Below are positions 1 through 38,719 of a DNA stretch of 38,719 bases, in pieces. A model generated the notes under the pieces. It had not been told where the DNA came from. It worked only from the letters and a program-made list of their open reading frames with translations, and did not search any database. Origin of the DNA: Crenarchaeota archaeon 13_1_40CM_3_52_17 (GTDB lineage Archaea; Thermoproteota; Bathyarchaeia; 40CM-2-53-6). The stretch lies in contig MNGN01000033.1 of assembly GCA_001918745.1 (NCBI GenBank), positions 1-38,719 of the forward strand, given 5' to 3'. Positions within the stretch are counted from its first letter, which is position 1; each line of letters begins with the position of its first letter. The position numbers and the translations under genes were made by a program.

Positions 1-243
1 TCCTCTGCCGGTGTAGAGGAACAATCCTTTGCCCTTCGAGTAGTCGTTGAGGACGAGATCAAGGTCGCGGTGTGAGAAGAAGATGCGTCGGCGGACGAGA
101 TAGGCCGCGTCACCGAGGATCTCTTCCAGTTTCTTAGCTAGCGGACCGGTTATCGGCTGGGTTCCAAAATCACGGATGAGCCGATCATAGTCCACCTCCC
201 CCTTTACCTCCCAAGGTGTCACAACGAATTTTTCTTGAACCAA
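1..243 (-). CDS. trpS: Tryptophanyl-tRNA synthetase, N-terminal part (cut by window edge)
   Basis: Only the first 81 codons lie in the window. Reading from the TTG at 243-241 gives an N-terminus with TPWEV, then DYDRLIRDFGTQPI, then FSHRDLDLVL and YTGRG, which is the start of archaeal/eukaryal-type TrpRS up to the class I nucleotide-binding region. The enzyme charges tRNA-Trp in the cytoplasm. The TTG lies two bases after the pheT stop codon, and no ATG or GTG is available in frame at the expected N-terminus, so TTG is the best start. It is the last visible gene of a pheS-pheT-trpS operon read leftwards. The HIGH and KMSKS catalytic motifs would be outside the window. Confidence 0.85.
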   Translation of the reverse strand, partial: MVQEKFVVTPWEVKGEVDYDRLIRDFGTQPITGPLAKKLEEILGDAAYLVRRRIFFSHRDLDLVLNDYSKGKGLFLYTGRG

Positions 244-245
244 TC

Positions 246-1931
246 TTACTCGACCCCCATGGGTGGAATCTCCAGCTCGAAAGCAGCTACGGGAAGACTG
301 AGACCCCAAGCACGGATTGCCCTGGGATGCAACTCGCCAACCACTCCGAGCCGCTTTTGCCCTGACATTACTTCCCCCGTGCGTCCCTCAAGAAAGCTTG
401 GATGAGTGGTAGGAACAACCTCGAACCTGATTCCGATACTGCCAAGGAGAGTGTCGAGGCAGGATCGAATCTCAGTGAAACCAGCTCCTGTGTGAATCGT
501 GACTCCTGCGATTTTGTATCGAGTTTCAGTGTGACCTTCGCCATTTTCTTTGACGATTACGCATGGGCCGATTTCGAATACTCTCTGAGGGTAATCGACA
601 TGAGTATTGTCCTTGAGCAAATTGAGAACGCTAGGTAGAAGCCAGCTTCTCATTGCGGTATGGGTTGACATTTTCGGATTCAAGAGCTCAGGGTAATTTT
701 CACCTGCTATACCCATCTTGTCAACGAAGACGTCTGGGGAGGTTAGAACGTATGTCAGAAGTTCTTGGTATCCAAGCCCGATCATGACTTCCGCAAGGGT
801 CTCGTGTCTGTCTGTCTCGGGTGCGAGTCCCCCAAGGGTCCAGATTCTCGGCCACTCAGGGTCTAGCTTGTTGATGTTCAGGGCGATCGCGAGATCCTCC
901 ACTAGGTCGACTTGATGCATGATGTCGATGCGATAGCAGAGGCTCTCTACGCGCAAGACGTCTTTGCTCACTTGTCGAGCAGGATGCCCAGCTCTCATGA
1001 AGGCCCGTATCATCTCAGCTGGTTTGAAAGTGGATCCGAGAAGTCTGTTCGCGTAGCTGACCGACAAATCTTTGAAGCTAGATTTCAGGTCCGGCGTGGC
1101 TACCGCCTTGGCGCTCTTGTCCGTGTAGGTTTGAGTGCAGCTGTAGATTTTGCCTCCTCTCTCGGCGAGAGCTGCCACCACAATCTTCAGCGTATTTCCT
1201 ACTGTCTCGATATTCGTACCTGTGACTTCCACAAGGATATTCTTCGTGTCTGAGCCTATCTTGCCGAGGTCGTTGGAGTTGATGATCGGGGGAAGAGATA
1301 GAATCTTGCCATCGCCGTCCGCTAGAAGCGGCCAGTCTTTGAAGGATGAGATTGTTCCCCCGTACTCGATTCCCTTCGGGTGCTTCTCTACGATCTCTCG
1401 AAGCGTCATCTTCTCGGTTGAGCCTAGGGGAACGAACGCTGTATCGTCAGGGTTGCCAACAGTGTAGCGAAGCGGTGGCTTAACCAGGTCGGCCTGGTAG
1501 AATCCGATTGAAGCACGTTTCCTCTTCCTACCGTACGTAAGATCCATTTTTTCTTGGAGGCTTATCCAGCTCTTCAGAGCGTTCTCGTTGGGCCTAACGT
1601 TTCTAACGATGGAGGTTGCAATGAAAGGTCGGATCGGCCCCAGTCTACGATCTACTGTAACTCTCAGACCAGATTTTCCAGAGAGCATTGGGGCCTTGGG
1701 CTTGCCTATGCCGAGATGAGTTCGAAGACCACGTGCGATTCCCTCTACCGACCAGATGTCGGGATGGTTGCTATCTTTGACCTCGATGCTGACGCTATCG
1801 TTCTGTTCGTCGAGGGATTCCACGTCGCCCTTGACATAGGCGAGGAGCTGGTTGAGCCCGTCTTCGTCTCGGGGAACCTTCTGTCCCAGAAGATCCTCTA
1901 GATCGGCCAGAGAGAATTGGACTGAGGGCGT
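246..1931 (-). CDS. pheT: Phenylalanyl-tRNA synthetase beta subunit
   Basis: Beta chain of the alpha2-beta2 PheRS that charges tRNA-Phe; it carries the B3/B4 editing region and the B5 domain. Recognisable stretches include SIEVKDSNHPDIWSVEGIAR near the N-terminus and GYQELLTYVL and NPKMSTHTAMRSWLLPS in the C-terminal catalytic-like domain. The nearest ordinary start is GTG at 1823, but the frame stays open upstream and encodes about 36 more residues (PSVQFSLADLEDLLGQKVP and onward) that match the conserved N-terminus of archaeal PheT, which usually begins Met-Pro. At that position the codon is ACG (1931-1929) followed by CCC, one base after the pheS stop. No ATG, GTG or TTG occurs in frame between an upstream stop and 1823. 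I take ACG as start, giving 561 residues, a normal archaeal length. An AAGGT motif lies 8 bases upstream. A sequencing error is the alternative. Confidence 0.85.
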   Translation of the reverse strand, partial: TPSVQFSLADLEDLLGQKVPRDEDGLNQLLAYVKGDVESLDEQNDSVSIEVKDSNHPDIWSVEGIARGLRTHLGIGKPKAPMLSGKSGLRVTVDRRLGPIRPFIATSIVRNVRPNENALKSWISLQEKMDLTYGRKRKRASIGFYQADLVKPPLRYTVGNPDDTAFVPLGSTEKMTLREIVEKHPKGIEYGGTISSFKDWPLLADGDGKILSLPPIINSNDLGKIGSDTKNILVEVTGTNIETVGNTLKIVVAALAERGGKIYSCTQTYTDKSAKAVATPDLKSSFKDLSVSYANRLLGSTFKPAEMIRAFMRAGHPARQVSKDVLRVESLCYRIDIMHQVDLVEDLAIALNINKLDPEWPRIWTLGGLAPETDRHETLAEVMIGLGYQELLTYVLTSPDVFVDKMGIAGENYPELLNPKMSTHTAMRSWLLPSVLNLLKDNTHVDYPQRVFEIGPCVIVKENGEGHTETRYKIAGVTIHTGAGFTEIRSCLDTLLGSIGIRFEVVPTTHPSFLEGRTGEVMSGQKRLGVVGELHPRAIRAWGLSLPVAAFELEIPPMGVE

Positions 1932-1932
1932 T

Positions 1933-3447
1933 CTAGCCGACCTTCTGTTGCCTTATCCATTCGAGGTCAGTTGTGAAGAGCTGTCTGATGTCTTGGATCT
2001 GCTGGTTCATCATGTATAGCCTGTCGATTCCAAGCCCCCACGCGATTACGGGCACTTTGATGCCAAGGGGTTCAGTGACTTCGGGCCGGAATATCCCACT
2101 GCCGCCAAATTCCATCCAGCCATAGCCTTCCTTGTATGCTTGCAGCTCGACACTGGGTTCAGTGAAGGGGAAATAATCAGGTTTGAACCGGACCTTGTCA
2201 GCCCCCGCGACCTCGCGAGCGAACATCTCTAGGACTCCAAGCAGGTTGCGTAGGCTGAGGGTGGGATCGAGAACAATTCCCTCGGCCTGGTTGAACTCCG
2301 TCAGATGCGTTCTATCGAGGAGCTCCGGCCGGAAGCACCTTGCGATAGCGAAGTATTTGCCTGGAATCTGAAGGTCCTTGGAGATCATTGACCGGACGCT
2401 CAGCGCCGTCCCGTGACTGCGAAGGACTAGCTTGGAGGCTTCTTCTCTCGAGTATTTGTAGCCCCAGCCTGTGGATCCTGTTTTCCAGCCGTTCTCATGA
2501 GTCAAAGCTACCCTTTCCACGATGTCCCTCCATGGTTCCAGGCTCGCTTTGGATGGGTGCTTCAGGTAGTAGAGATCGTGGATTTCTCTCGCTGGATGAT
2601 CTTGCGGCATGTAAAGGCAGTCATCATTGATGAACGTGGGCTCGACGAGAGGTCCGACAGCTTCTCTGAACCCCAGGGCGACGAGCTTCCGTTTGACCAT
2701 TCGTAGGAATCGCAAGTATGGATGATACTTTCCAGGATTAAGCGATGGGACCGGGGAGGAAACGTTGTAGGCTCGGAGGCGGACTCTCTCCCAGTCGCCG
2801 GAGAGAATCATCTCGCTTGTTAGACCGCTGACTTCATTGATAGGAGCTTGGGTTGGAATCGCGTCCAGTCCTTGAAGAGTGATCTGTAGCTTCCGCTGCA
2901 CTTGCTCCTTCGAGGCCAGAATATTCCTCTTGAGAAGTCTATCGGCAGCCTGTTTTAGGGTGCTCGGCAATTCTTCCATTGGAATACTTACCTGGCCGAT
3001 TCTCTCGAGAAGCTCTTCATCGTCGTCTCTTGAAGGATTTTTCGAGACCAGTAGAATAGCGCCTGAGCTTGTTTTCTCGATTCTTCCCCAGCCTTTGCGG
3101 GCAATCCAGCCAGTGACTATTGAGACAAAGTCTAGAGGTAGACCCGCTTCCTGGACGGCTTTGCTGACGGAGAGTTTTCCCCCTGCATTGTGGACGACAG
3201 CAGCGACCCTCCGCTCGGGAAGTCCATTGGCGAGATAATCATACCCTTCATCTGTGCAGAATATTTCAGTCGTTCTTGTTGTCTGTTCCTTAACTAGGCC
3301 CTGTTGTGATAATGTCAGCGATGCACGGGCGACCGCGGCGTCGGCTAGGCCTGTCTTCTTGGCTACCTCTTCAACAGGGGCGGTTCCGCCTGCGTCCCGG
3401 AGAGTCTTCAGAACCTTGACGTCGTTTTCGCGCAATTCCACTTGCAA
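1933..3447 (-). CDS. pheS: Phenylalanyl-tRNA synthetase alpha subunit
   Basis: Catalytic alpha chain of PheRS, 504 residues, the usual archaeal length. The first ~150 residues form winged-helix-like repeats (for example LTLSQQGLVKEQ), the tRNA-contacting N-terminal extension of archaeal/eukaryal PheS. The C-terminal half is a class II synthetase core with HPARE(I)HD, ARCFRPE, the PheS-specific TEFNQAEGIVLD, and motif 3 GLGIDRLYMM close to the C-terminus. Start is TTG at 3447; a GTG two codons later is possible. pheT follows immediately. A TATA-like AAATATAG on the minus strand around 3490 and an imperfect inverted repeat at 3514-3563 lie upstream and may control the operon. Confidence 0.95.
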   Translation of the reverse strand: MQVELRENDVKVLKTLRDAGGTAPVEEVAKKTGLADAAVARASLTLSQQGLVKEQTTRTTEIFCTDEGYDYLANGLPERRVAAVVHNAGGKLSVSKAVQEAGLPLDFVSIVTGWIARKGWGRIEKTSSGAILLVSKNPSRDDDEELLERIGQVSIPMEELPSTLKQAADRLLKRNILASKEQVQRKLQITLQGLDAIPTQAPINEVSGLTSEMILSGDWERVRLRAYNVSSPVPSLNPGKYHPYLRFLRMVKRKLVALGFREAVGPLVEPTFINDDCLYMPQDHPAREIHDLYYLKHPSKASLEPWRDIVERVALTHENGWKTGSTGWGYKYSREEASKLVLRSHGTALSVRSMISKDLQIPGKYFAIARCFRPELLDRTHLTEFNQAEGIVLDPTLSLRNLLGVLEMFAREVAGADKVRFKPDYFPFTEPSVELQAYKEGYGWMEFGGSGIFRPEVTEPLGIKVPVIAWGLGIDRLYMMNQQIQDIRQLFTTDLEWIRQQKVG

Positions 3448-3513
3448 CTCTCTCCGAGTCTAGAAACTCTGGTCAGCCTTCCAACCGCTATATTTGATTT
3501 GAAATGCGGTTGA

Positions 3514-3563
3514 TGGCCCGCTGCATTACACCGACTACCTGAAATGATATAATGGCAGGGCCA
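3514..3563. repeat. Imperfect inverted repeat between pheS and a divergent gene
   Basis: TGGCCC (3514-3519) plus TGCATT (3522-3527) on the left can pair with AATGGCA (3551-3557) plus GGGCCA (3558-3563) on the right, with two small bulges and a loop of about 23 bases. It sits upstream of the pheS operon on one strand and of the small membrane gene on the other, so it may be an operator or an RNA fold. The right arm adjoins a TATA-like run (GATATAAT) around 3546-3553 that would serve the rightward gene. Confidence 0.35.
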
Positions 3564-3586
3564 GCAATTGTGACATAGCGGTAAAC

Positions 3587-3951
3587 ATGAGTGGGTGGGT
3601 CGGCCAATTCCCCCGCGACCTAGCCATCGCCCTTGTAACTGGGTTAATCCTTCTCAGTTTGAGTTCCTTAGTTGCTTGGAATCCTACACGGGCTCGCGCG
3701 GATTTCCCCTTTCAGTAACTTATGTAATTCCGGGTTGCTTTGGCCCAGGAAGTCCGCTGGGGTGCCTCGCCTACGATCCGCTGCAGATTGTACTAGATTA
3801 TGTATTCTGGGTAGGGCTGGCTTTTGTCATTATCATCTTTGTTGATCGGGTCTCTACTAGAGATGCTTCTGGAGCTGGAGAAAAACCGCGATGCCCAAAA
3901 TTAGGGGGTCTGTTTCTTCTGGCAGAGAATTCTAGCTCGGTCTCAAGCTAG
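3587..3951 (+). pseudogene. Small two-helix membrane protein gene with an internal frameshift
   Basis: From ATG 3587 the first frame gives MSGWVGQFPRDLAIALVTGL and a hydrophobic helix (LILLSLSSLVAW), then stops at 3718 after 43 codons. The -1 frame continues the protein without a gap in sense: GFPLSVTYVIPGCFGPGSP, LGCLAYDPLQIVLDYVFW and a second helix (VGLAFVIIIFV), ending at 3951. Loss of one G in the GCGCGG run near 3700 would explain the break, so this is either a recent inactivation or a sequence error. The expected product has two membrane helices joined by an external loop with two cysteines followed by Tyr-Asp. The 5211-5495 gene has the same plan. The function is unknown. The end overlaps the gap stop codon region by four bases. 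Confidence 0.6.
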
Positions 3952-4985
3952 AAGAACTTATTGGTGATCCCGAGAGCCTCGTCGGTCTTCGCAATCGATC
4001 TCCTGCCCTCAGTTTCTAGGCCCGTAAGCGCCCTGATTGCGTCAACGTTCTCGGGAACTACAACGCTTTCATTGTGGACTTGGTAAACGAGGTTGGCTTC
4101 ACCGTCGGTGACGTTGAGTATGTCTTCCCAGTAGGCGATTTCCCACATGTCGGCCCTAGCTCTATGCATGTCTCGCATGATCTCGGCTACAGCGTTCATG
4201 CTGTCAACTCCGTCAGTCGTCCTAACAGGTGCCAGCCTCGGCGCGTTCTTCAAGACCTTTAGGACGTCCTTCCTCTCTGGATTGTTCTTTAGTTGGACCA
4301 TGGCGAAGTGCAGATGGCCAATGTTGAACGGTCCTTTCGCGGCCATTGTTGTAATGTCCAGTTTGGGAAGAACGGTCTGTGCGTCGGGTCCCTGATGGGA
4401 CGGAATGTGAGCCTCCGGGACGACAGTGTTGATGAGTCCATTCTTGTGGCTCTCCCACGGGTCTGTTCCCCTCCGGAACACGACAACTCTAGCCTTTCTG
4501 ACGCCAAGCCCATCCTGTAGTGCTCCGATGGTTCTGCAGATTCCGGTCGTGTTGCAGCTCACGACCCGCGTGGCGTTCTTGTTCAGATTCTCCTCATAGT
4601 TACACTGAGCAACGAACGATGATCCTGTAAGGTCGTGCTTCTCGCCACCTTGGAAAACCGACTTGACACCGAGCTTGTCGTATTGCGCCTTGTTCTTGGC
4701 TCCCAGTCCTGCCGGGGTGCAGTCGATCATAACGTCCACCTTTTTGATCAAGTCCTCTAGAACTCCTGATACTTCTATTCCCGCCTTTTTCATGTCGGGA
4801 AGTTTCTCGGGAATGGAGCTGTATATCGTGAAATTCTTTTTCTGCCCCATCTTCACCCGATAGTCTGCGACGACGTCGGATACTCCGATGAGTTTCATGT
4901 CTTTCTGTTTCGACACGGCCTCGGCGACACGCTTGCCTATGACACCGAACCCGTTAACACCTACTCTAGCTGCTGGCTTCGGCAT
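3948..4985 (-). CDS. gap: Type II glyceraldehyde-3-phosphate dehydrogenase (NAD(P)+)
   Basis: 345 residues from an ATG start, normal for the archaeal type II enzyme of glycolysis/gluconeogenesis, which interconverts glyceraldehyde-3-phosphate and 1,3-bisphosphoglycerate. The N-terminal Rossmann motif is VGVNGFGVIGKRVA (residues 8-21). The catalytic cysteine is Cys144 in SCNTTG, and HIPSHQGPDAQTVLP and INTVVPEAHIPSH are characteristic of the archaeal family. It is a single-gene unit flanked by two small membrane protein genes. A TATA-like TCTAAAAGAA on the minus strand around 5018-5027 lies about 35 bases before the start. Confidence 0.95.
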   Translation of the reverse strand: MPKPAARVGVNGFGVIGKRVAEAVSKQKDMKLIGVSDVVADYRVKMGQKKNFTIYSSIPEKLPDMKKAGIEVSGVLEDLIKKVDVMIDCTPAGLGAKNKAQYDKLGVKSVFQGGEKHDLTGSSFVAQCNYEENLNKNATRVVSCNTTGICRTIGALQDGLGVRKARVVVFRRGTDPWESHKNGLINTVVPEAHIPSHQGPDAQTVLPKLDITTMAAKGPFNIGHLHFAMVQLKNNPERKDVLKVLKNAPRLAPVRTTDGVDSMNAVAEIMRDMHRARADMWEIAYWEDILNVTDGEANLVYQVHNESVVVPENVDAIRALTGLETEGRRSIAKTDEALGITNKFF

Positions 4986-5210
4986 ACTAACACGTCTCAG
5001 CTAGGGACCAGAATGGTTTCTTTTAGACATAACCATGCCCTAGTCAGCTTCTTTCTTTGGGTGGGGACTGTCAAGCTGACTCGTGCGTACTGAGCCAACA
5101 GTTTTCGTCGCGGAGAAGAAGCAACAAAGAGGCCGGACCAGACCCATACGCGCTCAGGGAAGGACCAACTAGTTTTTCTTAAGGAACTCCCCCCTTCTAC
5201 AGATGGTGCG

Positions 5211-5495
5211 TTGCGACGACTTGACAAGTATACTCTTCAGACTCTCGGATTCGGGCTTACAGTCATAGGCCTAATCTTACTCTTCATCAGTATTCTCACT
5301 GGCGGACCAGAATCTTGCCCAGCAACTGGCTGCGTTCCCGGAGTATTTTTGTGGTATGATATTGTACGCGATGCGGCGTTCTTCTTGAGCATAGCGTTCA
5401 TTGTTTTAGGAATTGTGATGACTATCGCGTCCAGACGCATGAAACCAAGGTGGGATACAAATATGGTTGCCGCTCATACGCCCGCAAGCGAGTAG
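5211..5495 (+). CDS. Small two-helix membrane protein
   Basis: 94 residues from a TTG start. Two predicted membrane helices (about residues 12-30, GFGLTVIGLILLFISIL, and 54-72, AAFFLSIAFIVLGIVMTIA) flank a loop containing two cysteines (ESCPATGCVPG) and a Tyr-Asp pair. The C-terminal tail is basic. This layout, including a GLILL run in helix 1 and Cys...Cys...YD before helix 2, resembles the frameshifted gene at 3587-3951 on the other side of gap. I do not recognise a named family and cannot assign a function. Confidence 0.65.
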   Translation: MRRLDKYTLQTLGFGLTVIGLILLFISILTGGPESCPATGCVPGVFLWYDIVRDAAFFLSIAFIVLGIVMTIASRRMKPRWDTNMVAAHTPASE

Positions 5496-5608
5496 GATCT
5501 CGAACTATGCCTTCCTGTGATCCCTCTGGTCAGTTGTAAAAGGCAAATCGTATTGATCGCTCTCGAAATAACTATCAATACTGATAATCGTGAGGATTGG
5601 AGACGGGC

Positions 5609-5616
5609 TTTAATAC
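5609..5616 (+). promoter_or_regulatory. Putative TATA box for dnaG
   Basis: TTTAATAC in an otherwise GC-rich stretch, about 100 bases before the dnaG start. An archaeal TATA box here would place the transcript start near 5640 and leave a 5' leader of roughly 75 bases. Confidence 0.35.
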
Positions 5617-5698
5617 TAGGGCTGGACCCTTTACGCTCTCAAGCTTTACCGCTTACAAATCGAAAAGAGAAGGTATCAGAAAGAAGGTAATGAATTAT

Positions 5699-5704
5699 GG
5701 AGGT
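5699..5704 (+). promoter_or_regulatory. Strong Shine-Dalgarno site of dnaG
   Basis: GGAGGT ends nine bases before ATG 5714. It is one of the clearest ribosome binding sites in the window and fixes the dnaG start. It agrees with a leadered transcript for this gene. Confidence 0.7.
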
Positions 5705-5713
5705 TAAACTTTC

Positions 5714-6991
5714 ATGGTTGAACAGTCTCAGTACGCTACGACTACAAAATACATAGTAAAAGCACACTTCGACGTTCAAGGTGTCGTCGAGAAACCAGAT
5801 GTTGTCGGGGCAGTTTTCGGACAAACAGAAGGACTCTTCGGACCCGATCTAGACCTTAGAGAACTACAAAAATCAGGAAGAATCGGACGAATCGAGATCA
5901 ACCTCGATTCCAAACGCGACAAGACAACAGGATCAATCGTAATACCCTCAAGCCTAGACAAAGTCTCAACAGCCATTATCGCGGCTGCAATTGAGAGCGT
6001 CGACAGAATCGGGCCTTGCGAAGCCAAGATCACACTGGAAAAGGTCGAGGATGTCCGCGAAGAAAAACGGAACGCTATCCTAACCAAGGCGAAGGACATT
6101 CTCCGCAAATGGGTAGTCGAGTCATCCCCCAGCACAGAAGAGGTAGTCAAGGAGGTTGCGTCCTCTCTGAGAGGCGTAGATCTCATCGAGTATGGTCCCG
6201 AGAAACTTCCAGCTGGTCCAGAGGTCGAGAGCGGCTCCCTGATAGTGGTTGAAGGCAGAGCAGACGTCATTCTTCTGATGAAGGTCGGTATCAAGAACGT
6301 GGTCGCGCTCAACGGGACGAAGGTTCCTGATACAATCATCAAACTCACCAAGGACAAGGAAGTCACAGCGTTCCTCGACGGCGATCGAGCTGGAGACCTG
6401 ATTCTCAAAGAACTGCAACAGGTCGCCGACATTGACTATGTCGCGCGCGCGCCCTTCGGCAAGGAGGTTGAGGAGCTCACTCCCAAGGAGCTAATGAAAG
6501 CCCTCAGAGAAAAGGTCCCAATCAATCTCGCTCGACCAATTGAGAGACCAGAAAGAGTTCAGTTCCAACGCCAGGAAAGACCGGAGAGACAAGAACGATA
6601 CGAGAGACCCTACGAGAGAGGATACGGTCCCTCTGAACCCAGAATTGAAGCGCCGCCCATCCCGAGACCCAGTCTTTCACCAACGGTGTTCGAAGCCGCG
6701 AAAGACCTGCGTGGAACTCTGGAGGCAGTGATATTCGACGAGTCAGGAAAGGAGCTATCTCGAATGCCTGTCAGCGAGCTAGCGGAGAAGATTCCAAGTG
6801 TCGAGAACGCGAACTTGATCCTTTTCGACGGAGTTGTTACTCAGAGGCTGTTGGACATTGCGGCAGGCAAGAACATCCGATTCGTCATTGGCGACAGAGT
6901 ATCCGATGGAGCCAAGAAACCACCGAACGTGAACGTAATGACGCTAAGCGATCTATCTTCGTTCAGTCCGGGTCCCACGATTACAAGCTGA
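5714..6991 (+). CDS. dnaG: Archaeal DnaG primase / exosome-associated protein
   Basis: 425 residues. The N-terminal archaeal DnaG domain starts TTKYIVKAHFDVQGVVEKPD and is followed by a Toprim domain at about 173-260. The Toprim glutamate is Glu180 in VVEGRADV, and the metal-binding acidic pair is DGD (222-224) with Asp228 in DGDRAGD. An Arg/Glu/Pro-rich linker (about 277-325) leads to a small C-terminal domain. Archaeal DnaG makes short RNA primers in vitro and is found in the RNA exosome as a poly(A)-binding subunit, so the cellular role could be either. It converges on the family B polymerase gene and overlaps it by 11 bases. Confidence 0.95.
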   Translation: MVEQSQYATTTKYIVKAHFDVQGVVEKPDVVGAVFGQTEGLFGPDLDLRELQKSGRIGRIEINLDSKRDKTTGSIVIPSSLDKVSTAIIAAAIESVDRIGPCEAKITLEKVEDVREEKRNAILTKAKDILRKWVVESSPSTEEVVKEVASSLRGVDLIEYGPEKLPAGPEVESGSLIVVEGRADVILLMKVGIKNVVALNGTKVPDTIIKLTKDKEVTAFLDGDRAGDLILKELQQVADIDYVARAPFGKEVEELTPKELMKALREKVPINLARPIERPERVQFQRQERPERQERYERPYERGYGPSEPRIEAPPIPRPSLSPTVFEAAKDLRGTLEAVIFDESGKELSRMPVSELAEKIPSVENANLILFDGVVTQRLLDIAAGKNIRFVIGDRVSDGAKKPPNVNVMTLSDLSSFSPGPTITS

Positions 6992-9320
6992 CCTGACCAC
7001 GATCTGCGCCAAGCAAGTCTTTCTCGGCGACTCCAAAGACCACTAGGACCCTAGTCGCCGCAGGCACGATCTGATTGCGGATATAATACTCGTAATCCAC
7101 CTGATCCATTGAGACTTTGAAGTGGGGCTCTGCCTTCTGGTAAAGCTTGCCAGCCCTCTTTGTTATGATGAATCCGACCTTGTCTCCAACCGTCACTGGC
7201 CAACCCTCTTTCGCCATCTTCCGAGCAACCTCTACGTGGGGTGCGTTGACCTCGTACTGGTCTGGGCGTTTGGTGAGGGTCTTCCATATCACCAGCGAAG
7301 ACTTCGGCACCTTCGCAGATTCCAAATCTTTGATGAGGCTCGTTACGTACGACTTCGCCCTAGCTGGACTGCCGTCTTGAAGGACAAGTTTGAGAACCTC
7401 GCTCTGGACATTTCTCGCGAGGTTAGACCAGTCTCCTCTGATTGCTTCCATCCCCACGACATCGAGCTCGCCATCTTCCAACATTCCGGCGTACTTTTTC
7501 TTGGCTTCAGTGAACAGGATTCGCCTGTACATTTGTCCTAGATTGATTTCGAGTCCGAGATTCTTGTCGATCTCTTTGATGAATTGGTGGACGAGTTTTT
7601 CTTCGTACTGGACAAAGAGACTGTCGGTGTCTCCGTAGAGAACCTCGAGCCCGAGATTCTTCGCGATTTCAATGGATTTGTTGATGGTGTCGCGTCCAAG
7701 CGCAGCGGCGGATTCCGCGACCTCTCGTGTATACCATCTAGACCCAGCCCAGCCCGCGTACCCGTAGGTAGCGTTTGTGATGACTTTGGTCGCCTTCTCG
7801 CGAGCCTTCAGAATCCTGTGTTCCGGAGTTCCCCGCGATGTTTTGGCGGCCTCTCTCTTTGCTGCCTGTCGGCTCGCGATGAGCTGACTCAGAACGATCT
7901 TGTAGAATCCCGGAGGGTTCTTCCGGAAGTGATGTCCGACCTCGGGAACCTCAAAGGCATCATCGCCTCCCCGGTCGACGAGAGTGTCTGGGGAAATGTT
8001 GTACTTGACCATGAGGCTAGGATACATGGCTGAAAAGTCGAGCACCGCAACGTTGTCGTGTAGTCCTACACTGGGCTCTAGAACGATTGCGCCTTTGTAG
8101 GGGATGATGTTCAGCTCTTCTCTGCCAGGTATTAGCTCGCCGAGCTTGTGTGCCTCCATCATCAGGTAGCTGTCGACTCTGAACCCGACCGCCGCTGCTA
8201 GAACCTGGTCTGGCGGGAGGGCTGAGAGATTCGAGAGTTGGATTGTATAATCAAGAGCGTCTTCTCCGACTTTGAATATTGAAGTTGCTTGAGCCTTCAT
8301 TTGGTCTACTAGGGCTGAGCGATCATTGCCAGTCCAGTGATCGAAGTATTCTGTCTCGTCAATTGTTGGAGTGGAGGCTTCGACTCCGAGAAACCTGGCG
8401 ACATTCTCCACAGTCTTGATCTTTACATCATAGAGGTCTTGTGAGAAATCCAGTAGATCCACGTTCGCTCGTCCAGTTAGAGAGAAGTGGCCGTAGAGAC
8501 TTTGACGGGCTGGACCATCGTCCCTTCCGACCGAGAGCTTCGCCTTTGTCCTATTTGCTCGCTTGATCAAGTAGGGCCAATCGAAGGTGTTGCCGCCAAA
8601 CGAGAAGACAACATCGGGATCAAGTTTCTGCTGAGTCTCCGAGAACCCTTCGATTAGTTCATCGTCCGAGTTTTTTCCTGACTGGATGCTTTCGGGTTGG
8701 TTTTCCTTGCTTTTCCATGTAACGAGTCTGACAGGATCGCGGAGTGGACTCGGAGAGCCCGTCGGACTGACAGCTATGATGGAGAAGGAGAGGAGCCGTA
8801 GCTTGGGCGCATTTTCCCTTGGAATAGAAATTGGATGCCCTCTTGTCTCATAGACCTTGTCAACATGATACTTTCTTGGATCGATGGGGGATGCTGTTCC
8901 CTCAACATTGTACCATTGGCAGGGTCTGATCCCCAACTCGATCTGGTACTTTATCGAATAACGAACCTTGTCTTCAAAGCTCGTCTCTACGGCGAGTTGC
9001 TTTACGCATTCTCTCGCACATTTCTCGAGAGTGTCAGGGTCTTCACAGAACACTTTGAGAACTCGTCTTTCCTCACCGAGGCGTCTCCTCTTTTCAATGA
9101 CCGCTCTATCAATGGATGGATGGGGTTTTTCCTTCTCAATTCTCTCTTTGAGTTGATCTATGTTCTGGTCTTTCTTCGGTAGGAGATAGAAGTAAGCCTG
9201 AAAGTTGGCATCAATGACTAGAACTCGCCTGTTGTCATGTGTGACGCCCCAAAGCCAGATCGCAGATCTGCCCTCGTGAGCATCGTGGTTGAGGTCTAGG
9301 AGCCAGAAGTCCAGTTTCAA
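6981..9320 (-). CDS. polB: Family B DNA polymerase with degenerate proofreading motifs
   Basis: 779 residues from a TTG start (stop codon just upstream in frame, no ATG). Polymerase motifs are intact: motif A DFSAMYPS (428-435), motif B K512..N516..YG (519-520) in KVITNATYGYAG, motif C YGDTDS (562-567) and KKKY (607-610). The exonuclease domain is altered: where ExoI normally reads F-D-I-E the protein has F179-S-I-I, so both metal ligands are missing. ExoII keeps Asp247 in NTFDWPYL. ExoIII has Y358-T-I-Q-L instead of Y-x3-D. A replicative or translesion polymerase that synthesises DNA but probably does not proofread is the simplest reading. It is transcribed divergently from rps11 and converges on dnaG. 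Confidence 0.93.
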   Translation of the reverse strand: MKLDFWLLDLNHDAHEGRSAIWLWGVTHDNRRVLVIDANFQAYFYLLPKKDQNIDQLKERIEKEKPHPSIDRAVIEKRRRLGEERRVLKVFCEDPDTLEKCARECVKQLAVETSFEDKVRYSIKYQIELGIRPCQWYNVEGTASPIDPRKYHVDKVYETRGHPISIPRENAPKLRLLSFSIIAVSPTGSPSPLRDPVRLVTWKSKENQPESIQSGKNSDDELIEGFSETQQKLDPDVVFSFGGNTFDWPYLIKRANRTKAKLSVGRDDGPARQSLYGHFSLTGRANVDLLDFSQDLYDVKIKTVENVARFLGVEASTPTIDETEYFDHWTGNDRSALVDQMKAQATSIFKVGEDALDYTIQLSNLSALPPDQVLAAAVGFRVDSYLMMEAHKLGELIPGREELNIIPYKGAIVLEPSVGLHDNVAVLDFSAMYPSLMVKYNISPDTLVDRGGDDAFEVPEVGHHFRKNPPGFYKIVLSQLIASRQAAKREAAKTSRGTPEHRILKAREKATKVITNATYGYAGWAGSRWYTREVAESAAALGRDTINKSIEIAKNLGLEVLYGDTDSLFVQYEEKLVHQFIKEIDKNLGLEINLGQMYRRILFTEAKKKYAGMLEDGELDVVGMEAIRGDWSNLARNVQSEVLKLVLQDGSPARAKSYVTSLIKDLESAKVPKSSLVIWKTLTKRPDQYEVNAPHVEVARKMAKEGWPVTVGDKVGFIITKRAGKLYQKAEPHFKVSMDQVDYEYYIRNQIVPAATRVLVVFGVAEKDLLGADRGQVSL

Positions 9321-9347
9321 CTTGCCGTGATTCTAACCCAAGGAGAG

Positions 9348-9355
9348 TTTAAATT
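9348..9355 (+). promoter_or_regulatory. Putative TATA box of rps11
   Basis: TTTAAATT preceded by purine-rich AGGAGAG, which could serve as a BRE. It lies about 45 bases before the rps11 ATG and predicts a transcript start near 9377 and a leader of about 18 bases. Confidence 0.5.
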
Positions 9356-9394
9356 CGCGTGAGGCTCAAGCCCCGATCTATCAGGTAATTCTGT

Positions 9395-9802
9395 ATGGCG
9401 GAGAAGGCGAAGGCACCGGCGGACAGATGGGGAATCGCCCACATCTACTCATCCTTCAACAACACAATGGTCCACATAACTGACCTCTCGGGCGCCGAGA
9501 CAATCTCCCGAAGCGCCGGTGGACAACACGTGAAAGCCGACAGACTCCAAGGAACACCCTACGCGGCAATGCAAGCCGCTGCAGCAGCCGCAAAGACCGC
9601 TAAAGACAAGGGAATTACCTCTCTTCACATTCGAGTAAGAGCTCCCGGCGGACATGGCGCTCGGACTCCCGGTCCCGGAGCGCAAGCCGCCATCAGAATG
9701 CTCGCCCGCCACGGCTTCAGAATAGGCCGAATAGAAGACGTCACACCAGTCCCACACGACGGGACCCGAAGACCCGGCGGTAGACGCGGTCGAAGAGTCT
9801 AG
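9395..9802 (+). CDS. rps11: 30S ribosomal protein S11
   Basis: 135 residues, a typical archaeal S11. It contains [20 protein letters not shown], the Gly/Ala-rich core [25 protein letters not shown] and the basic C-terminus [20 protein letters not shown] that contacts 16S rRNA on the platform. In many archaea S11 sits in an operon with S13, S4 and RpoD; here it stands alone between polB and glyA. The glyA reading frame begins 22 bases after its stop. Confidence 0.97.
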
Positions 9803-9824
9803 TCTCCAACTAGGTAGACTTTCA

Positions 9825-11000
9825 ACGTCCTACGCGTCCCAGATCAGAAGAATCGTTGACAAGCATCAACGCTGGCGCGCAGAAGAATGTCTCAACTTAA
9901 TTCCATCTGAGAACGTAACTAGCCATACAGTCCGGCAACTTCTCACCAACGATATGGGCCATCGTTACACTGCATGGGACGGGTTCTACAAGGGAACACG
10001 CTTCATCGACGAGCTAGAAAGCCTAGGAGAGAAACTCGCATGCGAGGTCTTCGGATCTGACTGGGCAAGCCTCCGACCACTCTCCGGGCACATTGCCGAC
10101 ACGATAATGGTATCCACCCTTACGAAACCCGGAGGCTCGATCCTCACCGTCAATCCTTCGAACGGTGGTTATGACGGACTCGGGAACAGAGGCTATCCCC
10201 CATTCGTCAATGTGAAGAATCTCTTTTTCCCATACGATTCTGAACGGATGAATATTGACGTGGAAAAGGCCAAGGCGCTCATCGAGGACGAGAAGCCCTC
10301 TCTCGTCGTGTTTGGCCAATCCTATTTTCTCTTCCCTCACCCGGTCAAGGAGTTGTCCGAAGCTTGCCATGCAGTCGTCTCTCGAGTTGCCTTCGACGCG
10401 TCCCACGTCTTGGGACTGATCGGGGGCGGCGAATTCCAGCATCCGCTGAACGAGGGCGCAGACCTGATGCTCGGCTCCACTCACAAGAGCTTCTTCGGGC
10501 CTCAAGGAGGAATAATCCTCGGAACCTCCCCATTGAAATCGCGAGTCAAGGACCAACAGTTTCCCGGCCTAGTCGATAACGCCCACTGGAACAGGATCGC
10601 AGCTCTAGCATGGGCGTTGGACGAGGTCCGCAGGAGAGGAACGAAATATGCACCTCAAGTAATCGCGAACGCGAAAACCTTGGCCAAAGCGCTTCACGAA
10701 GGAGGTCTACCCGTCAAATGCGCAGACTACGGGTTTACCGAGTCCCACCAGGTCTTCCTCGACATCAACGGCGAAGAGAACGTTAACCGGTTTTCCGAGA
10801 AGCTTGAGGAAGCTAACATGATCGTTGATCATGGAATCCGGCTTGGAACCAACGAGTCTACTAGGCGAGGAATGAAGGCGCGAGACATGGAAAGAATTGC
10901 AGAACTGATCGTAAGAGTCTACAAGGGTGAGGAGCCGAGCCGCGTACGCAGAGCCGCGACAAAGCTGCGGAAAGAGTTCAAGACCATCGAATACACATAA
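9825..11000 (+). CDS. glyA: Serine hydroxymethyltransferase
   Basis: PLP enzyme that interconverts serine and glycine with one-carbon transfer to a folate or archaeal pterin. With the ACG start the product is 391 residues: PLP lysine Lys221 in GSTHKSFFGPQGG, cofactor aspartate Asp191 in FDASHVLG, and C-terminal LGTNESTRRGM. The nearest ordinary start, ATG 9954, would remove the conserved N-terminus RIVDKHQRWRAEECLNLIPS and ENVTS that every SHMT has. Between the in-frame stop at 9732 and 9954 there is no ATG, GTG or TTG. ACG 9825 sits at the expected N-terminus, 7 bases after AGGTAG. A SerB-like phosphatase follows 27 bases downstream, fitting serine/glycine metabolism. Confidence 0.9.
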   Translation, partial: TSYASQIRRIVDKHQRWRAEECLNLIPSENVTSHTVRQLLTNDMGHRYTAWDGFYKGTRFIDELESLGEKLACEVFGSDWASLRPLSGHIADTIMVSTLTKPGGSILTVNPSNGGYDGLGNRGYPPFVNVKNLFFPYDSERMNIDVEKAKALIEDEKPSLVVFGQSYFLFPHPVKELSEACHAVVSRVAFDASHVLGLIGGGEFQHPLNEGADLMLGSTHKSFFGPQGGIILGTSPLKSRVKDQQFPGLVDNAHWNRIAALAWALDEVRRRGTKYAPQVIANAKTLAKALHEGGLPVKCADYGFTESHQVFLDINGEENVNRFSEKLEEANMIVDHGIRLGTNESTRRGMKARDMERIAELIVRVYKGEEPSRVRRAATKLRKEFKTIEYT

Positions 11001-11027
11001 CCTCGAAGCACTCAAACGAGGTGGGCA

Positions 11028-11669
11028 GTGTCGCCTTTCTCCTCCCTATCAATGGTTTCCTTCGACGTAGATGGGACCATCTTCCGTAAAGCAGCTCTCA
11101 CCCAAGCGGCACGATCTCTAGGAATTGGAGAGAAATGGGACTCGCTCGACCAAATGTACCATCACCAAAGAATCACTCTAAGAGAATGCCTTGGAGCTGA
11201 GTACAAGCTTCTACAGGGAATGAAGCTGACAGACGTTCTTCGAGAAGTCTCCAAGGTCGAGGTTATCAGGAATGTCAGGGAAACAGTTGAGAAGTTGCAA
11301 GGTCATGGAATTCGGGTTGTTCTCCTAACTGATAATCCAGATTTTCTATGCGCGTACTTGCTTGAAAGGTTCGGGTTTGAAGGCTACGTCGGATCCAAGG
11401 TAGGCATCAAGGACGGAATTCTAACGGACGAGATAGAAACTCTACCAGACAAGCGTCTTGGTTTGCGAAAGTATTGCGCGTGGACAGGTATCCCTCCATC
11501 AAGATGTGCTCACGTTGGAGATTGGGTCAACGATGTCCCGGTCTTCAGGATTGTACGTTACTCTGTGGCCTTGAACGCGAAGGTTCCCAAGGTGAAAGCC
11601 GCTGCATCCCATAGCATGGATACTGATGATCTTCTCGACGTATACAAGCATCTTCAAACGATAAACTGA
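11028..11669 (+). CDS. HAD-superfamily phosphatase, SerB-like
   Basis: 213 residues. HAD motif I is FDVDGTI (nucleophile Asp13, acid/base Asp15), motif II is Thr101 in LLTDNPDF, motif III Lys is near 142, and motif IV is GDWVND (Asp165, Asp169). The C-terminus VALNAKVPKVKAAASH resembles phosphoserine phosphatase. Position after glyA makes phosphoserine phosphatase an attractive guess, but motif II lacks the usual Ser-Gly-Gly, so another small phosphate ester is possible. GTG 11028 is chosen because GAGGTG lies 4 bases before it; ATG 11052 is an alternative that would still keep motif I. Confidence 0.8.
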   Translation: MSPFSSLSMVSFDVDGTIFRKAALTQAARSLGIGEKWDSLDQMYHHQRITLRECLGAEYKLLQGMKLTDVLREVSKVEVIRNVRETVEKLQGHGIRVVLLTDNPDFLCAYLLERFGFEGYVGSKVGIKDGILTDEIETLPDKRLGLRKYCAWTGIPPSRCAHVGDWVNDVPVFRIVRYSVALNAKVPKVKAAASHSMDTDDLLDVYKHLQTIN

Positions 11670-11782
11670 CGAAGATTGAACTATTGACACACACTCATTG
11701 CTACACAATCGCCAGTCTACTTTTCCCTTGACAAATAGTTGAGCAAACTTATGTTCTTGGACCCAATACTTTCAATTCGTAT

Positions 11783-12106
11783 TTGCGAAGATCACGAGAG
11801 GAAATTCAGGCTGCGATTCTAAAATCATGCGTGTCAGACAAGCTCACCCTCAGCCAGCTTATGGTGATTCAAAATCTCTCCTACAACCTACTCAAAACCT
11901 ACCTCGCCAAACTGGTTCCTGCTGGGCTCTTGGGATATGAGGAGCAGCAAGGAAAAAGATACGTCTGGACTACAGTCCGTGGTGTAGCGGTATTGAAATG
12001 TTATCGAAACGCTGTCGCGCTGCTCAACGGGTATCCCTCCTCCTGTCCATTGCTAATCGGGACCGGTGAAGACAGAAAGGAAACCGAGATGCTCACCACA
12101 GATTAA
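11783..12106 (+). CDS. Winged-helix transcriptional regulator (archaeal, ArnR1/HTH_45-like)
   Basis: 107 residues from a TTG start. It begins RRSREEIQAAILKSC and continues TLSQLMVIQNLSYNLLKTYL (recognition helix region), LVPAGLLGYEE and YVWTTVRGVAVL (wing), the usual pattern of small archaeal wHTH proteins that start with Arg-Ser-Glu-rich helices. It probably binds DNA as a dimer. The target is unknown; its closest downstream neighbour is the secreted cysteine-rich protein, separated by 83 bases, so it need not be in the same transcript. Confidence 0.8.
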   Translation: MRRSREEIQAAILKSCVSDKLTLSQLMVIQNLSYNLLKTYLAKLVPAGLLGYEEQQGKRYVWTTVRGVAVLKCYRNAVALLNGYPSSCPLLIGTGEDRKETEMLTTD

Positions 12107-12189
12107 CAGGATGGAAGACTGTTCCAGAACAATGTTTCAGATGTTTCTTTCAAACCTCTTAATAATCTCCACTCCGCCGAACAGCTTTC

Positions 12190-12672
12190 TTGAGGGAAAA
12201 ACCTCTGAAAAAAACTCGAATCGCCATCGTTCTGTTGACACTTTCAGGTGTCCTGCTCATGGCACCGGCGGGCATTCTTCCAGTCCACGCGTATTGCTCT
12301 GGCACCCTCGCCGATTCTTGGACTCCGCGTACCGGGATCACCATAAAGATCACTGGCAACGCATGCCCGGGCATATCGTCGACAAACAGTGCAACATGCA
12401 CCAGAGACCTTAGCATATCCGTCGACAATGGCACTGTTTCATTCATGGCCTTCGGAAACTATCCTGGCTATGGTGGAGGAGGAAACTACAACGAGAACTT
12501 CGGAATCGGTTGCGCTAATCTCTCCAAGACTTATGGACCATTCTACTCACCTAACACCCCGAATTGTGGGTATACCGAATACACTGTGAATGCTCGCGAC
12601 ACAGTCAGTGGACAGACTCATCAACTGTATGTGCTCGCCGTCGGCCAGACACGAGGCGTCTGCCCCTACTAA
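12190..12672 (+). CDS. Secreted cysteine-containing protein of unknown function
   Basis: 160 residues from a TTG start. Residues 1-34 form a Sec signal peptide: basic KPLKKTR, hydrophobic IAIVLLTLSGVLLMAPAG, and a likely cut after VHA. The mature part has six cysteines (YCSG, NACPG, ATCTR, IGCAN, NCGY, VCPY), compatible with three disulfides, and a Gly/Tyr/Asn-rich middle (GYGGGGNYNENFG). No named domain is recognised. A TATA-like CTTAATAAT at about 12157-12165 lies 25-30 bases before the start, so the mRNA may be leaderless. It is probably exported to the cell surface or medium. Confidence 0.75.
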   Translation: MREKPLKKTRIAIVLLTLSGVLLMAPAGILPVHAYCSGTLADSWTPRTGITIKITGNACPGISSTNSATCTRDLSISVDNGTVSFMAFGNYPGYGGGGNYNENFGIGCANLSKTYGPFYSPNTPNCGYTEYTVNARDTVSGQTHQLYVLAVGQTRGVCPY

Positions 12673-12759
12673 ACTGGTCTCCATTATCCCTTTTTTTCTA
12701 CGCGCTAAAGACGATTACAGCCCGAACCCTGTTTCTAGGAATCATCTGCTGGGTGGGTT

Positions 12760-13698
12760 TCAATAGATCATCTTGGAGCTAAGCTCCAGCTTTCTGCGGT
12801 CGGACAAGAAAGCACACGTCTTCATTCCCCGTTTCCGGGCTACTGCAAGCGCTAGTTGCTGCAGATAGATCGCCACCTTCAAGCTCGTCTGGACAATGTT
12901 AGCGTTGGGATCCGCCAGAAGGCTAGTTCGGAAACCGCCCTTGTTCAGCAGCTCATACAATCGGCGGGCTTTGTCCTGGCCAGAGGAAATGCAGATGATG
13001 CAATCCCGTTTCTTATCTATGGTAAACAATCTGGCGTGGCCAAGTTGCTCAGGATATTCAGCTTCCGCCTTGGCACCCAAGACTTCTCGGACCTTTGCAG
13101 CTCCATAATTGGATAATGCGTAATTCACTCCCGACCCGATGAACAGGAACGAGCCTGTCCCAACCAACGTCTGGCTCTTCGCCCAATGCGCAGACTCTCC
13201 GAGAATTGCCCTCACATTGAGGGTTTTAGGTAGCTGTCTGAAAAGGAACGCGCATGCCATCAGGCTGCAGGTGAAACTAATCGTCCCGGCCGTTGTCACT
13301 CCCGCGCTCCTGTACTCTAGCGGCAAAACCTCGTCGCATTGTCTTGCCAAAGGACTATCAGGATTCGATGTAATAGCGACTCGTTTTCTTGCAAATCTCT
13401 TTGCTCTTCGAGCCAGATCGATGTTGGCTCGTGTTTTCCCACTGACGGATACTATGACGAGATTTTTTCTCTTGGTTGTCTTGATACTTCTCATCAGTTC
13501 ATAGGGGTCGGAAGCAGCGGCCCGTCCTCTCGAGAGTTCTTGCGCAAAAAGAGCGGCGGCATATGAATCGCCTGACCCTGCAAAGACAAATTTGGAAGGG
13601 TGAGGCTCTGGAACGCGCGTTTCGCGAAGGTGAGAAGCGAACCTTGGGACATCCTGCATCTGGTTCGAGATCTCTTCTGCCATTGCTTGGATAGACAT
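12760..13698 (-). CDS. SIS-domain sugar-phosphate protein (GlmS C-terminal-like)
   Basis: 312 residues from ATG 13698, the start of the conserved MSIQAMAEEISNQMQDVP helix. Two SIS domains are visible: the first has FVFAGSGDSYAAALF and VIVSVSGKTRANIDLA, the second FLFIGSGVNYALSNYGAAKV and CIICISSGQDKARRL. This is the layout of the isomerase half of glucosamine-6-phosphate synthase without the glutaminase half, as in phosphosugar isomerases and deaminases such as GlmD/AgaS. The substrate cannot be told. The open frame extends upstream to 13800, but that part is the antisense-frame shadow of a zinc-ribbon gene ending 8 bases before this start. GAGGT lies about 14 bases upstream. Confidence 0.85.
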   Translation of the reverse strand: MSIQAMAEEISNQMQDVPRFASHLRETRVPEPHPSKFVFAGSGDSYAAALFAQELSRGRAAASDPYELMRSIKTTKRKNLVIVSVSGKTRANIDLARRAKRFARKRVAITSNPDSPLARQCDEVLPLEYRSAGVTTAGTISFTCSLMACAFLFRQLPKTLNVRAILGESAHWAKSQTLVGTGSFLFIGSGVNYALSNYGAAKVREVLGAKAEAEYPEQLGHARLFTIDKKRDCIICISSGQDKARRLYELLNKGGFRTSLLADPNANIVQTSLKVAIYLQQLALAVARKRGMKTCAFLSDRRKLELSSKMIY

Positions 13699-13706
13699 TT
13701 TCGTCG

Positions 13707-13874
13707 TCAACCCGAGGTTGGATCTGCGCGATAAGTTCCGCTGGTGTAGGTCCACTGCTTGTGGCATTTCTTGCATTGAAGCTTGAAGCCAGTCCGCCAA
13801 CCCTCCGGGTTCCGATTCTCACCTACGATTACAAGCTCTCCACCGCAGGAGCATCTCGGAACTAGACGTGACAA
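13707..13874 (-). CDS. Small zinc-ribbon protein
   Basis: A 55-residue reading frame from TTG 13874 with CSCGG at residues 8-12 and CKKC at 34-37, separated by hydrophobic ELVIVGENR and WRTGFKLQ and followed by HKQWTY. This is a compact zinc ribbon of the CxC/CxxC type. Its stop lies 8 bases before the SIS gene start, so both are likely co-transcribed and translationally coupled. The frame is different from the SIS frame, and the Cys pairs make chance unlikely. Possible roles are RNA/DNA binding or partner binding; no specific function is assigned. Confidence 0.6.
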   Translation of the reverse strand: MSRLVPRCSCGGELVIVGENRNPEGWRTGFKLQCKKCHKQWTYTSGTYRADPTSG

Positions 13875-13926
13875 GATTCGAATCCCAACAAATCTGGATA
13901 ACTAAACTTCTTTCTAAGTTGACCTG

Positions 13927-14448
13927 TTAACTGTCTTCACTTAGCTTCTTGATTCTGCGCCTCATTTCCCAAGTTCGCTCGAAACCATGCTTGATGTAGA
14001 CCTTGCGTCCCATCTCGCTGGCGTGCAAGCGCAGCTGGAGAAACCGGTTCTTCCTGCACCACTCCAACGCTTTCAAGACAATGCCCGACGCCACGCCAAG
14101 TCCTCTGGAGCGAGGCTCCGTATACATTGACAACAAGTATGGTTGGATCATGAGATTGTATCCCGGCCTTGGTTGAACAGGCTGAAGCCACACACATCCT
14201 CCACCAAGGATCTTACCTCCATCCTCGGCAATCCAGCCCATCAGAGTCCCACTTTTCATTCTCGATCGTGCCCATCGCGCGTAGACCTTGTCCGCTCTAT
14301 CCAAATCTCTCTGATCCCTTGCCCCAAGGTCACGCCACATTGCCCTGCGCTGGTGAACCAGAATCGGAAGATCCTTCACGGTGGCATTGCGAACTTTGAA
14401 AGCTGGTTTTCCAGTCTTCTTTGTTGGTTTTCTTTTCTTTGTCGCCAA
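13927..14448 (-). CDS. GNAT-family N-acetyltransferase
   Basis: 173 residues from a TTG start. A lysine-rich leader (TKKRKPTKKTGK) precedes a GNAT domain from about residue 17 (KVRNATVKDLPILV). The acetyl-CoA pyrophosphate loop is RSRGLGVA (113-120), preceded by strand LLSMYTEP and followed by helix SGIVLKALEWC; the terminal ASEMGRKVYIKHGFE is the usual GNAT ending. The acceptor is unknown. The basic tail might contact nucleic acid or ribosome. It is downstream of kbl on the same strand (29 bases) and could be read with it. Confidence 0.85.
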   Translation of the reverse strand: MATKKRKPTKKTGKPAFKVRNATVKDLPILVHQRRAMWRDLGARDQRDLDRADKVYARWARSRMKSGTLMGWIAEDGGKILGGGCVWLQPVQPRPGYNLMIQPYLLSMYTEPRSRGLGVASGIVLKALEWCRKNRFLQLRLHASEMGRKVYIKHGFERTWEMRRRIKKLSEDS

Positions 14449-14477
14449 CTCGAATCCCCGAGCTAGGGCTACCCTTG

Positions 14478-15680
14478 CTAGATCAGTGCTAGTTTTTTGC
14501 CGACTTTTTCGAAAGCTGTCAGAGCTGCGTACAGATCCTTCCTTGTGTGAGCACTAGTCACGATTGTCCTGACTCGAGCTTTGTCCCGAGCAACCATCGG
14601 AAAGACGATTGGGAGAACAAATATTCCAGCTTTGAAGAGGTTGTCAGCGAGTTCCCTCGCCTTGGCTGCATCTCCAACTATCACCGGTGTGATCGGGGTC
14701 TCGCTGTTCCCTGTGTCGAATCCAATGTCTGTAAGGCCTTGTTTGAAGTAGCGGGTGTTGTCCCAGAGTCTCTTTACCAGCGAGGGGTGTTTCTGGACGA
14801 GTTGAAGGGCGGCAATGCATGCGCCTGCGACCGCGGGGGGGTGGGAGCCGGAGAGGAGGTAGCTTCGGACCTTGTTCTGGAGATAGACGCAGAGGTCTTT
14901 CGATCCGACAACATATCCTCCGACGCACCCGAAGGCTTTCGAGAATGTTCCCATGTCAATGTCCACTTTCCCTTCGAGGTGGAAGTGGTTGGTTATTCCT
15001 CGGCCGTTCTCGCCCAGGACGCCGTCTCCGTGAGCATCGTCAACATACGTTATCGCATTGTGTTCTTGCGCCAGACGGACAATATCCTTCAAGGGTGCGA
15101 TGTCTCCGTCCATGCTGAAGACACCGTCAGTAATGACTAGGACCCTGCGGAAGCGTTCTGTTCCCTGAAGCTGTTTCTCAAGATCTCCCATGTCTTTGTG
15201 CTTGTACACCCGTCTCTCGGCTTTCGTCAGGCGACAGCCGTCGATTATGCTGCCGTGGTTCAGTTCATCGCTTATGATTAGATCACGCTCGTCAACGAGA
15301 GACATGATCGTTCCGAGGTTCGTAGCGTAGCCTGACTGGAAAGTTATCGAAGATTCAGTTCCCCTGTAAGCAGCTAGCTCATTTTCCAGCTTAACATGGA
15401 GGTCCATGGTCCCAGCTATGACTCGGACTGACCCGCTTCCCGCTCCATACTTTCTCGTCGCCGCAATAGCAGCTTGTTTGAGCTTGGGATGATTCGCTAA
15501 TCCAAGATAGTTGTTTGAGCAGAGAACTATGACGTTCTTGCCATCCACCTTCGCGTGGGGCGCGGATGGGCTTTGAAGAGTCCTGACACGCCATAGCAAA
15601 TCTTGTTGATCCAGGCCTCTAAGTTCTTCCCTCAATGCTTCTAGAAGTGGCGCTCTTGGTAAGCCGGACTCTTGGCTCAT
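14478..15680 (-). CDS. kbl: 2-amino-3-ketobutyrate CoA ligase (glycine C-acetyltransferase)
   Basis: 400 residues, ATG start. Alpha-oxoamine synthase family: NNYLGLANHPKL (55-67), GSGSVRVIAGT, YVDDAHGDGVLG with PLP-contacting Asp214, and PLP lysine Lys248 in GTFSKAFGCVGGYV. It splits 2-amino-3-oxobutyrate with CoA into glycine and acetyl-CoA. It is transcribed divergently from threonine 3-dehydrogenase 85 bases away, which makes the substrate, so the KBL assignment is favoured over 8-amino-7-oxononanoate synthase. The shared 85-base gap probably holds both promoters. Confidence 0.92.
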   Translation of the reverse strand: MSQESGLPRAPLLEALREELRGLDQQDLLWRVRTLQSPSAPHAKVDGKNVIVLCSNNYLGLANHPKLKQAAIAATRKYGAGSGSVRVIAGTMDLHVKLENELAAYRGTESSITFQSGYATNLGTIMSLVDERDLIISDELNHGSIIDGCRLTKAERRVYKHKDMGDLEKQLQGTERFRRVLVITDGVFSMDGDIAPLKDIVRLAQEHNAITYVDDAHGDGVLGENGRGITNHFHLEGKVDIDMGTFSKAFGCVGGYVVGSKDLCVYLQNKVRSYLLSGSHPPAVAGACIAALQLVQKHPSLVKRLWDNTRYFKQGLTDIGFDTGNSETPITPVIVGDAAKARELADNLFKAGIFVLPIVFPMVARDKARVRTIVTSAHTRKDLYAALTAFEKVGKKLALI

Positions 15681-15765
15681 AGATCTCAGATCGAGAATTT
15701 GTTCCTAATCTAAAACGTTTTACAGCGCTCCCTGCGCGGCTAACACGTAGTTTCGAGGAAATCTG

Positions 15766-16821
15766 TTGAAAGAAAAGATGCACGCAGTCGTGAAGTCATC
15801 GCCCGGTCCCGGCGCAGTCTTCGAGCAATGGCCAACACCCAAGCCCGGTCTTCGGGACATTCTCGTCCGGATCGAAGCCACATCAATCTGTGGAACAGAC
15901 ATGCACATCTACGACTGGCACGAGTCCATCCAGGACAAAGTCAAGCCTCCAATGGTCATGGGGCACGAATTCGCCGGAAAAATCATCGAGGTAGGCAAGG
16001 AAGTCTCCGACCTCCGCGAGGGCGACATTATCTCCGGGGAGACCCACATCTTCTGCGGCAAATGCTTCCAGTGCAGAACTGGTAACGCTCACATCTGCGA
16101 GAGAATGCATCTCCGCGGAGTTGACACGGACGGTTGTTTCGCAGAATATCACGTTCTGAATGAACAGCATGCCTGGTTAAACGATCGGAAAATTCCGATC
16201 GAAGTGGCATCGGCGCAAGAGCCGCTTGGGAATGCCATTCACGCCGCCTCCGCAGCCGAGATCCCCGGCAACACTGTCGCAGTCTTTGGCTGCGGTCCTA
16301 TAGGGGCCTGCCTCATTGGCCTCTGCAAGTCCTTCGGCGCAACCAAGATCTTCGGAGTTGACATCGTTGACTATCGGTTGAAACTAGCGGAGGATATGGG
16401 TGGAGACGTCTTGATCAACGGGTCCCAACAAGATCCTGTGAAGGAGATCATGCGCTTGACTGATGGGCGCGGAGTTGATGCCTTCTTTGAGATGTCAGGA
16501 GCGCAACCCTCTTTCGAGGAGGGATTCAAGGTTCTTCGTCCCGGAGGGACCGCCATCCTCTTTGGTCTACCCTCGAAAAAGATCGAGCTAGACGTGGCGA
16601 ACTGGATTGTCTTCAAAGATGCTCACGTTCGAGGTGTTTTTGGTCGTCGGCTCTTCGGAACATGGTACAAGACGGCCGAGGTATTGAAGGCAGGCCAGGT
16701 GGACTTGTCGAAGCTGATAACTCACCGATTCGATCTTGACGAGTTCTCCAAGGCATTTGCATTGATGAAATCCGGACGCTCAGGCAAGATTATCATGTAC
16801 CCGAACAAGAAACACGGCTAG
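15766..16821 (+). CDS. tdh: L-threonine 3-dehydrogenase
   Basis: 351 residues, zinc-dependent medium-chain dehydrogenase. Catalytic zinc ligands are Cys42 (SICGTDMHIYDWH, typical of TDH), His67-Glu68 in GHEF and Glu152 in QEPLGNAIH. The structural zinc cysteines are 97, 100, 103 and 111. The NAD-binding loop is GCGPIG (175-180). It oxidises threonine to 2-amino-3-oxobutyrate, which the divergent Kbl enzyme cleaves. Start TTG 15766 follows GAGGAAA by a few bases; ATG 15778 is an alternative that would remove four residues only. Confidence 0.93.
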   Translation: MKEKMHAVVKSSPGPGAVFEQWPTPKPGLRDILVRIEATSICGTDMHIYDWHESIQDKVKPPMVMGHEFAGKIIEVGKEVSDLREGDIISGETHIFCGKCFQCRTGNAHICERMHLRGVDTDGCFAEYHVLNEQHAWLNDRKIPIEVASAQEPLGNAIHAASAAEIPGNTVAVFGCGPIGACLIGLCKSFGATKIFGVDIVDYRLKLAEDMGGDVLINGSQQDPVKEIMRLTDGRGVDAFFEMSGAQPSFEEGFKVLRPGGTAILFGLPSKKIELDVANWIVFKDAHVRGVFGRRLFGTWYKTAEVLKAGQVDLSKLITHRFDLDEFSKAFALMKSGRSGKIIMYPNKKHG

Positions 16822-16828
16822 ATGGGCT

Positions 16829-17152
16829 CTACCGCCGGTCTTTCTTAGGATCGGAAGCCTGGGCCTCTTTCTGTCGCATTTTTACGATCTCCCCCGCAAT
16901 CGATTTCAGCATTGCTACCTTCGGAGCCGCCTTCTTCGCCGTAACATATCCCGCCTTCTCCCAGTGAAGACTGGGCATTGCTGTTTTTTCCTTCGGTTCA
17001 GGAACATAACCTAGGATTGTCGCCGCCTGCACGATTTCTCTGAGGTTTGGCTGCTTGATCGCTCGCGCTATCGGAAGTTTTCTTCCCTGGCCCCTGGTCT
17101 TCGCACTGTCAATGTGGAAGGGCCAGATGATAACGTGACCCGGGTTTTTCAC
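16829..17152 (-). CDS. srp19: Signal recognition particle 19 kDa protein
   Basis: 107 residues from GTG. The family signature HVIIWPFHIDSAKTRGQGRK, followed by LPIARAIKQPNLREIVQAA, is clear, and a Lys-rich C-terminal tail (AKKAAPKVAMLKS...KKDRR) follows. SRP19 binds the tip of 7S RNA helices 6 and 8 and prepares it for SRP54. It follows rps8e by 20 bases on the same strand, an adjacency found in other archaea. It converges with tdh, leaving 7 bases between the stops. Confidence 0.93.
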   Translation of the reverse strand: MKNPGHVIIWPFHIDSAKTRGQGRKLPIARAIKQPNLREIVQAATILGYVPEPKEKTAMPSLHWEKAGYVTAKKAAPKVAMLKSIAGEIVKMRQKEAQASDPKKDRR

Positions 17153-17172
17153 CCTGGCTCCACCGTTCCATC

Positions 17173-17571
17173 CTAGGACTTGCTGGCTTGAGATACGAGC
17201 ACTGCGTTGATGACCCCGTCTTGTCCCGGACGAGAGGTTACCCGTGCCTGACCGAGTTCCGTGTCGACGATTGCGCCCTTAGTGATTACTCCCCGCCTCT
17301 GATAGTCAACGTTCGCCGGATTCTTAACAACCCGCAGAAGCTTCGACTTTGACGACTTACCAGTTGACTTGTCGGTGACAACGGCCCAGTCAGCCGATGC
17401 CAGTTTTATTTTCGTAGCCCCGCCTCGGATTCCAACGCGCCTCTGTTTGACCTTACCAAGGGTCGTTTCGACCGGTTCTCCGCCGGCTTCAAAGGCTCGT
17501 TTTCCACGCCAGTGACGCTTGACCCCCCCAGTAGGTTTCTTCTTGTGCTGGTTACCGTGATATCGAGGCAA
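17173..17571 (-). CDS. rps8e: 30S ribosomal protein S8e
   Basis: 132 residues from TTG. It starts PRYHGNQHKKKPTGGVKRHW with KRAFEAGGEPVETTLG, and has RGGATKIKL, the core VVKNPANVDYQRRGVITKGA, and GQARVTSRPGQDGVINAVL. This protein is found only in archaea and eukaryotes, which supports the archaeal assignment. It is the first gene of a two-gene unit with srp19. Confidence 0.96.
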   Translation of the reverse strand: MPRYHGNQHKKKPTGGVKRHWRGKRAFEAGGEPVETTLGKVKQRRVGIRGGATKIKLASADWAVVTDKSTGKSSKSKLLRVVKNPANVDYQRRGVITKGAIVDTELGQARVTSRPGQDGVINAVLVSQASKS

Positions 17572-17724
17572 TCGAATCGATTTCTGACGGATGGACTCGA
17601 CATATTAACCGTTCCTCGTCCGACAGGATTTTTCCAGATTTCAGGACCAATTTTTCCATTTTGGCCGTTCAAGTAACCGAATCTTTATCTGGTTCTGGAG
17701 CCAAATTTCTTGTCGAGGAGAAGT

Positions 17725-17937
17725 TTGCCTAACTATTGCTTGGAATGCGGTGGAAACCTAAGTTATGACCCTGCAATCAAGCAATACGCGTGTAAGAGCT
17801 GCGGCCTAACCTTCACCCAGCAAAACCTTCTCGAAGGACGAGAAAAGATGCTTCGCACCGAAGAGTCCGCAGACGAAGAGAAGAAACGCCGCCACAAAGA
17901 TTACCTGAAATGGTGGCTCAGCGACAAGAAAAAATAA
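17725..17937 (+). CDS. TFIIB-type zinc-ribbon protein
   Basis: 70 residues. Two Cys pairs, CLECGG near the N-terminus and CKSCG about 18 residues later, form a zinc ribbon similar to the N-terminus of TFB, followed by LTFTQQNLLEGREKM and a charged helix EESADEEKKRRHKDYLKWW. TTG 17725 (MPNYCLECGG) is chosen because archaeal homologues usually begin Met-Pro-x-Tyr-Cys and because GAGGAG lies 4 bases upstream. TTG 17710 in the same frame would add five residues and could fit a leaderless message from a TATA-like CTTTATCT near 17683. A role in transcription or RNA binding is likely but unproven. Confidence 0.75.
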   Translation: MPNYCLECGGNLSYDPAIKQYACKSCGLTFTQQNLLEGREKMLRTEESADEEKKRRHKDYLKWWLSDKKK

Positions 17938-17994
17938 CCTATACGAATTTTCCGGGAACTCCTTTCTGACAATATTCTCTTAGAGAGCTTGTCT

Positions 17995-18711
17995 TTACTC
18001 GGTCAAGTCGAGTTCGAGCTCTAGCTCATCCCTGATCGGAATTCCGTTCGCTGCTTTCATGGCGATCTGTGGCTTGAGCTTCCTTGAAGGCTCGATCGCA
18101 TCGGGGTAGACGGCGACGAGACGGAAACCCTTCTTTTGATAGAACCCGAGCGCGCTTAGATTGTCGTTAGTAGTTATGAGCCATAGCCGTTTACAGCCCT
18201 TCGCCTTTGCCTTTTTCCTGACAGCATCAATAAGGCTAGTTCCAATTCCCTTCCTTTCAAGGATGCTGTCTATCGTAACTATCTCGCATTCCGATCCATC
18301 TGTTCTAAAAGTCAGCAAGCCAACTGGTCGTTTTCCTTTGAAAACTGCAAAACCGTCAAGTTCCCCCGGACGAATGACTCGGCCTCTGGCAACGACGATC
18401 CCTGATCCCCAATGGGATTTGATGAAGGACTCAACCCAGTCGCGATCCGTGGCCTGAATCGGCCTAACGAGAAAATCGTTCAACGGTTGGTCCCTCCCCC
18501 AGTTTCGTCCTAATACCGTCATATGGAATGAATCGCTCGTGACAGGCGAAAGTATTCCCTGAGTTCCGTAAGACCCGGTATACTTCCATCCTGCATTTGC
18601 TATGAACCGTCTCAGTTCATGCAGCAAGTACACCCTATGCGACACAGGGATGCTTAGAATCAGCCGACGAGAACCCGCTTTCCTCCGGTAGAATCTCCAA
18701 GAGTTCTCCAT
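17995..18711 (-). CDS. C-terminal methyltransferase segment joined in frame to a GNAT acetyltransferase
   Basis: 238 codons. Residues 1 to about 68 (MENSWRFYRRKAG...ISHRVYLLHELRRF-type, GWKYTGSYGT, SDSFHMTVLGR) are the C-terminal part of the class I methyltransferase whose N-terminal part is at 18729-19337 in another frame. The frame is open upstream of the ATG as far as about 18755 and encodes more of that domain (EGIEWREFRRLDLENSF). Residues from about 75 (NDFLVRPIQATDRDWVESF) onward are a complete GNAT domain with ERKGIGTSLIDAVRKKAK as acetyl-CoA loop and LGFYQKKGFR at the end. A TTG at about residue 77 preceded by GGGGGAGGGACC might start the acetyltransferase on its own. So this is a methyltransferase-GNAT fusion broken by one frameshift, or two genes with damaged borders. 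Confidence 0.7.
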   Translation of the reverse strand: MENSWRFYRRKAGSRRLILSIPVSHRVYLLHELRRFIANAGWKYTGSYGTQGILSPVTSDSFHMTVLGRNWGRDQPLNDFLVRPIQATDRDWVESFIKSHWGSGIVVARGRVIRPGELDGFAVFKGKRPVGLLTFRTDGSECEIVTIDSILERKGIGTSLIDAVRKKAKAKGCKRLWLITTNDNLSALGFYQKKGFRLVAVYPDAIEPSRKLKPQIAMKAANGIPIRDELELELDLTE

Positions 18712-18728
18712 GAACGAGTTTTCTAGGT

Positions 18729-19337
18729 CTAATCTTCTGAACTCTCGCCATTCAATACCCTCCAGCGTCGAACAGATTCTTTTTCGAAATGTCTGACGAG
18801 ATAGTCACGGTTCACGGTTTCAATTACGAGAAGTGCATGTGGCTCAGCGATATCGAGGAGACCCGCGAGCATCTCGGCGTCCTCGTCTTCGCCGCGATAC
18901 CCGATAGCCGTTCCATAGTTCAGGATCACGTCGAACTTTTTCTCACCTTTTCTCTTCAGTTGTTGAGAGACACGTCTCGTGTCCATCACGTAAAATCGAG
19001 TCTGACCTCTGACGCGGTCACGCTCAGCCCATTTCCTTGCAAAGTCCAGATACAATCGGGAGATGTCAACACCGACGACTTCGTAGCCAGCCTTGGCCAG
19101 GTTGATCGATATTCGGCCAATACCACATGCTAGATCGAGGATCCTAGCTCCTCTACGAACCTGAAACTTCTCGAAAACGGTCCGTAGGCCGCGAACGTCC
19201 GCTTTTGCCTGTCCTATCATAGATTTCATCCATGGAAGAAACACTTGCGGATGGTCTACAAACAGAACTTTGGCCCAATCCCTCTTTGTCCCAGAGTCAG
19301 CGGTCATGTGGAAGGGTTCGGAGTCGTCCACCCTCAA
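18729..19337 (-). CDS. SAM-dependent class I methyltransferase, N-terminal part of a frameshifted gene
   Basis: 202 codons from TTG 19337 (ATG 19307 also possible). Motif I is ILDLACGIGR (Asp68, Gly72, Gly74), motif II ends in Asp91 of VVGVDIS, and FDVILNYGTAIGY is motif IV. The frame ends abruptly after VRHFEKESVRRW with a poor tail (RVLNGESSED). Members of this family run to about 250 residues with a conserved C-terminal half, and that half is present in the -1 frame immediately downstream (17995-18711). The substrate is unknown. It is divergent from the DUF4443 gene. Confidence 0.75.
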   Translation of the reverse strand: MRVDDSEPFHMTADSGTKRDWAKVLFVDHPQVFLPWMKSMIGQAKADVRGLRTVFEKFQVRRGARILDLACGIGRISINLAKAGYEVVGVDISRLYLDFARKWAERDRVRGQTRFYVMDTRRVSQQLKRKGEKKFDVILNYGTAIGYRGEDEDAEMLAGLLDIAEPHALLVIETVNRDYLVRHFEKESVRRWRVLNGESSED

Positions 19338-19383
19338 GAGATTTCTTCGTCTCTTGGGAAGAGTTAATTTTCCATCGGCCGGA

Positions 19384-20031
19384 ATGGTCTGGTCGTCGGA
19401 TTCCTTGCTCGAAGGGATGCTTGAGAAATGGCGTCGCGGAGCGAGAGGTCCGCTACCCCAACTTGCTCCCGTCCAGCTTCTAAGTGCCCTGGTTCTAATC
19501 GAACAAGAGGGTCCTGTTGGACGCCGCGCTTTGGCTCAAGCTCTTCAAATCAACGACGGCGTTACCCGAGGCTTGTTGGAAAGGCTTGCAGAACAGGGCC
19601 TGGTCGAGGTCAGTGAGGGGACTGGTGTCAAGCTCTCGAAGCAAGGGCGGGAGACATTGCAGAGCTATCTCAAGCAGATCGCGGTGCGGAAGATCAAGAC
19701 CTTGGACGAGACGGAACTCGTCCCTGGAAAAGTCTCAGTGGGGGTTCACCTAGCGAAAAGGTACAAGCCCGGGATAACGGGTGTCTTGCAGCGGGATGAA
19801 GCCATCAAGGTAGGCGCGGAAGGGACCCTAACAATAGCGGTAGTCAACGGAAAGCTCTCAATGCCACCCGATAACAAAAAAGTTTCCGAGCTCTCACCAC
19901 GTGAAGATGCTCGGATTCGAGAACTCTTCCGTCCATCAGAGAACGATCTCGTCATCATCGGTTTTGGGAAAGACGCGAACCGCGCTCTTTCTGGCGCACT
20001 CGCGGCTGTTCTCTCATTGGAGAAACAGTAG
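19384..20031 (+). CDS. DUF4443-type winged-helix regulator
   Basis: 215 residues from ATG 19384. A winged helix at about 25-75 (PVGRRALAQALQINDGVTRG, LLERLAEQGLVEVSEGTGV, LSKQGRETL) is followed by a C-terminal domain with VGVHLAKRYKPGITGVLQRDEAIKVGA-type strands and a final ENDLVIIGFGKDANRALSGAL. This combination matches the archaeal DUF4443 proteins, presumed ligand-responsive DNA-binding proteins. The open frame begins at 19270, but the first 38 residues look like non-conserved antisense of the methyltransferase start. GTTAATTTT near 19361 may be its TATA box. The CinA-like gene follows after 26 bases. Confidence 0.75.
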   Translation: MVWSSDSLLEGMLEKWRRGARGPLPQLAPVQLLSALVLIEQEGPVGRRALAQALQINDGVTRGLLERLAEQGLVEVSEGTGVKLSKQGRETLQSYLKQIAVRKIKTLDETELVPGKVSVGVHLAKRYKPGITGVLQRDEAIKVGAEGTLTIAVVNGKLSMPPDNKKVSELSPREDARIRELFRPSENDLVIIGFGKDANRALSGALAAVLSLEKQ

Positions 20032-20057
20032 TCCCACGTTCTCAGGGGCCTGACCTA

Positions 20058-20882
20058 GTGAAGAAATCTCCCACGGTAGAGATAATCTCTGTCGGCAATG
20101 AATTACTGATCGGACACACGCTGGATACGAATTCTCACTGGATCGCAAAACGCTTAACAAGATTTGGGTGGACACTTCAGAGAATCACTGTTCTCCGCGA
20201 CTCTCTCAATGCCATAAAGGACGGGGTTACGGGATCGCTGGGAAGAAAGCCGGACCTTTTGATTACTCTGGGGGGTCTTGGACCGACTCATGATGACATG
20301 ACTCTCAGAGGGGTTGCTCTCGCCCTGAAGAAGCGGCTCTTGCTGAACCCGGACGCCTTGGCCATGGTCAAGGCCCGGTACAGTGCGCTAGAAGCTTCTA
20401 CAGGTCTAACGCGGTTTCGTAGAAAGATGGCTACACTGCCAGAGGATGCCCAGCCGCTACCTAATCCGGTTGGAACCGCTCCCGGAGTTCTGATCAGGCT
20501 TGGCAAGACGAGCCTCGTATCTCTCCCGGGAGTTCCGTCTGAGATGAAAGCGATTTTCAACGGATCAGTAATTCCGATGTTGAAAGCGGCAAGGGGACAA
20601 GCACCCTTGGAGGTGTCTATTGGGCTTGTGGGAATTATCGAGTCAGCGCTCGCGCCCGCGCTCGATCGTACACGCAAGGCGTTTCCAGGGCTCTATTTCA
20701 AGTCCCATCCGCGCGGCCGGGAAGGTGGAATCCGAAGCCTAGTTCAACTTCACGTGTACAGCGTGGACCCCGGCTCTCGCGCCAAGCTGGACAACGCTAT
20801 CGCATATCTCCTTCGCGAACTGTTGAGGTCAGCGTATTCCGACCGAACGGTCAAGGAGACCGGCAAGAAAGTGCTTGCGTAA
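20058..20882 (+). CDS. CinA/MoaB-like molybdopterin-binding-fold protein
   Basis: 274 residues from GTG. The MoCF-biosynthesis fold is evident: EIISVGNELLIGHTLDTNSHWIAKRL at the N-terminus, the phosphate/substrate loop LGGLGPTHDD (71-80), and LPNPVGTAPGVLI with LVSLPGVPSEMKAIF. Bacterial CinA adds a C-terminal NMN deamidase; this protein stops after a small extra domain and lacks it, as archaeal stand-alone homologues do. It may act in pyridine nucleotide repair or pterin metabolism; the exact reaction is not established. It follows the DUF4443 gene by 26 bases, so they may be one unit. T-rich runs directly after the stop (20883-20912) could terminate transcription. Confidence 0.82.
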   Translation: MKKSPTVEIISVGNELLIGHTLDTNSHWIAKRLTRFGWTLQRITVLRDSLNAIKDGVTGSLGRKPDLLITLGGLGPTHDDMTLRGVALALKKRLLLNPDALAMVKARYSALEASTGLTRFRRKMATLPEDAQPLPNPVGTAPGVLIRLGKTSLVSLPGVPSEMKAIFNGSVIPMLKAARGQAPLEVSIGLVGIIESALAPALDRTRKAFPGLYFKSHPRGREGGIRSLVQLHVYSVDPGSRAKLDNAIAYLLRELLRSAYSDRTVKETGKKVLA

Positions 20883-20950
20883 CTTTCTTTTTCTGTAACT
20901 ACTTTTTGCTGTTAACTATTATGTGACCCCCCGGGGGCCCTTTTTTCCCG
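20883..20950 (+). terminator. T-rich run and GC palindrome after the CinA-like gene
   Basis: Directly after the stop codon come CTTTCTTTTTCT and CTACTTTTTGCTG, the T-rich pattern that ends archaeal transcripts, followed by the perfect palindrome CCCCCGGGGG (about 20926-20937) and TTTTTT. The region lies between two convergent units. Confidence 0.5.
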
Positions 20951-20996
20951 CGCCCCACCCTTCGTGAAAACGCGCAGAATCCACGTTCACGCGCCC

Positions 20997-21092
20997 CTAA
21001 CCTCCCTCCTTCCTCCATGCCGGGATCTGGCTCTTGGACCCTGACATGTGGTGGCTATTCCCGTTCGCTAAGGTGGTCGGTTTGCCCTTCAT
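20997..21092 (-). CDS. Possible 31-residue basic peptide downstream of the TraB gene
   Basis: ATG 21092 opens a frame with MKGKPTTLANGNSHH, then MSGSKSQIPAWRKEGG and a stop. AGGA lies 8 bases before the ATG, and the frame begins 42 bases after the TraB stop on the same strand, so it could be read from the same message. Codon use resembles the neighbours. No family is recognised, and a frame this short can occur by chance. Confidence 0.3.
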   Translation of the reverse strand: MKGKPTTLANGNSHHMSGSKSQIPAWRKEGG

Positions 21093-21133
21093 GAAATAGT
21101 CCTGAAACCGCAAGCAGAACCCTGGATCGCCTC

Positions 21134-21796
21134 TCAGCTGTCGGTTGTCACTTGCCAGGAAAAGCTCGTTGTGAACCCCGGTCCCTCCATGTACCCTGCC
21201 AGCGCCTTCGCGAGTGAAGCACGGTGTCCGAACCCTACAACCGCCAGGACCTGCCCGGTCGTAGAGCCCATCACCATCTTCAACCGGTTGGTCATGTACT
21301 CCTCGCGCGTATCGATCAGTATCCCGCTCAACACCGGGTATCTTTTCCGGAAAGCCTCGATCTGCGATTCCATGTCCTCCGTCAGCTTCGACCAGTTTAT
21401 CCTGCTGAAAGGCAAGACTACAAGGCTCGCCAGCGCATCAACCACCAGCCTCGCCTTCTCCTTCCGCGGCAGCTTCCGCAACGCCGCACCCGTATTCGCG
21501 ATCGGCAGATCAATGAACTCCACTCTGGACCCGACAGCCATTGCCGCCCTAGCCGCCTCCAGCATCTCCGTTCCAGGCGGCGACCCGGTCATCTGGCCCG
21601 CAAACCTCTCCAACAACGCCATGGTCAGAAATGATAATCCTGCTCCCCGTCCACTCTGAGCCTTCGGATTCTCCAGCGCCATCAAACGAGCCGCATCCAG
21701 CTCCAAGGCAACTACCTCCGGTTTCATTCGCAGAATAGTATCCCTGACGCTTGTAGCGCTGGCAGGGTCCACGTGTACAGTCCCGATCATGGACAA
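21134..21796 (-). CDS. TraB/PrgY-family domain protein
   Basis: 220 residues from TTG 21796. The family signature GTVHVDPAS sits at the N-terminus, VVALELDAARLMAL follows, and the C-terminal part has LIDTREEYMTNRLKMVM and VLAVVGFGHRASLAKAL, both typical of TraB proteins. No membrane helices are evident, unlike longer archaeal TraB proteins, so this is the catalytic-like domain only. The family is suspected to be peptidase-like because of conserved His/Glu residues, but activity is unproven. The first beta strand seems cut by the TTG; the frame is open upstream and a CTG at 21817 (LERVTSRLSMIG) behind AGAGGTC would restore it. Confidence 0.75.
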   Translation of the reverse strand: MSMIGTVHVDPASATSVRDTILRMKPEVVALELDAARLMALENPKAQSGRGAGLSFLTMALLERFAGQMTGSPPGTEMLEAARAAMAVGSRVEFIDLPIANTGAALRKLPRKEKARLVVDALASLVVLPFSRINWSKLTEDMESQIEAFRKRYPVLSGILIDTREEYMTNRLKMVMGSTTGQVLAVVGFGHRASLAKALAGYMEGPGFTTSFSWQVTTDS

Positions 21797-21919
21797 GCGA
21801 CTAGTAACTCGTTCCAGTCCTCGTTGACCTCTCTGCCAGAAAGAGCGGGTTGAACGTCTATAAGGCGGCTTCCCCTATTCCAACAATCAGGCCCGTCAAT
21901 TGTCAAACGGGATCCAGCT

Positions 21920-22684
21920 ATGACCAATCTCGAAACGCTCGCGGACGAGCGTCAGCGGATCAAAATCGACGAACGAAAGCTCCTAGGAGCACTCTCCGAG
22001 GCAAGAAGCAAGCTCGACAGTACACGCACTGAGCTCCAAGAGAGCCGGAAGACCCGTGACGAACTCAACGAGACAGTCAGAGCCCTCAAGAAGACAAGAG
22101 ACAACCTCCGAGACAAAGCAAAACAGAACATCACAAAACTGAAGACACTCCAGAAAACAGCGCCCAAGCTCCTCCAGTCCGTAACCGCCGAGCACGAGCT
22201 ACAACAGCTCGAATGGCAGGTACAATCCGCCCCACTAGGCAAAGATGAAGAAAAGCGTCTGATGATAAAGATCCGAGCCCTTGAGATCCAGGTCACAGCG
22301 GCCAAGAAGATCAACCGACTACGAGACGAGGTTGGCAACGCCAACAAGGAAGCAGACGAGCTCCACGCAAAAGTCCAGGAACTCGCCGAGGAGAGCCAGA
22401 AACATCACGAGGAGATCGTGATATTATCCGAGCGGTTTGAAGCACTCAAGATAAAACAGGAAGATGTCCGAAAGTCCCTAAACCAGCTCCGCGGAGAATA
22501 CAAGGACGCAGACGAGCAATACCAAGTAGTCAGAAAATCGATCGATCTAGCTGATAAGATGACCCAGCGTCAGAAAGAAGAAACTCACAAGCAAAACCTG
22601 AAGGAGGCTGCGAAGAAGAAGCTCAGCCAAGGCGCAAAGCTCTCCCTCCACGAGCTAAGCGCGCTCTACGAGGAAGAAGAATGA
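21920..22684 (+). CDS. Coiled-coil protein (COG1340-like)
   Basis: 254 residues, almost wholly heptad-rich and charged from end to end, with no signal or membrane segment. The middle segment LQQLEWQVQSAPLGKDEEKR followed by LMIKIRALE is the conserved element of archaeal COG1340 coiled-coil proteins. Their role is unknown. The stop overlaps the start of the nucleoside phosphorylase gene (ATGA), and it opens the operon that ends with smc-scpA-scpB; a structural or chromosome-linked role would fit but is only inference. Confidence 0.8.
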   Translation: MTNLETLADERQRIKIDERKLLGALSEARSKLDSTRTELQESRKTRDELNETVRALKKTRDNLRDKAKQNITKLKTLQKTAPKLLQSVTAEHELQQLEWQVQSAPLGKDEEKRLMIKIRALEIQVTAAKKINRLRDEVGNANKEADELHAKVQELAEESQKHHEEIVILSERFEALKIKQEDVRKSLNQLRGEYKDADEQYQVVRKSIDLADKMTQRQKEETHKQNLKEAAKKKLSQGAKLSLHELSALYEEEE

Positions 22685-23487
22685 GACCGCCCATCGCCAT
22701 AATCGGCGGCTCAGGAGTCAAATCCATCATCAAAGGAGAAGAAAAAATCGTCGGCACACCATACGGTCCAACCCCAACCCTGACTATTGGGCAAGTCAAA
22801 GGACGAGAAGCAATCTATCTACCACGACACGGCGAAGGACACACTGCCCCGCCTCACAAGGTGAACTATCGAGCCAACATCTGGGGACTCAAAAATCTCG
22901 GAGTCGAACGAATAATCGCCACCAACGCCGTCGGCGCAATAGACACGACCCTCACACCAGGCGATATAGTCGTACCATCAGACCTGATCGATTTCACAAA
23001 ATCCCGACGAGGAACCTTCTACGACGACCCCCCAGTCACACATATCGACGTATCCGAGCCATACTGCCCAACCCTGAGAAATGCGATGACGAGTGCTGGC
23101 TCTGACAACAAGAAGACCCTGCGAAACGACGTCGTAATGGCCGCCACTGAAGGTCCAAGATATGAAACACCTGCAGAGATACGCATGCTCAGGACCCTCG
23201 GCGGCGCAATCGTGGGAATGACAGGCGCCCCAGAAGCCTTCCTCGCGAGAGAGCTCCAGATCTGCTACGCATCAATCAGCTTCGTCTCCAACATGGCAGC
23301 AGGGCTCCAGAGAACACTCTCTGCAAAAGAGGTAGAAGACAGGGGAAAAGAGACCAGCCAGGTCCTGAACAAGATTCTCATAGAAGCTATAGGCAATATA
23401 CCTGACACGAGAGAGGGTTGCTCCTGCGCAAGAGCGCTCGCCCAAGCCCAACTCAACAAACCGGAGGTCAAAGAACAAACATGCTAG
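22681..23487 (+). CDS. mtnP: Purine nucleoside phosphorylase of the MTAP/MTIP family
   Basis: 268 residues, start overlapping the upstream stop. Motifs: IIGGSGV (7-13), phosphate-binding RHGEGHTAPPHKVNYRANIW (49-68), NAVGAI (82-87), ATEGPRYETPAEIRML (155-170) and MTGAPEAFLARE (180-191). It cleaves methylthio-purine nucleosides with phosphate, the first step of methylthioadenosine salvage. The base-recognition segment reads SFVSNMAAGL with Asn204, where adenine-specific MTAPs have TDYD. This suggests a 6-oxopurine or methylthioinosine preference. The Cys-containing tail (GCSCARAL) is also found in related archaeal enzymes. Cell location: cytoplasm. Confidence 0.88.
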   Translation: MRPPIAIIGGSGVKSIIKGEEKIVGTPYGPTPTLTIGQVKGREAIYLPRHGEGHTAPPHKVNYRANIWGLKNLGVERIIATNAVGAIDTTLTPGDIVVPSDLIDFTKSRRGTFYDDPPVTHIDVSEPYCPTLRNAMTSAGSDNKKTLRNDVVMAATEGPRYETPAEIRMLRTLGGAIVGMTGAPEAFLARELQICYASISFVSNMAAGLQRTLSAKEVEDRGKETSQVLNKILIEAIGNIPDTREGCSCARALAQAQLNKPEVKEQTC

Positions 23488-24263
23488 ACAGCCTACTCAG
23501 AATAGCAGGAGTATACACCGCCTACGAAAAATGGCTCACCGAACAAGTCAAAGGAAGACCACTACCCGAACACATCGGAATCATACTGGATGGCAACCGA
23601 AGATGGGCCGTGGAAAAGGCACTCCGACCTAACGATGGACACACTATTGGCGCCAAGGTCGGGGAAGAAGTACTGGACTGGTGCCTTGAATACGGAATCA
23701 AGACACTCACACTCTACACCTTCTCGACAGAGAACTTCGACCGGCCAGCGGAGGAAGTCAACGCTGTCCTCAAACTCGTTGAGGAAGAAGCGAGAAAGCT
23801 CGGAAGAGACAATCGTCTTCATACTCAAAAGGTTCGGGTCAAAGCTCTCGGCAGAACGGATCTCCTCCCGGAGAGCCTACAGGACGCGCTGAAGAAACTT
23901 GAAGACGACACAAGCGCGTACACAGGGCACTTCCTAAACATCGCAATCGCATACACAGGACGTGCAGAAATCGTCGACGCCACCAAAAAGATCGTCGAGG
24001 ACGTCTATCAAGGAAACCTGAGACCGCAGGATATCGACGAGGGAATATTCCACAAGTACCTCTACACCGCACACCTCCCCAACCCAAACCCGGACCTAGT
24101 CATACGAACATCAGGCGAAGAGCGGCTAAGCGGCTTCCTCCTATGGCAATCCGCATATAGCGAGCTTGTCTTTGTAGACGTTTACTGGCCCGAGTTTCGA
24201 AGAATCGATTTCTTAAGGGCCATCAGACTCTACCAGAGGCGCTACAGAAGATACGGCCGATGA
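23481..24263 (+). CDS. uppS: Undecaprenyl/polyprenyl diphosphate synthase (cis-prenyltransferase)
   Basis: 260 residues from ATG 23481, which overlaps the mtnP stop (ATGCTAG); GGAGGT lies 11 bases upstream and supports it. Motifs: HIGIILDGNRRWA with catalytic Asp37, TLYTFSTENFDRPAEEV, LNIAIAYTGRAEI, and DLVIRTSGEERLSGFLLWQS, ELVFVDVYWPEF. It elongates a prenyl diphosphate with cis isopentenyl units to make the lipid carrier for surface glycan and N-glycan assembly, acting at the membrane face. It sits mid-operon between mtnP and smc. Confidence 0.95.
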   Translation: MLDSLLRIAGVYTAYEKWLTEQVKGRPLPEHIGIILDGNRRWAVEKALRPNDGHTIGAKVGEEVLDWCLEYGIKTLTLYTFSTENFDRPAEEVNAVLKLVEEEARKLGRDNRLHTQKVRVKALGRTDLLPESLQDALKKLEDDTSAYTGHFLNIAIAYTGRAEIVDATKKIVEDVYQGNLRPQDIDEGIFHKYLYTAHLPNPNPDLVIRTSGEERLSGFLLWQSAYSELVFVDVYWPEFRRIDFLRAIRLYQRRYRRYGR

Positions 24264-24304
24264 GAACACGCTACGATTCCGAGTGAGAGTCCAGGGCTCC
24301 AGCC

Positions 24305-27300
24305 TTGGTGTTCATCAAGAGAATCGACATCCGGGGATTCAAGACCTTCAACAAGAAGGTCTCCATCAACCTCAGCACAGGATTCACCGTTATCACGGGA
24401 CCCAATGGATCCGGCAAGTCAAACATCCTCGACAGCCTCAAGTTCGCACTCGGCGAGCTCAGCCCTAGAGAACTCCGAGGCAGAAGCCTATCCGATCTAG
24501 TCCACAAGTCCCAAGGCGAAGGAGCACGCTCTGCCTACGTGGCCGTCCAGTTCGACAATAGTGACCGAAAGCTACCCGTAGACTCTGACCTCGTAACAAT
24601 CTCCAGAGAGTTCTCGAAAGGCGGAGAAGGAATCTACCGCATCAACGGACGACGTCTCTCCAGAAAACAAGTCCAGGACGTAATGAGCTCAGCAGACATC
24701 CAAGTAACCGGTTTCAACCTCATCTCACAACACGCCATCACTCACCTCGCCGAGATCAGCACTGAAGAACGAAGAAGGATTCTGGAAAGCCTCATCGGAA
24801 TCGGAACATTCGAGACAAAGAAAGCGGAAGCGAGAGTGCAGTTGCAGGAGGCGGACCTGAACCTCAAGGTCGCTGCCGCGAGAGTTGACGAGGTTAGACA
24901 GAGAATCGAACAGCTGGAAAGAGAAAGAAACGATCTTCTGAGATTCAATCTTCTCAAGACCGAGATAAACAGCCAGCAAGCACGCATCTTCTCAGCCCAG
25001 ATCCTAGCCCTCGCAAACAGGCATCAGGAAATGTTGCAGACCCTAGAGCAGGAACAGATCAAGCTGGATCAGGTGAGACGCGAGAGAGAGGACTTAACTC
25101 AACAGAGAGCACAGATCGAACAAGACCGACGAAGCTTCGAGGAGAAAACTGTCACCCGGGGAAACCAAGAACTCTTCGATCTCGAAAGACGAATTGCGGA
25201 AGCTAGCAAGGGCTTCGTCGAAGCAAAGTCCGCTGCAGATACAGCGAAGAACCTAGTTGCAACCCGGACACGACAACGCGAAGCGTTCACGAAACAGGCG
25301 GAAGAGATGGAAACTTCAATCAAACCTCTCGCTAGCTCGATCAAGAGCCTCCAGTCCCACAAGAAAGTCCTCCAGGAGAAGTTAGAAGCTTCCACATCCA
25401 AGGTCGAAAAGATCAGCCAAAAGGTCACCGCCGGCAGATCTTCCCTCGACCAGGACGCAAAGAACCTACGCGAAGTCCAGGACGAGATCGACGGCCTCGG
25501 AAAGGAGCTCTCAAACCTAACCGCTCAGAGCAAGGGCAGTTCGACAAAACTCGATCTGACCGCCAGCCATCTGCAAACCCTTGAAGCCCGCCAGAAAGAG
25601 TTCGCCCAGCTGTCAGAAGAGCTGAAGACTAGAATCCGGGAAATGGAGAGGCTTCAGAAGGAAGAAGAAAGACGGCTCGAATCAATCGAGCAGAGAACAA
25701 AAGAGTACGGTGAACTCAAGGACCAACGCAGAAAAGAGATCGATGAAGCACTCGATATAGCAAAGAAGGCAAGGGTCGCTGTGGTCGAATTTAACACTCA
25801 AAAGAACCTAGCAGACAACTTGGGTGCGGAAGACAAGGCCATCGAGAAGATTGAAGAGATGGCTGATGAAGGCGCTCTGAAAGGCGTCTACGGCCGTCTA
25901 GAAGACCTCGTCAAGTTCCCAGAAGAATACCGCAAGGCAATCCAGGCCGCCAGCGCCGGCTGGATGAAAGCGCTTGTTGTAAAGAACCTCGATGTAGCAA
26001 TAAGGTGCGTCGAAAGCCTGAAACGTACCAAGCTTGGACGCGTCAAGATTGTTCCCATAGAAGATCTTGAGCTTTCAGATCTGGAACTGGACACCGACAG
26101 TGTCTCTGGAATAATAGGTCCTCTTTCGAAGGTAATACGTTCCGACAAGTCCATTGCTCCCGCCGTCCAATTCGTCTTCGGCGATACCATACTCGCCACG
26201 ACCCAAAGAGCAGCGTTCCTGACAGCGTCCAAGGGACAAAGATGCGTCGTTACCAGCGGAGACCTCTACGAGCCCGGGGGAGGCCTTGAGAGCGGTTACT
26301 ACAGAGCCCCCCTAGAGATATCGAATATAGTTCCTCGATCCACCGCGCTTGAAAGCCTTGAGAGAACGGTGAAATCGCTTGAGACAGTTGTGCAACGCTC
26401 ACGGTCGGACGTTGACCGTATCGAGACAGAACTAGACGAGCTCTTGGAAGACCGGGTGTCCGCTAGCAAGACCCGAGAGGCCTTGGCAAGAGACGTAGAA
26501 CTTGCCAAGAAGAGCTTCGAGAGAACAAGAACCTTCCTCCAACAGACGACACGACGAATTGACAGTCTACAGAACTCCATGGCGAAAGAACAAGTCTTGT
26601 TGGAGGAGACAGCGGAGAAACAAGCGCAGATGAAGAGGCGGCTCGCCGTCATAGAAGAGGAAAGAGCGAGACTCAGACTTGATTCCAGAAGGACATCGCT
26701 CTCTCAACTCGAAACGGAACGAGACCAAGTCACCGCCGAGAACCAGGTCATTCTTCGGGAGACGCTAGAGCTAGAAACACGTCTCTCCTCCCAACAGTCC
26801 AAGCTGGAGACCCTTAGGCCCGGAATCGACCAGATCCGCATACAACTGCGCTCGCTTGACTCTGAGATTCATCGCGAAGAGACCCGAGCCAACGAAGCGC
26901 ATCAGCAACTCGAAACATTAGAGAAGGAGATGAAACAGTTCAACGAAGAAAAGCAGCGTCTGGTTGGAAACTTGGACAGTGTTGGAGTTGAGAGGAAGAA
27001 GTACGAAGAACAGTTTGTAGAAATCGAAAAAGCAACCCGGAGACTTCTGCAAATGATGGATCCGCTTAATGCAAGCGTGACCGATCTAAAGGCGGGGCTT
27101 AGAGAGGTCGACGCTCAACTAACAATCTTCAAAGGACAACTCAGAAGCCTCGGATTCGAGACGCCACTCGAGACTCACCCGGCCCTCATCAAGGAGGCTG
27201 AAGATATGAAACGCGTCCTCGAACAGGAACGGGACGAGATAGGAGCTATCAACCAGCTCGCTGCCCAACAATATGAATCGCAGAAGGAAGGATACAAACA

Positions 27301-27841
27301 CCTCTCAGTCAGGATCGGAGAGCTCGAACGGGAGAAACTAGCAATCCTCGACTTCATGAACGAACTCGAGAGGAAGAAACTTGACACCTTCATGAGCGCT
27401 TACAACAAGGTCAACGAGACATTCCAGAGCATCTTTCGCGAAATGACCGGTGAAGGAAACGGAAGAATGGTATTGGATACTCCGGAAAATCCGTTCGAAG
27501 GCGGACTTGACGTCCTCCTTCAGTTTCCTGGAAAAACAGAGCTCACAATCGGGAGCGCAAGCGGAGGAGAGAAATCCGTCTCGACAGTCTGCTACCTCCT
27601 CGCACTCCAACAAATCCATCCCATGCCATTCTACGTGATGGACGAAATCGATGCACACTTGGATGTGCTAAACGCAAAACGCCTGGCCACCCTTCTTCGG
27701 TCGAGGAGCAGCATGTCCCAGTTCATCGTAATCTCGCTCAAGGATACCACAATATCGAGAGCAGAGAGAGTGTTCGGCGTCTTCATCGATAAAGGCAGCA
27801 GTCAAATCGTGTCCCTGCCCTCAAGAGGAGAAAACAATTGA
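24305..27841 (+). CDS. smc: Chromosome segregation ATPase SMC
   Basis: 1178 residues, full-length SMC. Start TTG gives MVFIKRIDIRGFKTFNKK, the usual N-terminus. Walker A is GPNGSGKS (32-39), Q-loop region FNLISQ near 138, two long coiled coils flank the hinge (about 520-670, with GALKGVYGRLEDLV and a Gly-rich LYEPGGGLESG), the ABC signature SASGGEKS lies near 1083 and Walker B YVMDEIDAHLD near 1109. With ScpA and ScpB it forms the condensin-like ring that compacts and segregates DNA. Its stop overlaps the scpA start (TTGA). Confidence 0.97.
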   Translation: MVFIKRIDIRGFKTFNKKVSINLSTGFTVITGPNGSGKSNILDSLKFALGELSPRELRGRSLSDLVHKSQGEGARSAYVAVQFDNSDRKLPVDSDLVTISREFSKGGEGIYRINGRRLSRKQVQDVMSSADIQVTGFNLISQHAITHLAEISTEERRRILESLIGIGTFETKKAEARVQLQEADLNLKVAAARVDEVRQRIEQLERERNDLLRFNLLKTEINSQQARIFSAQILALANRHQEMLQTLEQEQIKLDQVRREREDLTQQRAQIEQDRRSFEEKTVTRGNQELFDLERRIAEASKGFVEAKSAADTAKNLVATRTRQREAFTKQAEEMETSIKPLASSIKSLQSHKKVLQEKLEASTSKVEKISQKVTAGRSSLDQDAKNLREVQDEIDGLGKELSNLTAQSKGSSTKLDLTASHLQTLEARQKEFAQLSEELKTRIREMERLQKEEERRLESIEQRTKEYGELKDQRRKEIDEALDIAKKARVAVVEFNTQKNLADNLGAEDKAIEKIEEMADEGALKGVYGRLEDLVKFPEEYRKAIQAASAGWMKALVVKNLDVAIRCVESLKRTKLGRVKIVPIEDLELSDLELDTDSVSGIIGPLSKVIRSDKSIAPAVQFVFGDTILATTQRAAFLTASKGQRCVVTSGDLYEPGGGLESGYYRAPLEISNIVPRSTALESLERTVKSLETVVQRSRSDVDRIETELDELLEDRVSASKTREALARDVELAKKSFERTRTFLQQTTRRIDSLQNSMAKEQVLLEETAEKQAQMKRRLAVIEEERARLRLDSRRTSLSQLETERDQVTAENQVILRETLELETRLSSQQSKLETLRPGIDQIRIQLRSLDSEIHREETRANEAHQQLETLEKEMKQFNEEKQRLVGNLDSVGVERKKYEEQFVEIEKATRRLLQMMDPLNASVTDLKAGLREVDAQLTIFKGQLRSLGFETPLETHPALIKEAEDMKRVLEQERDEIGAINQLAAQQYESQKEGYKHLSVRIGELEREKLAILDFMNELERKKLDTFMSAYNKVNETFQSIFREMTGEGNGRMVLDTPENPFEGGLDVLLQFPGKTELTIGSASGGEKSVSTVCYLLALQQIHPMPFYVMDEIDAHLDVLNAKRLATLLRSRSSMSQFIVISLKDTTISRAERVFGVFIDKGSSQIVSLPSRGENN

Positions 27842-28515
27842 CAATTCACGAAGAAGCATACTGGCTGAAAGCACCCTATGCCGTCCTCTTTGACCTGATC
27901 CATCTTCACCGCGTCAAACCATGGGACGTGAACCTCGCAAATCTACTGGATGAGCTTCTCCATGAGATGAGAGGTCGAGGATTCATCGACTTTTCTGTCT
28001 CCGGCACCGCCCTCCTCTCATCTGCAATCCTCCTGAGGATGAAGTCAGAACTCATCCTCAAAATGGAAGAACCGCCGAAGCCGCCGCTCGAGAGGCCGAC
28101 AGACTTCGTCCCTCCTCCCCTATCTTTTCCTCTGCGCTATGAATCGACAACTACGTCCGTCGAGGAAGTCATCAAGGGATTGCTGGAGGTGTTAACGGCG
28201 GAGAGAATGCTTCCTGCAAGCGCACAGATGGTTCTCAGAACACCAGAGGTGTTTGAGCAAGTCGACGATTTCCTTGTCAAGATAGAGGAGAATATCAAAG
28301 CCTTCCTGCGAAGACTCCTCACAGAAGCGGGCACTACACGGAAGAAACATTCCTTTCTGGCCCTTCTGGGAAAAGGCGACCCTCTCGAAGCGGTCAGAAT
28401 GTTCATCATGCTGCTATTCTTAGCCGTCGAGGGAAGAGTTGGCCTCGCCCAGCCCCTAGAGTTCGGTGACATCGAGATCGAGCTGAAAGACGATGGAAGC
28501 ACAAGTTTCGACTAA
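27838..28515 (+). CDS. scpA: Kleisin subunit ScpA
   Basis: 225 residues from TTG overlapping the smc stop by four bases. The N-terminal kleisin helices read YAVLFDLIHLHRVKPWDVNL and LANLLDELLHEM, then FSVSGTALLSSAILLRMKSE, typical of ScpA binding the SMC neck. The C-terminal winged helix (DPLEAVRMFIMLLFLAVEGR and VGLAQPLEFGDIEIEL) would bind the SMC cap. It overlaps scpB by 23 bases, so the three proteins are translationally coupled. Confidence 0.93.
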   Translation: MTIHEEAYWLKAPYAVLFDLIHLHRVKPWDVNLANLLDELLHEMRGRGFIDFSVSGTALLSSAILLRMKSELILKMEEPPKPPLERPTDFVPPPLSFPLRYESTTTSVEEVIKGLLEVLTAERMLPASAQMVLRTPEVFEQVDDFLVKIEENIKAFLRRLLTEAGTTRKKHSFLALLGKGDPLEAVRMFIMLLFLAVEGRVGLAQPLEFGDIEIELKDDGSTSFD

Positions 28516-29086
28516 CCCGGCTCAGCTGAAAACTGCTGACCTACAGCAGCAGCTCTGCGAGGCCGCACTATACGTCTCCGGAAGGCCTCTGGATCTGAAG
28601 ATGATCGGGTCTGTCATAGGCGCTAGATCAGAGGACAAGATACGCGGAATAGCTACAGCAGTTTCGGAACGGTACAAGATTGCTGGTAGTCCAATTCAAG
28701 TCGTGGAGCTTCCGGACGGACGCTTTGTCATGCAACTAAAGGCGGAATTTGCCAAGTATGTTCGAAAACTGGCGAACAGACCGCTTCTGACACCCGGACC
28801 TCTTCGAACTCTATCCTTCATAGCTCTGAAGCAGCCTGTCACTCAGTCTTACGTGGTACGTGTTCGGGGAAAACTTGCGTACGGCCATGTGAAGCAGCTG
28901 AAGGACATGGACCTGATTAATGACGAGAGGATCGGGAGAACCAGAATGCTAAGGACAACCACGACATTCGCAGACTACTTCAACCTCAACCATGATCCTT
29001 CACTCATGAAGAAGGAGTTGAAGAAAGTACTCCAGGTTGGGGAAGACGCTCCATTACCGGTCGAAACAACCAAGTCTAACATTTGA
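28493..29086 (+). CDS. scpB: SMC-associated subunit ScpB
   Basis: 197 residues from ATG 28493. Winged-helix pair typical of ScpB: LCEAALYVSGRPLDLKMIGS, then RFVMQLKAEFAKYVRKLANR, PGPLRTLSFIALKQPVTQSY, VVRVRGKLAYGHVKQLKDM and GRTRMLRTTTTFADYFNL. It pairs with ScpA as the accessory dimer of the SMC complex. It is the last gene of the operon, with 33 bases to the convergent metF. Confidence 0.93.
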   Translation: MEAQVSTNPAQLKTADLQQQLCEAALYVSGRPLDLKMIGSVIGARSEDKIRGIATAVSERYKIAGSPIQVVELPDGRFVMQLKAEFAKYVRKLANRPLLTPGPLRTLSFIALKQPVTQSYVVRVRGKLAYGHVKQLKDMDLINDERIGRTRMLRTTTTFADYFNLNHDPSLMKKELKKVLQVGEDAPLPVETTKSNI

Positions 29087-29119
29087 CTATTAGAGTCGAG
29101 CACTGAGCGTTCGAGGAAA

Positions 29120-30025
29120 CTAGGCCACAGGGTATGTTTTCAACGCAGAGGCGGCTAGCGGAGCTAGTGGCGGACCAGCAATCCCAATTGTTTCTAGTAA
29201 ATGGCGATAGGTGGGAATCGGATTTCGTTGTCGGAATAGATATGAGAAGTGAATACCATTCGCTTCTCCACGCAGAGCCTCGTAGGCTTCCGCGGCAACT
29301 GCGAGACTGCCTCCAGAGGGATCGTCTGACAGTTTCTTCCTGATGTGAGCTGGGACAGGTATGTCGAATTTCTGGCTCACAAATAACACGTTGTTCAAGC
29401 TGAGTGGAATGGAAACTTGAATGAACAGGGGTACGCCTAATCCTGCCCCAAGCAGAGCATCTCTGTGCTCAAGTACACTCTCCGAGTCGAAAGCGACGTT
29501 TGTAACGATGAAGTCGGCGCCCGCATCGACCCGTGATATAGTTCGGGAGATTTCGTTTTCCCTGTTGTCAGCGTGCTGGTTTGTCACCGCTCCAATGCAT
29601 GGGTCGTTTCCATGGTTTAGCGAGGAGATTTCCCGAATTAGCTCGTTCGTTTTGGTAAACTCGTAGGTCCCTGGATGAGGCTGTGGATAGGGGTCTCCGT
29701 AAACGATCAGCACGTTTCCAAGTCCTTGAGCTATTTGGTTCGCGATAGCTGATAAGTCCGACCTATTGCAATCGCGACATGTTAGTGAGGGGACAGCAGT
29801 TATCCCGGCTCTATTGATGATCGAGGCGGAAGCAAGACTTCTGCGTTGGGGCGTTATCGAGAAAGACTTCGGATAGCTTGGGTCATTATGGCCATTCCGC
29901 AGGGCCGGAATCGTGATAGCGTCAACTCTTCCCCTCAGGAGAGCCAAATCGCTGGCAACGACTCTGTCTGGAATAAGTTCGACGGTAACGAGGTTGTGAT
30001 GCCGCGCCCGATCGCTCAGTCTCAT
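29120..30025 (-). CDS. metF: Methylenetetrahydrofolate reductase-like protein
   Basis: 301 residues from ATG 30025, which overlaps the metE stop (ATGA) and has GGGAGACC upstream; the open frame reaches 30094 but that part is not family-like. The TIM-barrel pattern of MTHFR is visible: LVTVELIPDR near the start, VDAITIPALRNG, LTCRDCNRSDL, GLGNVLIVYGDPYP, CIGAVTNQHADN, DAGADFIVTNVAFD and VPLFIQVSIPLS. It would reduce methylene-folate (or an archaeal pterin analogue) to the methyl donor used by the adjacent methionine synthase. FAD or F420 use cannot be read from the sequence. Confidence 0.88.
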   Translation of the reverse strand: MRLSDRARHHNLVTVELIPDRVVASDLALLRGRVDAITIPALRNGHNDPSYPKSFSITPQRRSLASASIINRAGITAVPSLTCRDCNRSDLSAIANQIAQGLGNVLIVYGDPYPQPHPGTYEFTKTNELIREISSLNHGNDPCIGAVTNQHADNRENEISRTISRVDAGADFIVTNVAFDSESVLEHRDALLGAGLGVPLFIQVSIPLSLNNVLFVSQKFDIPVPAHIRKKLSDDPSGGSLAVAAEAYEALRGEANGIHFSYLFRQRNPIPTYRHLLETIGIAGPPLAPLAASALKTYPVA

Positions 30026-31227
30026 TGGTAGGTCTCCCTTGCTAGCTCCGCTCCTTTCGTGATGTTTGCGAGCTTCGCAAAAGCTACATCCCACGTTCTG
30101 GTCCGCAGTCCACAGTCTGGGTTCGCCCAGATTTTTGCGGGATCCCCGACAATCTTGGTGGCGAACAGAAGACGGTCTCGCACTAGCTCCGGAGATTCAA
30201 TCAAGTCTCGCCCTACGGATTTTCCTGCCCCTTCGGACACATTTCCCGTATAGTCGTGAACGTGCGCAACGCCAAGCCCGAATTCTCCGCTGAAACCAGA
30301 GTCAACGAAATGGTTCAGATCGCTGTAGCCCTCCCGCGAGTCCTCATCGAGTCCGAGACGCGAAGTGTCCCGGTTAGCGAACTCTAGTGCGAGTTGGTCG
30401 CACTTGTCCAGCTTTGGCGCATATTCTGCGAGAACCTTGTATCCTATCTCGGAGGGGTAGCAAGTGTGGTCACTGAACTTGCAGTTGAATCCCTTGACTG
30501 TTTCATTCCATGCCTCTACGAAGAGTTCCATTTCTTGGGGTTCTGGGTGGGTGGTCACTGCTGGTTCGTCGATCTGTATCCAAGTTGCTCCCGCGTCGAC
30601 TAGGTCTCGGATTTCAGGGCGTATGATTTGCTCTACGATATCGAGGAGGAATTCGCGCTTTGCCTCGATCTTCCGCGTCTTGGGAGAATTGGCCTGTTGC
30701 TTCTGGATGTAGTAGCCGCTGAAAGACCAGTCCACCAGTGTGTACGGTCCGGTAATCGGGACCTTCACAGCTCGGTGGGCGTATTTCTTGACATCAAGGA
30801 ATTCTGGCAAGTAGACGGGGTGTTTTCTGGAGATTTTCGATTCTGCGACTCCTTTGTTGAAGTACTTGTTGTCAAAGGAGTGGACGTGGCCGAGGAGGTT
30901 CATTCCGTGCACAGCTTTGATTACGTGCTCGTACATTTCGACCCGCTGTTGCTCTCCCCCTACCCCGTCGTTGTCTAAGCCTGTAGTTTCGAAGAGGCGG
31001 AGGCCATACAAGGTAGAAAGTTCGAGGACCGCCTTGACTCGTTCCTTGTCATCACCGGTCCTGAGAATGCCCTTGGCTCGATCGTGAAAGTCCTGAATGC
31101 CCAGCTTCGCAGCCCATTCCTCAGCCTCAGAGAGGTCTTGTGAGGAGAGTCGTTGTCGAAGCCCCTTGGTTCTCCATTTTGGCTTTGCTAGACTCCCTAT
31201 TTCTTGAACAGGAAAGAGCTTCGACAT
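30022..31227 (-). CDS. metE: Cobalamin-independent methionine synthase, catalytic domain (core MetE)
   Basis: 401 residues, ATG start, equal to the C-terminal half of bacterial MetE. The zinc/homocysteine ligands are all there: His254 and Cys256 in SDHTCYPSE, Glu282 in ALEFANRD, Cys372 in NPDCGLRTR; WIQIDEPA holds the conserved Asp220. Compared with full MetE it lacks the N-terminal barrel, which is encoded as a separate protein directly upstream (31231-32211). It transfers a methyl group to homocysteine. The donor may be the metF product or a methyl-corrinoid, as discussed for archaeal core MetE proteins. metF follows with a 4-base overlap. Confidence 0.9.
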   Translation of the reverse strand: MSKLFPVQEIGSLAKPKWRTKGLRQRLSSQDLSEAEEWAAKLGIQDFHDRAKGILRTGDDKERVKAVLELSTLYGLRLFETTGLDNDGVGGEQQRVEMYEHVIKAVHGMNLLGHVHSFDNKYFNKGVAESKISRKHPVYLPEFLDVKKYAHRAVKVPITGPYTLVDWSFSGYYIQKQQANSPKTRKIEAKREFLLDIVEQIIRPEIRDLVDAGATWIQIDEPAVTTHPEPQEMELFVEAWNETVKGFNCKFSDHTCYPSEIGYKVLAEYAPKLDKCDQLALEFANRDTSRLGLDEDSREGYSDLNHFVDSGFSGEFGLGVAHVHDYTGNVSEGAGKSVGRDLIESPELVRDRLLFATKIVGDPAKIWANPDCGLRTRTWDVAFAKLANITKGAELARETYQ

Positions 31228-31230
31228 CTA

Positions 31231-32211
31231 TCAACTCGCCTCGAATAGTTCAGATGCCTTAGACAGCGCCTCCAACTTCTGATTCGCGATTTCTTGTGGT
31301 ACAAATTTCAAGTCCGAATTGGAGGCGAAAACCAGATCGCGGGCGCCTAATTTCTCTGAGAATTTTCGCGCTGTATCAGCGATCCAGCTTGGATTCTCAA
31401 TGAAGGATTCCCGTGAGTCGACAACGCCCACCACGACTGCTTTTGAGGTTTTTTCCTGCTCACTGAGCGAGGAAATGTCGGTTTCGAACAGATCGATTCC
31501 AACACCGGAGATTGGTAGATCTAGAAGTTCTGGGAGTAGAGGGGCCCCGTCGCCAAAATAGGTCTGAACCACAAAATCTGCGGGATTGTCCTTGACCACT
31601 GAGCGAATTGCTCTTAGAGCGAGCTCAACCTCGGACTGATCTCTGAAACCTTTTCTATATGGTTGATAGACCAAGCAGGGCTCGGATAGTTGGAAGAGGG
31701 TAACGCCCAGATTCTTGAGTTTCTGGATAATCTCGCGCTCTGCAAGAGCGACGTCGACGAGCAAATCAGCGTAATTCTTGTAGTGCTTATTTTCCGAGAG
31801 CTGAGAGAACGTGTACGGTCCAGGGAGAGTGATTTTTCGCTCGACTTTTCCTGCCAAAAGTTCGGTTCGAAGAAAGCTCCGGGGGTCGATGTCGCCAGCG
31901 GAAATCTTGCCCACGACGATGGGTTTCTGGTAGAATGTATTAGTGTCAAACCATCTTGAGTATCTAGTGCCCGACTCCACTCCATACAGAGATCGCGTGA
32001 TAGGTCTAAGCTGATCTTGCCAGGCTAAGGAACCGTCGGAAAAATGTCTGAAGCCGAGACTCTCTTGAAGCTTGATGATTTCCTTTGTCTCCTGCTCAAG
32101 TTGGACTTCTACCTGACTCCAGCTGGACTTTGCCCGCTCATAGGACCGGGTGAGTTCGATTAGTCTCTCTGACCGCGGGTGAATTCCCGCAAGCTGGATT
32201 TCCGGGGACAT
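31231..32211 (-). CDS. MetE N-terminal-domain-like methionine synthase partner
   Basis: 326 residues, ATG start, ends 3 bases before metE. It has MetE-fold stretches: ERAKSSWSQVEVQLEQET, LAWQDQLRPITRSLYGVESG, KITLPGPYTFSQLSENKHY, LFQLSEPCLVYQPY, VQTYFGDGAPLLPELLDLP and VVGVVDSRESFIENP. No Cys/His zinc set comparable to core MetE is seen, so it is probably the substrate-binding half or a partner that delivers the methyl donor. The pair recreates a full MetE from two chains. First gene of the methionine operon; its promoter region carries the twin palindromes. Confidence 0.85.
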   Translation of the reverse strand: MSPEIQLAGIHPRSERLIELTRSYERAKSSWSQVEVQLEQETKEIIKLQESLGFRHFSDGSLAWQDQLRPITRSLYGVESGTRYSRWFDTNTFYQKPIVVGKISAGDIDPRSFLRTELLAGKVERKITLPGPYTFSQLSENKHYKNYADLLVDVALAEREIIQKLKNLGVTLFQLSEPCLVYQPYRKGFRDQSEVELALRAIRSVVKDNPADFVVQTYFGDGAPLLPELLDLPISGVGIDLFETDISSLSEQEKTSKAVVVGVVDSRESFIENPSWIADTARKFSEKLGARDLVFASNSDLKFVPQEIANQKLEALSKASELFEAS

Positions 32212-32239
32212 GTTTTCGTTGTCTTTTCATTTATTCTTA

Positions 32240-32247
32240 TTATATAA
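32240..32247 (-). promoter_or_regulatory. TATA box of the methionine operon
   Basis: TTATATAA in a strikingly AT-rich stretch, centred about 32 bases before the ATG at 32211. It predicts a transcript start near 32216 and a leader of only a few bases. The first palindromic operator lies 15 bases upstream of it. Confidence 0.6.
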
Positions 32248-32262
32248 GTTCTGTTGTACTCA

Positions 32263-32278
32263 TATTCCTTTAGGAATA
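32263..32278. promoter_or_regulatory. Operator-like palindrome 1
   Basis: TATTCCTTTAGGAATA: perfect TATTCC/GGAATA arms around a 4-base centre. It is just upstream of the TATA box of the methionine operon. A near-identical copy starts 27 bases further right. Confidence 0.7.
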
Positions 32279-32289
32279 GGCTCTCAAGC

Positions 32290-32305
32290 TATTCCGATAG
32301 GAATA
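32290..32305. promoter_or_regulatory. Operator-like palindrome 2
   Basis: TATTCCGATAGGAATA: the same arms and spacing as palindrome 1. Its right arm runs into GGAATAAGAG, about 27 bases before ATG 32332, which is where the TATA box of a leaderless XRE-CBS message would be. Binding here would block that promoter, pointing to autoregulation. Confidence 0.7.
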
Positions 32306-32331
32306 AGAGCACCGTCCAGCATGTTTGAGGT

Positions 32332-32892
32332 ATGCTACCGTCATTGGGGGAGATTCCGAAGAAGAGGAAAGAGCTCGGACTAACGCAGTCCAGACTCGCT
32401 CTATCCGCTGGAGTGAGTCAATCGATTATTGCAAAGATTGAGGCAGGTTCCGTGGACCCATCTTATTCGGTTGTTCAGAGACTGTTCAGCGCTTTGGAGA
32501 GGGCTGGGGTCGAGAGCCCCGCGCGTCGTGTGGACGAGCTCATTAGTCGCCCAGTCGTTTCAGTGGCGAGAACACAGCTTGTCCGGGATGCTGTTGACTT
32601 GATGAGGCGTAGGGGCTATTCGCAGCTTCCCGTTTTCGAGGGCGGACGATGTGTTGGAAGTATTTCGGAGAAAACGATTCTCGATCGCGCTGCTCGGGGC
32701 GAGTCTCTCGAGTCTGTTCTTGCCCTCAGGGTTCGTGAGATCATGGATTCGCCGTTGCCTGTTGTCAATAGCGATACTCCACTGGAATCGGTTCTGGGAT
32801 TGTTACAGAGCAACTATGGCGTGCTCGTTTCGAAGGGTGAGAACATTGTTGGTATTCTGACGAAATCGGACATTCTGAAGAGTAAGAGGTAG
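32332..32892 (+). CDS. XRE-family HTH regulator with paired CBS domains
   Basis: 186 residues, ATG. Residues 5-60 form a helix-turn-helix: IPKKRKELGLTQSRLALSAG, VSQSIIAKIEAGSVDPSYSV. Two CBS motifs follow (about 68-125, LISRPVVSVARTQLVRDAVD and GYSQLPVFEGGRCVGSIS; and 130-185, REIMDSPLPVVNSDTPLESV, GVLVSKGENIVGILTKSD). CBS pairs bind adenosyl ligands such as AMP, ATP or S-adenosylmethionine. Being divergent from a methionine synthesis operon with two palindromes between them, it is a good candidate for a SAM- or adenylate-sensing regulator of that operon and itself. The ligand is inference. Confidence 0.9.
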   Translation: MLPSLGEIPKKRKELGLTQSRLALSAGVSQSIIAKIEAGSVDPSYSVVQRLFSALERAGVESPARRVDELISRPVVSVARTQLVRDAVDLMRRRGYSQLPVFEGGRCVGSISEKTILDRAARGESLESVLALRVREIMDSPLPVVNSDTPLESVLGLLQSNYGVLVSKGENIVGILTKSDILKSKR

Positions 32893-33042
32893 TTCTCGTA
32901 AGAGAAGGCTTGCGTTGTCTAATAGTGTATGGAAGCCTCTATGTTGTTTCCAGTGACTATTCACTAAGGTAACATCATTCCTATTCGAGAACAACTCATG
33001 CTGTGTTCTCCTGTTCGAATTACTAGCTTAGGAATACTCACC

Positions 33043-34329
33043 ATGTTCGGACGCAAGAAAAAAGACGAGAAAGAAGGCGACGCAACCGAAGATATGTCGA
33101 CGTCAGCGTCCGCATTGACGGCCAACCCTCAGGGCATGTCGACTCCGATACAGGCTCCTTCTATTCCTGCTGGCTCACCTACGCCTCCCAACCTTCCACC
33201 CGTGACTGCTACCAGTTCCTATCAGCCTCCGAGAAGCTCCCCCGCTCCTGCTCAAATCGACGAGGATAGTTCGCTGAGTAGATTGCTGCAATCATTACTC
33301 AGAGACTTGCCTCCCGACGCAAGCTCCTTTGTGGGAGAACAGCCGAGAGGGTTCGCGATGCAGAGTAGTCCAGAATGGGTTCCACCCAGATCGACCCCCA
33401 CAAGCAGGCCCATGATGATCGTTCCTGGTGGAAAGAAGGACGCTGAGCCTGACAAATCAATCATGACGCCAACCCCACCAGCGCCTCCAGTTCGCCCCTC
33501 CAAACCTCCCGAGCCTGTACAGCAGCCCGCAAGGGAAATGGTCCAGCCTAAGTTCTATCCGCCACCCTCATCGGACAAACCAGAGAAACCGGCGCGAGAA
33601 GAAGCTCAGAAACGTCCCAGCGCTCCGAAGGTCTCCCGGAGTTTCGACCATATCTTCGAGCTTACACAGGGAAGCCTCGAGTCTCCTGGTCTCGTGGTTG
33701 TGAATGGCAGTCCAGGTTCCGGGAAGACGACTCTCTCCTCCGGGCTTGCCAGCAGTTTTCTCAAGCAGGGAAACCCGTGTATGTTCGTAACCTACGATAA
33801 GGCGCCCGCTGCGCTCAGAGAGCAGATGAAAAAGATTGGCGCGGACCCGTCGGAAGCTGAGTCCCAATACCGGTTCTTGTTGGTGGACGGGTTTTCGTCC
33901 CAGTCCGACTCGTTCAGTTTTGAGCCCTACTATGTTGAGAAAGCGTTTGACTTCGATTCGATACAGGACGCGCTCATCAAGAACAGTTCTATGTTTATCG
34001 GCGAGAAAACCAAGATTCTGTTTGATTCGATCGATCCAATTGTGGCAAAGGTTGCATCAAAGGATGTTGTCAAGCGATTGGGCGAGACTTTGGACAAGCT
34101 TAGAGACTCTAGCGTGACACTTGTCCTGACGGTGGATCTCTCGAAAGCGCCTAAGGATGTGGTAAAGTGGTTGGAGGATACCGCGTCGTGTGTTATCGAT
34201 CTGGATAAGGACGATTCGGACGCGAACGGGCGAGAATTGAAGGTTCGGAAGTTGAACGGGTCCGCGTCAAAGATTGACACGGAGACTTTCGAGATAGACT
34301 CTGGCAAAGGACTCGTCTTCGTAAAATAG
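33043..34329 (+). CDS. KaiC/RAD55-like P-loop ATPase with long Pro/Ser-rich N-terminus
   Basis: 428 residues from ATG 33043 (the frame is open to 32998, but MFGRKKKDEKEG is a natural start). Residues 1-200 are low-complexity, rich in Pro, Ser and Thr with basic patches, and likely disordered. A RecA-fold domain follows: Walker A GSPGSGKTT (Lys228), PCMFVTYDKAP, Walker B-like KILFDSIDP, VTLVLTVDLSKAPKDV and the C-terminal strand CVIDLDKDD. It resembles single-domain KaiC/GvpD/RAD55-type archaeal ATPases, a group with signalling or regulatory roles; the partner is unknown. It stands alone downstream of the XRE-CBS gene. Confidence 0.8.
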   Translation: MFGRKKKDEKEGDATEDMSTSASALTANPQGMSTPIQAPSIPAGSPTPPNLPPVTATSSYQPPRSSPAPAQIDEDSSLSRLLQSLLRDLPPDASSFVGEQPRGFAMQSSPEWVPPRSTPTSRPMMIVPGGKKDAEPDKSIMTPTPPAPPVRPSKPPEPVQQPAREMVQPKFYPPPSSDKPEKPAREEAQKRPSAPKVSRSFDHIFELTQGSLESPGLVVVNGSPGSGKTTLSSGLASSFLKQGNPCMFVTYDKAPAALREQMKKIGADPSEAESQYRFLLVDGFSSQSDSFSFEPYYVEKAFDFDSIQDALIKNSSMFIGEKTKILFDSIDPIVAKVASKDVVKRLGETLDKLRDSSVTLVLTVDLSKAPKDVVKWLEDTASCVIDLDKDDSDANGRELKVRKLNGSASKIDTETFEIDSGKGLVFVK

Positions 34330-34365
34330 CCTCGTCCTCGCATCGTCATAGTTTGACGGTACGAG

Positions 34366-34551
34366 TTACTCGTCGTCTCTTGGACCGGCCGCTTGCGTTT
34401 GCGGTTGGAATGCTTCCAGGGGGACCCATCTGCTTTTCTGGGTTCCTTTGACCCAGGCGCCCGCTCCATCAATCCATTCGACAACGCCTTCAATTGTTTC
34501 GCCGCTCATCAATGTCACCTTGATGTTGTCGCCGGGCTTGGGAAGAGACAT
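34366..34551 (-). CDS. Small Sm/LSM-like beta-barrel protein
   Basis: 61 residues, ATG. The stretch IKVTLMSGETIEGVVEWIDG fits the Sm1 pattern (hydrophobic, Leu, Gly, Gly, Asp spacing), followed by GAWVKGTQKSRWVPLEAF. A clear Sm2 motif is absent, so it may be a truncated Sm-like or SH3-like barrel. A role in RNA binding is possible but not shown. It converges with the KaiC-like gene. Confidence 0.55.
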   Translation of the reverse strand: MSLPKPGDNIKVTLMSGETIEGVVEWIDGAGAWVKGTQKSRWVPLEAFQPQTQAAGPRDDE

Positions 34552-34866
34552 GACGGTGAGCGAATGGGGGGCTGGCTGTGCTATGATAAAACACTAGCTT
34601 GGACTTACTTTCAGACGGGTCCGCCGAGACCGCTCATGTCACGCGGGATGCCCAAGGGATCCATTTTTTCTCAGGAGGCTGTTTCTGTCTGGGGGGTGAT
34701 TCTGGGCTTGTTTGCCGGTGACCGGCTTGGAATCGGCTTGTCTCGTTATTTTTGATCCACGTGTATTCCCCTAGGGATAAGCGTGGAAGATGGCGTTCTA
34801 GAAATCGTGGGCTTGGATTCCTAATCTGGGCTTGAATCGGGCGAGTTTCTGAACGGTACGAAGAAT
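34552..34866. other. 315-base gap with a possible small ORF and a hairpin
   Basis: No convincing gene. On the plus strand ATG 34636 opens a 39-codon frame ending at 34755 (MSRGMPKGSIFSQEAV, then hydrophobic VWGVILGLFAG and RLGIGLSRYF); it has no clear ribosome site and may be chance. A strong hairpin follows directly at 34756-34787. The rest, including the minus-strand promoter of the Sm-like gene, shows nothing else I can name. Confidence 0.4.
34756..34787. repeat. Long hairpin with a TATTCC-like core
   Basis: TCCACG (34756-34761) pairs with CGTGGA (34782-34787); inside it TATTCCCCTAGGGATA (34764-34779) folds back on itself with one G-T pair. The core resembles the operators at 32263 and 32290 (TATTCC, TAGG, ATA). 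It lies just after the small ORF stop at 34755 and downstream of the minus-strand gene at 34867, so termination is the simplest use. Confidence 0.5.
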
Positions 34867-35130
34867 CTAGAGGGGTTCTACGTAGCCGAAGCCTTCGCGT
34901 ATGATCTTGCGCACTTGCTCGGCTCTTTCTTCTGTATTCTTGTCCAGGAAAATCTTGACGATGTGGCCCTTCTCGGTCTCGAAGCGCAAACCTTCTTTGC
35001 GAAACTTCTCTAGCGCATCGTTCAGGGTGAAATGGTTTCCAAAGGTGGCAACAATAACCGCGCGGTTCTTCTTCTTGCCGCCGAGCCTTATTGCTGTCTT
35101 TCTGAAACCCTCAGCTAAACCATAGGCCAT
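34867..35130 (-). CDS. Conserved-looking small protein of unknown function
   Basis: 87 residues, ATG. It starts MAYGLAEGFRKTAIRLGGKK, has a central strand RAVIVATFGNH and helix TLNDALEKFRKEG, then strand HIVKIFLDKN and helix TEERAEQVRKIIREG: a small alpha/beta fold. No motif identifies a family. Codon use and the regular secondary structure pattern indicate a real soluble protein. Confidence 0.65.
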   Translation of the reverse strand: MAYGLAEGFRKTAIRLGGKKKNRAVIVATFGNHFTLNDALEKFRKEGLRFETEKGHIVKIFLDKNTEERAEQVRKIIREGFGYVEPL

Positions 35131-35212
35131 CTTGGATCCAACGAGGCTCTAGGATAGGCGAACCTGCTATATGACTATCGGGCAAAGGGTTGCGGCTTGG
35201 GACTCTAGGCTC

Positions 35213-35614
35213 TTACGCAGCGAGTTCAATAGGCCGCATCCGCTCAGATGGTCTTTTGCCTAAGACCTTTCCAAGCTCCACCGTGACAACTCTTCTGTTG
35301 GACCGCTGACCCCCATACCACCTGTTTACCTGATAATCACCATATTTCAGTCGAAAGAGCTTGAAAACATGTTCCAGTTTCTGCATAGCGAGGCTCCCGT
35401 TTCCTTCGAAAAGAATCTCTCCAACCTCAACCTCCACCCGAGGAGTCTTTTTCACGTTTTTCCACCAATCAGAATCCTCATGAGCAAGGAAGAACAATTT
35501 TCCATCTTCGAAAACGAACCAGAGTTCGACTGATCTCGACAAGCCGGTGCGTCGGCCCCTTGTAGAGAGATTGAGGTAAGGCGTCTCTTCCAGAATAACC
35601 TCGCTAGTAGCCAT
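35213..35614 (-). CDS. Nitroreductase/F420-dependent (DDN-like) split-barrel protein
   Basis: 133 residues from ATG 35614; CAGGAAG lies a few bases before it, and GTG 35629 in frame would add five residues. It shows the DUF385/deazaflavin-dependent nitroreductase pattern: YLNLSTRGRRTGLSRSVELW, GKLFFLAHEDSDWWKNVKK, PRVEVEVGEILFEGNG and C-terminal RWYGGQRSNRRVVTVEL. These split-barrel proteins bind F420 or flavin and reduce quinones or nitro compounds. The Gly-Arg-x-Thr-Gly cofactor loop is present. Substrate unknown. Confidence 0.75.
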   Translation of the reverse strand: MATSEVILEETPYLNLSTRGRRTGLSRSVELWFVFEDGKLFFLAHEDSDWWKNVKKTPRVEVEVGEILFEGNGSLAMQKLEHVFKLFRLKYGDYQVNRWYGGQRSNRRVVTVELGKVLGKRPSERMRPIELAA

Positions 35615-35681
35615 TACACTTCCTGACACGGATACCGTTTGTCTGACTCCGCGTTATAACCCTGAGGGCCTTGAGGAGCCC

Positions 35682-35963
35682 TTACTCGAACGACTCGCTC
35701 GACTCGTCGCCGCCGGTAGGCTCGGTCTTCGCAGGTTGCGAAGCTGGAGTTCGCTCCGGCAGGAGAGAGTATCTACCATCGGAGGTCCGATAGATGGCCA
35801 CCCGATGAACTGTTTCCCAGCCCGCGCTTCCCTGACGTCGAATCTGGATGGTCAGCACCTCGGCGTTAGGGTCGCTCTTTCCTGGCCAGACAGTTAGGCC
35901 GAGAAAGTCTCCATTGGGCAGCTTGCTCGTGAACCTTGCCTTGTACTTCTGCCTCTCAGCCAT
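35682..35963 (-). CDS. Small conserved archaeal protein of unknown function
   Basis: 93 residues from ATG 35963 (another ATG directly before it; the frame is open to 35987). The body, MAERQKYKARFTSKLPNGDF, LGLTVWPGKSDPNAEVLTIQ, IRRQGSAGWETVHRVAIYRT, is a run of beta strands, and the last 20 residues are acidic and probably disordered. I believe similar short proteins occur in other TACK archaea but have no named domain. It is divergent from the FKBP gene. Confidence 0.65.
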   Translation of the reverse strand: MAERQKYKARFTSKLPNGDFLGLTVWPGKSDPNAEVLTIQIRRQGSAGWETVHRVAIYRTSDGRYSLLPERTPASQPAKTEPTGGDESSESFE

Positions 35964-36067
35964 CATGAGACAACTAGACACGTTCATCGCGTATTAAGAT
36001 GCGCCTTTCGCGGCGACACCACCGTTAGCTATTTACGACGCCCATCCTCTCACACTCGAGACTCGAC

Positions 36068-36403
36068 TTGAGCTCGACGGATCTGAAAGCACAGAAAGGC
36101 GACACTGTAGCCGTGCACTATCTCGGACGATACCCGGGAGGGAAAGTCTTCGACACCTCAATGGAGAAGGAGGCGAAATCCGCAGGACTCTACAACCCTG
36201 CCCGAGACTACAAACCACTTCAGGTGATTCTCGGAGCGGGAAAGGTGATTCAAGGGTTTGACGAAGCCTTGATCGGCATGAAGGTCAACGAGGAGAAGGA
36301 GGTCGTGATTCCACCCGAGAAGGCCTACGGAAAGACAGGAAACCATCCCATGGCAGGCAAGACCCTCCAGTTCAAACTTAGGGTAACCAACATCAAACGC
36401 TAA
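36068..36403 (+). CDS. FKBP-type peptidyl-prolyl cis-trans isomerase
   Basis: 111 residues from TTG. The FKBP fold is complete in short form: KGDTVAVHYLGRYPGGKVFD, PLQVILGAGKVIQGFDEALI, GMKVNEEKEVVIPPEKAYG and LQFKLRVTNIKR. It lacks the large insert-in-flap domain seen in SlyD-like archaeal FKBPs, though a short insert (KEAKSAGLYNPARDY) is present. It probably assists folding in the cytoplasm, as there is no signal peptide. A TATA-like CTATTTAC near 36030 suggests a very short leader. Confidence 0.92.
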   Translation: MSSTDLKAQKGDTVAVHYLGRYPGGKVFDTSMEKEAKSAGLYNPARDYKPLQVILGAGKVIQGFDEALIGMKVNEEKEVVIPPEKAYGKTGNHPMAGKTLQFKLRVTNIKR

Positions 36404-36480
36404 TAACACAAGTCGGCCTGAATTTTCTCTCACCGCGTACAACGCGGCCCGTGACGATAGCCTCAATTCAACGCTAACTA

Positions 36481-37167
36481 TCACGAACTCGCATGGGAGG
36501 GATTGCTTCTCTTCCTGTACATGGACGCTATTGCCCCGATGGTTCCGACTGCAGCGAGCAAATTGCCCGCGACTATGACTCCAGCCGGGTCAAAGGCCGG
36601 TTGCGAACCCTGACCCTTGGGAATCGAAGGACCTTTTGGATTGGAGCCTGATGTGGTTGTTGAGGGTTGCTTATTGTTGGAACCAGATGTGCCTGGAGGG
36701 GGAGAACTTGATGGGGGTGATGCCGATGGTTGACTTGGCGGGCCAGTAACGCGTACTGTTACGATGTACGATTGAGAAAGAGCGAGGATTGCAGAGCCTG
36801 TTACGTTGATCTTGTATTCTCCAATTTGGGCAGAGCTTGCATTGATTTCGAGAGTTGACGCCGCGTTACCCCCTGGCAAAACCATTACGCTAGATGGATC
36901 CGTTACCGCTTGAAGCCCAGAGCTGGGGGAAACTGACGTACGAAGGGTCACTGGCCCGTTTAGCCCCTGACTCGTAACGATGATCGCGGCGTTTGTACTG
37001 CTTCCGTTCTGAATGGTCATAGTGTCCGGGGTTACGGAGAGGCTGAATCCGACTAGAGAGGTTTGTGCATTGTTTGGGGTTGGGGCCGTGACAAGAGCAG
37101 GTAAGGTCGTAGCGAGAATGGCTAGGCTGACAAGGATGATTAGTGGGAGTCGCAAGGGTCCTATCAC
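36481..37167 (-). CDS. Surface protein with signal peptide and C-terminal membrane anchor
   Basis: 228 residues from GTG. A signal peptide (about 1-28, PLRLPLIILVSLAILATTL) is followed by a beta-rich Ig-like domain (about 40-145, FSLSVTPDTMTIQNGSSTNA, LEINASSAQIGEYKINVTGS), then a Pro/Ser/Thr/Gly/Asn-rich stalk (145-195) and a C-terminal helix GVIVAGNLLAAVGTIGAIAS ending in basic residues. This is the plan of archaeal cell-surface proteins; the stalk is likely glycosylated. Function unknown. It converges with FKBP. Confidence 0.78.
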   Translation of the reverse strand: MIGPLRLPLIILVSLAILATTLPALVTAPTPNNAQTSLVGFSLSVTPDTMTIQNGSSTNAAIIVTSQGLNGPVTLRTSVSPSSGLQAVTDPSSVMVLPGGNAASTLEINASSAQIGEYKINVTGSAILALSQSYIVTVRVTGPPSQPSASPPSSSPPPGTSGSNNKQPSTTTSGSNPKGPSIPKGQGSQPAFDPAGVIVAGNLLAAVGTIGAIASMYRKRSNPSHASS

Positions 37168-37266
37168 GAATTGTACGTCTTTGTAACTGCTAGATTGGTC
37201 TGGGGCATATTAGCACGAAGTGTATAGGTGAGTGCATCTGAACACAATGCAACACGGTGAAGACTA

Positions 37267-38040
37267 ACGTACCGTGTTCGGCTTGTACACTGGAACGAGG
37301 TCGAAGCGAAACAGAAATCACACCAGCTTTCCTCTGCTGGATATCTCGTGAAATACGACAAGATCACTCCAGATCTGCTCCCGGAAAGGGAAAATCCCTC
37401 GGACGCTATTGTAATTGATCTTTCTCGGCTACCCTCTCAAGGACGAGACATGGCTATGGCATTAAGGTCCTACAAGTCTACTCGGACAATACCCTTGGTC
37501 TTTGTAGATGGAGACAATGAGAAACTCAAAAGAGTCAAGGCTCAGATTCCAGACGCAACCTACACAAAATGGGATCAGGTGGTCGAAGAATTGGAAGAGA
37601 TCCTCACGCACCCTCCGACAGAATCCCCGCGCGTCCGATCGCGCCTAGAGGGATATGCAGGTGTGCCTCTCCACCAGAAGCTTGGAATCAAATCGGGATA
37701 CACCGTTTCCCTAGTTGGGGCACCTCTAGGGTTCCGACAAGTCTTGGGCGAATTACCTGAAAATGTGGTAGTACGAGATGGTGTGAGAGGCCAATCCAAC
37801 CTGACCATATGGTTCGCAAAGTCCCGAAAAGAATTGGAAGAGAGACTACAACGTATGAGAGTTTTTTCAAAAAACGCTGGGTTATGGATTGTCTGGCCGA
37901 AGCAGACCTCAAGACTTCACACCGACCTAGGGCAACCGGTAGTCAGGGAGGCAGGCATAGCCGTTGGGATGGTTGATTTCAAAATCTGTTCGATTGATAA
38001 TACTTGGTCCGGCCTTCGATTTACTCTGAGAGGGAAGTAA
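37267..38040 (+). CDS. Receiver-like plus DUF3052 protein
   Basis: 257 residues with ACG start. The N-terminal part resembles a degenerate response-regulator receiver (YRVRLVHWNEVEAKQKSHQL, AIVIDLSRLPSQGRDMAMAL, TIPLVFVDGDNEKLKRV). The C-terminal DUF3052 part has LHQKLGIKSGYTVSLVGAPL, LTIWFAKSRKELEERL, GLWIVWPKQTSRL and DNTWSGLRFTLR. The nearest ordinary start is GTG 37348, which would cut off the first beta strand and helix of the receiver-like domain. No ATG, GTG or TTG lies in frame between the stop at 37258 and 37348. ACG 37267 sits 7 bases after GGTGA and at the expected N-terminus. Function is unknown. Confidence 0.82.
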   Translation, partial: TYRVRLVHWNEVEAKQKSHQLSSAGYLVKYDKITPDLLPERENPSDAIVIDLSRLPSQGRDMAMALRSYKSTRTIPLVFVDGDNEKLKRVKAQIPDATYTKWDQVVEELEEILTHPPTESPRVRSRLEGYAGVPLHQKLGIKSGYTVSLVGAPLGFRQVLGELPENVVVRDGVRGQSNLTIWFAKSRKELEERLQRMRVFSKNAGLWIVWPKQTSRLHTDLGQPVVREAGIAVGMVDFKICSIDNTWSGLRFTLRGK

Positions 38041-38098
38041 ACGTCAGACGCCACGAATTGCATGCGAGTTCAGTGAACAACAGTTTTCAACCCTAGCT

Positions 38099-38181
38099 CG
38101 CGGGTCGACCACTTTACCCGGACCGACCTCGCGGTGGTAACACAATGTCAGTAGGGACGTAGGACTCGAAGTCCAACTACG
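38099..38181. other. Structured intergenic region with two strong hairpins
   Basis: CGCGGGTCG (38099-38107) pairs with CGACCTCGCG (38124-38133) with one bulged base; 25 bases later CGTAGGACT (38158-38166) and AGTC-CAA-CTACG (38170-38181) form a second stem with a CGA loop. The region is 206 bases long between the DUF3052 stop and the next gene and has no coding sign, so a small RNA, terminator pair or 5' leader element is possible. Confidence 0.4.
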
Positions 38182-38246
38182 ACTTCGGATTTGGCTTCTC
38201 TTGGAATGGTCCGCGTCTAACGCGCAAAAATATCACAAGGAATAGA

Positions 38247-38504
38247 GTGACACAATTGAGCCTGGTGGATATCCTAATTTCGATAGGAAGCGCGGGGCTC
38301 GCGGTCTTTAGTGTCCCTACAGTTTTGAACAAGAATTCGCAGGTTCCACGGAAGACAGCAAGTATTCCATCGGCGTCTATCTTGACATATTTTGTCCCTT
38401 TGTTTGCGATTAGTGGGTTAGATCTCACGGCTATAACTATCGCAGGGCAGGCCATCGTCTGGTGGCTGATTGTCGCTCTAAGACCTGTCAAGAAGACGGG
38501 TTAG
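38247..38504 (+). CDS. Small membrane protein of unknown function
   Basis: 85 residues from GTG; AAGGA lies about 7 bases upstream. Hydrophobic segments occur at about 6-24 (LVDILISIGSAGLAVFSVPT) and 42-78 (SILTYFVPLFAISGL, ITIAGQAIVWWLIVAL), giving two or three helices with a positive C-terminus RPVKKTG. The NKNSQVPRKT loop after helix 1 and the WW pair in the last helix are the only distinctive features. No family recognised. Confidence 0.6.
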   Translation: MTQLSLVDILISIGSAGLAVFSVPTVLNKNSQVPRKTASIPSASILTYFVPLFAISGLDLTAITIAGQAIVWWLIVALRPVKKTG

Positions 38505-38719
38505 CCTGACTATGAAATGAGGCTCGCTTGGATATGGTGCGGCCGCCGGACACCGCACAATAAGTGCAAATCGCACGCAGAGCGAGTCATAGTTATAGGG
38601 TCTTTCCGGTTCTAGCACAAAGATGGTCTCGAGCCTCATTCTCTGGTCAGGCCGGTACGGCTGCGAGAAGAACCAGAAGTTTTCCTGGACTCTGAGAATC
38701 CCGTATCCAGGCGTCTCCC
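38478..38719 (-). CDS. C-terminal part of an unidentified protein (cut by window edge)
   Basis: The minus strand is open from the right edge (first whole codon at 38717) to a TAG at 38478-38480, 79 codons. It reads GYGILRVQENFWFFSQPYRP, DQRMRLETIFVLEPERPYN, YDSLCVRFALIVRCP and ends LTRLLDRS. Third positions favour G/C as in neighbouring genes, and hydrophobic and charged residues alternate as in a real beta-rich protein, but no family is recognised and the start is outside the window. It overlaps the end of the plus-strand membrane gene by 27 bases. The same DNA contains nested inverted repeats, so an RNA gene cannot be excluded. Confidence 0.45.
   Translation of the reverse strand, partial: ETPGYGILRVQENFWFFSQPYRPDQRMRLETIFVLEPERPYNYDSLCVRFALIVRCPAAAPYPSEPHFIVRLTRLLDRS

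Follow-up and report, generated by a model that had tools for sequence, protein, structure and literature searches.

ACG is most likely a genuine and recurrent start codon in a family of soil Bathyarchaeia, in which the ordinary initiator Met-tRNA (Met-tRNAi; anticodon CAU) would read it with a single mismatch. The window analysed here, a stretch of 38,719 nucleotides, is contig C39 of the archaeal assembly G000 (1.78 Mb, 80% complete), the metagenome-assembled genome (MAG) of a soil bathyarchaeote; the named genomes close to it, BA_19 to BA_25 among them, are MAGs of soil 'Candidatus Bathyarchaeota'. A preliminary description of this DNA had noted ACG at the beginning of three genes, and proposed real ACG initiation in the lineage, perhaps with an unusual initiator tRNA or initiation factor. 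Besides the gene at 37267, that description left the ACG genes unnamed, and we took the other two to be pheT and glyA (Table 1).

Table 1. Features at and around the proposed ACG starts in the window.
Feature	Position	Strand	Remark
pheT, Phe-tRNA synthetase beta chain, 561 aa from ACG	246-1931	-	Pfam B5 and tRNA_synthFbeta; earliest canonical start GTG 1823
ACG, proposed pheT start codon	1929-1931	-	one base past the pheS TAG stop (1935-1933)
pheS-like gene (presumed) upstream of pheT, TTG start	1933-3447	-	ORF list
AGGT, Shine-Dalgarno-like	9812-9815	+	9 nt 5' of the glyA ACG
glyA, serine hydroxymethyltransferase, 391 aa from ACG	9825-11000	+	Pfam SHMT
ACG, proposed glyA start codon	9825-9827	+	conserved in the family
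GGTGA, Shine-Dalgarno-like	37256-37260	+	6 nt 5' of ACG 37267; overlaps in-frame TGA 37258-37260
Receiver-like/DUF3052-like gene, 257 aa counted from ACG	37267-38040	+	C-terminal part weakly DUF3052-like
ACG, proposed start codon of the receiver-like/DUF3052-like gene	37267-37269	+	from sequence; ACG also in G017
GTT, codon 4, alternative start position	37276-37278	+	GTG in five relatives
GTG, earliest canonical start of the 37267 gene	37348-37350	+	would cut an N-terminal stretch conserved in relatives

Judging from the alignments of orthologues, ACG is almost certainly the true start of pheT. The ORF immediately upstream is presumably a pheS-like gene, a name that we assigned from its sequence and its position in the operon. 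A match to pheT was present in 34 out of 41 genomes; its start was read in 29, of which 16 belong to the family and 13 do not. Within the family, the first codon was ACG in 14 genomes, ATG in G003 and CTG in G019; all 14 genomes of the genus that were read, apart from G003, had ACG, as did G018 beyond the genus. Seven of the 14 ACG rows carry an in-frame stop two codons upstream. The 13 genomes outside the family displayed ATG (6), TTG (3), CTG (2; G024 and G029) and ACG (2; G026 and G030). A count over named genomes, which overlap the G-numbered set and are thus not independent of it, covered 74 of 80 pheT loci (six were left out, as the match started at residue 4 or later) and gave ATG 50, ACG 14, GTG 5, TTG 5 and no other codon. 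The 14 ACG loci comprised 12 of the 13 soil-clade loci together with B26-1 and A05DMB-3. Beyond the soil family, ACG at the start of pheT was observed in G030, G026, B26-1 and A05DMB-3, and tolerance of this codon may extend more widely within Bathyarchaeia, as far as sequences tell.

We hold the ACG of glyA to be its true start with the same near certainty, again from comparison of orthologues. The gene was found in 40 of 41 genomes, and among the 18 starts read, 15 came from the family; 14 of these were ACG, found in all 13 genus genomes and in G018. In the remaining genome, G020, the aligned codon is CCA, with TTG immediately before it, and none of the family genomes read has a canonical codon at the exact position of the ACG. 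An in-frame stop lies four codons upstream in six of the 14 ACG rows, and three genomes (G017, G016 and G002) carry ATG or TTG 2-5 codons 5' of the ACG. In the window, the earliest canonical codon of glyA, ATG 9954, falls within the SHMT domain.

The two genes also reveal what is being conserved. In 15 pheT and 14 glyA rows (counted without the CTG of G019 pheT and the CCA of G020 glyA), the first codon was ACG 28 times and ATG once, and never ACA, ACC or ACT. ACG makes up 23% of threonine codons, and each invariant residue among the following eleven is encoded by two or more codons in the same rows. As ACG is never swapped for a synonymous threonine codon while its neighbours vary synonymously, the start triplet is conserved rather than the amino acid.

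The 37267 gene is the weakest case among the three ACG genes of the window. Its frame reads TGA (37258-37260) AGA CTA ACG (37267-37269) TAC CGT GTT CGG CTT GTA CAC TGG and, exactly as the preliminary description stated, the TGA at 37258 is followed by no in-frame ATG, GTG or TTG until the GTG at 37348. The gene was matched in 12 of 61 genomes. Its closest relative, in G017 (79% identical), has ACG at the homologous start position, behind the same GGTGA motif at the same spacing of 6 bases. The leader (window 37177-37266, ~90 nt) is nearly identical between the two genomes, though the protein is only 79% identical. At the position homologous to the ACG, TTG stands in G004, G013 and G014, and TTA in G015, where GTG occurs three codons upstream. 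The copy in G005 has its frame off by one base, and those of other relatives are partial or broken; we saw split or interrupted copies in G007, G014, G010 and G006. Possibly the gene is not essential or decays quickly. The DUF3052 label given to it earlier turned out to be weak, since Pfam PF11253 matched the C-terminal part only, with E = 0.034 and 14.5 bits against a gathering cut-off of 22.7, and the structure prediction (mean pLDDT 34.3) was not usable. Codon 4 is GTT in G000 and GTG in five relatives, and our automatic census (see below) set the start column there instead of at the ACG. A start at codon 4 is accordingly a live alternative on the sequences compared, though GTT is itself non-canonical, and this gene alone would leave doubt. 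On balance, we regard ACG 37267 as the probable start of its gene.

To the three genes of the window we can add a census of start codons over stretches of ten family genomes and a 3-kb piece of an eleventh, comprising 154 non-overlapping orthologue groups with at least three genomes each. A start column was set in 121 groups; in 32, including those of pheT and glyA, none could be set, and in one the onset of conservation was indistinct. The start columns, which are not independent events, contained ATG in 281 slots, TTG in 210, GTG in 79 and non-canonical codons in 48. Over all slots, there were eight ACG, ten CTG, no TCG and no GCG. In 24 non-canonical slots no canonical codon was present nearby, and these were occupied by CTG (8), ACG (7), ATC (2), ATA (2) and five other codons once each, one of the five being the GTT of the 37267 gene. 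The eighth ACG slot, in a HAD-like gene of G016, has ATG upstream and was left out of the seven. Nineteen of the 24 codons are one mismatch from AUG, with AAG and AGG absent, and ACG accounts for 7/24 as compared with 1.14% of the codons just downstream. ACG is thus one of several odd start codons, CTG being equally common and ATA present as well.

The ACG slots fall in recognisable genes. ACG stands where orthologues have ATG in two genes that, from sequence, we take to be dnaG (G018) and scpB (G017), and where orthologues have ATG or TTG in genes for 3-hydroxyacyl-CoA dehydrogenase (3HCDH; G005 and G017), a methionine-synthase-like protein (G003), a thiolase-like protein (G005) and a DUF4331 protein (G017). 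In the dnaG of G018, a stop and two codons precede the ACG, and 122 codons without a canonical codon follow it, while all eight orthologues have ATG. The ACG of the methionine-synthase-like gene comes directly after a stop, with no codon between, and a single codon separates the in-frame stop from the ACG in the DUF4331 gene. In an M48-peptidase-like gene, ACG is found in five of five genomes, with 26 or more codons lacking a canonical codon. Including pheT, glyA and the 37267 gene, about ten gene families have an ACG start. Two further genes drew our attention for other codons. A presumably GatE-like gene in G005 (C37, minus strand, 634-aa ORF), G013 and G017 lacks any canonical start codon close to the N-terminus; counted from the stop, its third codon is ATA in G005 and G013 and CCA in G017, where no near-cognate codon was seen. 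In a gene that we take to be scpA-like (window 27838-28515), the start column is CTG in four of eight genomes and TTG in the other four.

Pairwise comparisons were used as a control. Non-canonical slots with no alternative numbered 16/294 for G005-G013, 9/218 for G005-G017, 14/220 for G013-G017, 6/70 for G003-G016, 5/66 for G013-G003 and 4/32 for G005-G018, of which 2, 3, 3, 2, 2 and 1, respectively, were ACG. Two sister-lineage pairs (G028-G031 and G029-G024) gave 0/144. All soil pairs differed from this value (P ≤ 0.013), but their slots include some columns that were wrongly chosen. When ACG and CTG only were counted, G005-G013 retained 10/294 against 0/144 (P = 0.035). For ACG alone, soil pairs did not differ significantly from the sister 0/144 (2/294, P = 1; G013-G017, 3/220, P = 0.28), a control that is too small for this comparison. 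Nor are the sister lineages free of odd starts, because pheT, one of the genes without a column, begins with CTG in G024 and G029.

The above data allow rival explanations to be weighed. Firstly, translation might start elsewhere, at an unrecognised nearby codon, such as the GTT at codon 4 of the 37267 gene, or at a canonical codon upstream, with ACG being an ordinary threonine codon. The five relatives with GTG at codon 4 and the three glyA orthologues with an upstream ATG or TTG are what this idea has in its favour. Nevertheless, in-frame stops occur 0-4 codons 5' of the ACG in many genomes, and the interval from the preceding in-frame stop to the conserved coding region contains no canonical start in the 37267 gene, pheT and glyA of G000, dnaG of G018 or the methionine-synthase-like gene of G003. 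The triplet is invariant among synonymously variable neighbours, and its position is homologous to canonical starts, namely ATG, GTG or TTG in pheT, ATG in dnaG and scpB, and ATG or TTG in the 3HCDH gene; orthologues of pheT, dnaG and scpB carry ATG at precisely the position of the ACG. We therefore consider a start elsewhere improbable as a general explanation.

Secondly, C-to-U editing of mRNA could make AUG from ACG prior to translation, as in some plant organelle genes. ACG and CTG, the commonest odd codons, are each one C-to-U change away from a canonical start, and edited ACG starts have been described for chloroplasts (PMC9845219). However, editing should equally rescue TCG (to TTG) and GCG (to GTG), neither of which appeared in the census against eight ACG and ten CTG. 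The looser pairwise comparisons did yield a few TCG and GCG slots, in which the columns inspected seem wrongly chosen; in two TCG cases, a shared TTG lies a few codons on. Editing also cannot explain the odd codons ATA, ATC and TTA. We rate it as improbable as a start elsewhere.

Thirdly, T might have been read as C in sequencing or assembly, or the genes might be decayed; the genomes are indeed metagenome assemblies, and the 37267 gene is broken in some relatives. Such errors can hardly produce the same ACG in 14 family MAGs each for pheT and glyA, and in pheT of G026, G030, B26-1 and A05DMB-3 in addition. With ACG at homologous starts in separate MAGs, alternating with ATG, TTG and CTG, the comparison upholds the original proposal of real initiation in the lineage rather than base errors.

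Lastly, a genome-wide recoding of ACG, or a second initiator tRNA with a CGU anticodon, is just as implausible as sequencing error, and we came across nothing in its favour. Among differing partners, internal ACG is matched by threonine in 70.2% and by methionine in 1.8%, a pattern shared by ACA and ACC, and we therefore reject a change of the genetic code from threonine to methionine. In G000, the initiator tRNA (contig C1 near 6,780-6,850, minus strand), GGGCTCATAACCC, has the anticodon CAU and a GGG/CCC anticodon stem. Two anticodon-arm patterns missed this gene and a T-arm pattern returned noise only, probably owing to introns; the gene was located by scanning with the 17-mer of the initiator 5' end (2 mismatches), which gave one match in G000 (5' end at C1 near 6,834-6,850, minus strand). 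The same CAU anticodon arm was found in G004, G009, G010, G013, G014, G016 and G017, and no CGU-anticodon initiator was detected in these seven genus genomes or in G000, which is 80% complete. In G018 and the remaining genus genomes, including the ACG users G005 and G003, the scan located no initiator tRNA. The suggestion of an unusual initiator tRNA consequently fails for G000 and the relatives in which the gene was found, both anticodon and stem being ordinary. The initiator tRNA gene in this genus apparently has two introns, in the variable loop and the T loop. Other tRNAs of these genomes also have introns at unusual places, and ARAGORN reported 4 of the 14 G000 tRNAs that were scored by Rfam.

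Shine-Dalgarno matches hardly tell ACG starts from controls. Matches of at least four bases precede 61% of ACG starts, 45% of ATG starts and 37% of internal ACG codons in a biased sample, in which the ACG rows come mostly from two families and include wrong columns. This set contains six scpB rows from a wrong column, two rows of a short ORF with a doubtful column, and two rows in which a canonical codon lies upstream (the HAD-like gene of G016 and a transporter-like gene of G005). None of our conclusions draws on this sample or on its ACG counts per genome.

Could an initiation factor be responsible? SUI1 (aIF1-like) proteins are expanded in the soil family. Among 18 genus genomes, 13 had three SUI1 matches (some of those in G002 being contig-end fragments), three had two and two had one; in other family members, G018 had three, G020 two and G019 none. 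Outside the family, all 18 genomes with a match had one each. In a further set, 16 genomes had one each, three had none and G080 had three, where one of the single-SUI1 genomes looks like G039 again and G080 looks like G009 again. The expansion is one evolutionary event. We read the soil-family proteins encoded at contigs C7 and C62 of G000 and C46 and C43 of G017. Copy 1 is an ordinary zinc-type aIF1, nearly identical in the eight family sequences read, while copies 2 and 3 are without the zinc N-terminus and copy 3 lacks the basic RKWGKP-type loop. Single-SUI1 genomes with an ACG pheT do exist (G026, G030 and A05DMB-3, the last corresponding to G062), indicating that extra SUI1 proteins are not required for ACG at single genes and weakening aIF1 copy number as the whole cause. 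In B26-1 (G061), which also has an ACG pheT, SUI1 was not found. A cause in the initiation machinery via the extra aIF1 paralogues is, as judged from sequence, a lead only.

Taken together, ACG occupies start positions and is constrained there as a triplet, internal ACG pairs with threonine, and the initiator tRNAs of G000 and of seven other genomes in the genus carry CAU, as far as genome comparison can establish. With internal ACG being threonine and the initiator anticodon being CAU, ACG at starts is most simply read by Met-tRNAi through one mismatch, with C facing A at position 2 of the codon. We propose that the 30S subunit would be positioned by the Shine-Dalgarno-like motif or by coupling to the upstream stop, and that the ordinary initiator would then accept ACG. 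The same initiator would also take CTG and, occasionally, ATA, and the resulting protein would presumably start with methionine. The tolerance may come from looser start-codon checking, perhaps tied to the extra aIF1 paralogues. It is attractive to speculate further that checking is relaxed or adjustable through these proteins, which would make ACG and CTG permanent, regulated starts, with pheT and glyA answering to the balance of aIF1 variants. We regard this extension as rather unlikely, the ACG pheT of G030, another single-SUI1 genome, having lowered its odds. If it is genuinely the case, the system would be an archaeal counterpart of the IF3 control of infC and sigR, extending over a few per cent of genes.

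The ribosomes of this soil family probably choose starts less strictly than expected. The repeated use of ACG at essential genes together with an ordinary initiator anticodon means that comparison can be used to test how stringently archaea select their starts, with the extra aIF1 paralogues as a concrete candidate. There is a practical consequence as well. The starts listed in NCBI translation table 11 are ATG, GTG, TTG, CTG, ATT, ATC and ATA, and ACG is absent. Since ACG is outside the starts of standard prokaryotic gene finders, annotations of the lineage probably shorten or overlook pheT, glyA and other genes. A review of archaeal initiation deals with AUG, GUG and UUG starts, with no mention of ACG in the portion of its text consulted (PMC7531240). 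A study that traced start-codon switches across 36 prokaryote groups reported, for 61,358 ancestral AUG starts, two switches to CUG and one to AUU; ACG is not mentioned in the text available to us, and the underlying gene calls may not have allowed it (PMC5622118). In the part of the open-access literature covered, we found no description of natural ACG starts in archaea, the listed papers on ACG starts appearing, by title, to be eukaryotic, viral, organellar or synthetic.

Several known systems resemble the one described here in part. In bacteria, non-canonical starts such as ATT or ATC of infC and GTC of Streptomyces sigR are reported to be repressed by IF3 (PMC5472188). These are likewise natural genes starting at a codon outside ATG, GTG and TTG, and are governed by a fidelity factor; nevertheless, they are single bacterial genes tested at the bench, whereas in the soil archaea ACG recurs, as known from sequence, in about ten gene families. 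Near-cognate initiation at ACG, with the same single mismatch to AUG, is documented for yeast, other eukaryotes and viruses (PMC6898956). The eukaryotic cases listed concern upstream ORFs, isoforms and viral proteins, at low level in yeast, while in the soil archaea ACG would be the sole start of main, partly essential genes. Plant organelles share with the soil family a genomic ACG where relatives have ATG, and there the codon is edited from C to U (PMC9845219); the codon pattern of the soil archaea, with neither TCG nor GCG in the census, argues against editing in their case. Closest to the proposed cause is the aIF1 of Sulfolobus, which discriminates against non-canonical starts, much as its eukaryotic relative eIF1 guards against non-AUG starts (both PMC6237735, as far as the text was available). 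The soil family also has an ordinary zinc-type aIF1; unlike Sulfolobus, it possesses as many as two additional SUI1 proteins that lack the zinc N-terminus, and in one of these the RKWGKP loop is missing too.
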